This document shows, piece by piece, positions 1-64,000 of a DNA stretch of 64,000 bases (positions are counted from its first letter, which is position 1; every line of letters begins with the position of its first letter). The notes below the pieces were generated by a model. It was given only the letters and a program-made list of their open reading frames with translations. It made no database searches and was not told where the DNA came from. The DNA is from Candidatus Raymondbacteria bacterium RIFOXYA2_FULL_49_16 (GTDB lineage: Bacteria; Fibrobacterota; OXYB2-FULL-49-7; XYB2-FULL-49-35). Position numbers and translations under genes: made by a program. The stretch lies in assembly GCA_001789205.1 (NCBI GenBank), contig MFYT01000006.1, forward strand, positions 11,893 through 75,892, written 5' to 3'.

Positions 1-839
1 CGGCAGTATCCCAATAGCTTGATAGTCTGTCCATTTAAAAAAACAGACCCTTTTTTTGCCTCAATGGTCCTTAAACCAAACCGTTCTACAATGTCGTCGT
101 CTTTTGTTCGCACCTGCATAATGTGCAAACAAGGGTTTTCAGGAGACCAGGGAGTGGGATTTGGCACAGTGAGGTCAACCGCAACACGGTTGTTTTTTAC
201 CGGAATATTCTGGAATTCTTGAATGGCGCTGTTATCTAGTGAAACAGACAGGGTGATTTGATCAGGCGTCGCACCGTTGAAGAGAATGTCCGCCTCGATT
301 TTCCCCGAGGCAAGGTCCAGTGTTTTTATCCGCGCCCGTTCAATGAAGCAGGCGGGCGTTTCGTGCCATGCAACGCTCCTGAAGATGCCTCCGTAGGCGT
401 AAAAATCGAAAAATTGCTCTTGAAGGGGCACGCGTTTTTTATCGAATCTGTTGTCTATAAGCACGATAAGTTCCCGGACACGTTTTTCCGAAGCAGGGAC
501 TTGGACCCAAAAGCCCGAGTAGGGAAGGCTGCTTTCGTGCAACATGGTCCCATCCACAATGATCCTGCACCACATGCCAAGACCATGGAAGCGGATGCGG
601 CCGGGCATGCCTGGTGTTACTTCAACCAAGGTCCGGTAGGCGGCTGTACCCCGTTTTCCCGCATAAGCGGGGCTGGCATCGAACGCGCCGGGCACTGGCA
701 TGCGGTCTATGTATGCGAGGTTTTTAAGATCAATTGCCTCAAGATCGCACTCTGTTCCCAGGAACATAAAATCCCACATACCGTCGAGCAGATGAACTGT
801 GCGGGAAACATGGCGCGGGTAGGGAGTTATTGTATTCAT
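1..839 (-). CDS. Glycoside hydrolase family 2 protein, N-terminal part (runs off the left edge)
   Basis: Reading the minus strand from an ATG at 839 gives an open frame of 279 codons to the window edge, with no stop. The start (MNTITPYPRHV, then LLDGMWDFMF) and the motif FYAYGGIFRSV match the N-terminal jelly-roll sugar-binding domain of GH2 enzymes. The end matches the Ig-like domain and its join to the barrel: ERFGLRTIEAK, then FLNGQTIKLLGYC, where family members usually read RFGFR...LNGKP...RGVNRHE. The family includes beta-galactosidases, beta-glucuronidases and beta-mannosidases, and the substrate cannot be told because the TIM barrel with the two catalytic glutamates lies outside the window. 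No signal peptide is seen, so a cytoplasmic enzyme acting on imported oligosaccharides is likely. No clear ribosome binding site precedes the ATG. Confidence 0.85.
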   Translation of the reverse strand, partial: MNTITPYPRHVSRTVHLLDGMWDFMFLGTECDLEAIDLKNLAYIDRMPVPGAFDASPAYAGKRGTAAYRTLVEVTPGMPGRIRFHGLGMWCRIIVDGTMLHESSLPYSGFWVQVPASEKRVRELIVLIDNRFDKKRVPLQEQFFDFYAYGGIFRSVAWHETPACFIERARIKTLDLASGKIEADILFNGATPDQITLSVSLDNSAIQEFQNIPVKNNRVAVDLTVPNPTPWSPENPCLHIMQVRTKDDDIVERFGLRTIEAKKGSVFLNGQTIKLLGYC

Positions 840-884
840 GCATGAAATATACTTTTTTACACGCATATGCCACTTTACCGGAGA

Positions 885-922
885 TAAAAAAGTGCGGGAC
901 GCCCTTGGGAGGCGTCCCGCAC
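885..922 (-). terminator. Intrinsic terminator of the sigma factor gene
   Basis: A perfect 12-bp stem (892-903 with 911-922, 7-nt loop) is followed on the minus strand by a run of six T. It lies about 40 nt past the sigma factor stop. The sequence just before it is nearly repeated after the mini-sigma gene near 40010. Confidence 0.9.
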
Positions 923-962
923 CAACCACAAAAGAGAAGGGGGGGATTTATGTATACGCCTA

Positions 963-1811
963 TTAGGCGCAATGCGCCATTTGCACTGTGGGAAAACCCG
1001 CTTTCATTTTTTCGAGGGCCTTTTTCTTGATCTGACGCACACGTTCTTTGGAGATGTTCAATTTTCTACCGATCTGCTCGAGGTTGAAGGAGGTTTCCGC
1101 GTCAATGCCAAAATAATACTTGATGACCTTTTTTTCCTGCGTGTTGAGGGAATCGACCATCTCATCGATATTAAAGCGCAGGGCGTCCTTGTCCACGAAT
1201 TCGTCCGGCGCCTCGGTGTGGGTGTCGGCCATGAGGTCGTGGATATTGGCGTCGTTCTCGTCATCGATCTGGGCGTCCATGGAAACACGGTTGTTGGAAA
1301 GCGAGAGAATCTGCTCAATCTCGTACGGTTTGCTCTGGGACTTACGCGCCACATAATCGTAATCAATGAAGCCGTGTTCTTGCAGAGACATTTCCGCGAG
1401 GCGGTTGACCCGTTTTGACTTTGACTCTTTTTCCGCTGAGACGCGGACCAGGCGCGATTTCTCGTACAGGGCCTTGATAATGGACTGCCGGATCCACCAC
1501 ACCGAGTAGGAGATGAACTTGACCGAGTAGCTTGACATATTGTAGCGATCAATGCTTTCAATGAGCCCAAGATTGCCTTCGTTGATGAGCTCGGGCATGG
1601 AGAGGCCCTGGTTTTGGTATTTTATCGACACGCTGACAACAAACCTCAGATTGGACGTGATTAGTTTATTGAGCGCTTCCTTGCTTTTGCTTTTTTTATA
1701 TTCAGTGAGGAGTTCACGTTCCTCTTCGCGCGAAAGGCGCGGATACCCTCTGATCTCTTTCAAATATTGATTAACGAAGTCCTGCTCTGTTCTGTACTTC
1801 TTATAATACAT
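963..1811 (-). CDS. rpoD: RNA polymerase sigma factor, RpoD/SigA type without region 1.1
   Basis: This 282-residue sigma-70 factor directs core RNA polymerase to promoters. Region 1.2 (YLKEIRGYPRLSREEE), region 2 (NLRFVVSVSIKYQNQGL, then GNLGLIESIDRY and the -10 reading segment KFISYSVWWIRQSI), region 3, the acidic 3.2 linker and region 4 with its helix-turn-helix (LEQIGRKLNISKERVRQIKKKAL) follow in order. Its length and layout resemble the short primary sigma factors of Bacteroidota and Fibrobacterota, so it is probably the housekeeping factor, although a group 2 factor cannot be excluded. I chose the ATG at 1811 because GGAGG lies 6 nt upstream; an in-frame TTG at 1823 would put that site inside the gene. 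It is a single-gene unit with its own promoter and terminator. An internally deleted copy lies at 39728-39982. Confidence 0.9.
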   Translation of the reverse strand: MYYKKYRTEQDFVNQYLKEIRGYPRLSREEERELLTEYKKSKSKEALNKLITSNLRFVVSVSIKYQNQGLSMPELINEGNLGLIESIDRYNMSSYSVKFISYSVWWIRQSIIKALYEKSRLVRVSAEKESKSKRVNRLAEMSLQEHGFIDYDYVARKSQSKPYEIEQILSLSNNRVSMDAQIDDENDANIHDLMADTHTEAPDEFVDKDALRFNIDEMVDSLNTQEKKVIKYYFGIDAETSFNLEQIGRKLNISKERVRQIKKKALEKMKAGFPTVQMAHCA

Positions 1812-1845
1812 TTTAACCTCCAATTCTCGTTTGATGTTCTATAAA

Positions 1846-1877
1846 AATATAACGAAAGTGGCTTTTCTATGTGTCAC
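1846..1877 (-). promoter_or_regulatory. Probable promoter of the sigma factor gene
   Basis: On the minus strand GTGACA (1877-1872) and TATATT (1851-1846) are separated by 20 nt, which is long for a sigma-70 promoter. The same two hexamers at the same spacing precede the mini-sigma gene (39663-39694), and this shared block is the main support. Confidence 0.5.
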
Positions 1878-1946
1878 GGTATTGTAATGGAGAGGTAAAA
1901 AGACGGTAATGGAAAAAATCGGCGTAACCCGCTATTTTATAATGAC

Positions 1947-2501
1947 TTACTGAACAGAATTGTTTTCTTTCACAATGTGTTCACCGATTTTTTCATTATA
2001 AATTCCCACAGCTTCAGGGATTTTATCGTGGGCAAGATAGTTGGGAACCCAGCTGATAAGGGTAAATCCGAATCCAACAAAGAGGATAGGGGAGATTCCT
2101 TCGCCTCCAGCCAGAGATACAATGGCGCCTAGTGCCGAGAGGCCAAGGCCGCCGAAAAAGAGCCCGGAAAAGCCCATTTTGCAGTTTCTATACGAAAGCA
2201 TGATTTGGTAGGCGGGATCGACATCGTACACATATTCGGCGAGGTTGTCTCCGAAATAGGTCACTTTGGTATAGCGGATGTCGCGATCGACTCTGAAATA
2301 GTACTGGTTTGATTTCGGTTTTTGCTTGATGCCTTTCTGGGAGAAAACATCTTCCTCTGTGGTAAGGTCGATATAGGTCATGCCCCTGAGGGGTTCGAGA
2401 TTGAGATTGTCCGTCGCCTCAGCCGTGTCCCTCTCGGCCTGTTGTGCGCCTGTATATGCGCACGCAAAAAAAAGGATGCTGAAAAGCGTTATCCGGAGCA
2501 T
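1947..2501 (-). CDS. Exported hypothetical protein, 184 aa
   Basis: I do not recognise a family. The start at 2501 gives a clear signal peptide (MLRITLFSILFFACAYTGAQ), and a purine-rich AGGACAG stretch lies upstream. The mature part has a mixed polar region of about 110 residues, then a hydrophobic, glycine-rich stretch around residues 125-160 (LFFGGLGLSALGAIVSLAGG and FVGFGF) that could form one or two membrane segments, and a short charged tail. It follows lptC with a gap of under 50 nt and is the last gene of that minus-strand run, so a role at the cell envelope is possible but unproven. Confidence 0.65.
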   Translation of the reverse strand: MLRITLFSILFFACAYTGAQQAERDTAEATDNLNLEPLRGMTYIDLTTEEDVFSQKGIKQKPKSNQYYFRVDRDIRYTKVTYFGDNLAEYVYDVDPAYQIMLSYRNCKMGFSGLFFGGLGLSALGAIVSLAGGEGISPILFVGFGFTLISWVPNYLAHDKIPEAVGIYNEKIGEHIVKENNSVQ

Positions 2502-2547
2502 GATACTGTCCTGTCCCCCCTCATACTTAAATATTGTATAACATATA

Positions 2548-3156
2548 TTATTTTTCATTGAATTTTCTATCAACATTATGAATTTCAGCCTGTACGTTTC
2601 GTAGAATGCGCCATTCGGAAAGGTCGGTATTGGCAATAAACCCCCGGCCCGAATAGACATCGCCCTCCTCGGTCACCATGCGGACGAATTTATCCGAAGT
2701 GACCTTGGCCGACTTTTTGTCCCAGGCGATGAGCGAGGTGGTTACTCGCTTTCCCTCTGCGGTTGATATTTTGACTTTGCCCATTGCTATGAGCGTGTCC
2801 ATGTTTTCAGAGATTTTCCCTGAATCGGCCGTGAGGTGCGAGGTGCCGTTTGTCTGAAAATAGACCAAGTCAACGGGATTCACATAGGTGCGGCTGTCTT
2901 TACGGTATTTTATAATGTGCGTTGATGTAAGGGTCCAGAGCTTCCGGTTGTCCTCGGTAAGGGTAAGCCGGGTGGTATCGAAGAATTCCTGAACGGGCAA
3001 GCGGCTCTCCTCAATCCTGGTACCGCTGATTTTTGGCTTGTCCCTGGAGCAGGAAATAAGAATCAGACAGCAGGCAACAGGCAGCAGGCAGATAAAAGCC
3101 CTGACAAAGAGACCTAACGGCTGCCGGTTGCCAAGTATCCGCTGATTGCTTATCAT
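2548..3156 (-). CDS. lptC: LptC-like LPS export protein
   Basis: LptC proteins sit on the periplasmic side of the inner membrane and pass lipopolysaccharide from the LptBFG pump to LptA. The 202-residue product has an N-terminal hydrophobic segment ending in LILISCSRD, which looks like a lipobox, and then a beta-rich domain (VQEFFDTTRLTLTEDN...LWTLTSTHIIKYR...LTADSGKI) in the pattern of the LptC/LptA/OstA fold. The start at 3156 is set by an ATGA overlap with the stop of the upstream acyltransferase gene. The segment coding for the hydrophobic region contains a short repeat (3065-3092) of the kind common between genes, so the signal sequence may have been rebuilt by that repeat. The acyltransferase neighbour supports an LPS role. 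Confidence 0.75.
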   Translation of the reverse strand: MISNQRILGNRQPLGLFVRAFICLLPVACCLILISCSRDKPKISGTRIEESRLPVQEFFDTTRLTLTEDNRKLWTLTSTHIIKYRKDSRTYVNPVDLVYFQTNGTSHLTADSGKISENMDTLIAMGKVKISTAEGKRVTTSLIAWDKKSAKVTSDKFVRMVTEEGDVYSGRGFIANTDLSEWRILRNVQAEIHNVDRKFNEK

Positions 3157-4055
3157 GGCTTTGATTTCCATCGGTCGTGCATCCAAATCCATTGGGCGGG
3201 ATCGTTCCTGATCACCTGTTCGAGCAGCGTGTTGAATTGGGTCATGACCGAGGTGATTTTCTCATCCTCGGCGTGTCCCCGCGGCTCAAGCGGGGGATGT
3301 ATCGTGACCCGCTGGGTGTTGTCCGCCATGCGTTCCGTAAAAACAGGAATGAGCAGCGCACCAGTACGCACGCCAAGTTTGAAGGGCCCCATGACTGTTT
3401 TTGCCGGTTGTCCGAAAAAAGGTACAAATCTGCTTTCAACTCTTGTGTCAAGATCACACAGAACGCCCAGCGCCCGGCCCTGTTTGAGCCAGGAAAGCAC
3501 GGCCCGGGGGCTTTCCTGGCGTTCGAGGTAGGTGACGTTGAAGAGACCGCGGTTGCGCGCAATAAAGCGGCTGACGCGTTCGTCGAACGAGGGCGCGCCC
3601 AGTACCAGTATGGGGAAACCGAGCAGGGAGAACCGGGGCGGCATCATTTCAAAGCAGCCTGTGTGCGCGGTGACAAAAATAATACCGCGGCCCGCGGCCA
3701 ACGCGGTGTGTGCTATTTCCAGGTTGCGAACGGCCATATACCGCCCGGGCGCCTGTGTAAAAAGCTGTTTCATGAGGATAGCGTCGACCAGATTCGCGGT
3801 GATGTTGGCAAAGACGCGTTCGCCAATGGCGCGACGGTCCTTTTCAGTGAGTTCCGGACCAAAGGCGCGCGCCAGATTGGCGTCCATCTTGTTCCGTTCG
3901 TGTGCGGCAAGCTGGTATGCGGCCCGGGCGAGCCATGTGGCTGCGCAAAGCGATGCGCCGCGGGGGATCACGCCAATGCAGGCTGCCGCCGCCCGAATGG
4001 CAAGATAGATGGCGGTGTTTTTCACCCGTTTTTTGAGGGGCTGGTCACTTTTCAT
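3153..4055 (-). CDS. Lipid A biosynthesis acyltransferase (LpxL/HtrB family)
   Basis: Members of this inner-membrane family move a secondary acyl chain from acyl-ACP to a lipid A precursor. The 300-residue product has an N-terminal hydrophobic anchor (TAIYLAIRAAAACIGVIP), the HX4E active-site motif in FVTAHTGCFEMM, a conserved RG.. segment (RQESPRAVLSWLKQGRALGVLCDLDTR, here shown only in part as a guide to position about 190-215) and the usual end DPAQWIWMHDRWK. The start at 4055 overlaps the end of the peptidase gene by 11 nt, and the stop overlaps the lptC start. The exact acyl donor and position on lipid A cannot be read from sequence. Confidence 0.88.
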   Translation of the reverse strand: MKSDQPLKKRVKNTAIYLAIRAAAACIGVIPRGASLCAATWLARAAYQLAAHERNKMDANLARAFGPELTEKDRRAIGERVFANITANLVDAILMKQLFTQAPGRYMAVRNLEIAHTALAAGRGIIFVTAHTGCFEMMPPRFSLLGFPILVLGAPSFDERVSRFIARNRGLFNVTYLERQESPRAVLSWLKQGRALGVLCDLDTRVESRFVPFFGQPAKTVMGPFKLGVRTGALLIPVFTERMADNTQRVTIHPPLEPRGHAEDEKITSVMTQFNTLLEQVIRNDPAQWIWMHDRWKSKP

Positions 4056-4956
4056 ACAGGTATCCGATGAGTACTCTGCCCACGGCATCGAGGCTTTCAG
4101 CAGAGCATTTGTCGGGCGTGTCCTGCGCCGTATGCCAGTACGGGTAATCAAAATCGATAAGGTCAATGGCCGGGAGGCCCTTTTCAATGAGCGGCACATG
4201 GTCGTCGAGGACCATGGGCCCCATACGGTCAACGAATGCGGGAATGTTCAGCGACGCTGCTATGTCCCAGAGCGTCCGGATAAGCAGGGGTGCGCTTTTA
4301 ACCGAGCCAGGCTCTTTTGGTATGGAGAGGTTGCGGTCGCCGATCATGTCGATAAGGATGGCGCCCGCATAGGAAGCGGGCTTGGCCTGTGCGGCGAAGT
4401 GCTTTGATCCCAAAAACCAGAAATTGTCGCCACCGTTGCCCATGTCCTCGCCGTCGAAAAAAATTATCTCCACGCTTTTTGTAGAAGAAAGGCTATCGAG
4501 CGCGGTACATATCTCCATGAGGACCGCCACACCGCTGGCGCCGTCGTTTGCGCCCGGGATGGGCGTGTTCCGGTTAACCTGCAGGGGCTCACGGTCGGCC
4601 CAGGGGCGCGTGTCCCAGTGGGCGCAGAGAATTGTTTTTTTAGGAGCAAGGCCGGTAAAGGTGATATGAAAATTTGTCAGCGCGAGCGCTTTTCCCTGCC
4701 GGGTGTCTTGTACGGAAAAATCATGGCGGGCATAGGTCCCATTTTTTTTCGATTTGAGAAATGTTTCGAGCCATATTTTCATGTTTCTATGACCTTGGGA
4801 GTTGGGATCCCTGGGCCCCAAAGCGCATTGGGCTTCGAGGTACGAAAAGGCGCGTTGAGAGTTGAACCGGGGAGTCGCGGCCCCAGCAACCAGGACTGGA
4901 AATAAAAAAAGGAGAGCGTAGAAAACTCCAGCGACTCTCCCGAAGTGCGTACGCAT
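4045..4956 (-). CDS. M28-family zinc peptidase or glutaminyl cyclase-like protein
   Basis: The 303-residue product has a signal peptide (VFYALLFLFPVLVAGAA) and the metal-binding pattern of the M28 fold: CAHWDTRPWAD, GANDGASGVAVL, FFDGEDMG, a conserved aspartate in LIDMIGDR and a late histidine in YPYWHTAQDT. The WDTRPWAD and GANDGASG context is typical of the branch that also holds glutaminyl-peptide cyclotransferases, so either an aminopeptidase or a cyclase acting in the periplasm is likely. The start codon directly follows the stop of the DksA/TraR gene with no space, which suggests translational coupling. The gene sits between ileS/dksA and the LPS genes, but its link to them is unknown. 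Confidence 0.85.
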   Translation of the reverse strand: MRTHFGRVAGVFYALLFLFPVLVAGAATPRFNSQRAFSYLEAQCALGPRDPNSQGHRNMKIWLETFLKSKKNGTYARHDFSVQDTRQGKALALTNFHITFTGLAPKKTILCAHWDTRPWADREPLQVNRNTPIPGANDGASGVAVLMEICTALDSLSSTKSVEIIFFDGEDMGNGGDNFWFLGSKHFAAQAKPASYAGAILIDMIGDRNLSIPKEPGSVKSAPLLIRTLWDIAASLNIPAFVDRMGPMVLDDHVPLIEKGLPAIDLIDFDYPYWHTAQDTPDKCSAESLDAVGRVLIGYLYEK

Positions 4957-5346
4957 TTATTCGAGGTTTTTGCGCTTTTTTTCCTCTTCGGCCGATTTGC
5001 ATTTTATGCAGAGCCGCGCGTGGGGAACGGCCTTGAGCCGCTCGAAATCGATGTCCTCGCTGCATTCCACGCACACGCCATAGTCCTTGTCTTTTACACG
5101 GAGCAGCGCCTCCTCGATGTGGTGCAGATACCGGCCTTCGCGTGAGGCGAAGAGGAAGGCCTTTTCGCGCTCCTGGAAATCGGTCGCCTGGTCGGCGAGG
5201 TGATAGGTGTAGGACGAGAGTTCGCCGCTGGCCTCTTTAGAGGTTGTGTTGAAATTTGACTCCTCGATGAGATTGAGCTCTTTGAGCAGGGTAGTGCGTT
5301 TTTCCATCAGGAGTTTTTCGAAGAATTTCCGGTCTTTCTGGTTCAT
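4957..5346 (-). CDS. DksA/TraR family zinc-finger protein
   Basis: DksA-like proteins bind in the secondary channel of RNA polymerase and modulate transcription, often with ppGpp. This 129-residue protein has a coiled-coil N-terminal half (KFFEKLLMEKRTTLLKELNL...) and a C-terminal four-cysteine zinc finger: YGVCVECSEDI followed by ARLCIKCKS. The acidic residues expected at the coil tip are not obvious to me, so the activity may differ from E. coli DksA. It lies 42 nt after ileS on the same strand, an arrangement seen in several other phyla. Confidence 0.88.
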   Translation of the reverse strand: MNQKDRKFFEKLLMEKRTTLLKELNLIEESNFNTTSKEASGELSSYTYHLADQATDFQEREKAFLFASREGRYLHHIEEALLRVKDKDYGVCVECSEDIDFERLKAVPHARLCIKCKSAEEEKKRKNLE

Positions 5347-5388
5347 GCGCCCATCCTTTGTGACAATGTATTCTTGGTAAGATACATT

Positions 5389-8300
5389 TTATTTTTGCGC
5401 CTTTTCAATGCCGATTTTTACGGGCGCATCGTTAATAATATACTCTTTTTTTTCCTGAACGGAACCCGGAATCTTGGCGTCGAGGAAGGTCGCAAGGGTC
5501 TCGGACAGAACAAGCTCGCGGTATCGCACGCCAATGGCCGCAGCGAGGGCCGCGTCCGCGGTCTCAAAATGAAGCCGGATGCGGTCTTCCTTGTCCAGGC
5601 CGATTTCCTTGCGCATGGTATTGACGCGGTTCTTGAATTCGAGCGCAAGGCTTTCGGCGAAAAGTTCCTCTGAGATAGTGATATCGAGCGCCACTGTTAT
5701 GGCATCGCGCGACTCAATGGCGCCGCTGGTAAGGGAGGTCCGTTCCACCACCACTTCACCGGGTTCGACGGCAACGCCCAAAATGCTTACGGGCGTGCCG
5801 TTGGCAAGCTCTGTTACACGGGCGGGTTCGAGGGCGGCGATGGCTACCGCGGCTTCCTTCATGCGCGGGCCGAACTTTTTTCCCAGCAGCCGGTAGTTGG
5901 GTTTGACCGTAAGCGAAACGATGGCCGTGGCGTCATTGGCCCAATCAATTCGTTTTATATTCAATTCCTCCCTGATCAGCTGTTCGTAGTGCCGTACCAT
6001 TGACTGTTCGCGCTGTCCCATCACCACAGTGGCCAGGGGCAGAGGCTGCCGGTTTTTGATGTTGTGTTTGGCGCGCAGGGCATTGCCAATGCCCACCACG
6101 GCGCGTACCAGGCGCATCCGTTCCTCGAGTTCGGGATCAATGTGCGATTCGTCGGCCATGGGATATTCGCAGAGATGCACGGACGCGGGGCCGCCTTTTA
6201 AAGCGAGGTTTTGGTACATTTCCTCGGATACGAAGGGCAGTATAGGCGCCAGGACCTTCGAGAAGGTGAGTAGCACCGTATGGAGGGTGCTGTGGCATTC
6301 GTTTTTGGCGGCGGGGTCATCGGCGACATTGGCCCAAAAGCGTCCGCGGCTCCGCCTGATGTACCAGTTGGTGAGATCGTCGATGAAATCGACCACGGCC
6401 GGCACCACCTTGTACAGGTTGTACGATTCCATCTGGGCGTTTACTTCCTTGACAAGACTCTGGAGCATGGAGAGGATCCAGCGGTCGAGTTCGTTGCGCG
6501 AGCGCACGGTGTTGCGCGCGGGGTCCCAGCCGTCGGTGATCGCGTATTCAATGAAAAAGTTATACGAATTCCAGAGCGGGATAATTACGCTTTTCAGTAT
6601 TTCCTTTACTCCAGCCTCCGAGAACCGGAGGTCCTCGGCCCTGACAACAGGAGAATTGATGAGATACATGCGCAACGCGTCAGCTCCATAGGTTTCCATC
6701 ACATATTCGGGCGCAGGATAGTTCTTGAGGCGCTTGCTCATCTTCTTGCCGTCCTCGGCAAGGATGAGGCCGTTCACGATCACGTTTCTGAACGCGGGTT
6801 TCTCGAAAAGAATGGTTGAGAGTACGAGAAGGGTGTAGAACCATCCGCGCGTCTGGTCGAGTCCTTCGGCAATGAAATCCGCGGGAAAACCCTGTTCAAA
6901 AAGCTCTTTGTTTTCAAAGGGATAGTGCTTTTGTCCATAAGGCATTGAACCCGACTCGAACCAGCAGTCAAAGACCTCGGGCGTGCGCCGCATGGCGCCG
7001 GAACAGCCGGACCGTGTGCAGGCAAAGGTGATTGGGTCAAGCGTGTGCTTATGAAGATCGCCGGCAGTACGGCTGGCCAGGGCCTCAAGCTCTTTGATGG
7101 ACCCTATGCATTCGACGTGGCCGCACGCTGGACAGATCCATAGGGGGATGCAACTGCCCCAGAAGCGGTTGCGGCTGATGTTCCAGTCCTTGGCCTCCTT
7201 GAGCCAGTTGCCAAACCGCTTGCTTCCCACGTATTCGGGCACCCAATGGATGCGTTCGTTGCTGGCGCACAGTTTTTCGCGCAGATCCTCAACCCTGATA
7301 TACCAGGCTTCGATAGCGCGGTATATCAGGGGAGTGTCGCTCCGGTCGCAGAAGGGGTAGCTGTGCACGATCGTACTCTGATGCACCAGCTTTCCCTGGC
7401 TTTTCAGCATATGGATAATGGCCTTGTCCGCGGCCTTGCAGTGCTGGCCCGAGAAATCCGGGACCATGCCGGTAAAGTTAGCCTCAATGTCCAGGGGATC
7501 GACAATCTCGATGTTCTCCTTGATGGAGATCCGGTAGTCGTCCTCGCCATAGGCGGGCGCCATGTGCACAATACCGGTGCCGTCCTCGGTGGTGACAAAG
7601 GGGTCGTTCAACACCCTGAAGGCGTTGGGGTGGTCTTTGAAATAGGGAAAGAGCGGCTCGTACGCCATGTTGTAGAGCGCCGTGCCTTTTATGCGAGAAA
7701 GGACCTCATACTCGCCGGGTTTTTTGTAATGAGTGGCAAGCCGCGCCTCGGCAAGGTAATAGACCGCGTTCTGGGCCGTGTCTCGTATCTTGACATAATC
7801 AATATCAGGTCCCGCGCACAGGGCCAGGTTGCTGGGGAGCGTCCAGGGTGTGGTGGTCCACACGAGGAAATACTCGTTTTCCGCACCTTTGATTTTGAAT
7901 CTGACCGTTATTGAGGGGTCCTGCACGTCTTTGTAATTCGCATTTGCCTCAAAATTGGACAAGGGGGTCGTCAACGCCCATGAATAGGGCATGACCCGGT
8001 GTGCCTTGTACACCCGGCCCTTTTTCCAGATTTCCTTAAAAACCCACCAGACCGATTCCATGAAGGTGCGGTCCATGGTCTTGTAATCATTGTTAAAGTC
8101 GACGAAGCGACCCATGCGGGTGACCGTGGTCCGCCATGCTCCCGCGTATTTAAGCACCGAGGAACGGCAGGTTTCGTTGAAGAGGGCCACGCCTTTGTTC
8201 AGGATTTCGGGCGTGCCTTTGAGGCCCAGTTCGTCCTGCACCAGTTTTTCTATTGGCAGACCGTGGCAGTCCCAGCCAAAACGGCGTTCGACATAGCGGC

Positions 8301-8526
8301 CGCGCATTGTCCAGTAGCGGGGCACAATATCTTTGAGCGTGCCCGCGAGCAGGTGGCCGTAATGCGGCAGTCCTGTGGCAAAGGGCGGACCGTCGTAAAA
8401 GACAAAGGGCTTTTTCGCCTTGGTCTGTTCCAGGCTTTTTTCAAAGGTTTTATTTTTTTCCCAGAGGACCAGTACCTCTTTCTCCATTTCAGGAAAGGTA
8501 CGGGATTTATCGAGTTTTTTAAACAT
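5389..8526 (-). CDS. ileS: Isoleucyl-tRNA synthetase
   Basis: The enzyme charges tRNA-Ile with isoleucine in the cytoplasm. The 1045-residue length and the overall layout fit the longer, eukaryote-like IleS type that is often linked with mupirocin tolerance. The HIGH motif is PHYGH at about residues 54-58, and the KMSKS motif appears as KMSKR at about residue 595. Cysteine pairs in ICPACGHVEC and CTRSGCSG form an inserted zinc site in the middle, and the anticodon-binding domain fills the last 400 residues. The start at 8526 (MFKKLDKSRTF) follows an AAGGA site about 10 nt upstream; a longer reading to 8625 would overlap the upstream phosphorylase gene and has no homology. Confidence 0.97.
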   Translation of the reverse strand: MFKKLDKSRTFPEMEKEVLVLWEKNKTFEKSLEQTKAKKPFVFYDGPPFATGLPHYGHLLAGTLKDIVPRYWTMRGRYVERRFGWDCHGLPIEKLVQDELGLKGTPEILNKGVALFNETCRSSVLKYAGAWRTTVTRMGRFVDFNNDYKTMDRTFMESVWWVFKEIWKKGRVYKAHRVMPYSWALTTPLSNFEANANYKDVQDPSITVRFKIKGAENEYFLVWTTTPWTLPSNLALCAGPDIDYVKIRDTAQNAVYYLAEARLATHYKKPGEYEVLSRIKGTALYNMAYEPLFPYFKDHPNAFRVLNDPFVTTEDGTGIVHMAPAYGEDDYRISIKENIEIVDPLDIEANFTGMVPDFSGQHCKAADKAIIHMLKSQGKLVHQSTIVHSYPFCDRSDTPLIYRAIEAWYIRVEDLREKLCASNERIHWVPEYVGSKRFGNWLKEAKDWNISRNRFWGSCIPLWICPACGHVECIGSIKELEALASRTAGDLHKHTLDPITFACTRSGCSGAMRRTPEVFDCWFESGSMPYGQKHYPFENKELFEQGFPADFIAEGLDQTRGWFYTLLVLSTILFEKPAFRNVIVNGLILAEDGKKMSKRLKNYPAPEYVMETYGADALRMYLINSPVVRAEDLRFSEAGVKEILKSVIIPLWNSYNFFIEYAITDGWDPARNTVRSRNELDRWILSMLQSLVKEVNAQMESYNLYKVVPAVVDFIDDLTNWYIRRSRGRFWANVADDPAAKNECHSTLHTVLLTFSKVLAPILPFVSEEMYQNLALKGGPASVHLCEYPMADESHIDPELEERMRLVRAVVGIGNALRAKHNIKNRQPLPLATVVMGQREQSMVRHYEQLIREELNIKRIDWANDATAIVSLTVKPNYRLLGKKFGPRMKEAAVAIAALEPARVTELANGTPVSILGVAVEPGEVVVERTSLTSGAIESRDAITVALDITISEELFAESLALEFKNRVNTMRKEIGLDKEDRIRLHFETADAALAAAIGVRYRELVLSETLATFLDAKIPGSVQEKKEYIINDAPVKIGIEKAQK

Positions 8527-8539
8527 GATACATGTGTCC

Positions 8540-9361
8540 TTACAGTTTTTCCAGCACACCTTCGACCAGTGACACAAGGCGAGGTTCGGCCTCATTGGCG
8601 CGCCTGATGATTTCTTGTATGTCAACCGGCTTGAGCGTATCAGGATCGCATTTATCGGTGATGACGGAAAGACCGAGCACCTGGAGTCCGCAATGGACTG
8701 CCACGGTCACCTCGGGCACCGTTGACATGCCCACCACGTCGGCCCCGATAACGCGCAGCATGCGGTATTCCGCCGCGGTCTCGAGACAGGGACCACTCAT
8801 GATCGCGTAGACGCCTTTGCGTACGGAAATGCGTTTGTGCGCGGCAACCTGTTCTGCAAGGCGGATGAGGTCTTTGGTGTAGGCGTTGAACATGTCGGGA
8901 AAACGCGGACCCAGCCGGTTGTCGTTCTTTCCAATGAGGGGCGTCTGGCCCAAAAGGTTGATATGGTCGGTGATGAGCATGATGTCGCCGGGATCGAGGT
9001 CGCGGGAGATGCCGCCGCACGCGTTGGAAACAATGAGCGTCTGGATGCCCAGCGTCTTGAGGACCCGCACCGGATAGGTGACCTGCTGGAGCGTATAGCC
9101 TTCGTAGAAATGAAAGCGGCCCTGCATGACAGCCACTTTTTTTCCCGAGAGAAGGCCCAGAATGAGCTTGCCTGTGTGGGTCTCGACCGTGGAGAGCGGG
9201 AAATGGGGGATGTCGCCGTAGCTTATCTCCGCCTCGCGCTGCACCCGGTCCGCAAGCTTACCCAGGCCTGTGCCCAAGATGATGCCGATCTCCGGCGTAA
9301 ACGGCGTGCGCTCCCGTATGGCAGCCACAGATTGTGAAATGCAATCAAAAATTTTGTCCAT
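8540..9361 (-). CDS. Purine nucleoside phosphorylase, trimeric class
   Basis: The enzyme splits purine nucleosides with phosphate to free base and ribose-1-phosphate in purine salvage. The 273-residue protein shows the class I pattern: GIILGTGLGKLAD, the phosphate-site HFP and GRFHFYEG, NACGGISRDLDPGD, and the base site MSGPCLETAAEYRM followed by VGMSTVPEVTVA. The base-recognition asparagine of mammalian enzymes (in VTN) is replaced by aspartate here (SVITDKCDPD), as in a group of bacterial relatives, so base preference may not be limited to 6-oxopurines. AGGAG lies upstream of the ATG. The gene is 13 nt upstream of ileS and 2 nt downstream of the DUF167 gene. Confidence 0.93.
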   Translation of the reverse strand: MDKIFDCISQSVAAIRERTPFTPEIGIILGTGLGKLADRVQREAEISYGDIPHFPLSTVETHTGKLILGLLSGKKVAVMQGRFHFYEGYTLQQVTYPVRVLKTLGIQTLIVSNACGGISRDLDPGDIMLITDHINLLGQTPLIGKNDNRLGPRFPDMFNAYTKDLIRLAEQVAAHKRISVRKGVYAIMSGPCLETAAEYRMLRVIGADVVGMSTVPEVTVAVHCGLQVLGLSVITDKCDPDTLKPVDIQEIIRRANEAEPRLVSLVEGVLEKL

Positions 9362-9363
9362 GA

Positions 9364-9588
9364 TTATCTCCTGATTTCAACGATTTTGTTTCGCGATCCC
9401 TGGCCCGCGACAATGGTCACCGCGCTTTTTGCCACGTCAAAGTGCCGCGCCAGCGCTTCGACCACGGCCATGTTCGCCTTGTTGCCGACCGGCGGCGCCG
9501 TGCACCGCACCCGTACCCTGCCTTCGGCGTCGGGGCCTTCGACGTTGTTCCGCGACGAGCGCGGCGCCACCTTCACGGAAACCCTCAC
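9364..9588 (-). CDS. DUF167 (YggU/UPF0235) family protein
   Basis: This 74-residue protein has the whole short DUF167 fold: MRVSVKVAPRSSRN at the start, the conserved PPVGNKANMAVVEALA in the middle and VAGQGSRNKIVEI at the end. Its function is not established in any organism, although it often sits next to yggT and yggS, as here. The GTG start at 9588 lies within the stop of divIVA (GTGA overlap), which points to coupled translation. Confidence 0.88.
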   Translation of the reverse strand: MRVSVKVAPRSSRNNVEGPDAEGRVRVRCTAPPVGNKANMAVVEALARHFDVAKSAVTIVAGQGSRNKIVEIRR

Positions 9589-10067
9589 TGCGCCTCACCG
9601 TGCTGCTTCTGCGTTTCCGGTTCGATTTCAAGTACATTGAGCATTTCGAGTTGCGATTTGACAAGTGCCCTAAACTTGATGATGAACGTTTTCTTCTGTT
9701 CGTGCAGCAACGCCATATCACGATTGATGGCCTCAAGGCGCTGCACCGCGTCGGCCGCGGATTGTGTGGCCCGGTATTCGGCTTCCCTGACAATGAGTTC
9801 CGCCTGTTTTTCAGCGTTTTTCTTTGTCTCCTCAATGGACTGCTGCGCCTGGAGCAGCATGTCGTGCAGGACTTTCTCAAGTTTTTCATATTTCTCGAGT
9901 TCGCCTTTTAAACGGGCGTTTTCGAATTCACCGTCTTTTTTTCCGCGTTCAAACTCTTCAACGCGGCCGGCCATCATGTCGAGGTAGGCCTGCACTTCGT
10001 CCGGATCGAATCCCTTGAAGGTCCGCTTGAATGTCTGGCGCCTAATGTCCATTGGCGAAAGGGCCAT
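9585..10067 (-). CDS. DivIVA-domain protein
   Basis: DivIVA proteins gather at curved membrane, such as poles and septa, and recruit division or envelope factors. The N-terminus of this 160-residue protein has the membrane-binding pattern SPMDIRRQTFKRTFKGFDPDEVQAYLD, recognisable by FKR.FKGFDPDEV at residues 13-26. It is followed by two long coiled-coil stretches (about residues 35-75 and 80-145) and a short polar tail. GGGAG precedes the ATG. Its place beside yggT, yggS and ileS mirrors the ylm-divIVA-ileS cluster of Gram-positive bacteria and supports a division role. Confidence 0.88.
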   Translation of the reverse strand: MALSPMDIRRQTFKRTFKGFDPDEVQAYLDMMAGRVEEFERGKKDGEFENARLKGELEKYEKLEKVLHDMLLQAQQSIEETKKNAEKQAELIVREAEYRATQSAADAVQRLEAINRDMALLHEQKKTFIIKFRALVKSQLEMLNVLEIEPETQKQHGEAQ

Positions 10068-10082
10068 GGGTATTCTCCCAAG

Positions 10083-10361
10083 TTAAATCAGTGAAATGAG
10101 CGTGCGCTCCAAAAAGCCGATGAGCAAAAAAACCATCAGGGGCGAGAGGTCGATGGGCAACTGGACATTAAGCCTGTCCATGAGGCGCACGTAGAGCTCG
10201 CGCACAGGCAGGAGCACCGGATCGGTGAGTCGCACCAACCAGTCAACAATCACATGGTCGGGGGCCATGGGCACCCACGAAAGGATGATACGCATGAAGA
10301 TAAGCATTTCGTAGATCCGCAGCAGGGTGACCAGCACCATGATGAAATTTTCCGCTGCCAT
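10083..10361 (-). CDS. YggT family membrane protein
   Basis: The 92-residue protein has two hydrophobic segments (about residues 5-30 and 70-90) around the family signature RIILSWVP...D....WLVRLTDPVLLPVRELY. YggT proteins are small inner-membrane proteins linked to cell division or osmotic tolerance, with no known biochemical activity. The ATG shares one base with the stop codon of yggS, and divIVA starts 15 nt downstream, so the three are probably one transcript. Confidence 0.9.
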   Translation of the reverse strand: MAAENFIMVLVTLLRIYEMLIFMRIILSWVPMAPDHVIVDWLVRLTDPVLLPVRELYVRLMDRLNVQLPIDLSPLMVFLLIGFLERTLISLI

Positions 10362-11044
10362 CAGCTCGCCTCCGCGAAAAGAGCGCGGCCAATGCGCACC
10401 ATGGTTGCGCCTTCCTCAATGGCGATCTCAAAGTCATCGGACATACCCATGGAGAGTTCGGGCAGCGCAATGCCGATGACGCGCGCACAATCGGTTTTAA
10501 GAGCGGCGAGTATTTTAAAACACGAACGGATGCGCGTAGCGTCGTCCGTGAGCGGCCCCATGGTCATGAGACCCTGTATTGTTATGTTCTGCAACAGGGC
10601 CATCTCCCGTATAGCGGCAATAGCATTTTCGGGACGAACGCCTGACTTTGCATCTTCACCTGAGGTATTTACTTCAATAAGCGCATTCATTGTCTTTCCC
10701 AGTTTTACGCACTCGGCATCTATGCATTGCGCGAGCCGTACCGAATCCACGGATTGGATCATGTCAGCCATTCTTACTGCCTGCTTTGCCTTGTTTGTCT
10801 GCAGATGGCCGATGAAATGGACTGTGAACAGCCCGTGCATGGCGTCATATTTCGTTGTAAGCTCCTGCACCCTGCTTTCACCGATGTTGGCTATGCCATG
10901 GTCCTTCAGAGAAACGACCTCTGCGACAGAATGAGTTTTTGTCACGGCCACAAGAGTAATGTCTTTTCCCGTGCGGCCGCTTCTGCGCGCGGCAGCATCG
11001 ATCCGTTCCAGAATACGGCCAATGGCTTTTGCCATAACAGACAT
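10361..11044 (-). CDS. YggS family PLP homeostasis protein
   Basis: YggS/PLPBP proteins bind pyridoxal phosphate and keep vitamin B6 and amino acid pools balanced, without known catalysis. The 227-residue protein has the PLP lysine in LVAVTKTHSV, then GESRVQEL, HFIGHLQTNKAK, the QSVDS segment, EVNTSGEDAKSG, GLMTMGP and the end SMGMSDDFEIAIEEGATMVRIG, all hallmarks of the family. No ribosome binding site is visible before the ATG at 11044, and a second ATG at 11035 is possible. It starts the long divIVA-ileS-LPS gene run. Confidence 0.93.
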   Translation of the reverse strand: MSVMAKAIGRILERIDAAARRSGRTGKDITLVAVTKTHSVAEVVSLKDHGIANIGESRVQELTTKYDAMHGLFTVHFIGHLQTNKAKQAVRMADMIQSVDSVRLAQCIDAECVKLGKTMNALIEVNTSGEDAKSGVRPENAIAAIREMALLQNITIQGLMTMGPLTDDATRIRSCFKILAALKTDCARVIGIALPELSMGMSDDFEIAIEEGATMVRIGRALFAEAS

Positions 11045-11113
11045 AAAATCAATAAAATATATCTTTAGTACGCAGGATTTCTCAATGAAAACATGGGGAC
11101 ACGGGGCGGAATT

Positions 11114-11758
11114 TTATTCAAAGACCCAGCGGCCGAAGCACGTGCTGTTATGGAAATCGGCGATGCCCGTGGGCGACCAGGCGCAATATTCAGGCACGCC
11201 GGCAAGAACATCGCACCGAAGCAGATTTCCCCGCCACGCATCGCCGGCACGCGGCGGAATATGTGGAGAGAGAAAGAGGTCGGCAAAATCAATGGCAATG
11301 TAGGCTTCCCAACCTACCTGCGAGGTCCTGGTCCTGCTCTGGAAGCTTTCAGGATTCCACCCTGTAAAGCCTTGAAACCGTTTTCCCCTGCGGCCCGGCG
11401 CTGCAATGTCGTTTATTATGAGGGCGTCGAAGCGGGCGTTGAGAGGGTTTACTTCAAGTTCATAGTACAGGGAGCCGTACCCAAAAGGATCGATGAAAAG
11501 TTCCACCACGTCTTCGGTATACAGGGGATCGTCGTGCCCGGTGAGTGTGGCAAAGGGCTGGATATCATCGCAGGAAAACCAGGCGTAGAGACGTTCGCTG
11601 TCCCAGGCAAGTCGGCCCTCGGTTTTCTGTTTTGGCGGTTTTCCGGTCACGGTATCGACCAGCCTGATGGGTGTTGCGGCGGAAAAATGAGAGGCGTCAA
11701 TCTGATCAAATTCAGGCATGACGCAGCGCCTGATGCCGTACGAAGAAAGTTTTTCCAT
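11114..11758 (-). CDS. Carbohydrate-binding family 9-like protein
   Basis: The 214-residue protein resembles the CBM9-like/DOMON fold: TEGRLAWDSERLYAWFSCDD, then TEDVVELFIDPFGYGSLYYELEVNPLNARFDALI, visible through DPLYTEDVVELFID and YYELEVNP, and a late GW.AYIAIDF. It has no signal peptide and no enzyme domain, so it may bind sugars or other ligands in the cytoplasm or be exported in another way. The start at 11758 shares one base with the flavodoxin stop (TGATG), which argues against longer readings. It ends a five-gene run that starts at 14274. Confidence 0.7.
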   Translation of the reverse strand: MEKLSSYGIRRCVMPEFDQIDASHFSAATPIRLVDTVTGKPPKQKTEGRLAWDSERLYAWFSCDDIQPFATLTGHDDPLYTEDVVELFIDPFGYGSLYYELEVNPLNARFDALIINDIAAPGRRGKRFQGFTGWNPESFQSRTRTSQVGWEAYIAIDFADLFLSPHIPPRAGDAWRGNLLRCDVLAGVPEYCAWSPTGIADFHNSTCFGRWVFE

Positions 11759-12219
11759 CACTGCCGCTCCTGCGCAGCGCGGGCAAGTTCCTTGCCAAGT
11801 GCGCAACACGCGTCCAGGACCGTCCGCGAAGGCTTGCCCGCTGACGCAATGGTCGGGCCAACTTTGTCCCCCAGTTCGGAAAAGAGCGTTTCGAGCGGGC
11901 CCTTCACGTCGCCGCCGCCGCCGTGTGAATAAAAGAGACCGTATTTTTTCCCTGTAAGCCCCCGGGCATTGTTCTTTTTCGCGATATACCAGTCGTCAAG
12001 AAACGTTTTCAGACCGCCGGCAATATAGCTGTAGTAGTCTGGCGAACCAAAGGCGGCCACAGAAAACAGACGGTATTGATCGATGTCCATGCGCACCTCG
12101 TTGGTGTTGACGAGAACGGCCTTCATTCCCTCGGCGGCGGCGCCCTCGGCAATTGCCCGGGCCATGGCAGCGGTGTTGCCATATTCTTGCGAATGAAACA
12201 GAATCAGGAGAGATCCCAT
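11758..12219 (-). CDS. Flavodoxin family protein
   Basis: The 153-residue protein has the flavodoxin fold with an FMN phosphate loop near the start (LILFHSQEYGNTAAMA), a second flavin loop (AAFGSPDYYSYIAGGLKTFLDDW, key residues GSPDYYSY) and KKYGLFYSHGGGG. Proteins of this kind carry electrons or act as NAD(P)H-flavin oxidoreductases; the partner cannot be named. It lies 17 nt after the DUF2752 gene and overlaps the CBM9-like gene by one base. Confidence 0.85.
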   Translation of the reverse strand: MGSLLILFHSQEYGNTAAMARAIAEGAAAEGMKAVLVNTNEVRMDIDQYRLFSVAAFGSPDYYSYIAGGLKTFLDDWYIAKKNNARGLTGKKYGLFYSHGGGGDVKGPLETLFSELGDKVGPTIASAGKPSRTVLDACCALGKELARAAQERQ

Positions 12220-12236
12220 GGGCGCGTCCTTTCACC

Positions 12237-12665
12237 TTAATGGCATGCGCGGAGCATGTTGAAAATCCAGTGTATGAAAAAAGGCGACAACAACGCGAGC
12301 GCGAAAAGCCGCGGTCCCTGTTCCGAAGAGAATATAAACCTGAGTCGTTTCAGGTTCAGCAACGAAATTGCCAGCCCGTAGAACGCAAGACACACACAAA
12401 TGAGCAGCACGGCGGCAAAGAACGATGAGAGCGAAAAGGCGGCGTCTATGTTACCGGCCGCAAGCGCCTGGACCGTGCGGGTGATGCCGCAGGTAGGGCA
12501 GGGCAGGCCGGTCAATGAAAAAAAGAAGCAGTGAAAGCGGCCCATGATGTGTCCGGGTAAAAAGGCAACGATGATAAGCGCGCAGAAAAATAATACAGAC
12601 CAGACAAGTTCGTGGTCAAGGGCGCCTGGAGCAAGGCGTACGCGCTGCAGTCGTATGGCTTTCAC
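12237..12665 (-). CDS. DUF2752 membrane protein
   Basis: The 142-residue product carries the DUF2752 signature GLPCPTCGITRTVQALAAGN between hydrophobic segments (ELVWSVLFFCALIIVAFLP, SSFFAAVLLICVCLAFYG and a C-terminal helix). The two cysteines of PCPTCG may bind metal or form a disulfide; the function is unknown. The GTG start at 12665 overlaps the stop of the YIP1-like gene (GTGA), which fits better than the much longer, non-homologous frame reading upstream to 13034. Confidence 0.78.
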   Translation of the reverse strand: MKAIRLQRVRLAPGALDHELVWSVLFFCALIIVAFLPGHIMGRFHCFFFSLTGLPCPTCGITRTVQALAAGNIDAAFSLSSFFAAVLLICVCLAFYGLAISLLNLKRLRFIFSSEQGPRLFALALLSPFFIHWIFNMLRACH

Positions 12666-13405
12666 AGCGCCAGAAGCCCCTTTACCAGGCCTACGCCGGA
12701 CACAACAAGCGTGAGGGCCGCTGCGGTGGCGCAGGCGCAGCAGAGCGCCACGGGAAGTACGACCGCGACAAGCGCCCGCATCGTGGAGGTTCGGTGCGCC
12801 TCCTTGAGACCGGTTATCATTATATATAGCCACCAAAAGAGCGCTGCAATGACGCCGCATACGGGAACAACGCTCAACAGCGCTGTCGCTCCCTGGGCAT
12901 AGGCGAGTACCTTGAACGTGGAGGCAAAGCCCTGTGTTGCGCCACCGGTAATCGTGAGGCAGAGGTGAAGAAGACCTGAAAGCGCGAAGAGCGCAACAGC
13001 GACGCAGAAAGGCATAATGAAGACCACGACGCACAGGTCGGCCCAGGTACCCAGATACCGCGCAATAAAGGCGTTGTCGGGACCGAGATTGAAGGTGCGC
13101 AACACGCCTTGCCAGAGCGTGCTAAATGCGCCGCCGATGGTGCTTCCGATGATGCCGAAGAGAAAAGCCTTGAACAGGGCCGAATCCCGGTTAAGGTTCC
13201 TGAAGGTATGGGAAGGGGAGAACAGCACTTCCTGGATGGTAATGAAGAACGAGGGAATGCTGAAGATGCCGGTTTTCGCTTCCCAATCCGGGGCAATGGC
13301 CGGACCAACAGGTACCACCGCGGTGCCTAATTCCGCACCGCAATTGAAGCACGCGGCATTGTGCGCGCTGTTTTCCATCCCGCAGAAATGGCAGACCATG
13401 GTCAT
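12662..13405 (-). CDS. Zinc-ribbon and YIP1-domain membrane protein
   Basis: The 247-residue protein opens with a zinc ribbon (MTMVCHFCGMEN then ACFNCGAEL), followed by a linker and five or so hydrophobic segments in the pattern of the YIP1 family (VLFSPSHTFRNLNRDS, then LFGIIGSTIGGAFSTLW and later helices). Such proteins are common next to DUF2752 proteins, as here; their role is not known. The ATG overlaps the stop of the methyltransferase gene (ATGA) and the stop overlaps the next GTG, so the three are likely coupled. Confidence 0.75.
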   Translation of the reverse strand: MTMVCHFCGMENSAHNAACFNCGAELGTAVVPVGPAIAPDWEAKTGIFSIPSFFITIQEVLFSPSHTFRNLNRDSALFKAFLFGIIGSTIGGAFSTLWQGVLRTFNLGPDNAFIARYLGTWADLCVVVFIMPFCVAVALFALSGLLHLCLTITGGATQGFASTFKVLAYAQGATALLSVVPVCGVIAALFWWLYIMITGLKEAHRTSTMRALVAVVLPVALCCACATAAALTLVVSGVGLVKGLLAL

Positions 13406-14274
13406 GCTCCCTTTCTGAATACGAGGCCAATTGACGAAGAGGCGACCCCTTTGTAGTCTTGGATCGCGAGGCCGGGCGTTGACTCGAGCGCCGCGAGGCT
13501 GAAGGAGTCGTAGCCGTACAGTGTATTGGCGCGCTCGAGCGGCATGAGGGAGAGGCCAGAGGCCTCGATGACGTTTTTCACATCAATATTGCACTCGAGG
13601 AGCGCGGAACGGCGCGGATAGATGAAGTCGAGGGTGAGCGCCAGGATGCCGTTGGGCTTGAGCACGCGCGCCATTTCGCGCATCATGCGCGCCTGCAGGT
13701 CGCAGTCCGCCTGGGTCTGGGCCGTATGGAGTTCATCGGCAACAGGGACCGCCCTGCAGTGTTCGAGTACCGAGACGGAGACCACCCGGTCGAACGTGGC
13801 GCTGGCATAGCTTATCTTTTCCATGCCCTCTACCCGGTAGTCGATGGCAAGGCCGTATTTTTTCGCAAGTCTCCGGTCAATGCCATGCCATCCCACATTT
13901 TCAAAGGGGTCGATTGCCGAAACTTTCAGGCCCATATCGGCGTAAAAATATTGGAGCGGCGCCCTGCCGCAGCCTGCATCGAGAATGGAGAGCCCGGGTT
14001 TGAGGTCCAGGTTTTGTATGATCCAGGGGTATTCCCACCGTTTGTTGGGTCCCACGGGTCCTGAACCCACGTACGAATCGAGTTTTTGCATGATGTTTTT
14101 ATAGGACGCTGAATTGCGTTCCGCAAGGCGGGCATAGGTACTGATGAAGTCGGGCCGGGGAACCTGGGCCAGATCAAAGGGTGCGCGTACATAGGTTTTG
14201 CGCAGGGTGAGAGTGAGCTTTGAACGCTGCAGGAAACGGATAAGAGGCGCGGGTATGCGCTGGGTAAGATTCAT
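13402..14274 (-). CDS. Class I SAM-dependent methyltransferase
   Basis: The 290-residue protein has the AdoMet-binding motif ILDAGCGRAPLQYF at about residues 96-110, an acidic residue after the second strand (SAIDPFENVGW), a VVSVSVLEHC motif and RVLKPNGILALTLDF, which together define a class I methyltransferase. The first 80 residues are a family-specific extension. The substrate is not clear; no glycosyltransferase or other pathway genes lie beside it. It is the first gene of the run leading through YIP1, DUF2752, flavodoxin and CBM9-like genes. Confidence 0.85.
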   Translation of the reverse strand: MNLTQRIPAPLIRFLQRSKLTLTLRKTYVRAPFDLAQVPRPDFISTYARLAERNSASYKNIMQKLDSYVGSGPVGPNKRWEYPWIIQNLDLKPGLSILDAGCGRAPLQYFYADMGLKVSAIDPFENVGWHGIDRRLAKKYGLAIDYRVEGMEKISYASATFDRVVSVSVLEHCRAVPVADELHTAQTQADCDLQARMMREMARVLKPNGILALTLDFIYPRRSALLECNIDVKNVIEASGLSLMPLERANTLYGYDSFSLAALESTPGLAIQDYKGVASSSIGLVFRKGA

Positions 14275-14473
14275 GGTGGAATGTAATATACAATTTTATG
14301 CCCCTGAAAATAAGGCAAAAAAAAGCCCGCAAGAGCGCCTCATGTATGGGCATCATTCATACAAGCCATGCTCTTTGTTGCTTGATGACGCCCGTACAGA
14401 CTTACTCCCACTATCCAATCCTAAATATTCCTGGCTTGAACCAGACCTTGCCAATTTATAATTTTTTAGATCC

Positions 14474-15424
14474 ATGATGTTCAGATCCTGTGCCATTGGC
14501 ATCGTATTTATAACAACAGCTCTTTTTTCGTTTGACCTTACCCGTAGCGTTGACCAGACAACGATCACGCTTGGTGACATGGTGCGTCTCAAGGTGACGG
14601 CAGTGCGGCGCGCGGATGAAAAACTTGTGTTTCCCGGTCCTGACGCTGATTTCGGCCAGTTTGAATTAAAAGACATGCGGAGCAGCGAAGCGCCTTCGGG
14701 GTCCCTGCTTGCCGAGACGTATGAATACCTCGTCACTGCCTATACGTTGGGAACGCTCACCATGCCCGCGCTCACGGTCGTCAATCTGAAGGACACTGCT
14801 GACCGGAAAGCGACCGACCCTGTGGAAATCGTTGTCAAGCCGGTCACGGTCAAGGACACCAGCGACATTGTGGACATCTACGGGCCGGAGAGCATCGGCT
14901 TTGGCGCGCGCTTCTGGGCAGCGCTTTTTGGCATTGTGGTTGCCCTGGGCCTTCTCGTGTGGCTGATTGACCGGTATCTTCTGAAGCGCAAACGGAACGA
15001 GGAGAAAAAGGAGGCGCCGCCAATACCACCGGAAAAACTTTTTGAACAGGAGATAGGGCAGCTTGTCCGCGACGACCTTCTGGCAAAGGGCGAGGTGAAA
15101 ATATTCCATTTCAGGATTTCGGAAATATTGAGGAGGTACATTGGCGCGCGTCTCAATTTTTACGCCCTCGAATCGACCACCAGCGAGCTTATCAGCGCGC
15201 TCAAGGCGTCAAAAACCGATCCCAAAGTGGTGCGCCTTGTTGAACAGTTCTGCACAGTAAACGATCCGGTGAAATTCGCCAAATGGATACCGAAAAGCGG
15301 GGAATCCGAGAACCTGATAATTTTGGCGCGCGAACTGGTCTCTCTGACACCTCCCTTGGAACAGAAGGAACCTGCCGGAAGCCCCGCGGCACAGCAAGGC
15401 GCTGATAAAAAACACATTACATAA
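14474..15424 (+). CDS. BatD-like exported membrane protein
   Basis: The 316-residue product has a signal peptide (CAIGIVFITTALFSF), an N-terminal beta-rich domain of about 120 residues (QTTITLGDMVRLKVTAV...YEYLVTAYTLGTLTMPAL) that matches the oxygen-tolerance BatD pattern, one membrane helix at about residues 150-175, a basic stretch (RYLLKRKRNEEKKE) and a cytoplasmic helical domain (IFHFRISEILRRYIGARL) like that of DUF4381 proteins. BatD proteins usually sit in bat operons with MoxR and von Willebrand genes, and none is visible here. It is the first plus-strand gene, divergent from the methyltransferase. Two adjacent ATG codons (14474, 14477) are possible starts. Confidence 0.65.
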   Translation: MMFRSCAIGIVFITTALFSFDLTRSVDQTTITLGDMVRLKVTAVRRADEKLVFPGPDADFGQFELKDMRSSEAPSGSLLAETYEYLVTAYTLGTLTMPALTVVNLKDTADRKATDPVEIVVKPVTVKDTSDIVDIYGPESIGFGARFWAALFGIVVALGLLVWLIDRYLLKRKRNEEKKEAPPIPPEKLFEQEIGQLVRDDLLAKGEVKIFHFRISEILRRYIGARLNFYALESTTSELISALKASKTDPKVVRLVEQFCTVNDPVKFAKWIPKSGESENLIILARELVSLTPPLEQKEPAGSPAAQQGADKKHIT

Positions 15425-15536
15425 AAACAGCCGACAGTACGTCAGATATTTCCTTTTTTTAGGCCAAGCGAATTTTGTATTTTAATATGTTTAGCATTTA
15501 TGTGGATAGTTTAAATAAAGGAAATTTTTTTAGGAA

Positions 15537-16394
15537 GTGACGAATGCCGTCAAAAAGAAATACATAGACCTCCATTTACATTCAACTTATTCTGACGGTA
15601 CCCTTTCAATAAAGGAGATCGTCGAATATGCGTCCACACAGCATCTTGCGGCCATTTCCCTGACCGATCACGACTGCATCGCCGGGATACGGGAAATAAC
15701 CGAACTGGCCGGAAAAGTGGGACTTGAGGTCGTTCCCGGAGTGGAGATAAGTTCGCTTGTCGAAACCAGCGATATCCACGTCCTCGGATATTTTATCGAT
15801 TACAGCAATACCGAACTGAACGAGCGGCTCGAGGAGATCCGGCTTATCCGGATAGAGCGCGCCAAGAAGATAGTCCAGCGCCTTAACGACAAGGGTGTGG
15901 TGCTCCGCTTTGAACGGGTGCTCGAGTTCGCCCGGGGCTACTGTATCGGCAGGCCGCACATTGCCCAAGCACTGGTTGCCGAGGAACACGTTAATTCGTT
16001 TACCGAGGCTTTTGACCGCTATCTGGGAAACCACACGGAGTTCTATATCCCGGTCCAGAAACTGAACCCTGCCGAGGCCATCGCGCTGATCAAGTGCGCG
16101 GGCGGCGTCTCCGTGCTTTCACACCCGCATGTAACCGATCGGAACGACCTGCTTGAGCAATTCGTAAAGGATGGCCTTGATGGCATTGAGGTATACAGTC
16201 CCAAGATGACCTACCGGCAATTTAATTTTTACCGGCAGTTCTGCCACAAATACAACCTTTTGGAAACTGGCGGCTCGGACTGCCATGGGCCGCGCTTCAA
16301 CGACACCATGTCGATAGGAAGCACCAAGACGCCGTATCGATTTCTGGAGAGAATGCAGGCGCGGATTCAGCAGCACAACGGCGCAAGCTTCTAA
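15537..16394 (+). CDS. PHP-domain phosphoesterase (YciV/RNase AM-like)
   Basis: The 285-residue protein has the four PHP metal motifs: YIDLHLHSTYSDGTLS, SLTDHDCIAG, PGVEISS and, near the end, GGSDCHG, plus LSHPH. The spacing matches the family of nucleoside 3',5'-bisphosphate phosphatases and 5'-3' RNases such as E. coli YciV (RNase AM). The start is a GTG at 15537. An AGGA directly before it is too close to work, so a weaker AAAGGA 13 nt upstream may serve; no in-frame ATG fits the domain start. It converges with the lipoprotein gene to its right. Confidence 0.88.
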   Translation: MTNAVKKKYIDLHLHSTYSDGTLSIKEIVEYASTQHLAAISLTDHDCIAGIREITELAGKVGLEVVPGVEISSLVETSDIHVLGYFIDYSNTELNERLEEIRLIRIERAKKIVQRLNDKGVVLRFERVLEFARGYCIGRPHIAQALVAEEHVNSFTEAFDRYLGNHTEFYIPVQKLNPAEAIALIKCAGGVSVLSHPHVTDRNDLLEQFVKDGLDGIEVYSPKMTYRQFNFYRQFCHKYNLLETGGSDCHGPRFNDTMSIGSTKTPYRFLERMQARIQQHNGASF

Positions 16395-16398
16395 AACG

Positions 16399-17262
16399 TC
16401 ACTCTTCCACCTTTACCCACGCTGGCAGCGGACCGGCATAGCCGAGTTTCGCGGCGTTTTCACTAAGGACCGGTTCGTATGCCGCAGGCGTTTTGTCAGC
16501 GGGAAGCACGACATACACTTTTTCAACGAGGAAATTGCTGCCTATGGGCGCTCCGCCGTACAGAGTAACCGCGCGATTGATAAGATCGTTGTCAGCGTAC
16601 GACTTAAGGTTGGTGCGGCCACGGAGTTCAAGGAGGTATTCATCACCCCCTTCGCCGGGAAGGTGCTGCGAGGGACCCATGAGCAGCTGGTAGCCGTAGA
16701 GTACGTCAAAGGTTTCCAGCTTACGGATGACGCATTCCGGCGTTTCAGACACTGTATCTACGGGAGCATATCTCTTTTTATAAAACATGGTGCCGTAGAG
16801 CAGCAGGGGAAGCCCGCTCTTCACATAGACTGCCGCGCAGCGGGCGGGGCACACGTCCATCGCGTAAACGGCAAAGCCGCGTTCCGCAACGCTTTTAAGA
16901 AAAATGGAGGGATCGATGTCCGGACCGCGGCCATTTAAATACCGGGTTATGTTTTTTTGCCCGGGAAAGGTCTCTTCGGCAAGGGGAGGCAGACCAGGCA
17001 GGTGATAGGAGAGAAGCACATCCAAAAAATTGAATTGCATCCAGTAAAAATCGTGCTCGGGAATGCGGCTGAGCCCGGAATCGCCCCGTTCCCAGTAGAT
17101 GCGCTCCTCTTTGAGTGAGAGTGGGGGCAGGTCGCAGCGGTGACGTGCGGCATAGAGGAGCGGCGAATTGTGGACAATGTCAGGGTTTCTAAAAATCGAG
17201 GCGCACGAAAAGAAAAGAGCGGCCGCGCCGCAGCACAGCACTGTCCGCAGCAGGGCGTTCAC
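16399..17262 (-). CDS. Hypothetical lipoprotein, 287 aa
   Basis: I do not recognise a family with certainty. The GTG start at 17262 gives a short signal peptide with a lipobox (AALFFSCAS), so the protein is probably a lipoprotein. Cysteines in the mature part (HRCDLPP, DVCPARCAAV, PECVIR) and the stretch SGLPLLLYGTMFYK are notable; the latter faintly recalls papain-like C39 folds, but I see no convincing catalytic triad. It starts 2 nt after the stop of the pilin-like gene and ends the PilZ-rlmH run. Confidence 0.6.
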   Translation of the reverse strand: MNALLRTVLCCGAAALFFSCASIFRNPDIVHNSPLLYAARHRCDLPPLSLKEERIYWERGDSGLSRIPEHDFYWMQFNFLDVLLSYHLPGLPPLAEETFPGQKNITRYLNGRGPDIDPSIFLKSVAERGFAVYAMDVCPARCAAVYVKSGLPLLLYGTMFYKKRYAPVDTVSETPECVIRKLETFDVLYGYQLLMGPSQHLPGEGGDEYLLELRGRTNLKSYADNDLINRAVTLYGGAPIGSNFLVEKVYVVLPADKTPAAYEPVLSENAAKLGYAGPLPAWVKVEE

Positions 17263-17264
17263 GG

Positions 17265-17654
17265 CTATTCCCAGTTTACCCGTTTAGGCTTAAGTACGCC
17301 GTTTTCATTCGCGAGATTGTAGGTGCACACAATGCGGCGTTTCATGTTGTTCACATAGCCGATTGAAATGGCGGAAAAGGTGGTGTCGTTCGCCTTTTCC
17401 ATATTGACAGTATAGTAGCCGCCGCGGTATTTGACGTTGAGGAAACCTTGGTTCCACAACGGGTCTTTCTGGATTTCCATGAGGGCCATTTCCATGCCGT
17501 ACTCGGCCACTTCCTGGGCCAGCTTCTTGTTCACCTCGCGTTCGCGCAACTCCTTGGTCACGAAGACGATGATGACACCCGCGAGGGCGACAAGCGTGAC
17601 CAGCGCCACGATAAAGACGGTCATAGACTGGGAGGAACCTCTCTGATTTTTCAT
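17265..17654 (-). CDS. Pilin-like/PilX-like membrane protein
   Basis: The 129-residue product starts MKNQRGSSQSMTVFIVALVT with one N-terminal membrane helix (about residues 11-33) and a polar, mostly beta-rich remainder (VKYRGGYYTVNME...NMKRRIVCTYNL). This plan, with a short basic leader and Q/S-rich start, is like PilX/type IV pilus assembly or minor pilin proteins, but the classic prepilin cleavage site (G followed by F and E at +5) is missing. The start at 17654 has AAGGAG at good spacing. It lies between rlmH and a lipoprotein gene; no other pilus genes are in view. Confidence 0.6.
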   Translation of the reverse strand: MKNQRGSSQSMTVFIVALVTLVALAGVIIVFVTKELREREVNKKLAQEVAEYGMEMALMEIQKDPLWNQGFLNVKYRGGYYTVNMEKANDTTFSAISIGYVNNMKRRIVCTYNLANENGVLKPKRVNWE

Positions 17655-17677
17655 TCCGCTCTCCTTACTTGGCCGTA

Positions 17678-18151
17678 TCACCGGTGATAGGCCGTATGGC
17701 GGGCGATGGACAACGCCCGGTATATCTGCTCCGCCAGGACCACGAGGGCCACATGGTGATTGAAGGTGAGCGCCGAAAGAGATATCGCGCTATGCACGTG
17801 TTTCAGGATGTCCGGAGCAAACCCGTTAATGCCGCCTATTAAAAATAACAATTTGCCGTTGCTGTGTACACTCTCCTCAACAAAGGAGGCGAAAGCGAGG
17901 CTGTCCAAGGAGCGTCCCGCAGGTGTGAGGAGCACCACGCGTCCCGTGAATCCCTCAAGGGCCTCTATAGCCGCGTCGGTCTCCTTGCGCACCTGGGTTT
18001 TCATGGGTTCGCTGTTGCGGTCCCTGAGACGAATAATGGAAACATCGCACCAGGCGCGGCACAGCACCGCGTAGTGTCCAGCGCCGCTCTCCGCAAAGGG
18101 TTCGGCCCGTTTTCCCACGCAAAGGACCGTGACAGAAGGCTTTATTGCCAT
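17678..18151 (-). CDS. rlmH: 23S rRNA pseudouridine-1915 N3-methyltransferase RlmH
   Basis: RlmH methylates pseudouridine 1915 in helix 69 of 23S rRNA on assembled ribosomes. The 157-residue protein shows the SPOUT knot motif LFLIGGINGF, the segment SLSALTFNHHVALVVLAEQIYRA and the conserved C-terminal AYHR. The usual glycine after IGG (IGGAxG) reads IGGINGF here. The start overlaps the stop of the PilZ gene by 10 nt. Like most RlmH genes it is embedded among unrelated genes. Confidence 0.93.
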   Translation of the reverse strand: MAIKPSVTVLCVGKRAEPFAESGAGHYAVLCRAWCDVSIIRLRDRNSEPMKTQVRKETDAAIEALEGFTGRVVLLTPAGRSLDSLAFASFVEESVHSNGKLLFLIGGINGFAPDILKHVHSAISLSALTFNHHVALVVLAEQIYRALSIARHTAYHR

Positions 18152-19278
18152 TGGATTTCTTCGCGTTGTTTCTCAAAAATAAGGCGGATGAGTTTTTCAC
18201 GGAGCGCGGCATCGATGCTCAGGAAACTGATGTTATTGAAAAGGAAGGACTCGCCGGCCGTGTTTTTTTTCTCGATGCGGACCACCTTGCTTTTAAGTCC
18301 GCGAAACGACTCGCCCCTGAAATTAAAATTGACGGACAATACATCACCCAAATGGAACTCCTCGACCGTGCGGAGTTTTACTCCGCCGCCGGAAATGTCC
18401 TTGATGGTGCCGGTGAATTTGGCCCCGCTTTTGGCGAGTTCGGGGTCGGCCTCGGAGGCGAGTACGCGGAACATGGCCTCAATGGTCACTTCGAGGCGCA
18501 GGTACTCGCGCAGTTGTTTGCGGTCCATCTCGACAACGTGCGCCAAGGTGAGGGACGTATTGTCCGGGCTCTTGGTGATTACCAGGGTGCGGAAGCTGTA
18601 GACCGCGTCGCCGGTCTGGATGAGCGACACGGCCACCTCAGAGCCCTGGGAAAAAGCGGCCACCGCCTCCTGTTCTTCGGGATTGACCACTGCCATGGAC
18701 AATTCGCTGATGTCCCTGATTTTGCTTCTAAACTTGGCGTTGTCCGTACCCTTGACAGGAGATATGTTTATAGGCTGGCCAGCGGACAACTCGCGCGATG
18801 AATAATAGCGGGTGCCGGGCTGCAGCCGCGTGTATTCGAGGCGGCTGCGGATGGCGCTGATGATGTCGCAGACACGGAGCAACTCGTCGTGTTTGCCCCT
18901 GAGGCGTTCGATCTCGGCACTGACACCCTCTTCGAAGGCCTTAATGCTTTTGAACATAACGTCGGACGTCTCAGCGCCGCTGGCATGGAAGATTCTGCGC
19001 AATTCCTGTTTTTCAACATCGTTGAGTCCATGTGTTTTACAGAGGGACTCGAATACGCTCCAGGAGAGTTCGGCGGTCTTCTGCGATTCGCGCCGTGAGC
19101 GGAAGAGTTCGGTACCAAACATTAAGAAGACGGCGAGCAGCAGGACGCCGCCAATGCCAAAAAAGATGTAGAGTGATGCGTTGGGCCACGAGGAAAAAAT
19201 GTCTTTTACCGTATGGGTGGCAGCGTGCGCCGCAACGGGCAGCAAGGCGCACAGGCTCAGGAATACGGGTTTTGCCAT
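18142..19278 (-). CDS. Membrane-anchored PilZ-domain protein
   Basis: The 378-residue protein has a signal-like N-terminus (FLSLCALLPVAAHAA), a membrane helix at about residues 35-55, a coil of about 90 residues, a middle beta domain (RYYSSRELSAGQPINI...) and a C-terminal PilZ domain at about residues 260-370. The PilZ c-di-GMP motifs are present: the RxxxR of QLREYLRLEV and the DxSxxG of KDISGGGVKL. It should therefore bind cyclic di-GMP at the inner membrane; what it controls is open, and no cyclase or phosphodiesterase gene lies nearby. It starts a minus-strand run with rlmH, divergent from the HDOD pair. Confidence 0.82.
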   Translation of the reverse strand: MAKPVFLSLCALLPVAAHAATHTVKDIFSSWPNASLYIFFGIGGVLLLAVFLMFGTELFRSRRESQKTAELSWSVFESLCKTHGLNDVEKQELRRIFHASGAETSDVMFKSIKAFEEGVSAEIERLRGKHDELLRVCDIISAIRSRLEYTRLQPGTRYYSSRELSAGQPINISPVKGTDNAKFRSKIRDISELSMAVVNPEEQEAVAAFSQGSEVAVSLIQTGDAVYSFRTLVITKSPDNTSLTLAHVVEMDRKQLREYLRLEVTIEAMFRVLASEADPELAKSGAKFTGTIKDISGGGVKLRTVEEFHLGDVLSVNFNFRGESFRGLKSKVVRIEKKNTAGESFLFNNISFLSIDAALREKLIRLIFEKQREEIQWQ

Positions 19279-19293
19279 GGGCTTTGATTTAGG

Positions 19294-19323
19294 TTGACAG
19301 TAATTTTATATTTAATATATATA
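19294..19323 (+). promoter_or_regulatory. Probable sigma-70 promoter of the DUF-HDOD pair
   Basis: TTGACA (19294-19299) and TATATA (19318-19323) are 18 nt apart in the AT-rich stretch between the divergent PilZ and HDOD genes, about 55 nt before the first start codon. The long TA run makes the exact -10 uncertain. Confidence 0.5.
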
Positions 19324-19378
19324 TATACTTACCTTTTTTTGTCCAAGTCAATCGTTTTCTGACGCAAGCAAGGAGCAT

Positions 19379-19690
19379 ATGAAGCGCATATCGGTAAACG
19401 AGATAACCGAAGGCATGGTATTGGCAAAACCGGTTGTCGGGTCCGGAGGTAATATCCTCCTTGGCGAAGGTACGGAGCTTCGTACCACCCTTATTTCGCG
19501 ACTGCGCAACTGGGGGGTACCTTTTGTGGTCATCCAGAGCCAGGAAGGCGAAATTACCGAGGAAAAGATCACGGCATCACTTGATACGAAACGACAGGAA
19601 GTGGAACGGGTATTTGAACAGGTGAAAAACCATCCACTTATGGCCATTATTTATGAAGCGACAAAAGAGCATTTTGGGAAGGCATCATGA
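19379..19690 (+). CDS. Small protein paired with HDOD (DUF3391-like N-terminal domain)
   Basis: The 103-residue protein begins KRISVNEITEGMVLAKPVVGSGGNILLGEGTELR, recognisable by TEGMVLAKPV and LL.EGTEL, the short beta domain that often precedes HD or HDOD domains in larger signalling proteins. The C-terminal 45 residues are helical. Here it is a separate gene whose stop overlaps the start of the HDOD gene (ATGA), so the two products probably work together. AAGGAG lies close before the ATG. Confidence 0.7.
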   Translation: MKRISVNEITEGMVLAKPVVGSGGNILLGEGTELRTTLISRLRNWGVPFVVIQSQEGEITEEKITASLDTKRQEVERVFEQVKNHPLMAIIYEATKEHFGKAS

Positions 19691-20565
19691 TTACCGCTAG
19701 CACAATCGGATCACAGGAAAAGCTGAAACTGGCGGTTGACCGCATTACGGGCCTGCCAACGCTGCCGCAGGTCATCACTGAAATCACCCGGCTCATGCAA
19801 AATCCCCGTACCTCCGCCGAGGAGGTGGGCAAGGCGCTCATTATGGACCAGGCGCTTGCCTCAAAGGTACTCAAGCTGGTCAATTCCGCTTTTTACGGGT
19901 TTCCGGGCCGCATCAATACCATTACCCACGCTATTGTCATACTCGGGTTCAACACGGTCAAAAATATCATTCTTACCGCATCCATTTTTGAGACACTGGG
20001 CGGCAAGGGCGGAGGCCAGAAGGAATTTGACATTGAAAAATTCTGGCTCCATTCGATAGGCACCGGGGTCCTTGCGCGTGAAATATCGAAAAAGCTCAAC
20101 TTCAAGTTCTTTGAAGAATGCTTCCTGGGAGGCCTGCTCCACGACCTTGGTAAAATCATCCTGTATAAATTCATGCCCGAGGAGATGGACAAGGTGCTCC
20201 AGGTACAGAAGGAGGAAAACTGCCTTTTCTTCCTGGCTGAGAAAAAAGCGCTTGACGTTACCCACGATCAGATTGGTGGCTGGCTGACCAGCAAATGGAA
20301 CCTGCCCGAGGATTTACGCAACGCGGTACTGTATCATCACATGCCCATGCTTTCGGGAAAATACGCCATGATGGTTTCGATCGTCCACATTGCCGATATC
20401 CTGTGCCGCGCGCTCTGCATTGGGTCGGGCGGGGACTCCACCATCCCGGTTGTCGATGAAAAAGCGTGGGAAAAACTGAAATTTTCGCGGCAGCTGATAG
20501 ACAAGATCTACAGCGACATCGATTTAGAGCTCGAAAAGGCCGCGGTCTTCTTTCAGATAATGTGA
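19687..20565 (+). CDS. HDOD-domain signalling protein
   Basis: The 292-residue protein contains one HDOD domain at about residues 18-215: LPTLPQVITEITRLMQ, the SKVLKLVNSAFYGFPGRINTI segment (key part VNSAFYG), HAIVILGF, GLLHDLGK and YHH. HDOD proteins are HD-like regulators of motility, biofilm, chemotaxis or DNA processes and mostly lack hydrolase activity, though an HD pair (LLHDLGK) is kept here. No output domain is attached. It overlaps the preceding small gene by 4 nt and its 3' end overlaps the convergent Nudix gene by 13 nt. Confidence 0.9.
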   Translation: MITASTIGSQEKLKLAVDRITGLPTLPQVITEITRLMQNPRTSAEEVGKALIMDQALASKVLKLVNSAFYGFPGRINTITHAIVILGFNTVKNIILTASIFETLGGKGGGQKEFDIEKFWLHSIGTGVLAREISKKLNFKFFEECFLGGLLHDLGKIILYKFMPEEMDKVLQVQKEENCLFFLAEKKALDVTHDQIGGWLTSKWNLPEDLRNAVLYHHMPMLSGKYAMMVSIVHIADILCRALCIGSGGDSTIPVVDEKAWEKLKFSRQLIDKIYSDIDLELEKAAVFFQIM

Positions 20566-21116
20566 TCTTTCGCGCCCGAGTCTGCGACCAACAAAGCACA
20601 GAGAATTGTTTTTGAATCGATTATTTCTTTTCGTTGCACCAGCCATAACAGTTTTTTAAACGGCATACTTACCTGTTCCACGAATTCTGTTTTGTCGAGT
20701 TTCAGCGATCCGGTATTCACGAGATCCGTTCCCGCAAATAAGGTGATGAAACCCGTGGAGTATCCTTCGGCATGGGCATAGGTAAGCAGCTTTCTCAGGC
20801 GCCGCGGCCGAAAGCCGGTCTCCTCGGCGCATTCCCTGCGTGCACACGCCGCAGGAGTTTCTTTTTTGTCAATTACTCCCGCCGGAATTTCCAGAATGGT
20901 GCGGCCAATTGCCGGTCGGTGCTGCCGTACCAGATGAACAATGCCATGATTGTCGATCGGCAGAACAGCCACGGCATCGCGCACGCGCACAATTTCCCTT
21001 AATGCGCGCTTACCGTCCGGCAGGGTGATGGTGAGCCGTTCGAGAGAGAGATAGGAGCCGGTAAAGGGGCGTTCCCGCTTTGTTACCGGCTCGAACAGAG
21101 GATCGTGGCGTTTCAT
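20553..21116 (-). CDS. Nudix hydrolase, ADP-ribose pyrophosphatase type
   Basis: The 187-residue protein carries a full Nudix box: G in AGVIDKKE, then RECAEETGF (pattern GX5EX7REXXEEXGX). The upstream EIPAG and the EGYSTGFITLF segment fit the NudF/ADP-ribose pyrophosphatase branch, which cleaves ADP-ribose or related nucleoside diphosphate sugars. It starts 11 nt after the FecR gene on the same strand, so it may be the last gene of the CsgG-FecR transcript, though a functional link is not obvious. Confidence 0.88.
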   Translation of the reverse strand: MKRHDPLFEPVTKRERPFTGSYLSLERLTITLPDGKRALREIVRVRDAVAVLPIDNHGIVHLVRQHRPAIGRTILEIPAGVIDKKETPAACARRECAEETGFRPRRLRKLLTYAHAEGYSTGFITLFAGTDLVNTGSLKLDKTEFVEQVSMPFKKLLWLVQRKEIIDSKTILCALLVADSGAKDHII

Positions 21117-21127
21117 GACCAGGGGAT

Positions 21128-21943
21128 TTACCAGCCGAGCGAAGAGTCTTTTTTCCGGTTCCAGTCCGCCCAGCCAGCGGAGCCTATTTTTTTCGCGTCA
21201 ATTGGCCGAAGCGCGCAATTTGTGCCATTGACAATGGAAAAGGCCCGGCGTTCCTCATCGAGCATGGCGCGGAGCTTCTCTTCCTGCTCTTTCTGGTGTT
21301 GCTCAAAGGCTTGCTCTTGTTCCGCAGCGTATTTTTCGAACTCCACGTCCGCTTGGGCCGCATAGTCCTGGAAGGCCTTTTCCTGCTGTTTCAGGTATTG
21401 TTCCATGTTCTTCACCAAGTCGATCTGCTTTCCCTGCTGCACGACAAAGACCGAATCGCGGCCCCCTGTCTTGTTTGACAATAACACGCCAATGGCCCCC
21501 TTGAAGACCAGGTATTTTGAGGCATTGGTATTGCTTTCAACGGCAAAGACCGTGCCCCGGATGGCGGCCGAGGCCGTGGGCGTTGAGACCTCGAAGCGTT
21601 GGGGGCCCACCAGCCGTTTCACATTGACCCAGATAGACCCTTTTACCGCGTTGACTTTTGTCAGCGAACTGTCAATGGCGCTTACCACTACAAGGGCGTT
21701 TTCATCGATACGCACCACACGGTCACTGGCCAGGGTCACTTCGCAGCGCGACTCGGCCTTGGTGGCCACTGCGTCGTTTTCGAACAGGGGCAGCCGTATC
21801 CGGGCCTTTACCCACGATGAGTCACTGCTGCGTTTAATGAATACGTCGCCAACCATGTCCGAGACCTGGCCCAGGGGCTGTTTTGCCCACCCGGCATTTG
21901 CCAGAAAAAAAATCGCGCAAAACGCGGCGGTTATTTTATGCAT
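21128..21943 (-). CDS. FecR-domain exported protein with charged coil
   Basis: The 271-residue protein has a signal peptide (AAFCAIFFLANAGWA) and a FecR domain at about residues 25-170: VSDMVGDVFIKR, RLPLFENDAVATKAESRCEVTL, and the diagnostic VSTPTASAAIRGTVFAVE. A Q/E-rich coiled coil follows at about residues 178-232 and a short tail ends in DSSLGW. Such FecR proteins without a cytoplasmic helix are periplasmic or surface parts, not ferric citrate regulators. The gene overlaps the end of the CsgG-like gene by 13 nt, so it belongs to the same operon. Confidence 0.82.
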   Translation of the reverse strand: MHKITAAFCAIFFLANAGWAKQPLGQVSDMVGDVFIKRSSDSSWVKARIRLPLFENDAVATKAESRCEVTLASDRVVRIDENALVVVSAIDSSLTKVNAVKGSIWVNVKRLVGPQRFEVSTPTASAAIRGTVFAVESNTNASKYLVFKGAIGVLLSNKTGGRDSVFVVQQGKQIDLVKNMEQYLKQQEKAFQDYAAQADVEFEKYAAEQEQAFEQHQKEQEEKLRAMLDEERRAFSIVNGTNCALRPIDAKKIGSAGWADWNRKKDSSLGW

Positions 21944-23688
21944 TTGCCCTTGACCTGTCCCACGAGGTTATCGGCAAGGGGCCGCAGATTGGTGATGTCA
22001 AAGCCTGAGGCGCTCATGGCGCAGAGGGCCGTGCCCTTGCCCGAGTCAATGATGCGCGCGTCGACCTCGATTTTTCCCGCGACCACACTGGCGCTGCCAA
22101 TGAGGATGAGTTCCGCGCCAGCCAACTGGGCTATCTGCAGGGCCTCGCTTTGTTCAACAATACCGCTTTGGCCCAGGGTCTTCTCTTCCATGATCTTGTT
22201 GATCTGGGAGCGCTCGACCACGTCGAACTTGCGCGAGTTGATGAGCTTGGTGATAATCATGTCGGAGACTGACTCTGCAAGGTTGTACCAGTCGGTATAG
22301 GCGCTCATGTTTTTAAATGGGAAGACCGCGATGGTGCGCTTTGGCGTATCAGCGCCCGCCCCGCAGATTTTATCGAGTATGAGTTTTATGTCGCTCTTGA
22401 TGCCCACATTACCAATGCCCTGGGACACTGATTTGCCAAGTGTGCTGCCTGTGCCCTTGCCTATTTTTTCGAACGATACAATGCTTTTACCGTCCTGAAT
22501 CAGGGCAAAGCCCATGGTCACGTCGCTTTTGACAAAGGTACGCGCTTCGGAAAGGCCCTGAACATTGCCGGTTTCCTTTGCGGAAAGCGATACCTCAATC
22601 GTGTTTTCAGACGCCGTGTCCATTTGCACGTCGTATTTGCCCAGAAGTTTTATGGCTTTGTCGGTAAGGTCGATCTGGTCGGCCCTGAGTTCGGGCGCGA
22701 CCTTGACTGTTATTTTTGCCCAGCAGGGGTTTGAATTCACCTTGTAGGTAAAGGTCTGGTCGGTTGCGGCAAGGACCTTGCGGAGGGTCTCGTTTACCGG
22801 GAGCCTGACGCAGGTAATGTATTTGTGGCTGCCCACGGCGCTGTTCACGTTTTCGCCCAGGCTGAACGATGCTGAACCCGATTCATCGGTGTATTTTTCC
22901 ATGACAGTCTTTTTCGCCTCGTCCTTGAGTTCAACAAGGGTCCCCGCCACTGGTACGCTTTCCGCACTCACGGTGATCATAAAAGGCGCCTCGGGTACCA
23001 TGCCAACGGTAAGTTCCTGGTTGTCGCCCGCGGCCTTTTCGACTTTGATTGAGGCAACACACTTTTCGTAGAGCGCGGCAATGTCGTTTACCGACACGTC
23101 GATCTGTTCCGCGGCGGTGACCTCGGCTGCGGCCGAGAGTAGGGTGCGCTGTTCCATGATGTCCGCGATGTCGCGTTTGGCGGCCGAGAGCTTTTTCATG
23201 CCCTGGCCGATTTTGCCGGCCCCGATATCGGCCTTGGCGCCGTTCATCTGCGTGGCAAGGTCTTTTTTCAATTCCTGTATTCTTGCTTTGGTGTTGGACA
23301 CGAAGTTGTTTTTATCCAGGACCGCGAGCGCATAGTAGATTTTACCCTGCTGGGCGGTCTCGACCACCTGGATGCCCTGGATGTCTCCTGAAGTGGTGAG
23401 CTGCGCGCGCGATGCGGACTTGGAGGTTGTCTTTTCAGCGCCATTGATGGAGAACGAAGTCATTTCATCGAAGGTAGAGGCGTTTACTTTTACTGAAATC
23501 TGCTTTTTGACTTCAACCATGGCGCTCTGCTTTGCGGCATCAGCGCCTTTTTCTGAGAGGCCCACGCCTACAAAATAGAGCGCGTTGGGATAGCCCTGGT
23601 GCTTGCCCGTGGTAATCCAATCATTTGCGGCGAAGAGCGCGACAGCCGCGCACAGCAGGCCAATCCGGGTGAGAAGAGTGGATGTCAT
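21931..23688 (-). CDS. LPP20-like and CsgG-like exported protein
   Basis: The 585-residue protein has a signal peptide (LLCAAVALFAANDW), an N-terminal LPP20-like domain (ALYFVGVGLSEKGADAAKQSA, recognisable by FVGVGLS..GA and repeated later as IYYALAVLDK), a central beta region with a carboxypeptidase-regulatory-like stretch (VAGTLVELKDEAKKTV...DESGSASFSL), and a C-terminal CsgG/LpoB-type domain from about residue 450: IAVFPFKNMS, then KFDVVERSQINKIMEE, LGQSGIV and AELILIGSAS. CsgG relatives sense or build periplasmic and outer-membrane structures. No lipobox is seen. The start at 23688 follows GGAG; an intrinsic terminator hairpin lies just upstream, so its expression may be set apart from the first three operon genes. 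Confidence 0.8.
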   Translation of the reverse strand: MTSTLLTRIGLLCAAVALFAANDWITTGKHQGYPNALYFVGVGLSEKGADAAKQSAMVEVKKQISVKVNASTFDEMTSFSINGAEKTTSKSASRAQLTTSGDIQGIQVVETAQQGKIYYALAVLDKNNFVSNTKARIQELKKDLATQMNGAKADIGAGKIGQGMKKLSAAKRDIADIMEQRTLLSAAAEVTAAEQIDVSVNDIAALYEKCVASIKVEKAAGDNQELTVGMVPEAPFMITVSAESVPVAGTLVELKDEAKKTVMEKYTDESGSASFSLGENVNSAVGSHKYITCVRLPVNETLRKVLAATDQTFTYKVNSNPCWAKITVKVAPELRADQIDLTDKAIKLLGKYDVQMDTASENTIEVSLSAKETGNVQGLSEARTFVKSDVTMGFALIQDGKSIVSFEKIGKGTGSTLGKSVSQGIGNVGIKSDIKLILDKICGAGADTPKRTIAVFPFKNMSAYTDWYNLAESVSDMIITKLINSRKFDVVERSQINKIMEEKTLGQSGIVEQSEALQIAQLAGAELILIGSASVVAGKIEVDARIIDSGKGTALCAMSASGFDITNLRPLADNLVGQVKGKCIK

Positions 23689-23705
23689 GAACAGGTCTCC
23701 TTTCT

Positions 23706-23737
23706 TAGAAAAAACGGCCGGCACAGGTGCCGGCCGT
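23706..23737 (-). terminator. Intrinsic terminator or attenuator inside the envelope operon
   Basis: A perfect inverted repeat (23714-23724 with 23727-23737) is followed on the minus strand by six T. It ends about 18 nt before the CsgG-like start codon and after the DUF6175 stop, so read-through is needed for the distal genes unless another promoter exists. Confidence 0.85.
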
Positions 23738-23775
23738 TGTATGGTTCACACGAGAGGGCATTATTGCTGGCGGTG

Positions 23776-25020
23776 TTATTCCGGCTGGACCCCGCAGATG
23801 ATCAGTTTGCGGTTGAGAACAATCTGGGTCACCTTGGCCGTACCAGTCATTTTTTTCTGGATAAAACGCATGACATTGCGGGCTTTCTTGAAATCGTCCT
23901 TTTTCGCCCACACATTGTAGTCCATGGTTTTGTCCGTTGCCACGTTTTCCTTGTTCTTCGCAAAGCCTTCGTCAATGCAGTCGGAGATGGCGTCCTGGAC
24001 AGTCTGGATATCGTCAAACCCGCTGGTGATGTTGAAGATAAGTTTGTACTGGATGCCGTCGTTGAGGTCCTTGGTCCAATAGGCGGAAACACGTGCGAGC
24101 ACTTTGTCGATGGCGTCGTTGATGGCCTCTTCGACCAGGGGTTCCATGGCAGCGCCTGCGCGGGTTTTGCTGTAGCCGGTTTCTGTTCCAAGCAGGCGGG
24201 CCGTGGTGGTTTCATAGGCCTTGACCTGGACGGAAGCTTTGCCGTTTGTCACTGTTCCGGCAAAAATAATATAGACGTCAGAACCAAGGGCCAGGGCGAT
24301 CTGATAGGCAATGTCCTCTTCTGCGCCTTTTACCTCGGCCTGCATCTTGGACTGATCGGCAAGCTGCTCGGCGGCGCGGGGAACAGCCACCTCGTAGGTG
24401 CGGGCAGTGAGATAGCTTTCAATTACCGCTGCAGCGTGTCTGGCCAGCGGGTTGGTGTCAAAGACCTGCATGGGGGTTTGGCCCTTGGGGGTCTCGGGGA
24501 TGACCATGATGACCGGATTTCCCTGTGCAGAGGCGAGCGCGTCCTTTGACACAATCACGTTCTTTGCAGCAAGATCATCGGTGAGCTTCTGCTTGTTTAC
24601 CCTGAAGAGCTTGGTCATTTTCACGCCTTTTTCTCCGTCGGGCAGCTTGGTCTTTACTGTTGAGATGACCTTGTCAGCTTCCCACGAAATATAGACGTTC
24701 ACATTTTCGCCTTTGAAGAACTCTTCGGCAATGCCTTCGAATTTAGTCTTTGCGTCAGGCGAATTGAGCAGCGGATCCGTGCCGCCGACGAGTACAAACC
24801 AGACCGCCGACTTGCGCGCGTCGAGCAGTGCGTTCTTTTCCATGTCGTTCACGAACCAGCCAGTCTTGCCGCCCAGGCCAGTCGCACTGATGGTAACTTC
24901 TGCGGACGAGAAACTCTCAACAAAGGTCGCCTGATTAGACAACGGCTTGTTGGATTCGTCCTTGGCAAAAGCGCTGAAGGCCAGCAGGCCCACGCACAGG
25001 AGTGAAGTGATTAATTTCAT
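23776..25020 (-). CDS. DUF6175 family exported protein
   Basis: The 414-residue protein has a signal peptide (KLITSLLCVGLLAFSAFA) and then a soluble region that I match, with moderate confidence, to DUF6175: EVTISATGLGG, ALLDARKSAVWFVLVGGTDPLL, PVIMVIPE and a long second half with LALGSDVYIIFAGTV and YETTTARLLGTETGYS. The central part resembles the nucleotide-free alpha/beta fold of TolB-N/CsgG-like proteins (alternating AEDIAYQIALALGSDVYI). Function is unknown. It lies 24 nt after the barrel gene and before the internal terminator. AAGGA precedes the ATG. Confidence 0.7.
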   Translation of the reverse strand: MKLITSLLCVGLLAFSAFAKDESNKPLSNQATFVESFSSAEVTISATGLGGKTGWFVNDMEKNALLDARKSAVWFVLVGGTDPLLNSPDAKTKFEGIAEEFFKGENVNVYISWEADKVISTVKTKLPDGEKGVKMTKLFRVNKQKLTDDLAAKNVIVSKDALASAQGNPVIMVIPETPKGQTPMQVFDTNPLARHAAAVIESYLTARTYEVAVPRAAEQLADQSKMQAEVKGAEEDIAYQIALALGSDVYIIFAGTVTNGKASVQVKAYETTTARLLGTETGYSKTRAGAAMEPLVEEAINDAIDKVLARVSAYWTKDLNDGIQYKLIFNITSGFDDIQTVQDAISDCIDEGFAKNKENVATDKTMDYNVWAKKDDFKKARNVMRFIQKKMTGTAKVTQIVLNRKLIICGVQPE

Positions 25021-25044
25021 TATTTGTTTCCTTTTCTATAAATG

Positions 25045-26724
25045 TTACAGACCAAGACGGCCGCGAACCATGTCAACAGGATCGAACGGCAGCGATGGCG
25101 GAGACCAGGTGAGACCAGCGTGAATGCCAATGCCTGAATGGGGGAAATCACCAGTCTGCCAGTCGCTTGCGAGAGTTGCTGATTCAAACCGGATGCTTAG
25201 ATCTGCTATGAGGGCCGGGGTAAGGTTAAATCCGGCATTGGCTCCTGCAAAAAAGCCCATTCCCGAGAAGGTTTCATCGATGCTCAAGCTGAAGGCACCC
25301 GCACCAATGGATCCGCGTGAGGCTGTGGCTGAAAATGAAGCCAATCCGGCTTCAACGCCCAGGGTGAATCGCTTGACCAAAAAGCGTTTCATAAGAAGAA
25401 TATCGAGCTGCCCGACCGATGCGCCGTCCGAATATGTGGCAATGTCTGCTTCTCCGGCAGATCCGAGACCATAGCCAACACCGGCAAAGAGCTGGTTGAC
25501 GCCAAAATGACGGCCAATATTGTATCGTGCGTCGAGCTGGAGCCCCATACCCATGCCCAAGATGGCAGTGTCACCGCTGTTTGCCACACCGGGGAAGGTG
25601 CGGAACTTGATTGCAATGTCGATGGGGATGCGGGGAAATTCGGAAAGCACTGAACCGGTCATTGGTTCGCCGGCAACGATCTGCGCCTTGGATTTGTAGC
25701 CTTCCTTGCTGTTGGAGTCGGCGACCATGGAGACAACAACCCAGCCGTTAAAGGTGGATTTGACCGAGCCGTCTTCTGATTCTTCAAATTCGGCAATGCG
25801 GAATTTATCGTCGGCACGGAGACCTTCATTTTTTCCAAGATCGAAACCGACCTTGCCAGCATCGACTTCAACAACCTGTCCGGAAAGGCGGAATTCGGGC
25901 ATTTCCTGGGTGGCGACCAACAGATTGCGGGCCGCATTTTTTACGCATGAACGGAAGGCGAATTCTTTGTGGTCAACAAGTTTTCCGTCCTTCATGAAGG
26001 TTTTACCTTCTTTTGCAAAGCCCATGGATTTGGTCATTTTTTTGACCACCAGCTTGGCCTGGGCCTTTTCGCCCTTGGTTGATATGCGGTACCAGAGAAT
26101 ACCCACATCCATGAGCATTTTGTACTGGCCGCCGCTGGTGAGTCCCGAGTAGCTTTTACACACGGGGATGAAGATAAAGGCTGAGTTCATGACTTTTGCG
26201 ATTTCAACATCGCTAAAGCCGAATTCTTTTGCCTTGATGGCGTAGAAGGAGTTGCGGTCAGCCTCGCTGGTGTAGTTTTGGGCGCGCAGTTCCTTGTTCA
26301 GATCGACGATGGCCAGGATTTTTGGCACAATGGTTTTGTCCATAATCTCGGCGATATTGTCGATGGTGATTTCTTCCTTGGCATTTGCCTGGGCCACAAA
26401 GTCGCTGATGAATGACTGGGGAAGAGGATTGTAGTCGAAGCGGGGCATCATGAGTTTTTCCTTGATCTTCTCAAGGGTGTATCCCACGTATTCGCCCGGC
26501 ATGCCGCGCACTGATTTGTCCATGAGCCAGAGCGCGTCGATAAAGGTGACTGACTTGCGTTCGTATTTGCCTGCTTCGGTTGTGGCCGCGTCCTGCTCGG
26601 CTTCGGCGCTTTCGAGAAGCGCCTGGTTGTCAGGCGCGGGTGCTGCCTGTTCAGCGGTTTGTGCTGCGACCGGAACAATGGCTGCAAGAACCACGATTAA
26701 GGCTATTGCAATGATCTTTTTCAC
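25045..26724 (-). CDS. Predicted outer-membrane beta-barrel protein, 559 aa
   Basis: A signal peptide (IIAIALIVVLAAIVPVAAQ) is followed by a low-complexity A/E/Q stretch, a soluble domain of about 270 residues (including ATQEMPEFRLSGQVVEVDAGKVGFDLGKNEGL, key part GKVGFDLGKNEGLRADDKF), and a C-terminal region from about residue 375 with repeated amphipathic strands (LGMGMGLQLDARYNIG, VNQLFAGVGYGLG, FTLGVEAGLASF, FFAGANAGFNLTP) typical of a small beta-barrel. The G-K-N-E-G-L motif recalls the FlgT-C-like beta domain found with CsgG-like proteins. I know of no named family. The start is a GTG at 26724 after GGAAGG. Confidence 0.7.
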   Translation of the reverse strand: MKKIIAIALIVVLAAIVPVAAQTAEQAAPAPDNQALLESAEAEQDAATTEAGKYERKSVTFIDALWLMDKSVRGMPGEYVGYTLEKIKEKLMMPRFDYNPLPQSFISDFVAQANAKEEITIDNIAEIMDKTIVPKILAIVDLNKELRAQNYTSEADRNSFYAIKAKEFGFSDVEIAKVMNSAFIFIPVCKSYSGLTSGGQYKMLMDVGILWYRISTKGEKAQAKLVVKKMTKSMGFAKEGKTFMKDGKLVDHKEFAFRSCVKNAARNLLVATQEMPEFRLSGQVVEVDAGKVGFDLGKNEGLRADDKFRIAEFEESEDGSVKSTFNGWVVVSMVADSNSKEGYKSKAQIVAGEPMTGSVLSEFPRIPIDIAIKFRTFPGVANSGDTAILGMGMGLQLDARYNIGRHFGVNQLFAGVGYGLGSAGEADIATYSDGASVGQLDILLMKRFLVKRFTLGVEAGLASFSATASRGSIGAGAFSLSIDETFSGMGFFAGANAGFNLTPALIADLSIRFESATLASDWQTGDFPHSGIGIHAGLTWSPPSLPFDPVDMVRGRLGL

Positions 26725-26759
26725 ATGACCTTCCTTTTTTGTTTATGTTTTTGTAATTA

Positions 26760-27311
26760 CTAGTTGTTCTGGAGTTTGTCGAGTTCCTTATCAAGGTTCT
26801 CAAAGCCCTGTTTGGCGCGGAATTCAGAGAGTAGGGCCTCGCGCGAGGTAAGCGAATTGGTGACCTGCTGTTTCACGAAATCTTTTACCGCAGGGTCTGT
26901 GGTGTTGAGCACTGCCAGGGAATACATGGATCCATTTACAAATTCGCGGCGTTCAATGACCACGCCAATAAGGTTCTGGTCTGTGATGGAACGGGTGACG
27001 GACTGTGAGAACTCAGTAACTTCAGGGCTGTTGATGCCTGATTCCTGCATGAACTGGGAGGTCATATTGGAGATCTTCTGTCCCAATATCTTCGCGATCT
27101 CTGTTTTTGCATTGAGATCGGCAATGTCTTTTGCCAACTGGGGGCTCGCTTTTTTCGCAATTCCTGTGCCATAAAGTTTGCCTGGCGCAGAGGGAGGGTT
27201 GAGGACAAACGCGGGCATGCCGGACTGGTCGACCGGAGCAGCCTCTTTTGTACCGCCGCAATTTACAAGCATGAGACTGAGACCCAGAAGGGCCGGAACG
27301 AGGAATCGCAT
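26760..27311 (-). CDS. LPP20-like lipoprotein
   Basis: The 183-residue protein has a lipoprotein signal (LLGLSLMLVNCGGTKE) and an LPP20-type domain: PAFVLNPPSAPGKLYGTGIAKKA, key part KLYGTGIA, then the helix with LAKDIADLNAKTEIAK, VTEFSQSVTRSITDQNLIGVVI and SMYSLAVL. LPP20 was named after a Helicobacter surface lipoprotein, and many relatives sit beside CsgG-like genes. It is the first gene of the envelope operon, with a good site (GGAGG) 5-6 nt before the ATG and a promoter about 65-90 nt upstream. Confidence 0.82.
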   Translation of the reverse strand: MRFLVPALLGLSLMLVNCGGTKEAAPVDQSGMPAFVLNPPSAPGKLYGTGIAKKASPQLAKDIADLNAKTEIAKILGQKISNMTSQFMQESGINSPEVTEFSQSVTRSITDQNLIGVVIERREFVNGSMYSLAVLNTTDPAVKDFVKQQVTNSLTSREALLSEFRAKQGFENLDKELDKLQNN

Positions 27312-27371
27312 GAAACCTCCAATTGGGTTAAGTTGTTGTTATTTATGACTTACAGCATTTTCTGATCCAAT

Positions 27372-27401
27372 AGTATATGTTTTAAGTATTTTTACAGTCA
27401 A
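27372..27401 (-). promoter_or_regulatory. Sigma-70 promoter of the LPP20-CsgG-FecR operon
   Basis: On the minus strand TTGACT (27401-27396) and TATACT (27377-27372) lie 18 nt apart, each one base off consensus or close to it. Transcription would start near 27365, giving a leader of about 55 nt before the LPP20 gene. Confidence 0.7.
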
Positions 27402-27464
27402 GGGATATTAATACATATTCTGTATTTGTAGTTTTTATAGTTTTAGTGACCATAGAATTAATCA

Positions 27465-27963
27465 ATGAGACGAATACTAATATTGATGCTCTGCATTGCC
27501 GCTGATAAAAAGGGCGTTGTCTGGTTTGGCCATTTTTTTAGTCTCACCTGTCTTTTAAAAAATGCGACGCTTGTCCGCTATACGCCTGAAAATGGCCTGC
27601 TCAGCAAGGAGATAAACCAGGTGCTCTGTACGTCAAAAGGCGAGTTGTGGGTCAGTTATATGGGCAAAACCGCCAAGGTGAGCAGGTCAATGGACCAGGG
27701 AAAAAACTGGGAGCATTTTGAGCCTGTGACAGTCAAAGGTCTTGGCATGCAGGAGCCGGTTGGTCTTGGATGGTTGGAAAAAATATAAGCAGGAAGAAAA
27801 GGGGCTTGCCAGTTATCGCGTCTGGGACGTATTTGTTGACGCGACAAACGCGGTCTGGTGCGCATTTGTACTCGCGATAGCCCAGATACCCGATGGGACG
27901 CTGTGGTTTGCTACGGCCCAGGGTGTCAGCTCGTTTGCTGGTGAGAAGAGACCCCGTGCGTAG
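27465..27963 (+). pseudogene. Decayed two-component-type beta-propeller gene
   Basis: An initial piece MRRILILMLCIAADKKGVVWFG joins a signal-peptide start directly to a propeller blade. It continues with YTPENGLLSKEINQVLCTSKGELWVSYMG, key part NGLL...INQVL..KGELWV, which is the Reg_prop repeat of periplasmic sensor propellers. The frame ends at 27788, but matching blades (KGLASYRVWDVFVDATNAVW and IPDGTLWFATAQGVSSF) go on in a second frame that begins before that stop (27742-27963). A full propeller protein has 12 or more such blades, so this is a remnant with a frameshift and large deletions. Confidence 0.75.
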
Positions 27964-27984
27964 TGAGGGACCATCCTGTTTTTC

Positions 27985-30318
27985 TCATGCAAGCAATTTT
28001 TTTAAAAGTTTGGCAAGGTCGCTGCTCCGGTAGGGTTTGGCGGCCATGCCCGCAAAACCGAATTGTCCGGGATGGGCCAGCACCGGGTCGTTTGAATACC
28101 CGCTTGAGACAATGGCCCTGACCTGCGGATCAATATTTTTCAGCTGCTCAAGGGTTTCTTTGCCGCCCATGCCGTTAGGAATGGTAAGATCAAGAATGAC
28201 CACGTCGAATTTCTTTCCCGCTTCCATTGCTGCCTTGTAGCTTCGCAGGGTTTCCTCTCCATGCATGGCAACCGAGACATTGTATCCAAGATTTGAGAGC
28301 ATATCAGTGGCAAGGTTGCGCAAAATAGGCTCGTCGTCCATAATTAGGATGCGGCCCGTGCCATGCGGCGCAATGTCCGCGGCGTTTTCCTCAGCAGCCA
28401 GGGGCCCGGTTGCGGCGGGCAAATAAATTGAAATAGCCGATCCTTTGCCCGGCTCGGATTCAACCGTGATTGTACCGAAGTGTTTTTTGACAATGGAATA
28501 TGAGATGGCAAGCCCCAGACCGCTACCCTGTTGTTTGGTGGTGAAAAACGGGTCAAATATCTTTCCCGCCATTTCGCGGGGAATACCCACACCCGTATCA
28601 GCAATGGTGATGCGGGCGTAATTTCCCGGAGCCAGCGGAGGTATCTGTCCCGCACCAAGGACCAGGGTTTCTACTCCTATTCTGATTGTGCCGCTTCCAG
28701 GCATTGCCTGGCGCGCGTTAAGTACGATATTACTGATGAGTTGAGAAATCTGGCCTGGATCAGCCTCGCATGGCAGTTGCTGCTGGGCAAAGGTGTATTT
28801 GCATACGCAGGATGAACCGCTTATGGCAAGCTCGGCAGCGTCCCGAATAAGCGGCTGCAGATCAACGGGCTTTTTTGCCGGGCTGCCGCCTTTGGCAAAG
28901 GTAAGGAGCTGATTGGTGAGGTCTTTTACCCTGTTGAAGGCGCCCATTGCCCGGTCAAGATAATGCGCTGGCTTTTCATCGGCCGAAAGCAGATTGCGCG
29001 CCATGTCGATGTATCCAAAAAGACCTGAGAGCATATTATTGAAATCGTGGGCAATGCCACCCGCGAGGATGCCCAGGGAATCAAGTTTTTGGGATTTTTG
29101 CATCTCGTATTCCAGGCGTTTGCGTTCTTCCTCGGCCTGTTTTATCTTTGTTTCATCAGTATAGACGGCAACGATCTCACCGGATGCTAGTTTGTACACA
29201 TAGTTATCGCGCCATCCGACAATGCGATCGTCCATGTACTGGCCAACGGGAAAATGTTCCGGAGCGCCTGTGCGATACACCCGCTGGAACACGGCGAAAA
29301 TGCCAAAATCCCTGACACCGGGAAAGGCCTCGGTGACCCGTTTTCCTAAAACCTGCTCGCGCGGCATCTGTTCCATGGCTTGGGCTGCTTTGTTGAATTC
29401 CTTGAAGATAAAATCGTCCCCATTGTCCACGACCTCGTACACAGCCACGGCTGTCTGCATGGTATCGATGAGCATGCGGTAGCGGCCTTCACTCAGGACC
29501 ATCTGCTGGTTTGCGGCGCGAAGCTGCTGTTCGGTCGCCTGAAGCTGTTGGTTCGCGGCCCGGAGCTGCTGTTCGTTAGCTGTCAACTGCTGGTTTGACG
29601 CCTTGAGCTGCTGTTCGCTTGCTGTCAGCTGCTGGTTGGTGCTGTCCAGCTTACGATTTGCATCAAACAATAGGTTCAGCATTGCGGTGCGGGCGCTGAC
29701 AAACCGTATTGAGGTGACGAGCACATAGATAAAAAGGACCACGCACAAGACAAAAAGAACAATTTGGATCTTGTGAAACGCGCTGATTTTCTCATCAATT
29801 GTCGCGTGGATTTCTGCAGTGAGGCTGTCCGCGCGCAGAATGAGTTCGGTAAAAAGCGAATCGTATGAAGCGTCAGAAAGTGAACGGTCGGAGAGCCTTT
29901 TTTGTGACAAATCTTTAATTGATAGAATGATGATAGAAAAGGTGTTTGAATAAGAACAGATGCCCGTGGTGCAGGTATCGGGTTTTTTGACCCCCAGGAC
30001 TTGGTGCATGCAGAGACGGCCTGCATGGGTCTCTGCGCTGTCGAGGCACGGCCAGAGAGAATCGAGCGTCTGGTCAGGATCGCCCGCGAGATATTCCTCG
30101 AATGCAAGGTGGGCGCGAATGGCTTCGTATTTTGCGTTTAGCGCTGCATGTTCAATGGGCAGCAGCGTACGGGTGATTGTTGATTCAATGTGCAGGGAAT
30201 AGGCGACGAATCCTGCGACAAACAACCCGAGCAGCGCTGCCGGAACATAGATCCGGCTGGCGCGTGTGAGGCGTTGTCGCCTGGCCGTCCTTGGTTCAGG
30301 GCCTTTCTTCATGGGCAT
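27985..30318 (-). CDS. Hybrid histidine kinase (membrane sensor, coil, PAS, kinase, receiver)
   Basis: The 777-residue protein has membrane helices at about residues 25-45 and 185-207 around a periplasmic domain with four cysteines. A coil of seven heptads (QQLTASE/NQQLRAA type) follows at about residues 224-272. Then come a PAS domain (residues about 280-395), the phospho-accepting histidine in GGIAHDFNNMLSG near residue 423, the ATPase lobe (NIVLNARQAM, DTGVGIPREM, GSGLGLAISYSIVKKH) and a C-terminal receiver with the phospho-aspartate in VVILDLTIPNGMGG. It lacks a DNA-binding output. GGGAGG lies before the ATG at 30318, within the end of the frameshifted cheD. Confidence 0.93.
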   Translation of the reverse strand: MPMKKGPEPRTARRQRLTRASRIYVPAALLGLFVAGFVAYSLHIESTITRTLLPIEHAALNAKYEAIRAHLAFEEYLAGDPDQTLDSLWPCLDSAETHAGRLCMHQVLGVKKPDTCTTGICSYSNTFSIIILSIKDLSQKRLSDRSLSDASYDSLFTELILRADSLTAEIHATIDEKISAFHKIQIVLFVLCVVLFIYVLVTSIRFVSARTAMLNLLFDANRKLDSTNQQLTASEQQLKASNQQLTANEQQLRAANQQLQATEQQLRAANQQMVLSEGRYRMLIDTMQTAVAVYEVVDNGDDFIFKEFNKAAQAMEQMPREQVLGKRVTEAFPGVRDFGIFAVFQRVYRTGAPEHFPVGQYMDDRIVGWRDNYVYKLASGEIVAVYTDETKIKQAEEERKRLEYEMQKSQKLDSLGILAGGIAHDFNNMLSGLFGYIDMARNLLSADEKPAHYLDRAMGAFNRVKDLTNQLLTFAKGGSPAKKPVDLQPLIRDAAELAISGSSCVCKYTFAQQQLPCEADPGQISQLISNIVLNARQAMPGSGTIRIGVETLVLGAGQIPPLAPGNYARITIADTGVGIPREMAGKIFDPFFTTKQQGSGLGLAISYSIVKKHFGTITVESEPGKGSAISIYLPAATGPLAAEENAADIAPHGTGRILIMDDEPILRNLATDMLSNLGYNVSVAMHGEETLRSYKAAMEAGKKFDVVILDLTIPNGMGGKETLEQLKNIDPQVRAIVSSGYSNDPVLAHPGQFGFAGMAAKPYRSSDLAKLLKKLLA
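29503..29649 (-). repeat. Seven 21-bp tandem repeats coding for heptads of the kinase coil
   Basis: Seven adjacent 21-bp units, each starting ctg(c/t)tg(g/t)tt or close to it on the plus strand, code for seven heptads of QQLxAxx type. Units alternate between two subtypes (ctgctggtt and ctgctgttc), so the basic module may be 42 bp. Confidence 0.9.
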
Positions 30319-30821
30319 AGGAAACCTCCCTCAGATTTACCAGTCCGGCATCCGAAGCATCGCCCAGACCGCAGAAGACCTGGCCTGTTGCGCAGTGCAG
30401 AGTAATGCGCCGCCGTAAAAAACCGCCAAGAGAAGAAGCGGCAAGGGGCAGGCTTAAGTCGTAGAGGGTCTGCAATGCGCTGTCTATGTTCATTTCACAA
30501 ATGGTATCTTCGTGCCGCTGGAGCACATTGGCCCCGCCAGCGACAAAGGCGACCAGGGATTGGGACTTCGAACCGCACTCAAGAAGCCGCTGCACCAGTC
30601 GGGCTGCCGCGTTCGAAATGTATTTTGAGCACATTGTCCGTGCCATGTATTGGCGCGCTTCCCGGCAGCATGGCATGGGCGAGTCCGCCCGCGCACGCCA
30701 CGGGATCATAGAGGCCTATGACAATGCATGAGCCGATTGCGCTGGAGACAAGCGCCGTGTTCCCGGTACCTACCCCCACCTCACCGGTCTGGACGTCGAT
30801 GACATGCCGTTCGTAGCGCAT
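30296..30821 (-). pseudogene. cheD: cheD, frameshifted chemoreceptor glutamine deamidase
   Basis: CheD deamidates glutamines on chemoreceptors and interacts with CheC. From 30821 the frame reads VIDVQTGEVGVGTGNTALVSSAIGSC, and the catalytic cysteine and histidine are both present in IGSCIVIGLYDP and GGLAHAMLPG. The frame then stops at 30579. The rest of the protein goes on one base later in a second frame, from about YISNAAARLVQRLLECG through AFVAGGANVL to TGQVFCGLGD, ending at 30296. The shift lies near 30635-30645. Together the pieces make a normal-length CheD of about 174 residues. No other chemotaxis gene lies in the window. It may be a recent pseudogene, a sequencing error or a shifted reading. 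Confidence 0.82.
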
Positions 30822-30901
30822 AAAATTTCACTTTGTAAGGATACCGAAAATATATGTTTGTTATTTTCCGGTATCAATTGAAAAAATGAAACTATTTGAC
30901 C

Positions 30902-30930
30902 TTGCCAATAAATTTATTATTTTTTACAAT
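30902..30930 (+). promoter_or_regulatory. Probable promoter of the small gene and FIST gene
   Basis: TTGCCA (30902-30907) and TACAAT (30925-30930) are exactly 17 nt apart in an AT-rich stretch, 36 nt before the ATG of the 67-aa gene. Confidence 0.6.
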
Positions 30931-30966
30931 CCTTATGATACGAAAAAAATCAACCAAGGAGATTCA

Positions 30967-31170
30967 ATGGCAGGCCAAATTAAGCGATTAATAGACACGA
31001 TTATTACCCAGCGTGCAAAAGGAAATACAACAATTATGTATACGACAAAAGCAAAATTGACGTTGAAAGGGGTTAATCCCGACTTGTTTTCAGATACATC
31101 AGCCGACGATCCCGAAACTATTAACCGGCTTAAAGGGATAGCCGCCGAACTCGGCGTGACCATTGCTTAA
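30967..31170 (+). CDS. Small conserved-looking protein upstream of FIST, 67 aa
   Basis: I cannot name a family. The start at 30967 has AAGGAG at good spacing, and a reading from 30886 would place the promoter inside the gene. The protein begins MAGQIKRLIDTIITQRAKGN, continues with TTKAKLTLKGVNPDLF and ends in a helix (INRLKGIAAELGVTIA). It is soluble, has no cysteines and no signal. It lies 38 nt before the FIST sensor gene on the same strand, so a partner role in FIST signalling is likely. I recall similar short proteins next to FIST genes elsewhere, but that is memory and not checked here. Confidence 0.75.
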   Translation: MAGQIKRLIDTIITQRAKGNTTIMYTTKAKLTLKGVNPDLFSDTSADDPETINRLKGIAAELGVTIA

Positions 31171-31208
31171 GAATTTAATAATAGAACTTTTATAACAGGA
31201 GTATTACA

Positions 31209-32312
31209 ATGGCAATCAAGCAAGTGTATTCGCTTCAGGAAACGAAGCTGGTAGCCGGTGATTTTAAAAAGCAATTGGGTTCCTTCTCTCCTTCTGTTGT
31301 CTTGTTTTTCGCGTCAGTCAGCCACGACCACTCTCTTCTTAATACGGAGTTGCAGAAGGCCTTTCCCGGAGCAAAGATTTTCGGTTGTTCCACAGCAGGG
31401 GAAATCGTTACAGGCAAGATGCTCAGCAACGCTGTTGTATGCATGTGTTTCGACAAGGAAACGATCGCCGATGCGCATATTGAGGTCCTTGAGAACATCG
31501 CTTCCGAAGACCGGGTGCCAGAAACGTTTAAGAAATTCGAAACGTATTTCAAGACACCAATTAAAGATATGGATGTATCACAGTATGTGGGTATCATCCT
31601 TATTGATGGGATGAGCGGGGCCGAAGAGCGCGTCATGGACCGCATTGGCAATTTGACGGACATTTCATTTATCGGCGGTTCCGCGGGCGACGACCTGCAA
31701 TTCAAAAAGACGTTCGTTTCCTCGGGAGGAAAGGCCTATTCGGGCGCGGCGGTATTGGCGCTTTTAAAGCCAGTCAACGGCTTCGATTTTCTTAAGACGC
31801 AAAGTTTTTCTTCGACCGGAAAAAAGTTGAAGGCGACGGACGTTGATGAAACCGCGCGCACTGTCCACGCATTCGACGGAAAACCAGCTATGCAGGCGTA
31901 TGCGCAGGTGCTTGGTGTATCATTGGCGGATGCCGGGCAGAAATTTATGACAAATCCAGTTGGGCTCAAGGTAGGAGAGGAATTTTATGTGCGAAGCCCC
32001 CAGCAGCCGCAGGGACAATCGCTGCGTTTTTATTGCAACATTAAAAAAGGGATGGAACTCGATGTCCTGGTTTCCCGCGATATAGTCCAGGATACGCGCA
32101 TCGCCTTGGACGCGAAGAAGAAGGAACTTGGCCTGATACGCGGCATTATTGATTTTCATTGCATTTTGCGCACACTCGAGCTTCGGCAGAAAAACCAATG
32201 CGATGCCTATGGAAAACTGTTCGAAGGAATCCCTGCGATTGGGTTCTCAACATATGGTGAGGAATTTATAGGCCATATTAACCAAACCTCTACAATGTTG
32301 ATTTTTAAATAG
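31209..32312 (+). CDS. FIST-domain sensor protein
   Basis: FIST proteins are small-ligand (probably amino acid) sensor modules of signalling systems. The 367-residue protein has the N-terminal FIST domain (SPSVVLFFASVSHD, AKIFGCSTAGEIV, GIILIDGMSGAEERVMDRIG, FIGGSAGDDLQF) and the C-terminal FIST_C domain (QAYAQVLGVSL, NPVGLKV, IRGIIDFHCILRTLEL, GIPAIGFSTYGEEFIGHINQTSTML). No kinase, cyclase or receptor domain is fused, so the output must be another protein; the hybrid kinase at 27985 or the small gene upstream are candidates. AGGAG precedes the ATG. A terminator follows at 32400. Confidence 0.92.
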   Translation: MAIKQVYSLQETKLVAGDFKKQLGSFSPSVVLFFASVSHDHSLLNTELQKAFPGAKIFGCSTAGEIVTGKMLSNAVVCMCFDKETIADAHIEVLENIASEDRVPETFKKFETYFKTPIKDMDVSQYVGIILIDGMSGAEERVMDRIGNLTDISFIGGSAGDDLQFKKTFVSSGGKAYSGAAVLALLKPVNGFDFLKTQSFSSTGKKLKATDVDETARTVHAFDGKPAMQAYAQVLGVSLADAGQKFMTNPVGLKVGEEFYVRSPQQPQGQSLRFYCNIKKGMELDVLVSRDIVQDTRIALDAKKKELGLIRGIIDFHCILRTLELRQKNQCDAYGKLFEGIPAIGFSTYGEEFIGHINQTSTMLIFK

Positions 32313-32380
32313 AACGGGCGCAATTCTACGGGACCCAATCGGGCACGTCGGGCGATATCGCGTGCCGTATACGCGAAAAT

Positions 32381-32412
32381 ATGCCGCTGTCTTATTATGC
32401 CGCTGTCTTATT
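32381..32412. repeat. Two perfect 16-bp tandem copies at the FIST terminator
   Basis: ATGCCGCTGTCTTATT occurs twice in a row (32381-32396 and 32397-32412). The second copy forms the left arm of the terminator hairpin, and the first reaches the stop codon of the DoxX gene. Confidence 0.95.
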
Positions 32413-32892
32413 TAGTATAAGGCAGCGGTTTTTAGTTTTTATGGTAAATTTCCGCGTACCCTGATACAGGATGACTACCAGGGTGATGCCAAAGTACACC
32501 ATGTCGCGCACCAGGAGTTCACGGGGGTCTGAAAATTCGCCCGCCTTGTGAAAGCCGAAGCAGCCGCAGTCGAATTGCAGGCCGCGCATCAGATTATAAC
32601 TGATTGCCACGATGAATATAAGCAGCATACCGTTGATAAGCACTGCTGCCGAACGGGGCCATATGCCAAACACAAGGCAGAGACCGCAGACCAGCTCGAA
32701 AAAGGGCAGCATGATGGCCAGCACGTTTATGGTAACCCCCGGCATTATCTTGTAGCCATAGATGACTTTTGCCATGTCGGCCGGATGCATTATTTTATGA
32801 ACGCAGGAATAGACAAAGAGCCCTCCTAAAAAGAGGCGGCAGGCAAGTTCCACATAGGGATTGCCGAAAAAAGCGGCGAGTTTAGTTTTCAA
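32395..32892 (-). CDS. DoxX/MauE-like membrane protein
   Basis: The 165-residue protein has four hydrophobic segments in the DoxX/MauE pattern: LACRLFLGGLFVYSCVHKIMHP, key part GGLFVYSCVHK, then PFFELVCGLCLVFG, a helix with LINGMLLIFIVAISYNL and the signature RGLQFDCGCFG. The CGCFG motif is common in MauE-like proteins tied to disulfide or redox work in the periplasm. I prefer the TTG start at 32892, with GGAGGG 8 nt upstream; an ATG at 32928 would overlap the rhodanese gene by 47 nt. The DUF1573 and rhodanese neighbours support a thiol-related job. Confidence 0.82.
   Translation of the reverse strand: MKTKLAAFFGNPYVELACRLFLGGLFVYSCVHKIMHPADMAKVIYGYKIMPGVTINVLAIMLPFFELVCGLCLVFGIWPRSAAVLINGMLLIFIVAISYNLMRGLQFDCGCFGFHKAGEFSDPRELLVRDMVYFGITLVVILYQGTRKFTIKTKNRCLILNKTAA
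32400..32433 (+). terminator. Intrinsic terminator of the FIST gene
   Basis: A 12-bp stem with one G-U pair (32400-32411 with 32417-32428) and a 5-nt loop is followed by five T. It overlaps the 3' end of the convergent DoxX gene. Confidence 0.8.
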
Positions 32893-33376
32893 CGGGAAGG
32901 CCCTCCGATTTCCATGCCGGGAATCCATCGATAAAGACTTTTACGTGTACATATCCCGCGTTTTCAAGGTTTTCGGCAAGTTCGTGGCTATCGGGACATT
33001 CGCGGCCGCTGCAATAGGCCACAATGAGCGTTGAATCGGGGTATGCCTGCCTGAATGGGCCGAACACGCTGAAAAAATTGTCTACCGGCAGCGAGATTGC
33101 CCCGCGAATGTGGCCCGCTGCATAGTCTTCGGCAGCGCGTGCATCGACAAAAAGAACGCCTTCGTTAAAATACTCCTGCGCCTTGGGCAAGTCTATCTCC
33201 CTCGCCTGGTTGATAAAATCGTGCTTGGCCTTTGCCGATATAACGCCTTTTGCCGTGTCCCACTGGCCAACCAGGGCGATGCCGCGAGGGGAAAGCGCAT
33301 TGACGATAAAGGCCAACGCTATGGCGATAAGGGCAATGACAATGCATCCTTTACTGGTATTGATTATTGCTGCCAT
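32882..33376 (-). CDS. Membrane-anchored rhodanese-like protein
   Basis: The 164-residue protein has an N-terminal membrane helix (IVIALIAIALAFIVNAL) and a rhodanese domain at about residues 55-160: VLFVDARAAEDYAAGHIRGAISLP, key part DARAAEDYAAGHIRGA, and the active-site cysteine in VAYCSGRECPDS. Rhodaneses move sulfane sulfur or act as phosphatase-like switches; with a membrane anchor it probably acts at the outer face of the inner membrane. It overlaps the DUF1573 gene by 13 nt and the DoxX gene by 11 nt. Confidence 0.88.
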   Translation of the reverse strand: MAAIINTSKGCIVIALIAIALAFIVNALSPRGIALVGQWDTAKGVISAKAKHDFINQAREIDLPKAQEYFNEGVLFVDARAAEDYAAGHIRGAISLPVDNFFSVFGPFRQAYPDSTLIVAYCSGRECPDSHELAENLENAGYVHVKVFIDGFPAWKSEGLPVEN

Positions 33377-34080
33377 TTTTTTATCGAGGCCCCTATGCGT
33401 TTGGTGAATTTTCTGCCATCGGCGAACGAAACCGAAAGATCCACATGGCCATATCTGGTTGAATCGACTGGAGCGGTTATTTTTGGTTCTATGGAAAAAT
33501 CGAAGGTCTGATTAGCCTGAAGCGTGAGGCCTGTAACGGGAAAGCGTTTGCTGAACACCAGTTCCTTCAAGTCCGTGACCACGTTAATCTCTGTCAGCGG
33601 AGACTGGTGGTCATTGGTCACGGTAAATGCGATCTCTTTTTCCTGAGTGGTTTTCCCGTCCTTTTCACATGAAAACTTGATATAGGTTGGATTATACGAC
33701 CAGACGCGTTTGATATCAGCCGTGAACGCGACCACTGCATAGGGCTTTTGCGGATCGTTTGAATAGACCGTGACGGTCTTGTGCACATTGCCGAAGAATT
33801 TTTCTGAATCAAAGGTGATTTTCAGCGCGCCTTTTTCACCGGGAGCCAGCTGTTTCTTTGCCATCTCGGGAGCGGTACAGCCGCACGAGCGGTCGATTTT
33901 GCCGATTACCAGGTCAGCGTCGCCCGTGTTTGTTATCTCACAGGAATACGAGACAATGTCGCCTTGGATGAGCGTGCCCATGGAAAAGGAGTCGGGAGCA
34001 ACAACAATGCGTGGAGCAGCGGTAACTGTGCAGGCAAGAATAATGGGTAAAATAATAGCCGACAGGCGCCTAAGAGTCAT
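33364..34080 (-). CDS. DUF1573 exported protein
   Basis: The 238-residue protein has a signal peptide (AIILPIILACTVTAA) and the DUF1573 immunoglobulin-like fold: FSMGTLIQGDIVSYSCEITNTGDADLVIGK, key part NTGDADL, and the hallmark SCGCTAPE, where the cysteines may form a disulfide or bind metal. A second Ig-like half follows. Proteins of this family are periplasmic, with unknown roles. Its operon with rhodanese and DoxX/MauE genes suggests work in sulfur or disulfide handling. Confidence 0.88.
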   Translation of the reverse strand: MTLRRLSAIILPIILACTVTAAPRIVVAPDSFSMGTLIQGDIVSYSCEITNTGDADLVIGKIDRSCGCTAPEMAKKQLAPGEKGALKITFDSEKFFGNVHKTVTVYSNDPQKPYAVVAFTADIKRVWSYNPTYIKFSCEKDGKTTQEKEIAFTVTNDHQSPLTEINVVTDLKELVFSKRFPVTGLTLQANQTFDFSIEPKITAPVDSTRYGHVDLSVSFADGRKFTKRIGASIKKWQQ

Positions 34081-34112
34081 GGGAGAAAAGTATTAAATTC
34101 GGCGGGCTGATA

Positions 34113-37100
34113 TCAATTTTTCTCTGCTGGTTTTTTGTCGGCTGTGTCTTGTTTGTTAAAACTTTGCACGTTGAACGAGAAGATATTGATTTTGGACATG
34201 ATATTGGGCGGATAGAGGTTGCCGTCGTTTTCGAGTGAAATGACCGGATATTTGCGTTCGTGCGCCCACGGACCATAGATGGACTCGATTAAGCGGCCGG
34301 GCAGACAGGCAAAGGGTGCGATAATGACAATGCCTGAATATCCCTGTTCCATGGCTTCGGCAGCTACCGAAGGCGAAAGCGTTGCCTCGGTGGCAAAATC
34401 CGTAGAAGTGAATTCGTCGGCGCGCGCCATTATTTTCATCATATTAGAAGGCGCGGCCGGGAAAATGCCCGAGGCCTGGAAGGCATGTTCAATTTTATGC
34501 TGGACTTTGTGCTTCCACCAGAATTCTACACGCAACAGCGCCCGCTTGAGCAGGTAGCGGGTGACAATTTTGTTCCACAAAGGTTTTTTTCTGTACGCCA
34601 GCTTCAGTTCGTATTCGCGCATGAAATCGAGATAGTGTATCCACTCGGAAAGGCCCGAGATGCGCGCCATGATACCCCATTCGGTAAGGGTGTCGATGAG
34701 CGATTGCACTGAAAAGTCATCGCGCCGCACGTAGATTTCGCCCACTACCAGGACTTTTTTAACCGTGGTAAGATCGCGCGCCAGAGGCAGAGTACGCAGT
34801 TTTAGGGACATTTCATGGATGACCTTGGGCAAATCGCGTGACAGATTGCCGCTGGCAAAGACCTCGATCATTTTTTTCCAGTATTCATCGGCAATGGCAA
34901 AGCCGTCCTCGGGATTTTTCAAACAGACACGCATGCCGCTCTTGAGGTCTTTCATGGCATCGCCCGCGCACACCGCATGCCAGGCCATGAGCGTGAAGCC
35001 GCGTCCAAGTTCGGAGTACGAATTGTCAGAATTAAGTTTGAGCAGCGCGATGTTGGGAAATCCTTTTTCGCGTAAAATTCGGTCGAAAAAGACCGCGTAT
35101 TGGCCCGTGCGGCAGGGACCGGTGGTAATAGGCATAAAGAGCACGTAGATTTTTTCAGGGTCTATAGTAAACTCGTTGAAATAGCGGATAAAGGCGCCTA
35201 AAACCAAAAGCGCGGGAACGCACTCCTTTCCGCTGGCAACATTGCGCGCAAGCTGGAGCGAGGTGCGGTCGGGCACGGGCAGGGGCACGGCATTGACCCC
35301 GCACCTGTTGGCGATGGTGGCAATGGCTTCGGTGGATTCGCTGCCCATGGAGGGCAGGAGCAGGACCACGCGTTTGTCGAGCAGGTCGATTTTTTTGCCG
35401 GTCTGCAAATCTTCAATCTTGATGTTTTTATCGGCGATTTTAATGTCGTACCGACGATCGAACACGGTACCGGGTTTGAACATGGCGCTGCGCGCGTACC
35501 CGTCGATAATGTCGAGAAAAGCCTCGATGCGTGTATCGACACCCGCATCGGCAGTGTGCGAATCGAGTTCGAGCACCAGGAAGGGCTTGGTGCCGTTTAT
35601 CCAGCGCATGTAGTGGAGGATAAAGGAGTCGGGCGCGCAGGAAAAATTGGATAGATAGCACTGGTAGAGGCTCTTGTATTTGGCGATGTTTTCCGCGGCC
35701 CGCATGTTTTGCTGTCCATAGTACCAGTACATGTTTTCGTAGATATCCGCGTTTTCGAGCGGAACAAAATCAAAGGGAATGACCGTGAAACCGCGCGAGG
35801 TAAATTTGCGCGGGATACCCATGTTGGTGTAGTGGGTAAAGGCGTTGTAGGGTCTTCCGAAAACCACTATGGCGCGCCGGCCTTCGGCCTCGTACCGTTC
35901 CATGGCGCTTTTTCCGATCTCATTGGCTTTTTTAAGGTATTTGAGGTACGCGACCACTCCTTTGCGGAATGCGTGGCGGCCTTCTTTTGCTGAAAAGCCC
36001 AGTTTTTGCGCGGTTTCGATAAAAGGTTTACCGCCTTTGTCAAAGCCGTGAGCGAAGTCGATGACCGGTCGCAGAATTTTTTCATCAGGGATCTGGAATG
36101 CGGTGCGGATATAGTAGGGGAAACCCTGCACAATAGGGCACAAGCAGGCGTGGGCATCGTCCTGCATGGTTTCCATGAACTTGAAATGCGGCAGGAAATA
36201 GTAGTCCACATTTTTTTTATAGAGCTCTTCGGTCATGGCGTGCGCGATTTCACCCGGATAGCAGAAGGGCGCGTTCATTTTATCCAGGCCATCTTTGTCC
36301 GGTGTCTCGGACAGAATGGTTTTTACGCCAAGTTCCGCAAAGAAGGTGGCGTAGAGCGGCCACAGGTTGTAGACTGAGAAGGCCTGGGGAATGCCGACAA
36401 CGAGATCTTTTTTCGGTACGACCTTTGAGAGATCGGGAGCGAATTCGGAAAAGAGCATGGTGTGGCGTACGGCAATGAGATCTTCAACCTTTGCCTCATC
36501 GACCTGTACTTTTTTGCGGCTGTTGGCGTATTTGTTGCACCTGCCGCCGAAAAAGTAGCGTGAATCAGCCACGCGGAGCTTGCGGATGGGGCAGTAGTTG
36601 TCGCACGATTTACAGACGAATTCGCCCTCATATACAATTTCGGCAGCGAGAATGGCGTTGAACGAGAAATCACCGGCATCGAGCAGGCCGTCGGCGTGTT
36701 TCTGCTTGGCGAGTATGCCCACGCCAAAGCAGCCCATGAGTTCGGGGTCGGGCGGCACCACAATGGGCTTGTTTACCAGTGCGGCAAAGGCCAGGGGGAT
36801 GCCGCTATTTTTTGCCACGCCGCCCTGCAGCACAACGCGATTGCCGATGGAACGATTGCCTACAACGCGGTTGAGGTAATTATGTACAATGGAGTAAACA
36901 AGGCCGGCCACGATGTTTTCGCGGCTTGCGCCTTCCTGGATGGCCTTGCGTATGTCGGAATTGATGAAGGCCGAGCAATGCTCGCCGAAACGGAGCGGCG
37001 CCTCGGCCTTTTCGGCAATGGGACCAATCTCGGCTGCCTGGTGTATATTGAGATCTCCGTGGGCTGATTCCTCGAGAAACGAGCCAGTACCCGCGGAACA

Positions 37101-38381
37101 CGCCTCGTTCATTGCATAGTCGACCGGCACATTGTTTTTCAGATATACGTATTTGGCGTCCTGGCCGCCGATTTCAAAAATGGTATCAATTGATTTGTCA
37201 AAATAGGTGGTTCCCACTGTGTGTGCGATGATTTCGTTGTACACGCCCTGGGTTTGCATGAAGACGCCCAGGATCTCGCGGGACGAACCGGTGGTTGCCG
37301 CAAGCGTGATATGGATGGGACTGTCGCCGATTTTTGCGAACACCTGCGCTTTGACCTCTTCAATGCATTTTTTTAGCGCCTTGACTGGATCGCCATGGGT
37401 GCGGCCATAGTGTGAGGCCACAATGAGCTCACGTTCCTTGTCGATGAGCGCGACCTTGGTGGTGGTGGAGCCGCCGTCGATACCTAAAATGTATTCGCGA
37501 CCCGCCTCGACCTCGCCGTGACGCGGGGCCATATAGGTAACCTTGTCGTGGAAGGGGGTGAGTGACGGCATGCGCTCGAACGATACTTTTTCGTGGACAA
37601 AGACTTCGTCAAACGGGGGCAGGGGCGTGCCGTCGCGGCCCGCGATGATTGCCGCGCCATAGGCCTCAAAGTAAGGCGCGCTTTCGGGAATAATGAATTC
37701 GACCCGGGGCATGCCTTCGCGCAAAAATTTTATCAGGTGGCTGTTTTGGGTAAGGCCGCCGGTGAGCAGTACAAAGCCGCTCTGGATTTTGGCTTTTTTC
37801 AGGAATTCCATGACCTTGACAGCCATGACATTGGAGAGCGAGAGCACAATGTCGCCCTTGGCCGCCTCGCCTTTGTTGAGCTTGTGGGTGCAGTCGCTTT
37901 TCATAAAGACCGAGCAGCGCGAAGATAGTTTGTGCACCTGTGCTCCCTCGGCAAGGCGTATGCCTTCGGGGATATCGAGGTCCATGCGTTTGAGCTGCTG
38001 TTTGAAAAACTCGCCCGTGCCCGAGGCGCACTTGTTTCCGGAAAAGGAGTTGATGACGCGGCCGTCAGCATCGATGACATAGACCACGAGGTCTTCACCG
38101 CCCAGGGCGACTACGGCGCGGCAGGCAAGATTGTCGCGCACAAGCACTTCCTGGATGGCCATTGCCTCAATGACGCCGTGGGCTGCGACCTGCTTGCGTC
38201 CCTCGTTGCCTGTGACCACGGTGGTTATATCTGGCTGTACGCCCAAATCCTTGAGCATGGTCACCAGGGTGGTACGTACGTCGCCGTCGTGCGCCCTGAC
38301 GCTATTGGCAACCATGGCCTGGTCTTCGAGGACCACGATTTTAACACTCGACGCGCCGATATTAATGCCGCATGTTTTCAT
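34113..38381 (-). CDS. 2-hydroxyacyl-CoA dehydratase activase, double BadF/HgdC-type with DUF2229 and HgdB-like parts
   Basis: The 1422-residue protein joins two ASKHA ATPase domains (residues about 1-280 with GINIGASSVKIVVLED, and about 295-565 with LGIDGGSTTTKVALID and FEIGGQDAKYV). Each keeps the paired cysteines that hold the bridging 4Fe-4S cluster (GNKCASGTGEF with SRCSVF; NEACSAGTGSF with EHCSAF). Then come a cysteine cluster (FVCKSCDNYCPIR), a DUF2229 region (VVGIPQAFSVYNLWPL, FCYPGEIAHA) and an HgdB-like C-terminal half. Enzymes of this kind use ATP to drive electrons onto radical dehydratases or reductases. No matching dehydratase subunits or acyl-CoA pathway genes lie nearby, so its partner is unknown. 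It forms a single-gene unit on the minus strand. Confidence 0.92.
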   Translation of the reverse strand: MKTCGINIGASSVKIVVLEDQAMVANSVRAHDGDVRTTLVTMLKDLGVQPDITTVVTGNEGRKQVAAHGVIEAMAIQEVLVRDNLACRAVVALGGEDLVVYVIDADGRVINSFSGNKCASGTGEFFKQQLKRMDLDIPEGIRLAEGAQVHKLSSRCSVFMKSDCTHKLNKGEAAKGDIVLSLSNVMAVKVMEFLKKAKIQSGFVLLTGGLTQNSHLIKFLREGMPRVEFIIPESAPYFEAYGAAIIAGRDGTPLPPFDEVFVHEKVSFERMPSLTPFHDKVTYMAPRHGEVEAGREYILGIDGGSTTTKVALIDKERELIVASHYGRTHGDPVKALKKCIEEVKAQVFAKIGDSPIHITLAATTGSSREILGVFMQTQGVYNEIIAHTVGTTYFDKSIDTIFEIGGQDAKYVYLKNNVPVDYAMNEACSAGTGSFLEESAHGDLNIHQAAEIGPIAEKAEAPLRFGEHCSAFINSDIRKAIQEGASRENIVAGLVYSIVHNYLNRVVGNRSIGNRVVLQGGVAKNSGIPLAFAALVNKPIVVPPDPELMGCFGVGILAKQKHADGLLDAGDFSFNAILAAEIVYEGEFVCKSCDNYCPIRKLRVADSRYFFGGRCNKYANSRKKVQVDEAKVEDLIAVRHTMLFSEFAPDLSKVVPKKDLVVGIPQAFSVYNLWPLYATFFAELGVKTILSETPDKDGLDKMNAPFCYPGEIAHAMTEELYKKNVDYYFLPHFKFMETMQDDAHACLCPIVQGFPYYIRTAFQIPDEKILRPVIDFAHGFDKGGKPFIETAQKLGFSAKEGRHAFRKGVVAYLKYLKKANEIGKSAMERYEAEGRRAIVVFGRPYNAFTHYTNMGIPRKFTSRGFTVIPFDFVPLENADIYENMYWYYGQQNMRAAENIAKYKSLYQCYLSNFSCAPDSFILHYMRWINGTKPFLVLELDSHTADAGVDTRIEAFLDIIDGYARSAMFKPGTVFDRRYDIKIADKNIKIEDLQTGKKIDLLDKRVVLLLPSMGSESTEAIATIANRCGVNAVPLPVPDRTSLQLARNVASGKECVPALLVLGAFIRYFNEFTIDPEKIYVLFMPITTGPCRTGQYAVFFDRILREKGFPNIALLKLNSDNSYSELGRGFTLMAWHAVCAGDAMKDLKSGMRVCLKNPEDGFAIADEYWKKMIEVFASGNLSRDLPKVIHEMSLKLRTLPLARDLTTVKKVLVVGEIYVRRDDFSVQSLIDTLTEWGIMARISGLSEWIHYLDFMREYELKLAYRKKPLWNKIVTRYLLKRALLRVEFWWKHKVQHKIEHAFQASGIFPAAPSNMMKIMARADEFTSTDFATEATLSPSVAAEAMEQGYSGIVIIAPFACLPGRLIESIYGPWAHERKYPVISLENDGNLYPPNIMSKINIFSFNVQSFNKQDTADKKPAEKN

Positions 38382-38557
38382 AATATATCACCGGGAGCGG
38401 GTATCAGTAAAAGGATGTAAAAAATAATAAATACACGGGTATAGGACAATGCAAATCACCCTTATGGGTAAATGGCAGGAGGCGGCGAAGTGTCCGCAAG
38501 TGACGGTTTCAGGCTCACACAAAGCCCCATTTAAAAACAGTCTCTGAAAACCCCTTT

Positions 38558-38576
38558 GTATTTCGTCCTTTTTTTT
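38558..38576 (+). repeat. Left copy of an 18-bp direct repeat flanking the ATPase remnant
   Basis: GTATTTCGTCCTTTTTTT is identical to 39626-39643. Beyond the T run both continue with a related CACCATT stretch. Confidence 0.85.
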
Positions 38577-38580
38577 GGCT

Positions 38581-38641
38581 CCACCATTTTTTTTGGACCC
38601 GCCTCGCCGAGCGCGAGGCGGGCGAGTAAAAGAAATGGTGG
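38581..38641. repeat. Nested palindrome
   Basis: An inner 10-bp perfect stem (38598-38607 with 38613-38622, GC-rich, 5-nt loop) is enclosed by an outer 9-bp perfect stem (CCACCATTT at 38581-38589 with AAATGGTGG at 38633-38641). It lacks a T run after the inner stem. Confidence 0.85.
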
Positions 38642-38701
38642 AAATCCCGGTATTGGCAGCTTCCCGGTGATCAGCTTTTAATCTTACAATAGCATTACTC
38701 A

Positions 38702-39599
38702 GTGAAGGCTGCCTGGGATGAAAAGGCCAGAAAAGAAATCCCTGTGGTAATCTTGGCGCTGGGGTCTTCCTCTTTTTTTATCCAGAAAGGCCTGTCAGAG
38801 AGCCTCTCCGGCCGTTTTCTGCTGTATCGCTTTCCTCATTGGAGCTTTCCGGAAATGAAGGCCCTGTACGGGTGGGATGTGGATAAATGGATCTTTTATG
38901 GCGGGTATCCCGGCACCGGAACACTCGTCGATACACCCGGCACCTGGCAAAACTATGTCACGGATTCCCTCATTGAAACCGTGCTCGCAAAGGATGTGCT
39001 GCAAATGCAGAGCGTGGCAAAGCCCGCGTTACTGAGGCACCTCTTTGCGCTATCCGCGGCGCATCCGGCGCAGATATTTTCCTATAATAAAATGTTTGGC
39101 CAGCTTCAGGATGCGGGCAACACTACCACCCTGTCCCATTATCTCAAGCTCTTGGAATCAGCTTATCTCATCATGCGGACTGGAAATGTTCCGGCAGGGT
39201 CAGAGGGTCAAAAGAGGCAGCAGCCCCAAGATTATCTTATGGAACAATGCCCTTGTCACGGCGCTCCATTTAAAATCTTTTGCGGAAACACGGAAAGATC
39301 ACGAATGGTGGGGGTGTCTTGTGGAAAACGCGGTCGGTGGTCACCTGCTCAATCACCTCCATGAGACAGCAGGTGAGTTGTATTACTGGCGGCAGAGAGA
39401 CTTTGAAGTGGATTTTGTGCTGAAAACCGCTGAAAAAACAGTGGCCATTGAAGTCAAATCTTCCCGGCCAAGGGTGTCAAAAGGTCTTGAGGCGTTTTTA
39501 AAGAGGTATCCAAAGGCCGTGCCGGTCATTATCGGACCGGGTGGCATAGCTCTTGAAGAGTTTTTCACCATGTCTTTAGACAAACTGCCAGGATTGTAA
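38702..39599 (+). pseudogene. AAA ATPase with DUF4143 domain, truncated and frameshifted
   Basis: The first frame reads AWDEKARKEIPVVILALGSSSFFIQKGLSESLSGRF, recognisable by ALGSSSFFIQKGLSESL, and then GGYPGTGTLVDTPG, LAKDVLQMQSVAKPALLRHLF and LSHYLKLLESAYLI. At about 39173 the match jumps to another frame: GSSPKIILWNNALVTAL, ENAVGGHLLNHL, YYWRQRDFEVDFVL and EVKSSRPR, which is the DUF4143 nuclease-like end. Intact relatives are about 390 residues with a Walker A loop near the start; here the first third, including the P-loop, is missing. It is therefore a dead copy of a mobile-type ATPase. Confidence 0.85.
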
Positions 39600-39625
39600 C
39601 GGTTGTTGTTTATAATTATTGTCGC

Positions 39626-39643
39626 GTATTTCGTCCTTTTTTT
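39626..39643 (+). repeat. Right copy of the 18-bp direct repeat
   Basis: Identical to 38558-38575, lying 27 nt after the ATPase remnant and just before the mini-sigma promoter. Confidence 0.85.
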
Positions 39644-39662
39644 ACTTCACCATTACATTCGT

Positions 39663-39694
39663 GTGACACTTAGAAATTTGGTTTTCGTTATATT
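39663..39694 (+). promoter_or_regulatory. Probable promoter of the mini-sigma gene
   Basis: GTGACA (39663-39668) and TATATT (39689-39694) are 20 nt apart, exactly as upstream of the full sigma factor gene (1877-1846), and the sequence between and after them is partly alike. Confidence 0.5.
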
Positions 39695-39727
39695 TATAAC
39701 ACACAAGACAATGTATCGGAGGACAGA

Positions 39728-39982
39728 ATGTATTACAAAAAACCTGCTGTGAAGAATGAAGAAAAACATGTCAATATTGAAGAAATGATCGGTACACTCA
39801 CCAGTCCGGAAAAACTGGTCATCAGTTCCTATTTCGGGCTCAACGAAAAAGAAGCGTTGACCCTTGAGCAAGTCGAGAAAAAGCTGAATATTTCAGAGGA
39901 ACGGGTCAGGCAGCTCAAAAACAATGCTTTGGATAAAATGAAACATGCCTTCCAAACAGTACAAATAGCGTATTGCACATAG
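39728..39982 (+). CDS. Region-4-only sigma-like protein (mini-sigma), 84 aa
   Basis: The protein starts MYYKK like the full sigma factor at 963-1811, then goes straight to sigma region 4: IEEMIGTLTSPEKLVISSYFGL and LEQVEKKLNISEERVRQLKNNAL, ending FQTVQIAYC as the parent ends FPTVQMAHC. Over the last 67 residues I count 35 identities with the parent. Regions 1.2 to 3 are missing, so it cannot open a promoter alone; region 4 could still touch the RNA polymerase beta flap and -35 elements. GGAGG lies before the ATG. Promoter block, 3' flank and terminator also resemble those of the parent, so it is a duplicated, internally deleted copy. The frame is intact despite divergence, which suggests that it is used. 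Confidence 0.85.
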   Translation: MYYKKPAVKNEEKHVNIEEMIGTLTSPEKLVISSYFGLNEKEALTLEQVEKKLNISEERVRQLKNNALDKMKHAFQTVQIAYCT

Positions 39983-40028
39983 CACTATGTGTTAATATAA
40001 ATCCCCCTTCTCTTTTGTGGTTGGTAAC

Positions 40029-40060
40029 GGGGCGCCCCCCCTTGGCGCCCCTTACTTTTT
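40029..40060 (+). terminator. Intrinsic terminator of the mini-sigma gene
   Basis: An 8-bp GC stem (40029-40036 with 40044-40051) is followed by TTACTTTTT. The block just before it (about 40003-40027) is nearly the same as the block before the sigma factor terminator. Confidence 0.85.
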
Positions 40061-40154
40061 GTGTTCTTGACCTTCCCTCCTGCGGAATGACATTTTAGAA
40101 ACAGACAAATGAAATTTTCTGTGGCAAACAAGAGCATCAAAAAAGGAGACAACA

Positions 40155-40298
40155 ATGGGTAAATTTTTGATCGTGGTTTCGCTCTTTATGTTCGGCTGTG
40201 CTTCTCAAAAAGCGACCAAAAGCAATGCTGATCTGTCAGAGGAAAAGGCCAAGGCGGGTTTTGAAGAGATGCAGAAGGAATTGGACAAAAATAAGTGA
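40155..40298 (+). CDS. Small lipoprotein, 47 aa
   Basis: The frame starts at an ATG with AAGGAG at good spacing and codes for a short lipoprotein signal (KFLIVVSLFMFGCASQKA, cysteine at residue 15) and a charged helical tail (LSEEKAKAGFEEMQKELDK). It resembles many short unassigned lipoproteins of Gram-negative bacteria. It is too short to classify and stands between the mini-sigma gene and the convergent macro-domain gene. Confidence 0.72.
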   Translation: MGKFLIVVSLFMFGCASQKATKSNADLSEEKAKAGFEEMQKELDKNK

Positions 40299-40320
40299 TA
40301 CGAGGTATCTGGCGCCTTTT

Positions 40321-40830
40321 TCAGGCAAGCGCCCGCTGATATTCTGCTAGATCCCGTTCTGAGAAGCAGCAAAAGATCACCTGCATGGGATTGACAAGGG
40401 TTTCAAGCGTGGTGCGTACCGTGGCAACAGCCACCTGGGCCGCCTTCTCAATTGGATAGCCATAGACACCGGTGCTTATCGCCGGAAACGCGATCTCCCT
40501 GATTCCATGCTGTTGTGCAATCTCTAAAGATTTTCTGTAACAACTTCCCAGCAGCCCTTTCTCGCCCCGTGCGCCTCCATGCCACACAGGACCCACGGTA
40601 TGGATCACGAAACGGACAGGCAGTTTGTAGCCCTTGGTGATTTTTGCGTCTCCGGTCGCGCATCCGCCCAGCGTACGGCACTCTGCCAGCAGTTCCGGGC
40701 CTGCCATCCGGTGAATGGCGCCGTCAACACCGCCGCCTCCCAGAAGCGTGGTGTTTGCGGCATTGACAATGGCATCGATTCTTAGGGTCGTTATATCAGC
40801 GCGCATGGCTTTCATGGAAGGTTTTACCAT
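40321..40830 (-). CDS. Macro-domain protein, O-acetyl-ADP-ribose deacetylase type
   Basis: The 169-residue protein is a single macro domain of the YmdB/MacroD kind, which hydrolyses O-acetyl-ADP-ribose or removes ADP-ribose from acidic residues. Seen motifs are [31 protein letters not shown], key part [20 protein letters not shown] at residues about 20-40, and [13 protein letters not shown], which binds the second phosphate. AGGAG lies 7 nt before the ATG at 40830. It is a lone gene. Confidence 0.92.
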
Positions 40831-40999
40831 AGTGTTTCTCCTATGGAATATTTCTTGGATAATATAAATAATTGTTTACCAATTAAACCCTAAATACAGC
40901 GCGCCGATCCCCGAGGAGGCCCCTTGTTTCAGGTATTAGGCCGTATCGAGGGGCGGCGCACCACTACTTCCTGACGCGACCTGCATTTAATTATCTTTC

Positions 41000-41485
41000 A
41001 TGCGTATGCGTAACCTACTTATTGTCCTTTGCTGTGTGGCGTTTTCAGGGTGCATCAGGTACAGTTTTACCGGATCAACCCTGCCGTCGCACATCAAGAC
41101 CGTGTCCATCCCGCTTGTCGAAAACACCACGGCCGAAATCGGGATAGAGGAGAAGCTCCGCGACCAAGTGTACAACGCTTATACGGGGTTGAACGTGCTT
41201 TCCGTGGTGCAGGACAACGGCGACGCTGACCTGCGCATACGCGTCATCGTGTACGCCAATGTACCAGACGAATACGACGCTTCGGGAAACGTGAAGACCT
41301 ACAAGGTCACCATCACTGCCCAGGTGGCTTTTGTCGATACAAAAGAGAACAAGGCAATTTTTGAAGATACAATTACCGGCTCAGGCATCTACGACCACCG
41401 GACCGAAAACGTGGACACTGGCATTGGGATCGCCCTGGGCATGCTCAAGGAATCAATCATCAATAACACGGTATCAGGATGGTGA
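41000..41485 (+). CDS. lptE: LptE-like LPS-assembly lipoprotein
   Basis: LptE is the outer-membrane lipoprotein that plugs the LptD barrel during LPS insertion. The 161-residue protein has a lipoprotein signal (LLIVLCCVAFSGCIRYSF) and the LptE pattern IKTVSIPLVENTTAEIGIEEKLRD, key part VSIPLVENTT, followed by DADLRIRVIVYA and TYKVTITAQVAFVD. It is divergent from the macro-domain gene and 3 nt upstream of dapF, so an operon is likely. No strong ribosome binding site is visible; MRN at 41006 is an alternative start. Confidence 0.82.
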   Translation: MRMRNLLIVLCCVAFSGCIRYSFTGSTLPSHIKTVSIPLVENTTAEIGIEEKLRDQVYNAYTGLNVLSVVQDNGDADLRIRVIVYANVPDEYDASGNVKTYKVTITAQVAFVDTKENKAIFEDTITGSGIYDHRTENVDTGIGIALGMLKESIINNTVSGW

Positions 41486-41488
41486 CGT

Positions 41489-42319
41489 ATGAAGTTTGTT
41501 AAGATGCACGGCGCTGGCAACGACTATATCTATGTTGATTGCTTTGCCCAGACCGTGAAAGACCCTGCGGCGCTGGCCATAAAAGTTTCCGACCGTCATT
41601 TCGGCATTGGCGGCGACGGACTTATCCTTATCGCCCCTTCGTCAGTGGCTGATGCGCGCATGATCATGTACAATGCCGACGGCAGCGAGGCCGAGATGTG
41701 CGGCAATGGTGTGCGATGCGTGGCCAAATACGTATACGACAACATTGTGCCAAAGGAAATGCTTCGGATCGAGACAAAAACAGGGGTCAAGGACATTGTC
41801 ATGCAGGCGCGTGATAAAAAGGCCTTTGCCGCGCGCGTGAACATGGGCAAGCCTGTATTGGCCGCGCAGGAAATCCCCGCCATTCACCCGAAGCAGATGG
41901 TGATTGAACAGCCCCTGTCTGTTGGCGGTATGGCCCTTACCATGACCCTGGTGAGCATGGGCAATCCGCACTGCGTCATCTATGTTGACACAGTTGACTC
42001 GTTCGAGGTATGCAACATTGGCTCGCAGATCGAGAACCATCCCATGTTTCCCCGGCGCACCAATGTTGAATTCGTTGAGATTTTATCGCGCACTGAGGTG
42101 CGGCAGCGTACTTGGGAGCGCGGCTCGGGTGAGACCCTTGCCTGCGGCACAGGCGCGTGCGCGGTCTGCGTTGCGGGCGTGCTCACGGGAAAGACTGATA
42201 CGGTCATTATTAACCGTTTGCGCGGGGGTACCTTAACGCTCGAGTGGATGAACAAGGACGAACCAGTGTTCATGACCGGGCCGTGCGTGGAGGTTTTCAG
42301 AGGAGAGATAGGTGAGTAA
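41489..42319 (+). CDS. dapF: Diaminopimelate epimerase
   Basis: The enzyme converts LL- to meso-diaminopimelate for lysine and peptidoglycan synthesis. The 276-residue protein has both catalytic cysteines in their usual settings, SEAEMCGNGVRC and ETLACGTGACA, plus FVKMHGAGNDYI at the start and SMGNPHCVIYVD in the middle. It lies 3 nt after lptE and its stop overlaps the next gene start by 8 nt. Confidence 0.97.
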   Translation: MKFVKMHGAGNDYIYVDCFAQTVKDPAALAIKVSDRHFGIGGDGLILIAPSSVADARMIMYNADGSEAEMCGNGVRCVAKYVYDNIVPKEMLRIETKTGVKDIVMQARDKKAFAARVNMGKPVLAAQEIPAIHPKQMVIEQPLSVGGMALTMTLVSMGNPHCVIYVDTVDSFEVCNIGSQIENHPMFPRRTNVEFVEILSRTEVRQRTWERGSGETLACGTGACAVCVAGVLTGKTDTVIINRLRGGTLTLEWMNKDEPVFMTGPCVEVFRGEIGE

Positions 42320-43505
42320 GGAGGCACGAGGCACGAGGTACGAGGTACAAGACCGGATACCAGACCTTCATTCATCTCGCTCCTCGCTCCTTGTACCTCA
42401 ATCCTGCCATGTGCGATATTTTGTAACCGGCATTCTCTTCCCCGCGCTTTTTTTCTTGCACTGTTCCTTTGATCCTTTTCGTACGACCTTTGATGACACT
42501 GAAGACGCGGTCATGTATGAAGCTGCAGAAAAAACCTCGGCGCTCGCGTCCATAGACACCCTCACTATCATGGCGTGGAATATCAAATTCGCGGGCGGCC
42601 GCATCGACTTTTTCTTTGACTGCTACGGCGATCGAACTCTCATGACCAAGGATGAGGTAACGGATAATCTCGACGGGCTGGTGCGCAAGATCAATCAGGT
42701 AAATCCGGACATCCTGCTGCTCGAAGAGGCTGATATCGAATCAAAGCGCTGCGCCTATGTAGACAATATCCAGTATATCCTCGACCACACCAAGCTCAAC
42801 TACGGCGCGTATGCGTCGCAATGGAAAGCTGATTATGTGCCCAGCGACGGCATTGGCCGCATCAATTCGGGTAACGTGATATTGTCAAAATGGAAACTCT
42901 CGGACGCGGAACGCATTGCCCTGCCGCTGCAGAGCGAGCAGGACGCGCTCACACGGTATTTTTACCTGCGCCGCAACATCCTGACCGCGCGGGCCGCGGT
43001 GCCTGGCCAGGCGAATTTCCGGGTCATCTGTATTCACGCCGACGCATATTCCCAGGATGGTACCAAGAAAAAGCACATTGACCGGTTCAAGGCGGAAATT
43101 GATCGTTTTGACGCAGCAGGCGCGCTGGTTGTTGCCGGCGGCGATCTTAATTCCTTGCCTCCAGGATCCACCATGCTGAAGGATTTTCCTGATTCAAAGT
43201 GCGTAAGCGAGGATTTTCAGGCTGATGATTTCAGCGAAGAGACAGAGTGGCTTGTGCCGCTGTACACCGCCTATGCCGAGGCCATTCCTCTTGCAGTGTA
43301 TCAGGCAGACCAGGCGTCTTATTTTTCTCATACAACAGACAAAGATGGTTTTTGGAACAGGCGGCTCGACTATATTTTCACCAACAATGATTCCGGGTTT
43401 GTTACTGGTGCTGGCATGGTGCATCAGGACATTGGCCATGGAGGCATGGAAACCATGCCCCTTTCTGACCACGCACCGATAACGGTGAGGATAGTGTTGC
43501 CATGA
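42312..43505 (+). CDS. Endonuclease/exonuclease/phosphatase-fold exported protein
   Basis: The 397-residue reading has the EEP fold motifs: IMAWNIKFAGG, LLLEEADI, VICIHADAY, VVAGGDLNSLP, RRLDYIFTNN and the late LSDHAPI. A hydrophobic segment with a lipobox-like LFFLHCSF at about residues 37-52 indicates export or a lipoprotein. GGAG lies 6 nt before the GTG at 42312, but the first 33 codons mostly translate a short-repeat array, so the functional start could be the GTG at 42411, which directly precedes the signal. Substrate is unknown (nucleic acid or phospholipid head). Confidence 0.82.
   Translation: MSKEARGTRYEVQDRIPDLHSSRSSLLVPQSCHVRYFVTGILFPALFFLHCSFDPFRTTFDDTEDAVMYEAAEKTSALASIDTLTIMAWNIKFAGGRIDFFFDCYGDRTLMTKDEVTDNLDGLVRKINQVNPDILLLEEADIESKRCAYVDNIQYILDHTKLNYGAYASQWKADYVPSDGIGRINSGNVILSKWKLSDAERIALPLQSEQDALTRYFYLRRNILTARAAVPGQANFRVICIHADAYSQDGTKKKHIDRFKAEIDRFDAAGALVVAGGDLNSLPPGSTMLKDFPDSKCVSEDFQADDFSEETEWLVPLYTAYAEAIPLAVYQADQASYFSHTTDKDGFWNRRLDYIFTNNDSGFVTGAGMVHQDIGHGGMETMPLSDHAPITVRIVLP
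42321..42399 (+). repeat. 7-bp repeat array with inverted arms
   Basis: Four direct 7-bp units (GAGGCAC twice, then GAGGTAC twice, 42321-42348) face a related set on the right. Within this a perfect 10-bp inverted pair stands out: GAGGTACAAG at 42342-42351 and CTTGTACCTC at 42390-42399. It looks like a mobile or slipped intergenic repeat. Confidence 0.8.
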
Positions 43506-44275
43506 GGTCTCTCCGGATATTTCTTTTTCTTCCATTACTTGTCTTTTCTAAGACCGCGCCATGGTCAGCAGGTACTGCCGCGACCATTCCCGCGCACCGG
43601 GTTGAAGTGGGTCTGTTCCAGCCTCTGTGTTACGGTCTTACTGAATCAGTAGAGCTTTCAACGTTTCCTTTGGTCAATGTGCTCATGCCCAACCTGGGCC
43701 TCAAAAAAGCGTGGCCCGATAAAGGCAGGCTTTTGCTGGCGTCCGAGCATTCTATCACCTGTCCAACACCTCTGTTGCGCACATTGGCGCGCGATGGTGC
43801 TGGCGGCCTGCTGCCGTCGGACGCGGTTGTTCCTGTTATCCTCACGGTCAAGAACCAGGCCCTGGTCACCAAGGAATGGAACAATGGTTTTTCCCTGACA
43901 GGCAAGGCGGGCATTGTGCTTGCGGCGCGGTTTGGTGACATGAACATGCCCACTATCGATTATGCGAATATTTTTCCCCGTACTGCGGTGTATCATTCAG
44001 GATATATAGTCAACGCTGGCGTGGATTTCAACGGGGTTATCCGCGGGCCGTTCGCGTTTTTACTCGACGCTGACCTTTTTCTCACAGGCCTCGATGATGG
44101 CGCGTATGCGATTGAACACAAGGGGCTTTTCATCTGGAACAAAAGCCACAGGTTCAGGACGTGTGCGGGGTACAAGGTCATCTTTGGAGAATATCCCTTT
44201 GGCACGCAGCTTGATGTAATGCCGTTTTACCCATTACCGGTACCGGTGTTTGATCTGCAATGGGGATTTCGATAA
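43502..44275 (+). CDS. Exported hypothetical protein, 257 aa
   Basis: I do not recognise a family. There is a signal peptide (IFLFLPLLVFSKTAPWSA), then strands that alternate like a small outer-membrane barrel: HRVEVGLFQPLCYGL, SLTGKAGIVLAAR, VNAGVDFNGVIRGPFAFLLDADLFLTG and a final VFDLQWGFR with an aromatic last-but-one residue. A barrel-like outer-membrane protein is therefore a fair guess. The ATG overlaps the stop of the EEP gene (ATGA). Confidence 0.6.
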   Translation: MRSLRIFLFLPLLVFSKTAPWSAGTAATIPAHRVEVGLFQPLCYGLTESVELSTFPLVNVLMPNLGLKKAWPDKGRLLLASEHSITCPTPLLRTLARDGAGGLLPSDAVVPVILTVKNQALVTKEWNNGFSLTGKAGIVLAARFGDMNMPTIDYANIFPRTAVYHSGYIVNAGVDFNGVIRGPFAFLLDADLFLTGLDDGAYAIEHKGLFIWNKSHRFRTCAGYKVIFGEYPFGTQLDVMPFYPLPVPVFDLQWGFR

Positions 44276-44299
44276 GAGTATATTTGCCTTTTTTAATCC

Positions 44300-45265
44300 A
44301 TGGCTGCAATACAGAAAATCACGGGAATTGTTAATCCCAGGAGTGCGAGCGGAAAAACCGCGCACCGGTTCAGAGACTTGGTGGGTCTGTGCGACAAGCA
44401 CCTTGGCCGGGCGGCGGACCGCATCAACTGGAAATTCACCATGAAAAAGGGCCATGCCGAGGAGCTTACCCGCATTGCCCTCGAAGAGGGCGCATCCATC
44501 ATTCTTTCCGTGGGCGGCGACGGCACGCACAGCGAAGTGGTCAAAGGTTTTTTTTCCAAGACTGGCGCGGTCATACATCCGGCGGCCAAACTTGCGGTCA
44601 TTCCACAGGGAACAGGTGGCGACTTGTCACGCAGCCTGGGATTAACAAGCGGCGCAGAGGCGGGTGTCAAAGCGCTTGCGCAGGGAACGACGATCGCGGT
44701 TGACGCGGGTGCGCTTGAATACACCAGTCTTAACGGCGCAACCGCAAGAACCCATTTTATCAACATTACCTCCATGGGGGTAAGCGGTGTCATCACCAAA
44801 CTCGCAAACAGCGGCCCAAAGTGGCTGGGCGGCAAAACCGTGTTCGCGCTTTCCACCGCACTGGCATTTCTGAAATACAGGAACAGGCCGCTGAGCCTGA
44901 GCATTGACCATGGCCCGTTTGAAGAGCATGTTGTGGCGTCCCTTGCCGTTGCCAATGGCAGGTTTTTCGGCGGCGGCATGAAGATTGCGCCCACGGCGCT
45001 TCTCAACGACGGACTTTTTGACGTTGTGTGCATCGGTGATTTCAATTTCTTTGGGTTTTTGCGCCATTCCCGGCATGTCTATGCAGGCGCCCATCTCTCT
45101 GAAAAAGGGTTCTGGTGCAGGCAGGCGCGTACCATCACGGTCAGATCAGACCACGAGATATTCCTCGATGTTGATGGTGAAAACCCGGGTACGCTTCCCG
45201 CGACCTGTACGGTGCTGCCCCGTGCCATTACCCTGTTCACGGGCCCTGGCGCCGCAATATCCTGA
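44300..45265 (+). CDS. Diacylglycerol kinase-family lipid kinase
   Basis: The 321-residue protein has the DAGK catalytic motifs: GIVNPRSASGKTA at the start, the nucleotide loop SVGGDGTHSEVV and IPQGTGGDLSRSLG, where typical members read GTGND. The C-terminal beta half ends with FFGGGMKIAPTALLNDGLFDVV. Such enzymes phosphorylate diacylglycerol, undecaprenol or sphingoid lipids using ATP at the membrane; the substrate cannot be chosen. It starts 24 nt after the barrel-like gene. Confidence 0.9.
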   Translation: MAAIQKITGIVNPRSASGKTAHRFRDLVGLCDKHLGRAADRINWKFTMKKGHAEELTRIALEEGASIILSVGGDGTHSEVVKGFFSKTGAVIHPAAKLAVIPQGTGGDLSRSLGLTSGAEAGVKALAQGTTIAVDAGALEYTSLNGATARTHFINITSMGVSGVITKLANSGPKWLGGKTVFALSTALAFLKYRNRPLSLSIDHGPFEEHVVASLAVANGRFFGGGMKIAPTALLNDGLFDVVCIGDFNFFGFLRHSRHVYAGAHLSEKGFWCRQARTITVRSDHEIFLDVDGENPGTLPATCTVLPRAITLFTGPGAAIS

Positions 45266-45330
45266 GAAACCCTTTTTCAGACTTGCTGCAACAGTATATA
45301 TTACTATTGGTACAGCACAAGGAGTAACGC

Positions 45331-46593
45331 ATGGACGATCTTTCCCTGTTTCTCAGGTTTGTGGTGGCGCTTGCCATCAGCGTTCTCATGGGTTTGCAGC
45401 GCGAATTCGCGTACGAGCAGCACGACCGCGAATTGCCCACGGGTGTTCGTACCTTTGCCCTCATGGGCCTTATTGGCTGCAGCACGGCCTTTATTTCCGA
45501 CACGCTTTCGTCGCCATTGCCCTTTATTATCGCGCTGGGCGTTGTGGGCGCATTTCTAGCCGTCAATTATTATATCGAAGCAGCCCAGGGGCAGGTGGGA
45601 CTCACCACAAAAATGGCCTCAATTTTCACCGTCATTATCGGCGGCATGGCCTACTGGAGCCAGATTGAGGTTCCCATTGCCCTGGGAGTTGTCGCGACCT
45701 TTCTGCTCTCGGCAAAGATTGAGCTCCATTCATTTGTCCAGCACTTAAAGCGCGAAGATGTTGTGGCGGCACTTAAATTCGCGGTCATTTCCGCGGTCAT
45801 TCTCCCTGTTTTTCCAGATAGGTCCTTTGGCCCCGAGCCTTTTAATATTTTCAATCCCTTCAAGCTCTGGCTTTTTGTGGTTTTCATCTCAGGCATCAGT
45901 TTTATTGGATACGTGATGATCAAAATTGTCGGGTCTAAAAAGGGCATAGGCATTACCGGGTTTTTTGGAGGCATAGCATCGAGCACAGCCGTTACCCTCA
46001 GTTTTACCCAGCGCAGTGTCGAGAACCAGGAATATTCCACCTCATTCGCTTTTGCCATTGTGCTTGCCTGGACCATTATGTTCATACGGCTGCTCGCAGT
46101 GGTTGCTTTCCTGAATGTGAGCCTTGTGCCGCTGTTGGTTATGCCGGTGGTTGTTTCCGTGATCGTGGGGCTTTCCTACTGCATCTATCTTTTCAAGTCT
46201 CAGAGTTATGGACAGCAGAAGGAGGATGTTGCGTTCACCAATCCTTTTGAAGTGGTGCCCGCGGTAAAATTTGTGCTTATTTTTATTGTCATTCTTCTTG
46301 TTTCAAAAGTCGCACAGCTCTATTGGGGCAACTTCGGCGTATATATATCAAGTTTCTTTGCCGGTTTGGCTGATGTGGACGCCATTGCCTTTTCCATGGC
46401 AAAGTTGAGCAAAGGGCCTGAAGGGCTCACCATTGCGATTGCGTCAAAAGCCATTGTTCTTGCCGCTGTGGCAAACACTCTGGTAAAGGGTACAATTGTG
46501 TGTGTGAGTGGCGCGCCTGCTCTCAGAAAAGCGATTTTGCCAGGATTTATTCTTATCACTGTTGCGGCCACTGCGGTCATCTTCTTTATGTAG
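45331..46593 (+). CDS. MgtC/SapB and DUF4010 membrane protein
   Basis: The 420-residue protein begins with an MgtC domain (FVVALAISVLMGLQREF, then GVRTFALMGLIGC) and goes on with the DUF4010 membrane region of about 9 helices (GIGITGFFGGIASSTAVTLSF, AGLADVDAIAFSMAKL). This fused form is widespread and may take part in magnesium or ion homeostasis; direct proof is lacking. AAGGAG precedes the ATG. It converges on a truncated nitroreductase gene. Confidence 0.9.
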   Translation: MDDLSLFLRFVVALAISVLMGLQREFAYEQHDRELPTGVRTFALMGLIGCSTAFISDTLSSPLPFIIALGVVGAFLAVNYYIEAAQGQVGLTTKMASIFTVIIGGMAYWSQIEVPIALGVVATFLLSAKIELHSFVQHLKREDVVAALKFAVISAVILPVFPDRSFGPEPFNIFNPFKLWLFVVFISGISFIGYVMIKIVGSKKGIGITGFFGGIASSTAVTLSFTQRSVENQEYSTSFAFAIVLAWTIMFIRLLAVVAFLNVSLVPLLVMPVVVSVIVGLSYCIYLFKSQSYGQQKEDVAFTNPFEVVPAVKFVLIFIVILLVSKVAQLYWGNFGVYISSFFAGLADVDAIAFSMAKLSKGPEGLTIAIASKAIVLAAVANTLVKGTIVCVSGAPALRKAILPGFILITVAATAVIFFM

Positions 46594-46631
46594 ACAACTC
46601 CTGGCGAATTGACAATTTTTTCTTACAATCT

Positions 46632-47066
46632 TTATAAAAGTAACGCCTCCAAAGGCTCTCTTTCCTGCAATTCAAGCTCCCGCTCTCTCAGCTGCAAGGG
46701 TAGTGTTGCCTGAAGGGTGAAATTTCCCATGGCAAGTCCAAGGTCGTATAGCGCCCAGCGGTTGGGATCGCCGTTTTCCATGGTTGTTTTGACCACTGTT
46801 AAAACCAGCAAAGGCGCGCTACCTGCCCACGTTTTGTTCCGGTCAGTAAGGCAGGCGAAGAGTTGTGCATGGCGCGGGGCGTCTTTTTTTTGCGCATAGA
46901 CAAACCGCCATGGCTGTTCGTTCATGGCAGACGCTGCCCAGCGCGCCGCTTCAAACAGGGAGAGGATGGTTTCCTTTTCAATGGCCTTGTCCGCAAAGGC
47001 GCGGGGGCTCCAGCGCTTGCTGATGAAGGCGTGGACAGGATGGCCAACAAATGGTACGGGTTTCAT
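46632..47066 (-). CDS. Nitroreductase family protein, C-terminally altered
   Basis: From the ATG at 47066 (GGAG upstream) the product matches the FMN-binding nitroreductase fold: FISKRWSPRAFADKAIEKE, key part RWSPRAF, then ARWAASAMNEQPWRFVYA and WALYDLGLAMGNFTLQA. After about residue 124 the expected Gx2P-rich second half (usually ending in a GYP or GKP motif) is absent and replaced by the repetitive tail LQLRERELELQEREPLEALL. At 144 residues it is some 50 shorter than relatives. It may be a pseudogene. Confidence 0.72.
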   Translation of the reverse strand: MKPVPFVGHPVHAFISKRWSPRAFADKAIEKETILSLFEAARWAASAMNEQPWRFVYAQKKDAPRHAQLFACLTDRNKTWAGSAPLLVLTVVKTTMENGDPNRWALYDLGLAMGNFTLQATLPLQLRERELELQEREPLEALLL

Positions 47067-47207
47067 ATGTGTCTCCAAAGCTCTGTAAGAGATCGTGAGT
47101 GACCGTTTTCCAGGAAGAATATAGCAGATGAAATGAGAATTTTCAAGACACTTATCCCTCACCGGCCGTTTTGATATCCGCCTTTGGCGGACTATTCGAC
47201 GCTCGGT

Positions 47208-49715
47208 CTACCTCCACTCATGCCTGGGATATCTCCGTGACAGCGTTTTCTTCAACTCCGGATAATGCTTTTCCCAAAATCCTGCCAGATCATTCGTGAC
47301 CTGAACAGGTCTGTGGTTTGGCGCAAGTATCTCAAGCAGCACGGTTGCCCTGCCATTGGCGATTTTCGGTGACGCATTCATGCCGTAAAAATCCTGGATT
47401 CGTGACCTGCCCTTAGGCTCCTGACCCACTGTATATGTAATAGGCATGCGCCTGCCATTGGGCAGTTGAATATGAGACGGCGCCATGGAGTCAACAAAGT
47501 GTGATTTGCTCCCAAGAATTCTACGGATAACAGGTAACACTTCTTTTTCCCGCACAGCATTGTATCGCGTTTCCCCGGCACAGAGCTCTTTAATAATCAG
47601 TTTTTTATCATCATCGCCCATTTGCGGCAGGTTTTGTTCAGGGAAAATTGACGCAACCCAGCGAATGCGGTCAATATATGCCTGGGTTTCCTCGTCAAAG
47701 CCATTGAGAGCTAGATTTTTATCAACAATGTAATGTGCGAGAAATTCAGCCGCAGCTTCTGGATCAGGCTGGTCGTTTAGTTTGTCTTCAATGAGCACCC
47801 CAAGGCAGAAAGTTTTGGTGCGCTGTTCAACTGCTTTGCGCTCAGCATTATACGAAAAATTGGTTTGTGAGCGCCAGTTATCAGGAAAGAGTTCGAGTAA
47901 CCAATCTTCCTCTATGCCGCAGCAGAGCGTTAAAATGGTTTTTGGCTGCTGGCCCCTGTTGCGTACTTCGCGTACTTCTGTTGCCACCAGGAATTGGGCG
48001 CCGCGCGCAGCGCTCTCGCGGGCAAGTTCGCCCCTGCGTCCGTCACGAAACTCGCATTGAAGCGTGCCCATGTCGCGGCGGCGGGCAAGCCGGTCAGGAT
48101 AGGAGAGCAGCAGGGCCTTTGACAATGCGTGCGGATCTTCGGCATTATCGCGCGTGTGCATGCGCTGGTGGCGCAACAGGTTCAGGAAATAAGCCTGTGT
48201 ACGAAGGACCTGGCGTGCAGCGCCAGCATTGAGCCCAAGCCTGGTACATATGGTTATATCAAAATGGGATTGCTCAGCGCGATCTATCAGATACGCTAAT
48301 GCGTTAAAATCAGATCCGTGTTCGCGCATGGCTGAACGGTCGGGCAGATCGGGTTTGCCTGTTAACACCTGCCGCTCGGTCAGAACAGCGGCTGCAAGCG
48401 CGCCCATTTTTGGTACCCCGCGTTTGACGGATTCAAGCAAAAGCCGTGACAGCCGGGGGTGGGCTGGCAGTTTTGCCATTGCAGTGCCGTCGGCCGTGAC
48501 TGAGCCATCGGCTTTGAGCGCGCCAAGCTCAACAAGCGTTTCAAACCCTGCCTTGAGCGCAATTTCAGGAGGCGGTTCAAACCAGGGGAATGTTGATACG
48601 TCATTGACCCCCATCATCTTTACGTTCAGCAGGGCTTCGCACAGATCAATGCGCGCCACTTCAGGCTGGGTGCGCGGGCTGCGTGTGTCATGATTTGCCT
48701 GGCTCCACAGGCGTATGCAGATGCCCGGTGCTTCGCGGCCAGCGCGTCCTGCGCGCTGTGCAGCAGATGCCTGGCTTATGGTCTCAACATAGAGGGTGTT
48801 AAAGCCTCTGTTCGGGTCGTACCTGTTTATACGCGCAAGGCCGCTGTCCACAACATGGCGCACGCCAGGAATAGTAAGCGAGGTTTCGGCAATGTTTGTG
48901 GCAACAATGATTTTGCGGCGGTCCGTTGGTTCCATGACGCGCTGCTGCTGGTGTGGCGGCAGATCGCCGTACAAGGGAAAGAGTGTGCAGAGTTCGGGCA
49001 AATGTGCGTTGCGCACTGCTTCGACCGTGCGCCGTATTTCATAGGCGCCGGGCATAAAGATCAGAATGTCGCCTGTTTCTGTGTTCATAAGCTGACGAAC
49101 CGCCGTTACCGCATTGTCCCATGGCGGTGATTCGCGGCCAACAGCAGAGTAGCGTATGTCAACAGGAAAGACGCGGCCCTCCGTATGCACGGTCACGCTG
49201 TTTTCAAGATAGGCTGCAAGAGGCCCTGGTTCGAGCGTGGCAGACATAACAATAATTTTGAGGTCAGGCCTGCGTTCAATTTGCAATTGGCGCGTCAAGG
49301 CCAGGCCAAGGTCTGTTGTCAGGCTTCGTTCGTGGAATTCATCAAAGATTATTGTTGAAACATTTTTTAATGAATGGTCATGCAAAAGTCTGCGAGGCAG
49401 AATGCCTTCGGTAATGAACAGCACGCGCGTGTCATCCGAAACTGCGCTTTCAAACCTGGTCTGGAAGCCTATTGCCTCGCCGAGTTTTACATTGCGCTCG
49501 GAGGCAACGCGCGCTGCAAGCATTCGCGCGGCAATTCTGCGCGGCTGCAGAACAAGGATTTGGCCCTGTGCTATATCGGAATCAAGAACAAACTGCGGCA
49601 CCTGGGTCGATTTGCCGCTGCCGGTTGGCGCGTGGAGTATCAGGCGGTTTTTTTCGCGCAGGGCTGAAACAATCTGTTCTTTGACATCGTAGATGGGGAG
49701 CGTAGAAGGATTCAT
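47208..49715 (-). CDS. hrpB: ATP-dependent helicase HrpB
   Basis: HrpB is a DEAH-box-like RNA helicase of unclear role in bacteria. The 835-residue protein has Walker A (APTGSGKSTQVP), the DEFH box (IIFDEFHERSL), SAT (VMSATLEP), the second RecA-like domain (ATNIAETSLTIPGVRHVVDSG, key part ATNIAETSLTIPG, and QRAGRAGRE) and the long HrpB C-terminal part ending in RPVQVTNDLAGFWEKHYP and LSRRYPRHEW, which are diagnostic. Confidence 0.96.
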   Translation of the reverse strand: MNPSTLPIYDVKEQIVSALREKNRLILHAPTGSGKSTQVPQFVLDSDIAQGQILVLQPRRIAARMLAARVASERNVKLGEAIGFQTRFESAVSDDTRVLFITEGILPRRLLHDHSLKNVSTIIFDEFHERSLTTDLGLALTRQLQIERRPDLKIIVMSATLEPGPLAAYLENSVTVHTEGRVFPVDIRYSAVGRESPPWDNAVTAVRQLMNTETGDILIFMPGAYEIRRTVEAVRNAHLPELCTLFPLYGDLPPHQQQRVMEPTDRRKIIVATNIAETSLTIPGVRHVVDSGLARINRYDPNRGFNTLYVETISQASAAQRAGRAGREAPGICIRLWSQANHDTRSPRTQPEVARIDLCEALLNVKMMGVNDVSTFPWFEPPPEIALKAGFETLVELGALKADGSVTADGTAMAKLPAHPRLSRLLLESVKRGVPKMGALAAAVLTERQVLTGKPDLPDRSAMREHGSDFNALAYLIDRAEQSHFDITICTRLGLNAGAARQVLRTQAYFLNLLRHQRMHTRDNAEDPHALSKALLLSYPDRLARRRDMGTLQCEFRDGRRGELARESAARGAQFLVATEVREVRNRGQQPKTILTLCCGIEEDWLLELFPDNWRSQTNFSYNAERKAVEQRTKTFCLGVLIEDKLNDQPDPEAAAEFLAHYIVDKNLALNGFDEETQAYIDRIRWVASIFPEQNLPQMGDDDKKLIIKELCAGETRYNAVREKEVLPVIRRILGSKSHFVDSMAPSHIQLPNGRRMPITYTVGQEPKGRSRIQDFYGMNASPKIANGRATVLLEILAPNHRPVQVTNDLAGFWEKHYPELKKTLSRRYPRHEWR

Positions 49716-49862
49716 GGGCGCATCTTTTCCGGCAGCACGGAGGCTGCCGGGTGATCAGTTATTTCTGTTTTTTTTTGGGCCAGGGACGGCCCATAAATCG
49801 AGACCGTCTTTGGTCTTATGATCAAGCGGCACCCTCCGCGTTGCCGCATTCATCAGGGGGGA

Positions 49863-51053
49863 TCAAATTACCCTGCATATAATGCATTTTAAATACGCTG
49901 ATTCAGGACACGAGGCAAGTACGGGATGGTCTGGGGGTTGGCCGCGCACTTCGAGTATCTGCACATTCCTGTTTTCGCGCGCAGCGGCATTGCTGATGAC
50001 GCGAATGAGTTCCTGATCTGACACACGGCCAGAGCAGCTGCACGAGACAAAAATAGCGTTTTCAGCGCATATTTTAAGCGCCTGTGAATTCAGCTGTGTA
50101 TAGCCTTTGAGCGCCTGGTCCACCCCGCGTGACGATTGGGCAAACCGGGGAGGGTCAAGCACAACGAGGCCGAAGCTTTCGTGGTCAGAAGCCATTTTAT
50201 CAAGCATTTTAAAAGCATCGCTCCGGACCCAGGTAATATTCCGCAGGTTGTTCAGGGAGGCGTTTTGCCCGGCAAGGGCAAGCGCGTTCTCTGAGGAATC
50301 AATGGCTGTCACTTCAACGGCGCCGGCTTTTGCCAGATTTAGGGAAAAGCCGCCCGAATAACAGCAGATATCGAGACAGCGTCTGCCCACCGCATAAGCG
50401 GCCGCGGCCTTCCGGTTGTCGCGCTGGTCAAGGTAATAGCCTGTTTTATGTCCAGTGTGCAGGTCCACAAGAAATGAAATATTGTTTTCGACAATGGTAA
50501 CGGGGCCTTCGGGCATGTTTCCCCGGATCAGTTGGTCCTGTGCTTCAATACCTTCGAGTTCGCGCATGCCTTTTTCAGTGCGCAGATACACAACCGCTGG
50601 CTGCAGCAGAGTAACAAGCGAATCGACGATAAGGTCCTGTTGGAGGAAAAGACCCAGAGAAGTGAATTGAACCGCAAGAATGTCGCGATAGCGATCAACG
50701 ACAAGACCGGAGAGCATGTCACCTTCGCTGAAGACGAGTCTGCACCCAGTTTCCTGACCCATGAGCCCAAGGCTTGAACGCAGATGTATTGCACATGCGA
50801 TTCGGTTGTGCCAGAAATCGTGTGTGAGTCTGACTTCTTGGTCCCACGAATAGAGGCGAACGCGGATCTGGCTGTTGGCATTGTACAGGCCATGGGCCAC
50901 AAAAGCGCCGGTTCCGGAGATAACCGTGACTTCCGCGCCATTGGCAGGTTTGCCTTCTATACGGTCAACAGCGCCTGAGAAAAGCCATGGGTGGCGGCCA
51001 AACGCAGGGCCCTCACGTCCGGTCTTGAGATATACGCGCGGTAATTCAGCCAC
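49863..51053 (-). CDS. rlmI: Class I rRNA methyltransferase of the RlmI type
   Basis: RlmI makes 5-methylcytosine at position 1962 of 23S rRNA. The 396-residue protein has an N-terminal PUA domain (KTGREGPAFGRHPWLFSGAVDRIEG, key part GRHPWLFSGAV), a linking EEHGI-like segment, and a Rossmann methyltransferase with LDICCYSGGFSLNLAKAGA, SGGFSL and the catalytic-type DPPRFAQS followed by FVSCSCSGRV. It starts with GTG at 51053, 12 nt after serA on the same strand. Confidence 0.9.
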   Translation of the reverse strand: MAELPRVYLKTGREGPAFGRHPWLFSGAVDRIEGKPANGAEVTVISGTGAFVAHGLYNANSQIRVRLYSWDQEVRLTHDFWHNRIACAIHLRSSLGLMGQETGCRLVFSEGDMLSGLVVDRYRDILAVQFTSLGLFLQQDLIVDSLVTLLQPAVVYLRTEKGMRELEGIEAQDQLIRGNMPEGPVTIVENNISFLVDLHTGHKTGYYLDQRDNRKAAAAYAVGRRCLDICCYSGGFSLNLAKAGAVEVTAIDSSENALALAGQNASLNNLRNITWVRSDAFKMLDKMASDHESFGLVVLDPPRFAQSSRGVDQALKGYTQLNSQALKICAENAIFVSCSCSGRVSDQELIRVISNAAARENRNVQILEVRGQPPDHPVLASCPESAYLKCIICRVI

Positions 51054-51065
51054 AGCGTTGATTGT

Positions 51066-52235
51066 TTACGCGGCCTTTATAATACGGACTTTAATGACAC
51101 CATTGATGGCTTCGAGTTTCCTCGTCACATTCTCGCCCACGTCGCCATCGATGTCCACGATGTTGTAGGCATAGTCGCCCCTGCTCTTATTGAGCATTTC
51201 AGCGATGTTCATTTTCGCATCGGCAAGGGCTGTGGTGAACTGGCCCACCATGTTGGGTATGTTTTTATTGATGATGGAAATGCGCGTTTTGCCCGAGCGT
51301 TCCAATTGGCAGGCCGGGAAGTTGACTGAATTGGTGACATTGCCATTTTCAAGAAAATCCCGTACCTGGTTTGCCACCATGATTGCGCAGTTGTCCTCTG
51401 CCTCGGGTGTGGACGCGCCCAGGTGGGGGAAGCAGGTGACATTGGGGGCCTGGAGAATGGCTTCGTTGCCGAAATCAGAGACATAATGGGCGATTTTGCC
51501 CTCCTTGAGCGCGGCGATAAGCGCGGCTTCATCAACCAGCGCGTCGCGCGACAGATTCACAATGCGCACGCCTTTTTTCATGAGGCTGATTTTTTCGGCA
51601 TTGATGAGGTGCTTGGTTTTATCAGACAGGGGCACGTGGACGGTGATATAGTCGGAATTGGCCACCAGCGCGTCGAGGCTGCGCGCTTTTTTCACATCGT
51701 GCGAAAGGCTCCAGGCCGCTTCGACCGAAATATAGGGGTCAAATCCTTCAACATCCATGCCCAAGGCCAGTGCGCTGTTGGCGACCATGACGCCTATGGC
51801 GCCAAGACCTATGACGCCCAGTTTTTTTCCCAGGAGCTCGGGACCCACGAATTGCGACTTGTCCTTTTCGATCATTTTGGAGATTTCAGCGCCTTTGCCC
51901 GCAAGGCCGCGTGCATAGGCCAGGGCGTCGGCAATGCGGCGCGAGCTGATGAGAAGCCCGAGGATTGCCAGTTCCTTGACCGCGTTTGCGTTTGCGCCGG
52001 GTGTATTAAAGACAACAATACCCTGTTCAGAACATGCATCAACAGGAATATTGTTGACGCCTGCGCCGGCCCGGCCAATGGCCTTGAGCGTGGCAGGCAT
52101 TTTGCCGTTCATTTTAAAGCTGCGTAGCAGAATGGCATCGGGATTGGCCAGTTCCAGGGCAGTTTCATAAGTTTCTTTGGGCAGTTTTGCAAGGCCCAGG
52201 GGAGAAATTTTGTTCAACATGCTTATTCTGAACAT
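51066..52235 (-). CDS. serA: D-3-phosphoglycerate dehydrogenase
   Basis: The enzyme oxidises 3-phosphoglycerate with NAD as the first step of serine synthesis. The 389-residue protein shows IGRAGAGVNNIPVDACSEQGI near the start, the NAD loop KKLGVIGLGAIGVMVAN, the RDALVDEAAL segment, and the catalytic His in CFPHLGASTPEAEDNCA, key part HLGASTPEAE. A C-terminal ACT domain (VGQFTTALADAKMNIAEM) suggests regulation by serine. AAGGA lies upstream. Confidence 0.95.
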   Translation of the reverse strand: MFRISMLNKISPLGLAKLPKETYETALELANPDAILLRSFKMNGKMPATLKAIGRAGAGVNNIPVDACSEQGIVVFNTPGANANAVKELAILGLLISSRRIADALAYARGLAGKGAEISKMIEKDKSQFVGPELLGKKLGVIGLGAIGVMVANSALALGMDVEGFDPYISVEAAWSLSHDVKKARSLDALVANSDYITVHVPLSDKTKHLINAEKISLMKKGVRIVNLSRDALVDEAALIAALKEGKIAHYVSDFGNEAILQAPNVTCFPHLGASTPEAEDNCAIMVANQVRDFLENGNVTNSVNFPACQLERSGKTRISIINKNIPNMVGQFTTALADAKMNIAEMLNKSRGDYAYNIVDIDGDVGENVTRKLEAINGVIKVRIIKAA

Positions 52236-52301
52236 GGCGCAGATCCTTTCGTAAAAACGTTTTATTTCCGGAATTTTTTTGGCAGAGTAATATAAAAAAA
52301 A

Positions 52302-53783
52302 TCAGTTTGATCGGACCAGTATCTTTTCGCGTACGGTCCTGAAAATGAGCCAGAAATAACTTGGCGCGAAAAAGAGAAAGGCGGGCAGAAGGGCAAGCTT
52401 TCCCGAGCTCATGATGAGTATGAACATGGTTATGAAGTAGGCCACAAAGAGAAAGACCAGGTAATGAAACGGCTTGAGAGCGCGTTCGCAGCTGATGGTG
52501 GCCCTCAGGTTATTGTTGAACTTTGGGGTGCGGATAAAGGAGGTCTTTTTTCCTCTGACCGCATCTATGACCGCGAGCAGGCCGTTGAGAGAGAGGCCGA
52601 TGCTGAAGATGACCAGAAGAAGCGGGTAAAAGAAAGTCCTTGGAGTAAATCCCCTGACACCGGCTTCGGCGATAAAATAGTAGAACCAGATCATGACGCA
52701 GTTGATGAAAATAAAGCTCAGGGTAAGGTACATATAGTGTATGTCGAGGTATTCCTTGGTTAGGAAGAGCACGGGTATTGCGCAGAGCGTAATGAGAACC
52801 GAGAAAATATAGCCCATGCCCGAACCCAGGTTCAGGGTGGCGTCAACTTTGTTGCGGAGCGAGACCGGAGATTTCCATATAACCGGTAACACTTTGACGA
52901 GTACTTCGCACATGCCTTTTACCCACCGGTATTGCTGGCCGTTGAAGGCGTCGAGGGTGGGAGGCAGTTCAGAATAGCACACTAGATCTTTAAGGAACAC
53001 GAACTTCCATTTGTTCACCTGGGCACGGTACGAGAGGTCGAGGTCTTCGGTAAGCGTATCTCCCTGCCAGCCGCCTGACTCGAGAATGGCCTTTTTTCTC
53101 CAGATGCCCGCTGTGCCGTTGAAATTGAAAAAAAGGCCGCTTCTATTGCGTGAGGTGTGTTCAATGATAAAATGGCCGTTCAGAAAGGTGGATTGGAGAC
53201 GAGTGAGTAGGGAGTCGTTGGCGTTTATATATCCCCAGCGCGCCTGGATCATGCCGACCTTGGGATCCGTGAAAAAGTGGACGGTTTTGGTCAGGAAATT
53301 TTCAGGGACAATGAAATCTGAGTCAAAGATGGCGACATAGTCGCCCCGGGCTATTTTGAGGCCCTCGGCAAGTGCGCCAGCCTTGAAATCTTTTCGTATT
53401 TTTCTGCGGATGTGTTCAATATTGAACCCGTCGGACCTGTATTTTTCCACAAGACTGGCAGTAAGAGTCACTGTTTCATCGGTTGAATCATCCAATACCT
53501 GAATTTCATACCTGTCTTTAGGGTAGGTAAGGGCAGTGGCAGAGCCAAGGAGTCTCTCAACAACATTAGCCTCGTTGTACAAGGGGAGTTGTATGGTAAC
53601 AAAAGGCAGGTCGTTGAATTGGCTAAAAGGCACGGGGACATTTTTATTATAATAAACGTAGAAAAAGAGCAGTTTTAATTTATAAATGATCAGCGCGGAA
53701 AGCGAACCGAGCAATGGAAAGTAGAGACCAAAGAGCAATATGGTGAAAAAGGGGGTTTCTTTCAATTCCATAGTGGGCGCCAT
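52302..53783 (-). CDS. Glycosyltransferase family 2, cellulose-synthase-like
   Basis: The 493-residue protein has an N-terminal membrane helix, the GT2 domain with VTIQLPLYNEANVVERLL, DDSTDET, DSDFIV, TEDLDLSYRA and the processive-type QQYRWVKGM, then a row of membrane helices at about residues 310-480. It matches beta-glycan synthases and glucomannan-type enzymes; the sugar and product cannot be read. No BcsB, cellulase or PilZ domain is attached. It is a lone gene, with two possible ATG starts (53783, 53771). Confidence 0.88.
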   Translation of the reverse strand: MAPTMELKETPFFTILLFGLYFPLLGSLSALIIYKLKLLFFYVYYNKNVPVPFSQFNDLPFVTIQLPLYNEANVVERLLGSATALTYPKDRYEIQVLDDSTDETVTLTASLVEKYRSDGFNIEHIRRKIRKDFKAGALAEGLKIARGDYVAIFDSDFIVPENFLTKTVHFFTDPKVGMIQARWGYINANDSLLTRLQSTFLNGHFIIEHTSRNRSGLFFNFNGTAGIWRKKAILESGGWQGDTLTEDLDLSYRAQVNKWKFVFLKDLVCYSELPPTLDAFNGQQYRWVKGMCEVLVKVLPVIWKSPVSLRNKVDATLNLGSGMGYIFSVLITLCAIPVLFLTKEYLDIHYMYLTLSFIFINCVMIWFYYFIAEAGVRGFTPRTFFYPLLLVIFSIGLSLNGLLAVIDAVRGKKTSFIRTPKFNNNLRATISCERALKPFHYLVFLFVAYFITMFILIMSSGKLALLPAFLFFAPSYFWLIFRTVREKILVRSN

Positions 53784-53875
53784 TTCCTTTTTTAAATTAA
53801 CAAACGCCCATTAAAAGAACGTAATAATATCTTATTTTATTACAATACATTGCAAGTAATTAATTTAACCGGGCG

Positions 53876-54847
53876 TTAAACAGAATGGTGAATTCCAGCC
53901 TGATGAAGGCATTTTTCATCAGAATCTGTTTCAAGCTGGATAGTAGCATGATTTATACTGAAATTCTCATGTAAAAGAGCTCTGATTTTGCCCATAATAC
54001 TGTTTCCTTCGGCCATGGGGATATTTGCTACGCGGACATGCAGTGTTGCAGCATAGAGATTTCCTGTTATTACCCAGATATGAATATCGTGGATCTCCTT
54101 TATCTCCGGGACTTGTGAGAGCAGCGTCTCTTTTACGGCATGTATATCAATGTGTTTGGGTGTTGCCTCAAGGAGAATATTGGCCGATTCCTTGAAAAGG
54201 CGCCACGCCCAGACAAGAATGAGGACACTGATCAGGAGTGAAAGCAGAGGGTCGATGAAGTAGAGCTTTTTATAATAGATGACAATACCGCCGGCTATGA
54301 TAAGTACCGACGAGGCTGTATCGCTGATCACGTGCATGAAAGCGGACCTTATATTCATGTCTTTTTCAGAATCGGATTTTAACAAAAAGACACTGACAAT
54401 ATTGGTTATAAGACCGATACAAGCAATGCCTACCATCTCTTTTTCCCTCACCGGAACAGGAGTGATGAGCAGCGCTATTGCGTGGTAGACAATGAGCCCT
54501 GTGACGCAAAAAAGAAAGAGCGCATTGATGAATGTGGCGAGTACCTCGGCCCTGAAATAGCCGAAACTTCTGCGGTCATCGAAACGCCGCGAAGCAAGGA
54601 CAATGGCAAAGTAACTCATGCCAAGGGCAAAGATGTGGGTAAGCATATGGCCCGCGTCGCTTAGCAAGGCCAGGCTGTGCGTGTGCAGGCCGCCCGCGAA
54701 TTCGAGGAGCATGACCAGGCCATTTACCAGCAGGGCAAGCAGGAGATGGCGTTTTTCCGAACTCTTGTAGGTGTGGTGATGGTGGTTGTGGGAGTGGTCG
54801 TGCATAAACAGCAGGAAGCTGCCGGGCAAGGCAGCCTCCTGCATCAT
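53876..54847 (-). CDS. Cation diffusion facilitator (CzcD/ZitB type)
   Basis: These inner-membrane antiporters export zinc or other divalent metals. The 323-residue reading has a His-rich N-terminus (HDHSHNHHHHTY), six helices with the metal sites SLALLSDAGHML (SDAGH) and MHVISDTASS (HVISD), and a C-terminal cytoplasmic domain (EIKEIHDIHIWVITGNLYAATLHV). The start is uncertain: the adjacent ATG pair at 54847/54844 has no site, whereas a TTG at 54829 follows GGAGG, and MHDHSH at 54805 is also possible. It lies 7 nt after a ferredoxin gene. Confidence 0.93.
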   Translation of the reverse strand: MMQEAALPGSFLLFMHDHSHNHHHHTYKSSEKRHLLLALLVNGLVMLLEFAGGLHTHSLALLSDAGHMLTHIFALGMSYFAIVLASRRFDDRRSFGYFRAEVLATFINALFLFCVTGLIVYHAIALLITPVPVREKEMVGIACIGLITNIVSVFLLKSDSEKDMNIRSAFMHVISDTASSVLIIAGGIVIYYKKLYFIDPLLSLLISVLILVWAWRLFKESANILLEATPKHIDIHAVKETLLSQVPEIKEIHDIHIWVITGNLYAATLHVRVANIPMAEGNSIMGKIRALLHENFSINHATIQLETDSDEKCLHQAGIHHSV

Positions 54848-54854
54848 TTTAAGA

Positions 54855-55025
54855 TTATTTCTGCTTTATTGATTCAGAAGGGCAGACATCCACGCAATTG
54901 CCGCAGTCCGTGCATTTTGCCGCGCTAATTTTGTAGATGGGGTCACCTTCGGAAATGGCTTCTTCCGGGCATTCGGGCAGGCATGCCCCGCATGCTGCGC
55001 AGTCGTCGGTGATATAGTGTGCCAT
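54855..55025 (-). CDS. 2[4Fe-4S] ferredoxin, 56 aa
   Basis: The 56-residue protein has two CxxCxxCxxxCP motifs: DDCAACGACLPECPEEAI and AKCTDCGNCVDVCPSESI, which bind two 4Fe-4S clusters in clostridial-type ferredoxins. AAAGGAG lies 9 nt before the ATG. Such ferredoxins serve low-potential electron transfer in anaerobes, which hints at an anaerobic host. It lies directly upstream of the CDF gene, but a functional link is not evident. Confidence 0.95.
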   Translation of the reverse strand: MAHYITDDCAACGACLPECPEEAISEGDPIYKISAAKCTDCGNCVDVCPSESIKQK

Positions 55026-55159
55026 GTGTCTAAACTCCTTTCTTTGGGTTATGTTTCACCTGAAAAGGCAGGTAAAAGTATAGTCTTTTTTTGTTTCGGA
55101 AAACAACCAAAACAGCGCGGTTTCTGGATTCCCCAAAGCCAAGAGGTTATATTTCCTGC

Positions 55160-55870
55160 ATGAAAATTCTGGTGATTATTATCCGCATCATGCTAGCGCT
55201 GCCCCTGTATGCCCAGGACCTGGAAGATTCAACCGTGGCAACGCTCAGAAAGACCGGCGTGCGCGTCCAAAGTGTCACGCTGCTTTCCCCGGGCGTGCTT
55301 AAAGTGGCACCGGCCTTTTTCCAGGCCGACAGGTTTGAACTTCTGGGAAAGCTCATGACCGTTTTTCAGGAAGGGGACGATAAGGCCTATGCAATCAAGA
55401 GGCTTGGTCCAGGCTTGTTTTCCATCAGGAGCAGACGGACCATCCGCCAGGGCAGTACCCTTAGCATAGCGGCCATGGATAAAGACCATTTCATTGCATA
55501 TGCCAATCTGAACCTTAAAAAAGGGGTCTCTTTTTCGTGCATAGCGGTCCTCGAGGCATGGTACACCGCGACCCCGTCAGGCGTGCGCTGTTCAACCGTG
55601 GTGGCCTATGAGGCGCCTCTCGCTGTCAAAGGCATAGACAGAGGCATGGCCTTTTTTACGGGAATGGGCTTTGTGGGAAGAAAGACAGCGGGATTTATCG
55701 AGAGAATGAATGTAACCATGGAGCGTGCGGCCGCGCTTTCGACCGTGGAATGGCGGCGAATGAGCGGCGACAGCAGTGCGCTTGCGTCCCTGTTTTTTCC
55801 GGTTGTATTTACCGGTGAAGAAAAGCATTTTATTACCAAGATGCTTGAAACCCCCAAGAGTCAAAAGTGA
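55160..55870 (+). CDS. Exported hypothetical protein, 236 aa
   Basis: I do not recognise a family. From the ATG at 55160 there is a short signal peptide (MKILVIIIRIMLALPLYAQD), then a mixed beta-rich domain (VQSVTLLSPGVLKVAPAFFQADRFELLGK, with VLKVAPAFF) and strands such as HFIAYANLNLKKGVSFSCIAVLEAWY, ending in KHFITKMLETPK. The gene overlaps the VanZ gene by 4 nt, which suggests an envelope-related pair. The alternative start at 55091 lacks a signal and is unlikely. Confidence 0.65.
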   Translation: MKILVIIIRIMLALPLYAQDLEDSTVATLRKTGVRVQSVTLLSPGVLKVAPAFFQADRFELLGKLMTVFQEGDDKAYAIKRLGPGLFSIRSRRTIRQGSTLSIAAMDKDHFIAYANLNLKKGVSFSCIAVLEAWYTATPSGVRCSTVVAYEAPLAVKGIDRGMAFFTGMGFVGRKTAGFIERMNVTMERAAALSTVEWRRMSGDSSALASLFFPVVFTGEEKHFITKMLETPKSQK

Positions 55871-57051
55871 ACAGGTCCTTTTCTAAGACCGATGGTCTGC
55901 TCTGGGCTGTCATTCTTGCCTATACGGCCGTTATCTATGCCACGCTTTCATGCGTAGGCGCCATCAGGAAAGAGCTGGTCGAACGGTTTGGTCCCCAGTC
56001 TCTTGATATTCTGTACGTGGTATTTATTGCCGCTGGCGTTATATTTCTTTGCGTGTGCCTCAGGCGTTTCCGGGGAGCGCGGCTGGTCAAAAGCCTGATC
56101 GCCCTGTGCGTTGCGGGCTGCATGTACGCCTATTATCTGACATCAATCAAGTACGCAATTGAACGCATCCATTTCCTTGAATACGGGGTGCTTGGCGCCC
56201 TGGTCTGCGCGACCCTGGGCCGGCGCATGGCCAGACTGGGCGCGGCAATCAGCGCTGTGAATATTGTGTATTGGATCGGGCTTGGCGATGAAACCATCCA
56301 GCATTTGCTGCCCGACCGGGTGGGTGAGATCCGTGACTGCATCACCAATCTGGTCTCCGGCGCCCTGGGCGCGGCCCTGGTCTTTATTCCCGCGGACATG
56401 GCCCGCGATCCAGATGCCCAGGCGGTGGTGCAACGTCCCCGTCTTATTATTGTTTTTCTCATGGTTTCGACCTTGATAACGGCATTATTCCTCGCGCGGG
56501 TCCATGGGTTTGGGTATGTGTACGAACGTAAGGAGACGGGGACCTTTTTCTCATCGCTGCCGCCCTCGGCCTTCAAGGCCATGGAGACCGATCCCGTGGG
56601 TGTTTCAGACCGGGTGCGAGCGGTCTACGAAGACGAGGCGGCCCGCCACCTGTTTCAGCGGGAGTTTTATTTTATCAACGATTACCAGATTACTGGCGGC
56701 GGTTTTTACCGGAAATACGACCACGCGTATTACGAAAACCAGATTCTTGAAAAGTATTTTCCCCGCTTCCTGAAATACCATGCCCTTGAGTCAGCGCGGT
56801 TTCACATGGCCCGGTACGACGCATCTACCGCGCAAAAGGCCCTTTTACACACAGTAAAGCTGCCCGATAGTACTGTTGCCTGGCTCTCCAGCCAGCTGCC
56901 GCGCTACAACAATCTCTTCACCAGCAGGGTGAAAGGGACCATTATTACCTCATTTGGCCCCGGTGACCTGTTCTTCTATATAATATTACTATTAAGTCTT
57001 CTGACTTACGCCTTGTTCAGGTGCCAGGGAAGGCTAAAACACCACCTGTAG
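55867..57051 (+). CDS. VanZ-like membrane protein with C-terminal periplasmic domain
   Basis: The 394-residue protein has a VanZ-like membrane half: YAIERIHFLEYGVLGALVC, key part HFLEYGVLG, and GDETIQHLLPDRVGEIRDCITNLVSGALGA, where ETIQ...R.....D...N..G is the family mark. After a fifth helix at about residue 195 comes a domain of about 160 residues that I do not recognise (RHLFQREFYFINDYQ, FLKYHALESARFHMARYDAS), and a last helix near the end. GTG start overlaps the previous stop (GTGA). Confidence 0.82.
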   Translation: MNRSFSKTDGLLWAVILAYTAVIYATLSCVGAIRKELVERFGPQSLDILYVVFIAAGVIFLCVCLRRFRGARLVKSLIALCVAGCMYAYYLTSIKYAIERIHFLEYGVLGALVCATLGRRMARLGAAISAVNIVYWIGLGDETIQHLLPDRVGEIRDCITNLVSGALGAALVFIPADMARDPDAQAVVQRPRLIIVFLMVSTLITALFLARVHGFGYVYERKETGTFFSSLPPSAFKAMETDPVGVSDRVRAVYEDEAARHLFQREFYFINDYQITGGGFYRKYDHAYYENQILEKYFPRFLKYHALESARFHMARYDASTAQKALLHTVKLPDSTVAWLSSQLPRYNNLFTSRVKGTIITSFGPGDLFFYIILLLSLLTYALFRCQGRLKHHL

Positions 57052-57198
57052 ACATCGTTTATACTTTATTTTGTGTCGTGCATTATTTCTTGATTTGTTT
57101 TTCAAGATATTGTATCTTACTACCCAACAGATTGTGGTACAATCGGTTGAATAGTCATCAGTAAAGAACACAACATATACGCTGCGAGGGTTTTGCAC

Positions 57199-60100
57199 AT
57201 GCACTTAAAACAGTTGCGGGTTTCAGGGTTCAAGTCTTTTGCCGACGACCAGGTAATCAATTTCAATTCAGGCCTTACCGCCATCGTGGGGCCCAATGGG
57301 TGCGGTAAGACCAACATCATCGATACCATCCGTTGGGTTTTGGGCGAGCAGCGCGTGCGTATACTCCGCGCTGAAAAGATGGAAGATGTCATCTTCAGCG
57401 GAACCATCAGAAGAAAGCCGCTTAATTTCGCTGAAGCGACCCTTACCATCGACAACCGGGACCGTTCGCTCCAGTCTGACGCTGATACTGTGCAGATTAC
57501 GCGCCGTATTTTCCGGACCGGCGAGTCCGAATACCTGGTCAACAAAAAACTCTGCAGGCTCAAGGACCTCCACACGCTCTTTTTTGACACTGGCATGGGC
57601 CTGGGATCCTATTCGCTCATCGAACAGAAAATGATCGACCTCATCCTTTCCGACAAGGACGAGGAGCGGCGTATCATGTTCGAGGAGGCTGCGGGCATCC
57701 ACAAATACCGCAGCCAGCGCAAGGAGGCCCTGAGGAACCTGCTGAAAACCTCGGACGATCTCAAACGGATTTCAGACATTGTGGGCGAAAAGGACCGGTA
57801 TGTGAAGAGTCTTGCGCGCCATGTTACCAAGGCGCAGAAATACCGCGAATACCGCGATGAACTCAAGAAAATAGAAGTGGCCTATACGGGCGCCATGTTC
57901 CGCGGCGTGTGCGAGAAGATGAAGGAGGCTGGCCGCAGCCATGCTGAACTCAAGTCCGGCAAGGAAAGCATGGCCGCCGAGATAGCGACCATTGAGACCC
58001 ATGTAGAGGAGAAACGGCTCGAATCGCACGCACGCGAGGAAAAGGTCATGCACGCCTCGCAGGAGACGGCCGCCATTGCCGAGCGCATTCATACCCTGGA
58101 AAAAGAGATGGCCCTGGTCAGCGCCAAGACAGAGGCCGCTCACCGGGCTGTTGCAGAATTGGGAACGCGGCATACGGAGCTCGAATCAAAGGCCGCGATC
58201 CTTGCCGAAAACCACAAGGGGCACGAGGGCCGTCTCATTGAACAGGAGGCGGGGCTCAAATCGGCCGAAGAGGCCTATGCGATGGCCAAGCAGGAGCTCG
58301 ACGCGGTCGAGGCCGACTATCAGGAAAAGAAGCAGCATCTGGCAGGCATAAACACCGAACGGCTGCGCGTGCTCGAGGAACGGACCGAATTGTTATCACG
58401 TATGGAGAAGATCCGTTCCGACCTGGACAACCTTCTCGAAAACAAGGCCGCCATTGAACGTACCATTGAGAGCGAGGAACGCCGCATCGAGGAATGCGGA
58501 CAGCGCATTAGCGAAAGTAAGGCCGTGCTCAACCGGGCCACCACCGAATACGAGGCCTTTGCCGCCACGCGCGACCGCCTGCATGCCAAGATACAGGAGG
58601 AAGAACAGCGGTATCGTCAGATCCTTGAGGAAGAGAAGAATCTTTCCGCGCACCTCATCTCGGACCGCAAAAGTCTCACCTTCATCGAAGAGATGCAGAA
58701 GAACCACGAGGGATACAAAGACGCGGTCAGGTCAATTGTCGAACGGTCCCTCGACGGCATCGCGGGCATTGTCGCCGATGTCATCAATGTAAACCCCGAA
58801 TACCTGGCGCCGGTCGAAGCCGCGTTGGGATCGCGGGTGCAGTTTATCCTCGCGGATACGCGTGAAATCGCGGACCAGGCCATCGCCTACCTGCAGGAAG
58901 GAAAGATGGGCAAGGCGAGCTTCATTATCCACAACCAGATAAACACGGGCGAACGCGCCCAACACCTTGCCGCGCTTGAATCCATTGAAGGCGTTTTGGG
59001 GTGGATGGAAAAATTCGTCTCGTTCCAAGAAAAATACGTCGCGCTCTCGGGCCTCCTTTTCGGCGATGTGCTTCTAGTGAAGGACGCGGCAGCAGCGGAC
59101 CGGGTGCGGGCCGCTGCCGGTACAACGGCCCTCTACTGCGTCACACCCGATGGTACTATCTATAATACCAGCGGTATTGTCCGCGGCGGCGAATTTACCA
59201 GCGAGGAATTGGGCCTCCTGAGCCGCGCCAAGGTCATTGAGACGCTTAAAGAGAGCATTCGTAAGCTCGAAACGCAGATCCAATTTAAAGAAGGGGAGAA
59301 GGCGGCCTCGCTCCAGACCATCAAAGAGGCGCAAATGGCCATGCTCGAGATCGATGAGAAGCTCTCCTCCGGACAGCGGGTGCGCCAGGAGCAGGAAGGA
59401 AGCATCCGGTATCTCGACGAAGAGATCATGCGCATACAGGCGCGCAAAAACGAGTCGCTCGAAAAAATTCGGATCATCGACGCGCGCTGCGAGGAGACCC
59501 GCGAGGACGAACAAAACACCGAGCGAAGCCTGGGCGCCATTGAGGACAAAAAGACCGAACTCGAAGGATCGCTCATTATTTGTGAAGAAGAGGCTGGCGC
59601 GCTCGAAAGACGGCGCTTCGAGGTCACGGAAAAGGCCAAGAACACTGAAGTGGCGCTGCAATCGGTCATCCACCAACTCGACAGTACGCGCCGTGAAATC
59701 GGCCGCATGACCGGCGAACTGGAGGACACCTATGCGGCGCTCGCCGATTGCCGGCGCCAGCAGCAGGCCTACGAGGGTGAAATCGCCGCTCATGTTGATG
59801 CGGGCCGCGAACTCGCCTCTTTACGCGAGACTGCCTCGCATGACAAAGACGAGCGTGAGCAGCACGTGCAGCGCTGCAAAGAGGAATACCACGTTTTCCT
59901 CAACGAGATCGATGAACAGCGGGCCATTGCGCATGAAAAGGAAAAACAACTCACCCTGCTTGCCGATAAGGTGCACGAATGCGAGATGGAGCTCGAGAAA
60001 CTCTCTTCCCAGCGCCGCCACCTTGTCGAACGGATTTTTGAGGAATACGAGGTTGACCTCAACACTATACAGGACGCGGACCTAGTCCTCGATATGAACG

Positions 60101-60801
60101 AGGAGAGCGTGCGTGAGCGCATCGAGGTACTGCGCAAACGGCTCAAACTCATCGGCGCTAATGTCAATTTGAGCGTGCTCGAGGACTACGAGGAGGAGAA
60201 GAAGTCGTTCGAGGCGCTGGCCCGACAAAAGGACGACCTCGAGAACGCGACGAGCCAGCTCGAGAAACTGATCCGAAAACTCGACAAGGAAGCGAACGAG
60301 AAATTCATCGAGACCTTCGAAATTGTGCGGCAGAACTTCAAGAAAATCTTCATCGGCCTTTTCGAGGGCGGCGAGGCTGACGTGCGGCTTGAGGAGAGCG
60401 AGGATTCGCTCGAGGCCAAGATTATCATCTACGCCCGTCCCAGCGGCAAAAGCATGAAGAACATTTCGCTGCTCTCGGGCGGCGAACGCGCGCTCACCGC
60501 CACAGCGCTCCTCTTTGCGCTCTATCTGGTTAAGAGTTCGCCCTACTGCATCCTCGACGAAGTCGACGGCCCTCTCGACGACGCCAACATAGGCAGGTTC
60601 ATCAAGCTCATACGCCAATTCTCGAAGCAGACGCAGTTCCTTATCATCACGCACAACAAGAAGACCATGGCCGCGTGCGATGTGCTCTATGGCGTCACGC
60701 TTATTGAACCCGGCGTGTCCAAGATGGTGTCGGTCTCGCTTGCCAGCGAGGAAGACGAGAAGAAGATCGACGCGCTCCTCGAAGCCGGCGTGCCCGCATA
60801 A
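57199..60801 (+). CDS. smc: Chromosome segregation protein SMC
   Basis: SMC forms the condensin motor that folds and separates chromosomes. The 1200-residue protein has the N-terminal ATPase lobe (LRVSGFKSFADDQVINF, Walker A GPNGCGKTN at about 31-39), a long first coil, a hinge at about residues 515-660 (VNVNPEY-type start: INVNPEYLAPVEAALGSRVQF, key EAALG, and NTSGIVRGGEF), the second coil and the C-terminal lobe with signature LSGGERALTA near residue 1092 and Walker B YCILDEVDGPLDD. The ATG at 57199 follows GAGGG; the TTG at 57193 is a less likely start. Confidence 0.97.
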   Translation: MHLKQLRVSGFKSFADDQVINFNSGLTAIVGPNGCGKTNIIDTIRWVLGEQRVRILRAEKMEDVIFSGTIRRKPLNFAEATLTIDNRDRSLQSDADTVQITRRIFRTGESEYLVNKKLCRLKDLHTLFFDTGMGLGSYSLIEQKMIDLILSDKDEERRIMFEEAAGIHKYRSQRKEALRNLLKTSDDLKRISDIVGEKDRYVKSLARHVTKAQKYREYRDELKKIEVAYTGAMFRGVCEKMKEAGRSHAELKSGKESMAAEIATIETHVEEKRLESHAREEKVMHASQETAAIAERIHTLEKEMALVSAKTEAAHRAVAELGTRHTELESKAAILAENHKGHEGRLIEQEAGLKSAEEAYAMAKQELDAVEADYQEKKQHLAGINTERLRVLEERTELLSRMEKIRSDLDNLLENKAAIERTIESEERRIEECGQRISESKAVLNRATTEYEAFAATRDRLHAKIQEEEQRYRQILEEEKNLSAHLISDRKSLTFIEEMQKNHEGYKDAVRSIVERSLDGIAGIVADVINVNPEYLAPVEAALGSRVQFILADTREIADQAIAYLQEGKMGKASFIIHNQINTGERAQHLAALESIEGVLGWMEKFVSFQEKYVALSGLLFGDVLLVKDAAAADRVRAAAGTTALYCVTPDGTIYNTSGIVRGGEFTSEELGLLSRAKVIETLKESIRKLETQIQFKEGEKAASLQTIKEAQMAMLEIDEKLSSGQRVRQEQEGSIRYLDEEIMRIQARKNESLEKIRIIDARCEETREDEQNTERSLGAIEDKKTELEGSLIICEEEAGALERRRFEVTEKAKNTEVALQSVIHQLDSTRREIGRMTGELEDTYAALADCRRQQQAYEGEIAAHVDAGRELASLRETASHDKDEREQHVQRCKEEYHVFLNEIDEQRAIAHEKEKQLTLLADKVHECEMELEKLSSQRRHLVERIFEEYEVDLNTIQDADLVLDMNEESVRERIEVLRKRLKLIGANVNLSVLEDYEEEKKSFEALARQKDDLENATSQLEKLIRKLDKEANEKFIETFEIVRQNFKKIFIGLFEGGEADVRLEESEDSLEAKIIIYARPSGKSMKNISLLSGGERALTATALLFALYLVKSSPYCILDEVDGPLDDANIGRFIKLIRQFSKQTQFLIITHNKKTMAACDVLYGVTLIEPGVSKMVSVSLASEEDEKKIDALLEAGVPA

Positions 60802-60892
60802 TCCTGTCCGGCGGCGTGCGGATTCTTTTTATTGACAACTCACCTCCACAGACTTTTATCGCAGGTGCTGTGAAACACGAGGAGAGCCCCCT

Positions 60893-62461
60893 ATGAAACT
60901 TGATACCAAACAGCACAACCTTTCTTTACCCCAATTACTCGATACTGTGGCGCGCGAACACCCATCCGCAACCGCGGTTTTTTTCAAGGGAAAAGTGACA
61001 GACTACGACACGCTCAGCAGGCAAAGCGGCAGGACGGCCGCTGCTCTGTGCGACAGGGGAATCCGCCCAGGCGACCGCGTTGCCCTTTATTGCGTCAATT
61101 CCGATATATTTGTGATCGCCTATTTCGCGATATTGAAGGCAGGCGCGACAGTGGTCACGGTCAACCTTCTGCTAAACCCCAAAGAGATCGCGTATATGAT
61201 CAACGACTCTGGCGCAAAGGCTGTCATATATTCCGATGTATTAAAAGACAAGGTGAGTGCTTTTCGTGAAACCTGTCCGGATCTCAAATTCCTGGTGAGC
61301 ATTGGGGAGGAAAAATCACATTCCAGCGATTTGAACTTCTCTGACCTGTTACAATTAGACGCGCCTGTTCCCGCAATCGCGTGTGATACACACGAAGATG
61401 TCGCGGTTATTATCTATACCTCTGGAACAACTGGCCAGTCAAAAGGCGCCATGCTGACACATTATAATCTTACCTCAAATGTACAGAGCGTGTCCACGGC
61501 CATTAAGACCGAGCCCGGGAAAGACATTTTTCTCGTGGTGCTTCCCATGTTCCATTCATTTGCCGGAACCGTGGGCATGCTTACGCCCCTGCTGTCGGGC
61601 TGCGCCATTGTGCCGCTAGGCCGTTTTGATCCAAAAGAAGTCGCCGATACCATTGAGTCGGCCAACGCCACTGTGTTCCTGGGCGTTCCCAGCATGTACA
61701 ATGCCCTGCTCAAACTACCTGACGACTATGCACACAAACTGGCATCTTTAAGATACGGGCTTTCGGGCGGCGCGGCAATGCCCCAGGAGGTCATGAAACG
61801 GTTTGAGGAGCGTTTTGGCAAAGTGATTTATGAGGGAGACGGGCCCACGGAATGCTCACCGGTAACATGTCTGAATCCCATTGATGGCAAACGGAAACCT
61901 GCGTCAGTGGGCCTTCCCATTCCAGGTGTGGAGATGAACATCATGGACGAGCAGGGCGCGGAAATGCCGCACAACCAGATAGGGGAGATTTGTGTTCGCG
62001 GGCCCAATATCATGAAGGGCTACTGGAACAAACCCGAAGAAACAAAGGCCTCAATGTTTGGTCAATGGTTTCGGACCGGCGATTTGGGAACCGAGGACGA
62101 TGAAGGATATTTTTATATTGTGGACCGCAAAAAAGACATGGTCATTGTCAATGGCATGAACGTCTATCCCCGCATGGTCGAAGAGGTCTTGTATCAATTC
62201 GAACCCATCTACGAGGCAGCAGTGGTTGGCGAGCCGCATGAAAGCCATGGTGAGATACCGGTTGCGTATATCGCGTTCAAGGAGGGAAAAAGTGCTACAC
62301 CAAAAGAGATCCGTGCTTTCTGTCAGGCCAGCCTGGGGCAGTTTCAGATCCCAAAGAAGTTTATTGCCATGAAGGAACTGCCCAAAAACGCCTCGGGAAA
62401 GATATTGAAGCGGGAACTGCGTAAACAGGGAGAACTGGAACGGGGCGTTGACAGCAGGTAA
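60893..62461 (+). CDS. Long-chain acyl-CoA synthetase (AMP-binding ligase)
   Basis: The enzyme activates a fatty or other carboxylic acid to its AMP ester and then to the CoA thioester. The 522-residue protein has the P-loop-like IIYTSGTTGQSKGAM at about 170-184, GDGPTECSPV (the family's YGxTE position, with D-G in place of Y-G), GEICVRGPNIMKGYW, the hinge VDRKKDMVIVNGMNVYP and the catalytic lysine in NASGKILKREL. GAGGAG lies upstream. It follows smc with a gap of about 90 nt, and ybjQ follows. Confidence 0.92.
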   Translation: MKLDTKQHNLSLPQLLDTVAREHPSATAVFFKGKVTDYDTLSRQSGRTAAALCDRGIRPGDRVALYCVNSDIFVIAYFAILKAGATVVTVNLLLNPKEIAYMINDSGAKAVIYSDVLKDKVSAFRETCPDLKFLVSIGEEKSHSSDLNFSDLLQLDAPVPAIACDTHEDVAVIIYTSGTTGQSKGAMLTHYNLTSNVQSVSTAIKTEPGKDIFLVVLPMFHSFAGTVGMLTPLLSGCAIVPLGRFDPKEVADTIESANATVFLGVPSMYNALLKLPDDYAHKLASLRYGLSGGAAMPQEVMKRFEERFGKVIYEGDGPTECSPVTCLNPIDGKRKPASVGLPIPGVEMNIMDEQGAEMPHNQIGEICVRGPNIMKGYWNKPEETKASMFGQWFRTGDLGTEDDEGYFYIVDRKKDMVIVNGMNVYPRMVEEVLYQFEPIYEAAVVGEPHESHGEIPVAYIAFKEGKSATPKEIRAFCQASLGQFQIPKKFIAMKELPKNASGKILKRELRKQGELERGVDSR

Positions 62462-62495
62462 CAACGGCAGAATTTTTAAAAGAGATAAAAGACAT

Positions 62496-62822
62496 ATGAA
62501 CAAAACAAATACCACCACTGCTTTTGAAATTCATGGAAAACGCATAAAACAGAATCTGGGGCTTGTTCGCGGGCTCACTGTGCGTTCCCGTTCTTTTATT
62601 GGGACACTTGGTGGCGCGTTGCAGACAATCGTTGGCGGCAATATAACGCTTTTCACGGAATTGTGTGAAAAAACACGGCAGGAAGCGTTTGATAACATGG
62701 TGAAGCACGCTGAGGAGCTTGGCGCGAACGGTATCATCGGCATACGCTACGATGCCAATGAGGTGATGTCAGGGGTCACGGAAGTGCTTTGTTACGGCAC
62801 CGCGGTTGTTTTGGAAGAATAA
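62496..62822 (+). CDS. YbjQ/UPF0145 family protein
   Basis: The 108-residue protein is a full member of the heavy-metal-binding-like YbjQ family: GLVRGLTVRSRSFIGTL, the helix LCEKTRQEAFDNMVKHAEELGANGIIGIRYDANEV, key part ELGANGIIGIRYD, and VLCYGTAVVL. The usual pentamer-forming fold is known from structures; the function is not. I chose the ATG at 62496, since a reading from 62448 would lie inside the acyl-CoA ligase gene. Confidence 0.9.
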   Translation: MNKTNTTTAFEIHGKRIKQNLGLVRGLTVRSRSFIGTLGGALQTIVGGNITLFTELCEKTRQEAFDNMVKHAEELGANGIIGIRYDANEVMSGVTEVLCYGTAVVLEE

Positions 62823-62871
62823 TTCACAGAGAATTATATATCCAGGATTTCTAAACCTAAAAAACAAGTTG

Positions 62872-62899
62872 TAATCTATAGGATACATTTAATAGATTA
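62872..62899. promoter_or_regulatory. Inverted repeat upstream of the toxin-like gene (possible operator)
   Basis: TAATCTAT (62872-62879) and ATAGATTA (62892-62899) form a perfect 8-bp inverted pair with a 12-nt gap, ending 5 nt before the ATG of the HigB-like gene. Toxin-antitoxin operons often carry such an operator, but no protein is known to bind here. Confidence 0.45.
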
Positions 62900-62904
62900 T
62901 TACT

Positions 62905-63117
62905 ATGATAGAAGTTCGGCAATCTGAAGCCTTTTCTTCTTGGATTAGTTCTATCCGAGATAGCGTTACCAAGGGCCGCATTCTCGTCAGGATTGATAGG
63001 CTTCAATTAGGATTGATAGGAGATTACAAATCTGTCGGTGGCGGGGTTTCGGAACTTCGAATCAATTTTGGACCAGGATATAGAGTTTATGGGGTCGTTT
63101 GGCGAAAGGGAAATTAA
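62905..63117 (+). pseudogene. HigB/RelE-like toxin gene interrupted by a Tn3 element
   Basis: The frame begins MIEVRQSEAFSSWISSIRDSVTKGRILVRIDRLQLG and reaches SELRINFGPGYRVY, the pattern of HigB/Gp49-type RNase toxins (key parts FSSWISSIRD.. and ELRINFGPGYRVY). The last native base is 63090; the final residues GVVWRKGN are read from the transposon repeat. About 25-35 residues with the catalytic end (usually LLCGGDKSTQ-like) are missing. The antitoxin gene, expected downstream, is not visible. The piece is not likely to be toxic. Confidence 0.82.
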
Positions 63118-63128
63118 AGTACGTTAAG
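63091..63128. repeat. 38-bp terminal inverted repeat of the Tn3 element
   Basis: It starts GGGGTCGTTTGG and ends TACGTTAAG, exactly 38 bp long; Tn3 and Tn21 repeats are also 38 bp, start GGGGTC and end ACG(T/C)TAAG. Confidence 0.92.
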
Positions 63129-64000
63129 CCTTTGGAATGGGCAATAACGGTCTAAATCCCCTTTTTTCGACAAACCTGTTCTGCTTCCAAGTGTAATCCC
63201 CGGTTAAGTTAATGTGATTCCAATGGATAGGAGCGATATGTTTGAGCAGTTCTTCCTCGATAATGTGTCCCTGGGCCCGCATTGCGGTCACCGCATGTTC
63301 CAGATAGACCGTGTTCCATAAGATTATCGCTGTCACGACCAGATTGAGGCCGCTTGCTCTATGCCGCTGCAGTTCGTAGGTGCGATCCCGGATTTCTCCC
63401 AAACGGTTGAGACATACAGCACGGGATAATGTGTTTTTCGCCTCCGACTTATTCAATCCCGCAGTTACCCGTTGCCGCAGACGCGGATCGAGCAACCAAT
63501 CCAAAGCGAAAATAGTCCGCTCAATACGTCCGATTTCGCGTAAAGCGAGCGCCAGGCCATTCTGTCGCGGATAGCTTGCAAGTTTACGCAACATCAGAGA
63601 AGCTGTTACCGTGCCCTGCTTGATTGATGTGGCAAGGCGCAGCCATTCAGACCATTGGGCCAGAATTATCTTCTGGTTGATCTTTTCACCAAGAAAGTTC
63701 GACAACGCGGGGTAATCCTTCGGATTATCTGGTACATACAAGTTCTTATCCTTAAGGTCACGGATACGCGGTGCAAAGCGGAAACCAAGTGCATGGCACA
63801 ACGCAAATACATGGTCCGTGAAACCGTGGGTGTCTGTGTAATGTTCCTCAATGCGCAGCTCGGATTCGTGATACAGCAAGCCATCCAGTACATGCGTTGC
63901 ATCACGTATTGTAGAGGTGATGGCCTTGATATGGTAGGGTGCGTACTGATCAGAAAGATGCGTGTAGAGGTTGATGCCGGAATCTGTGCCATAACGCAGA
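63124..64000 (-). CDS. tnpA: Tn3-family transposase, C-terminal part (runs off the right edge)
   Basis: The minus-strand frame is open from the right edge to a stop at 63124. It carries the C-terminal DDE region of Tn3 transposases: [35 protein letters not shown], key parts [14 protein letters not shown] and FAPRIRDL, and later [20 protein letters not shown] with the last catalytic glutamate in YLEHA. The visible part is 291 residues out of about 1000. It catalyses replicative transposition at the terminal repeats. The frame looks intact, so the element may still be active. Confidence 0.95.

Follow-up and report, generated by a model that had tools for sequence, protein, structure and literature searches.

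What purpose might a bacterial gene serve that encodes region 4 of a sigma factor and nothing else? The question is raised by a short gene located 38 kb away from a full sigma gene in the 5.4-Mb genome of a deep Fibrobacterota lineage. Both genes fall within the window, by which we mean the whole stretch of 64,000 nucleotides that was analysed. Their features are as follows, with the basis of each in brackets.

39650..39657, forward strand: upstream island CCATTACA, common to the sigma promoter (flank alignment)
39663..39695, forward strand: promoter block GTGACACTTAGAAA-N6-TTTCGTTATATTT of the short gene (alignment; in the whole genome elsewhere only at the sigma gene)
39718..39722, forward strand: ribosome binding site GGAGG of the short gene (sequence)
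39728..39982, forward strand: short gene, sigma region 4 only, 84 aa, ATG start (Pfam, dN/dS, tree, model, Foldseek)
39997..40025, forward strand: 3' element ATAAATCCCCCTTCTCTTTTGTGGTTGGT downstream of the short gene, common to the sigma gene (alignment, genome search)
40023..40060, forward strand: intrinsic terminator of the short gene, hairpin and T-run (fold, z -3.4)
1845..1877, reverse strand: promoter block GTGACACATAGAAA-N6-TTTCGTTATATTT of the sigma gene (alignment)
963..1811, reverse strand: the parent, a full alternative sigma factor with regions 1.2-4, 282 aa (Pfam, tree)
921..951, reverse strand: 3' element ATAAATCCCCCCCTTCTCTTTTGTGGTTGGT of the sigma gene (alignment, genome search)
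885..923, reverse strand: intrinsic terminator of the sigma gene (fold, z -4.1)

The short protein is a sigma-70 region 4 domain by sequence and predicted fold. Pfam Sigma70_r4 (PF04545) matches residues 21-73 over essentially the whole domain (profile positions 2-50 of 50) at 44.6 bits, above the curated cut-off of 24.1 bits. A Pfam search found none of regions 1.2, 2 and 3 in the protein, which therefore lacks the region 2 that a functional sigma-70 factor uses for core binding and -10 recognition. An earlier note, made from the sequence alone, had described a clean frame with a ribosome binding site and the loss of regions 1.2 to 3, and both descriptions agree with the intact open reading frame, the GGAGG and a Pfam match confined to region 4. 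The predicted structure shows the helices of region 4 after a disordered tail of 14 residues, at moderate confidence (mean pLDDT 73.7). In Foldseek the model resembles solved sigma region 4 structures, including region 4 of T. aquaticus sigma-A (1ku7) at rmsd 1.5.

Directly upstream of the short gene, at 38702-39599 of the window, lies what is left of an AAA/DUF4143 ATPase, now broken across two reading frames, with the DUF4143 match in the 3' part. The remnant is flanked by an exact 18-nt direct repeat, GTATTTCGTCCTTTTTTT, at 38558-38575 and 39626-39643, the second copy of which falls within the sequence preceding the short gene.

The full sigma factor in the window is an alternative one. In the sigma tree it falls in an alternative-sigma clade of Fibrobacterota with support 100/95, separate from the housekeeping clade, although long branches flagged in this tree leave its exact place unsure. 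It neither groups with primary sigmas nor carries the TRERIRQ...KHPSR type of region 4 expected of a housekeeping (group 1) factor. The housekeeping sigma of this genome is instead G000:C59 (L002), with TRERIRQIKERAIKRLKHPSR (TRERIRQIK...KHPSR), and the earlier suggestion that the short protein could be a decoy of the housekeeping factor is not supported. The closest relatives of the parent, at 40-44% identity, are the alternative sigmas of the same clade (L056, L037, L058, L066, L064, L067, L068, L071), and unlike the present genome none of theirs was seen to contain a short copy. The shared promoter and 3' element are also absent from all fetched flanks of the sigma genes of this clade.

Several lines of evidence connect the short gene to this parent. 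The last 70 residues align without gaps at 37/70 identical positions (the earlier count was 35 of 67), both proteins begin with MYYKK, and a tree of region-4 sequences pairs the short protein with its parent as sisters (support 99/94). The likeness extends into non-coding DNA on both sides. Upstream, about 98 nt align at 73% (E 1.5e-7), with no other substantial match in the genome, and include the identical islands CCATTACA, GTGACAC-n-TAGAAA and TTTCGTTATATTT. The earlier note had pointed to a common promoter-like block, which is indeed found at both genes, with GTGACA and TATATT, 20 nt apart, as putative -35 and -10 elements. The N6 between the last two islands is identical at 0/6 positions, and the combination GTGACACnTAGAAA-N6-TTTCGTTATATTT occurs nowhere else in the genome. 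No chance match to the block form GTGACAC-n-TAGAAA-N6-TTTCGTTATATTT is expected in the window (0 expected), and a genome-wide search for a wider regulon of the block returned only these two genes. Because the islands are identical despite a wholly different N6, the regulation common to the short gene and its parent looks selected, as far as sequence can tell.

Downstream of both genes lies ATAAAT-CCCCC-TTCTCTTTTGTGGTTGGT, in which the sigma copy has two extra C. Written as ATAAAT-(CC)-CCCCCTTCTCTTTTGTGGTTGGT, this 3' element matches between the genes but for the 2-nt indel and has only two occurrences in the genome, much as the earlier note had it in describing a nearly equal 25-nt flank before the terminator. 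Taking neutral identity as about 0.44, the value at third codon positions, one would expect 23 identical bases in a row with a probability near 7e-9 per site. The terminator hairpins that follow the two elements differ in sequence, and both fold well. The element (39997-40025 and 921-951) is conserved far beyond neutral sites and unexplained; its pairing with 5' leaders or mRNAs was no better than that of shuffled sequences.

The sister relationship and the common 5' and 3' non-coding DNA support an origin of the short gene as an internally deleted duplicate of its parent, flanks included, as the earlier note had suspected. Gene conversion was considered as a cause of the conserved flanks and rejected, because the conserved islands are interrupted by fully diverged stretches and the coding sequence has diverged too. 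Nor is it supported that the GTGACA half-site derives from an SOS (LexA) box, since the second half-site TGTCAC is absent from the sigma promoters.

The genome does contain candidate LexA boxes elsewhere. A palindromic promoter operator, GTGACAGGTTTTGTCAC(ATC), stands 8 bases before GTTATATT in most copies and is found at G000:C64:27202 (L124) and at least 11 further places, for example C26:95260 (L117), C31:26803 (L118), C5:18946 (L086), C97:81989 (L098) and C73:28397 (L120). Genes below it, named by eye, include recA, a tyrosine recombinase, a ComM-like protein and IS91-like transposases, as well as a PaeR7I-like nuclease, a BrnT-like toxin and a DUF4143-type ATPase. This lineage probably uses the operator as its LexA (SOS) box.

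A duplicate that has lost most of its length might be a recently dying fragment, once functional and now decaying, with a frame left open by chance. In the region-4 tree, nearly all amino-acid change between the two falls on the short branch (1.48 vs 0 on the parent's), no orthologue is known, and a simulated neutral branch still escapes stop codons with P 0.11, so that the open frame is weak evidence by itself. The codon positions tell otherwise. The short gene and its parent differ at 18/15/39 first, second and third positions, with pairwise dN at 0.28-0.30 and a saturated dS of 1.33 (LWL85) to 2.43 (NG86). This pattern, with dN about 0.29 and dS at least 1.3, makes neutral decay unlikely. 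Pairwise dN/dS is about 0.1-0.2; if the short branch is credited with every non-synonymous change but only half of the synonymous ones, the ratio rises to roughly 0.25-0.45, which is relaxed but not neutral. The half share follows from equal times on the two branches. Under it, 33 or fewer changes at codon positions 1 and 2 arise on a simulated neutral branch with P 0.00025, while neutrality is not rejected (P 0.12) if only 1/3 of synonymous change is placed there. Neither the frame loss nor the neutral codon pattern of a sigma pseudogene is therefore seen, and the earlier view that this is not a dying fragment is borne out by dN/dS and simulation. Promoter, ribosome binding site, 3' element and terminator are all intact despite saturated synonymous sites, and we regard decay as very unlikely. 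With a frame kept intact by selection, the short gene is probably a built-in regulator of its own parent.

The distribution of the gene adds little to this picture. Searches for an orthologue of the short protein found nothing but whole sigma factors in 60 relatives, in 167 genomes of the phylum, in a scan of 84,980 species (GTDB species contigs) and in IMG/VR; phages and plasmids gave distant matches only. The source genome is the sole member of its class among the genomes compared, so the absence of orthologues is weak evidence. Other short frames (G044:C22, G054:C91, G056:C84, G064:C198) turned out to be sigma genes cut by contig ends.

Which surfaces of region 4 have changed bears on function. 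Residues are numbered here after E. coli sigma-70 from the ungapped match, and their DNA-contact roles are presumably those seen in Taq sigma-A region 4 with -35 DNA (1ku7). The contact roles also rest on PMC2988021, according to which H1, H2 and H5 of region 4 face the flap. The position of Ec R584, basic in 47/49 relatives and K in the parent, is E in the short protein, which also shows K593 to N and G577 to E. Across residues 44-73 the net charge is +2, compared with +7 in the parent. E585, R586, R588 and Q589, invariant in all sequences, are kept, and the helix-turn-helix is the best-conserved segment (19/27 identical to the parent vs 11/21 in H1-H2). The H5 tail FxTVQxAxC is kept as well.

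We tentatively propose that the short protein is expressed alongside its parent sigma and modulates it as a sigma-4 mimic, probably by negative feedback. The alternative-sigma gene was copied together with its promoter and terminator leader, and the copy lost about 200 codons in frame, covering regions 1.2-3. Selection has kept the short gene as a monocistronic unit with the same control signals as the parent. Its product, presumably expressed, would be a free sigma domain 4 that may dock where the parent's own domain 4 does, at the beta-flap tip of RNA polymerase, but without recognising the -35 element as the parent does. Such docking would damp or retune transcription by the parent sigma, so that a copy of the controlled protein would itself exert the negative feedback. 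The 99/94 sister placement, the constraint, the unique promoter islands and 3' element, the region-4 fold, the two lost basic contacts, the H5 tail, the precedent of T4 gp33 and the lack of a region-2-only partner all favour a mimic. Against it, the helix-turn-helix is more conserved than H1-H2, as would be expected too if DNA binding had been retained. A domain 4 without a tether should also be a poor competitor of a tethered one, the gene is known from one genome only, and the pLDDT of the model is moderate. Slightly more doubtful is the fuller picture of a feedback device, in which the parent's private promoter and 3' element would ensure that whenever the sigma is made a free version of its domain 4 is made too, limiting or redirecting that sigma.

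Retained DNA binding leads to a different proposal, in which the short protein is a free regulator whose helix-turn-helix recognises, with altered specificity, a -35-like site such as the GTGACAC block, to repress or activate both genes and others without docking on RNA polymerase. The conservation of the helix-turn-helix with its four invariant residues and of the GTGACAC block in both promoters would fit. However, the Ec R584 position has turned to E, K593 to N and the charge has dropped, the block is confined to these two promoters, and sigma region 4 on its own generally binds DNA weakly, which makes such a regulator unlikely. Region 4 is also commonly targeted by anti-sigma factors, so the short protein could be a decoy that binds an anti-sigma gripping the parent's region 4 and frees the parent, producing positive feedback. 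The control signals common with the parent would suit this, and sigma mimicry is known in PhyR-NepR-EcfG (PMC8103513), but there is no known anti-sigma for the parent sigma and we consider a decoy more improbable still. Even less credit goes to a co-activator or split-sigma half of the T4 gp33/gp55 or SigO/RsoA type, which would give domain 4 to a domain-2 protein. The short protein has the architecture that gp33 has in a split sigma (PMC2988020); here, however, all 11 region-2 matches in the genome sit in frames that also have region 4, and a Pfam search at E 0.001 found no region-2-only protein.

The sigma-4 mimic proposed here has partial counterparts. Stand-alone region-4 proteins are already known, mainly from phages. 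T4 gp33 is a sigma-4 mimic that binds the beta-flap tip and represses basal transcription without reading the -35 element (PMC2988020). The two are alike as small proteins in the role of sigma domain 4, with flap docking proposed in our case. Yet gp33 is a phage protein that works with gp55 and the sliding clamp, whereas the short gene is cellular, retains a recognisable region-4 sequence, comes from a sigma gene of the same genome, uses its parent's promoter and has no region-2-like partner comparable to gp55. In SigO-RsoA of Bacillus subtilis, sigma domains lie on separate small proteins (PMC8103513, PMC10141391), although the two sources disagree on which subunit holds which domain. The SigO-RsoA halves together make one sigma; here the parent is complete and a partner with the missing sigma domains is lacking. 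Phage Sigma70_r4-only proteins are stand-alone region-4 domains of about 70-145 aa, like the short protein, but they are mostly uncharacterised, and none is copied from a host sigma and regulated together with it; no close sequence relation to them was found in IMG/VR. The sigma-like domain of PhyR, from the general stress response, mimics a sigma factor to steer it (PMC8103513), but is an ECF-like domain fused to a receiver that acts on an anti-sigma rather than a region-4-only duplicate. The earlier claim that no system of exactly this kind has been described stands within the literature searched, where we found no cellular region-4 protein cut from an alternative sigma of the same genome under its parent's private promoter, but gp33 is a described sigma-4 mimic.

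The pair of genes exposes a strongly conserved and unexplained 3' element. If the proposed mimicry is true, the pair would also make it possible to test directly if domain 4 on its own can rival the tethered form. Phages are known to encode sigma-4 mimics, and a co-regulated mimic derived from a bacterium's own alternative sigma would, if confirmed, represent a new form of sigma control.
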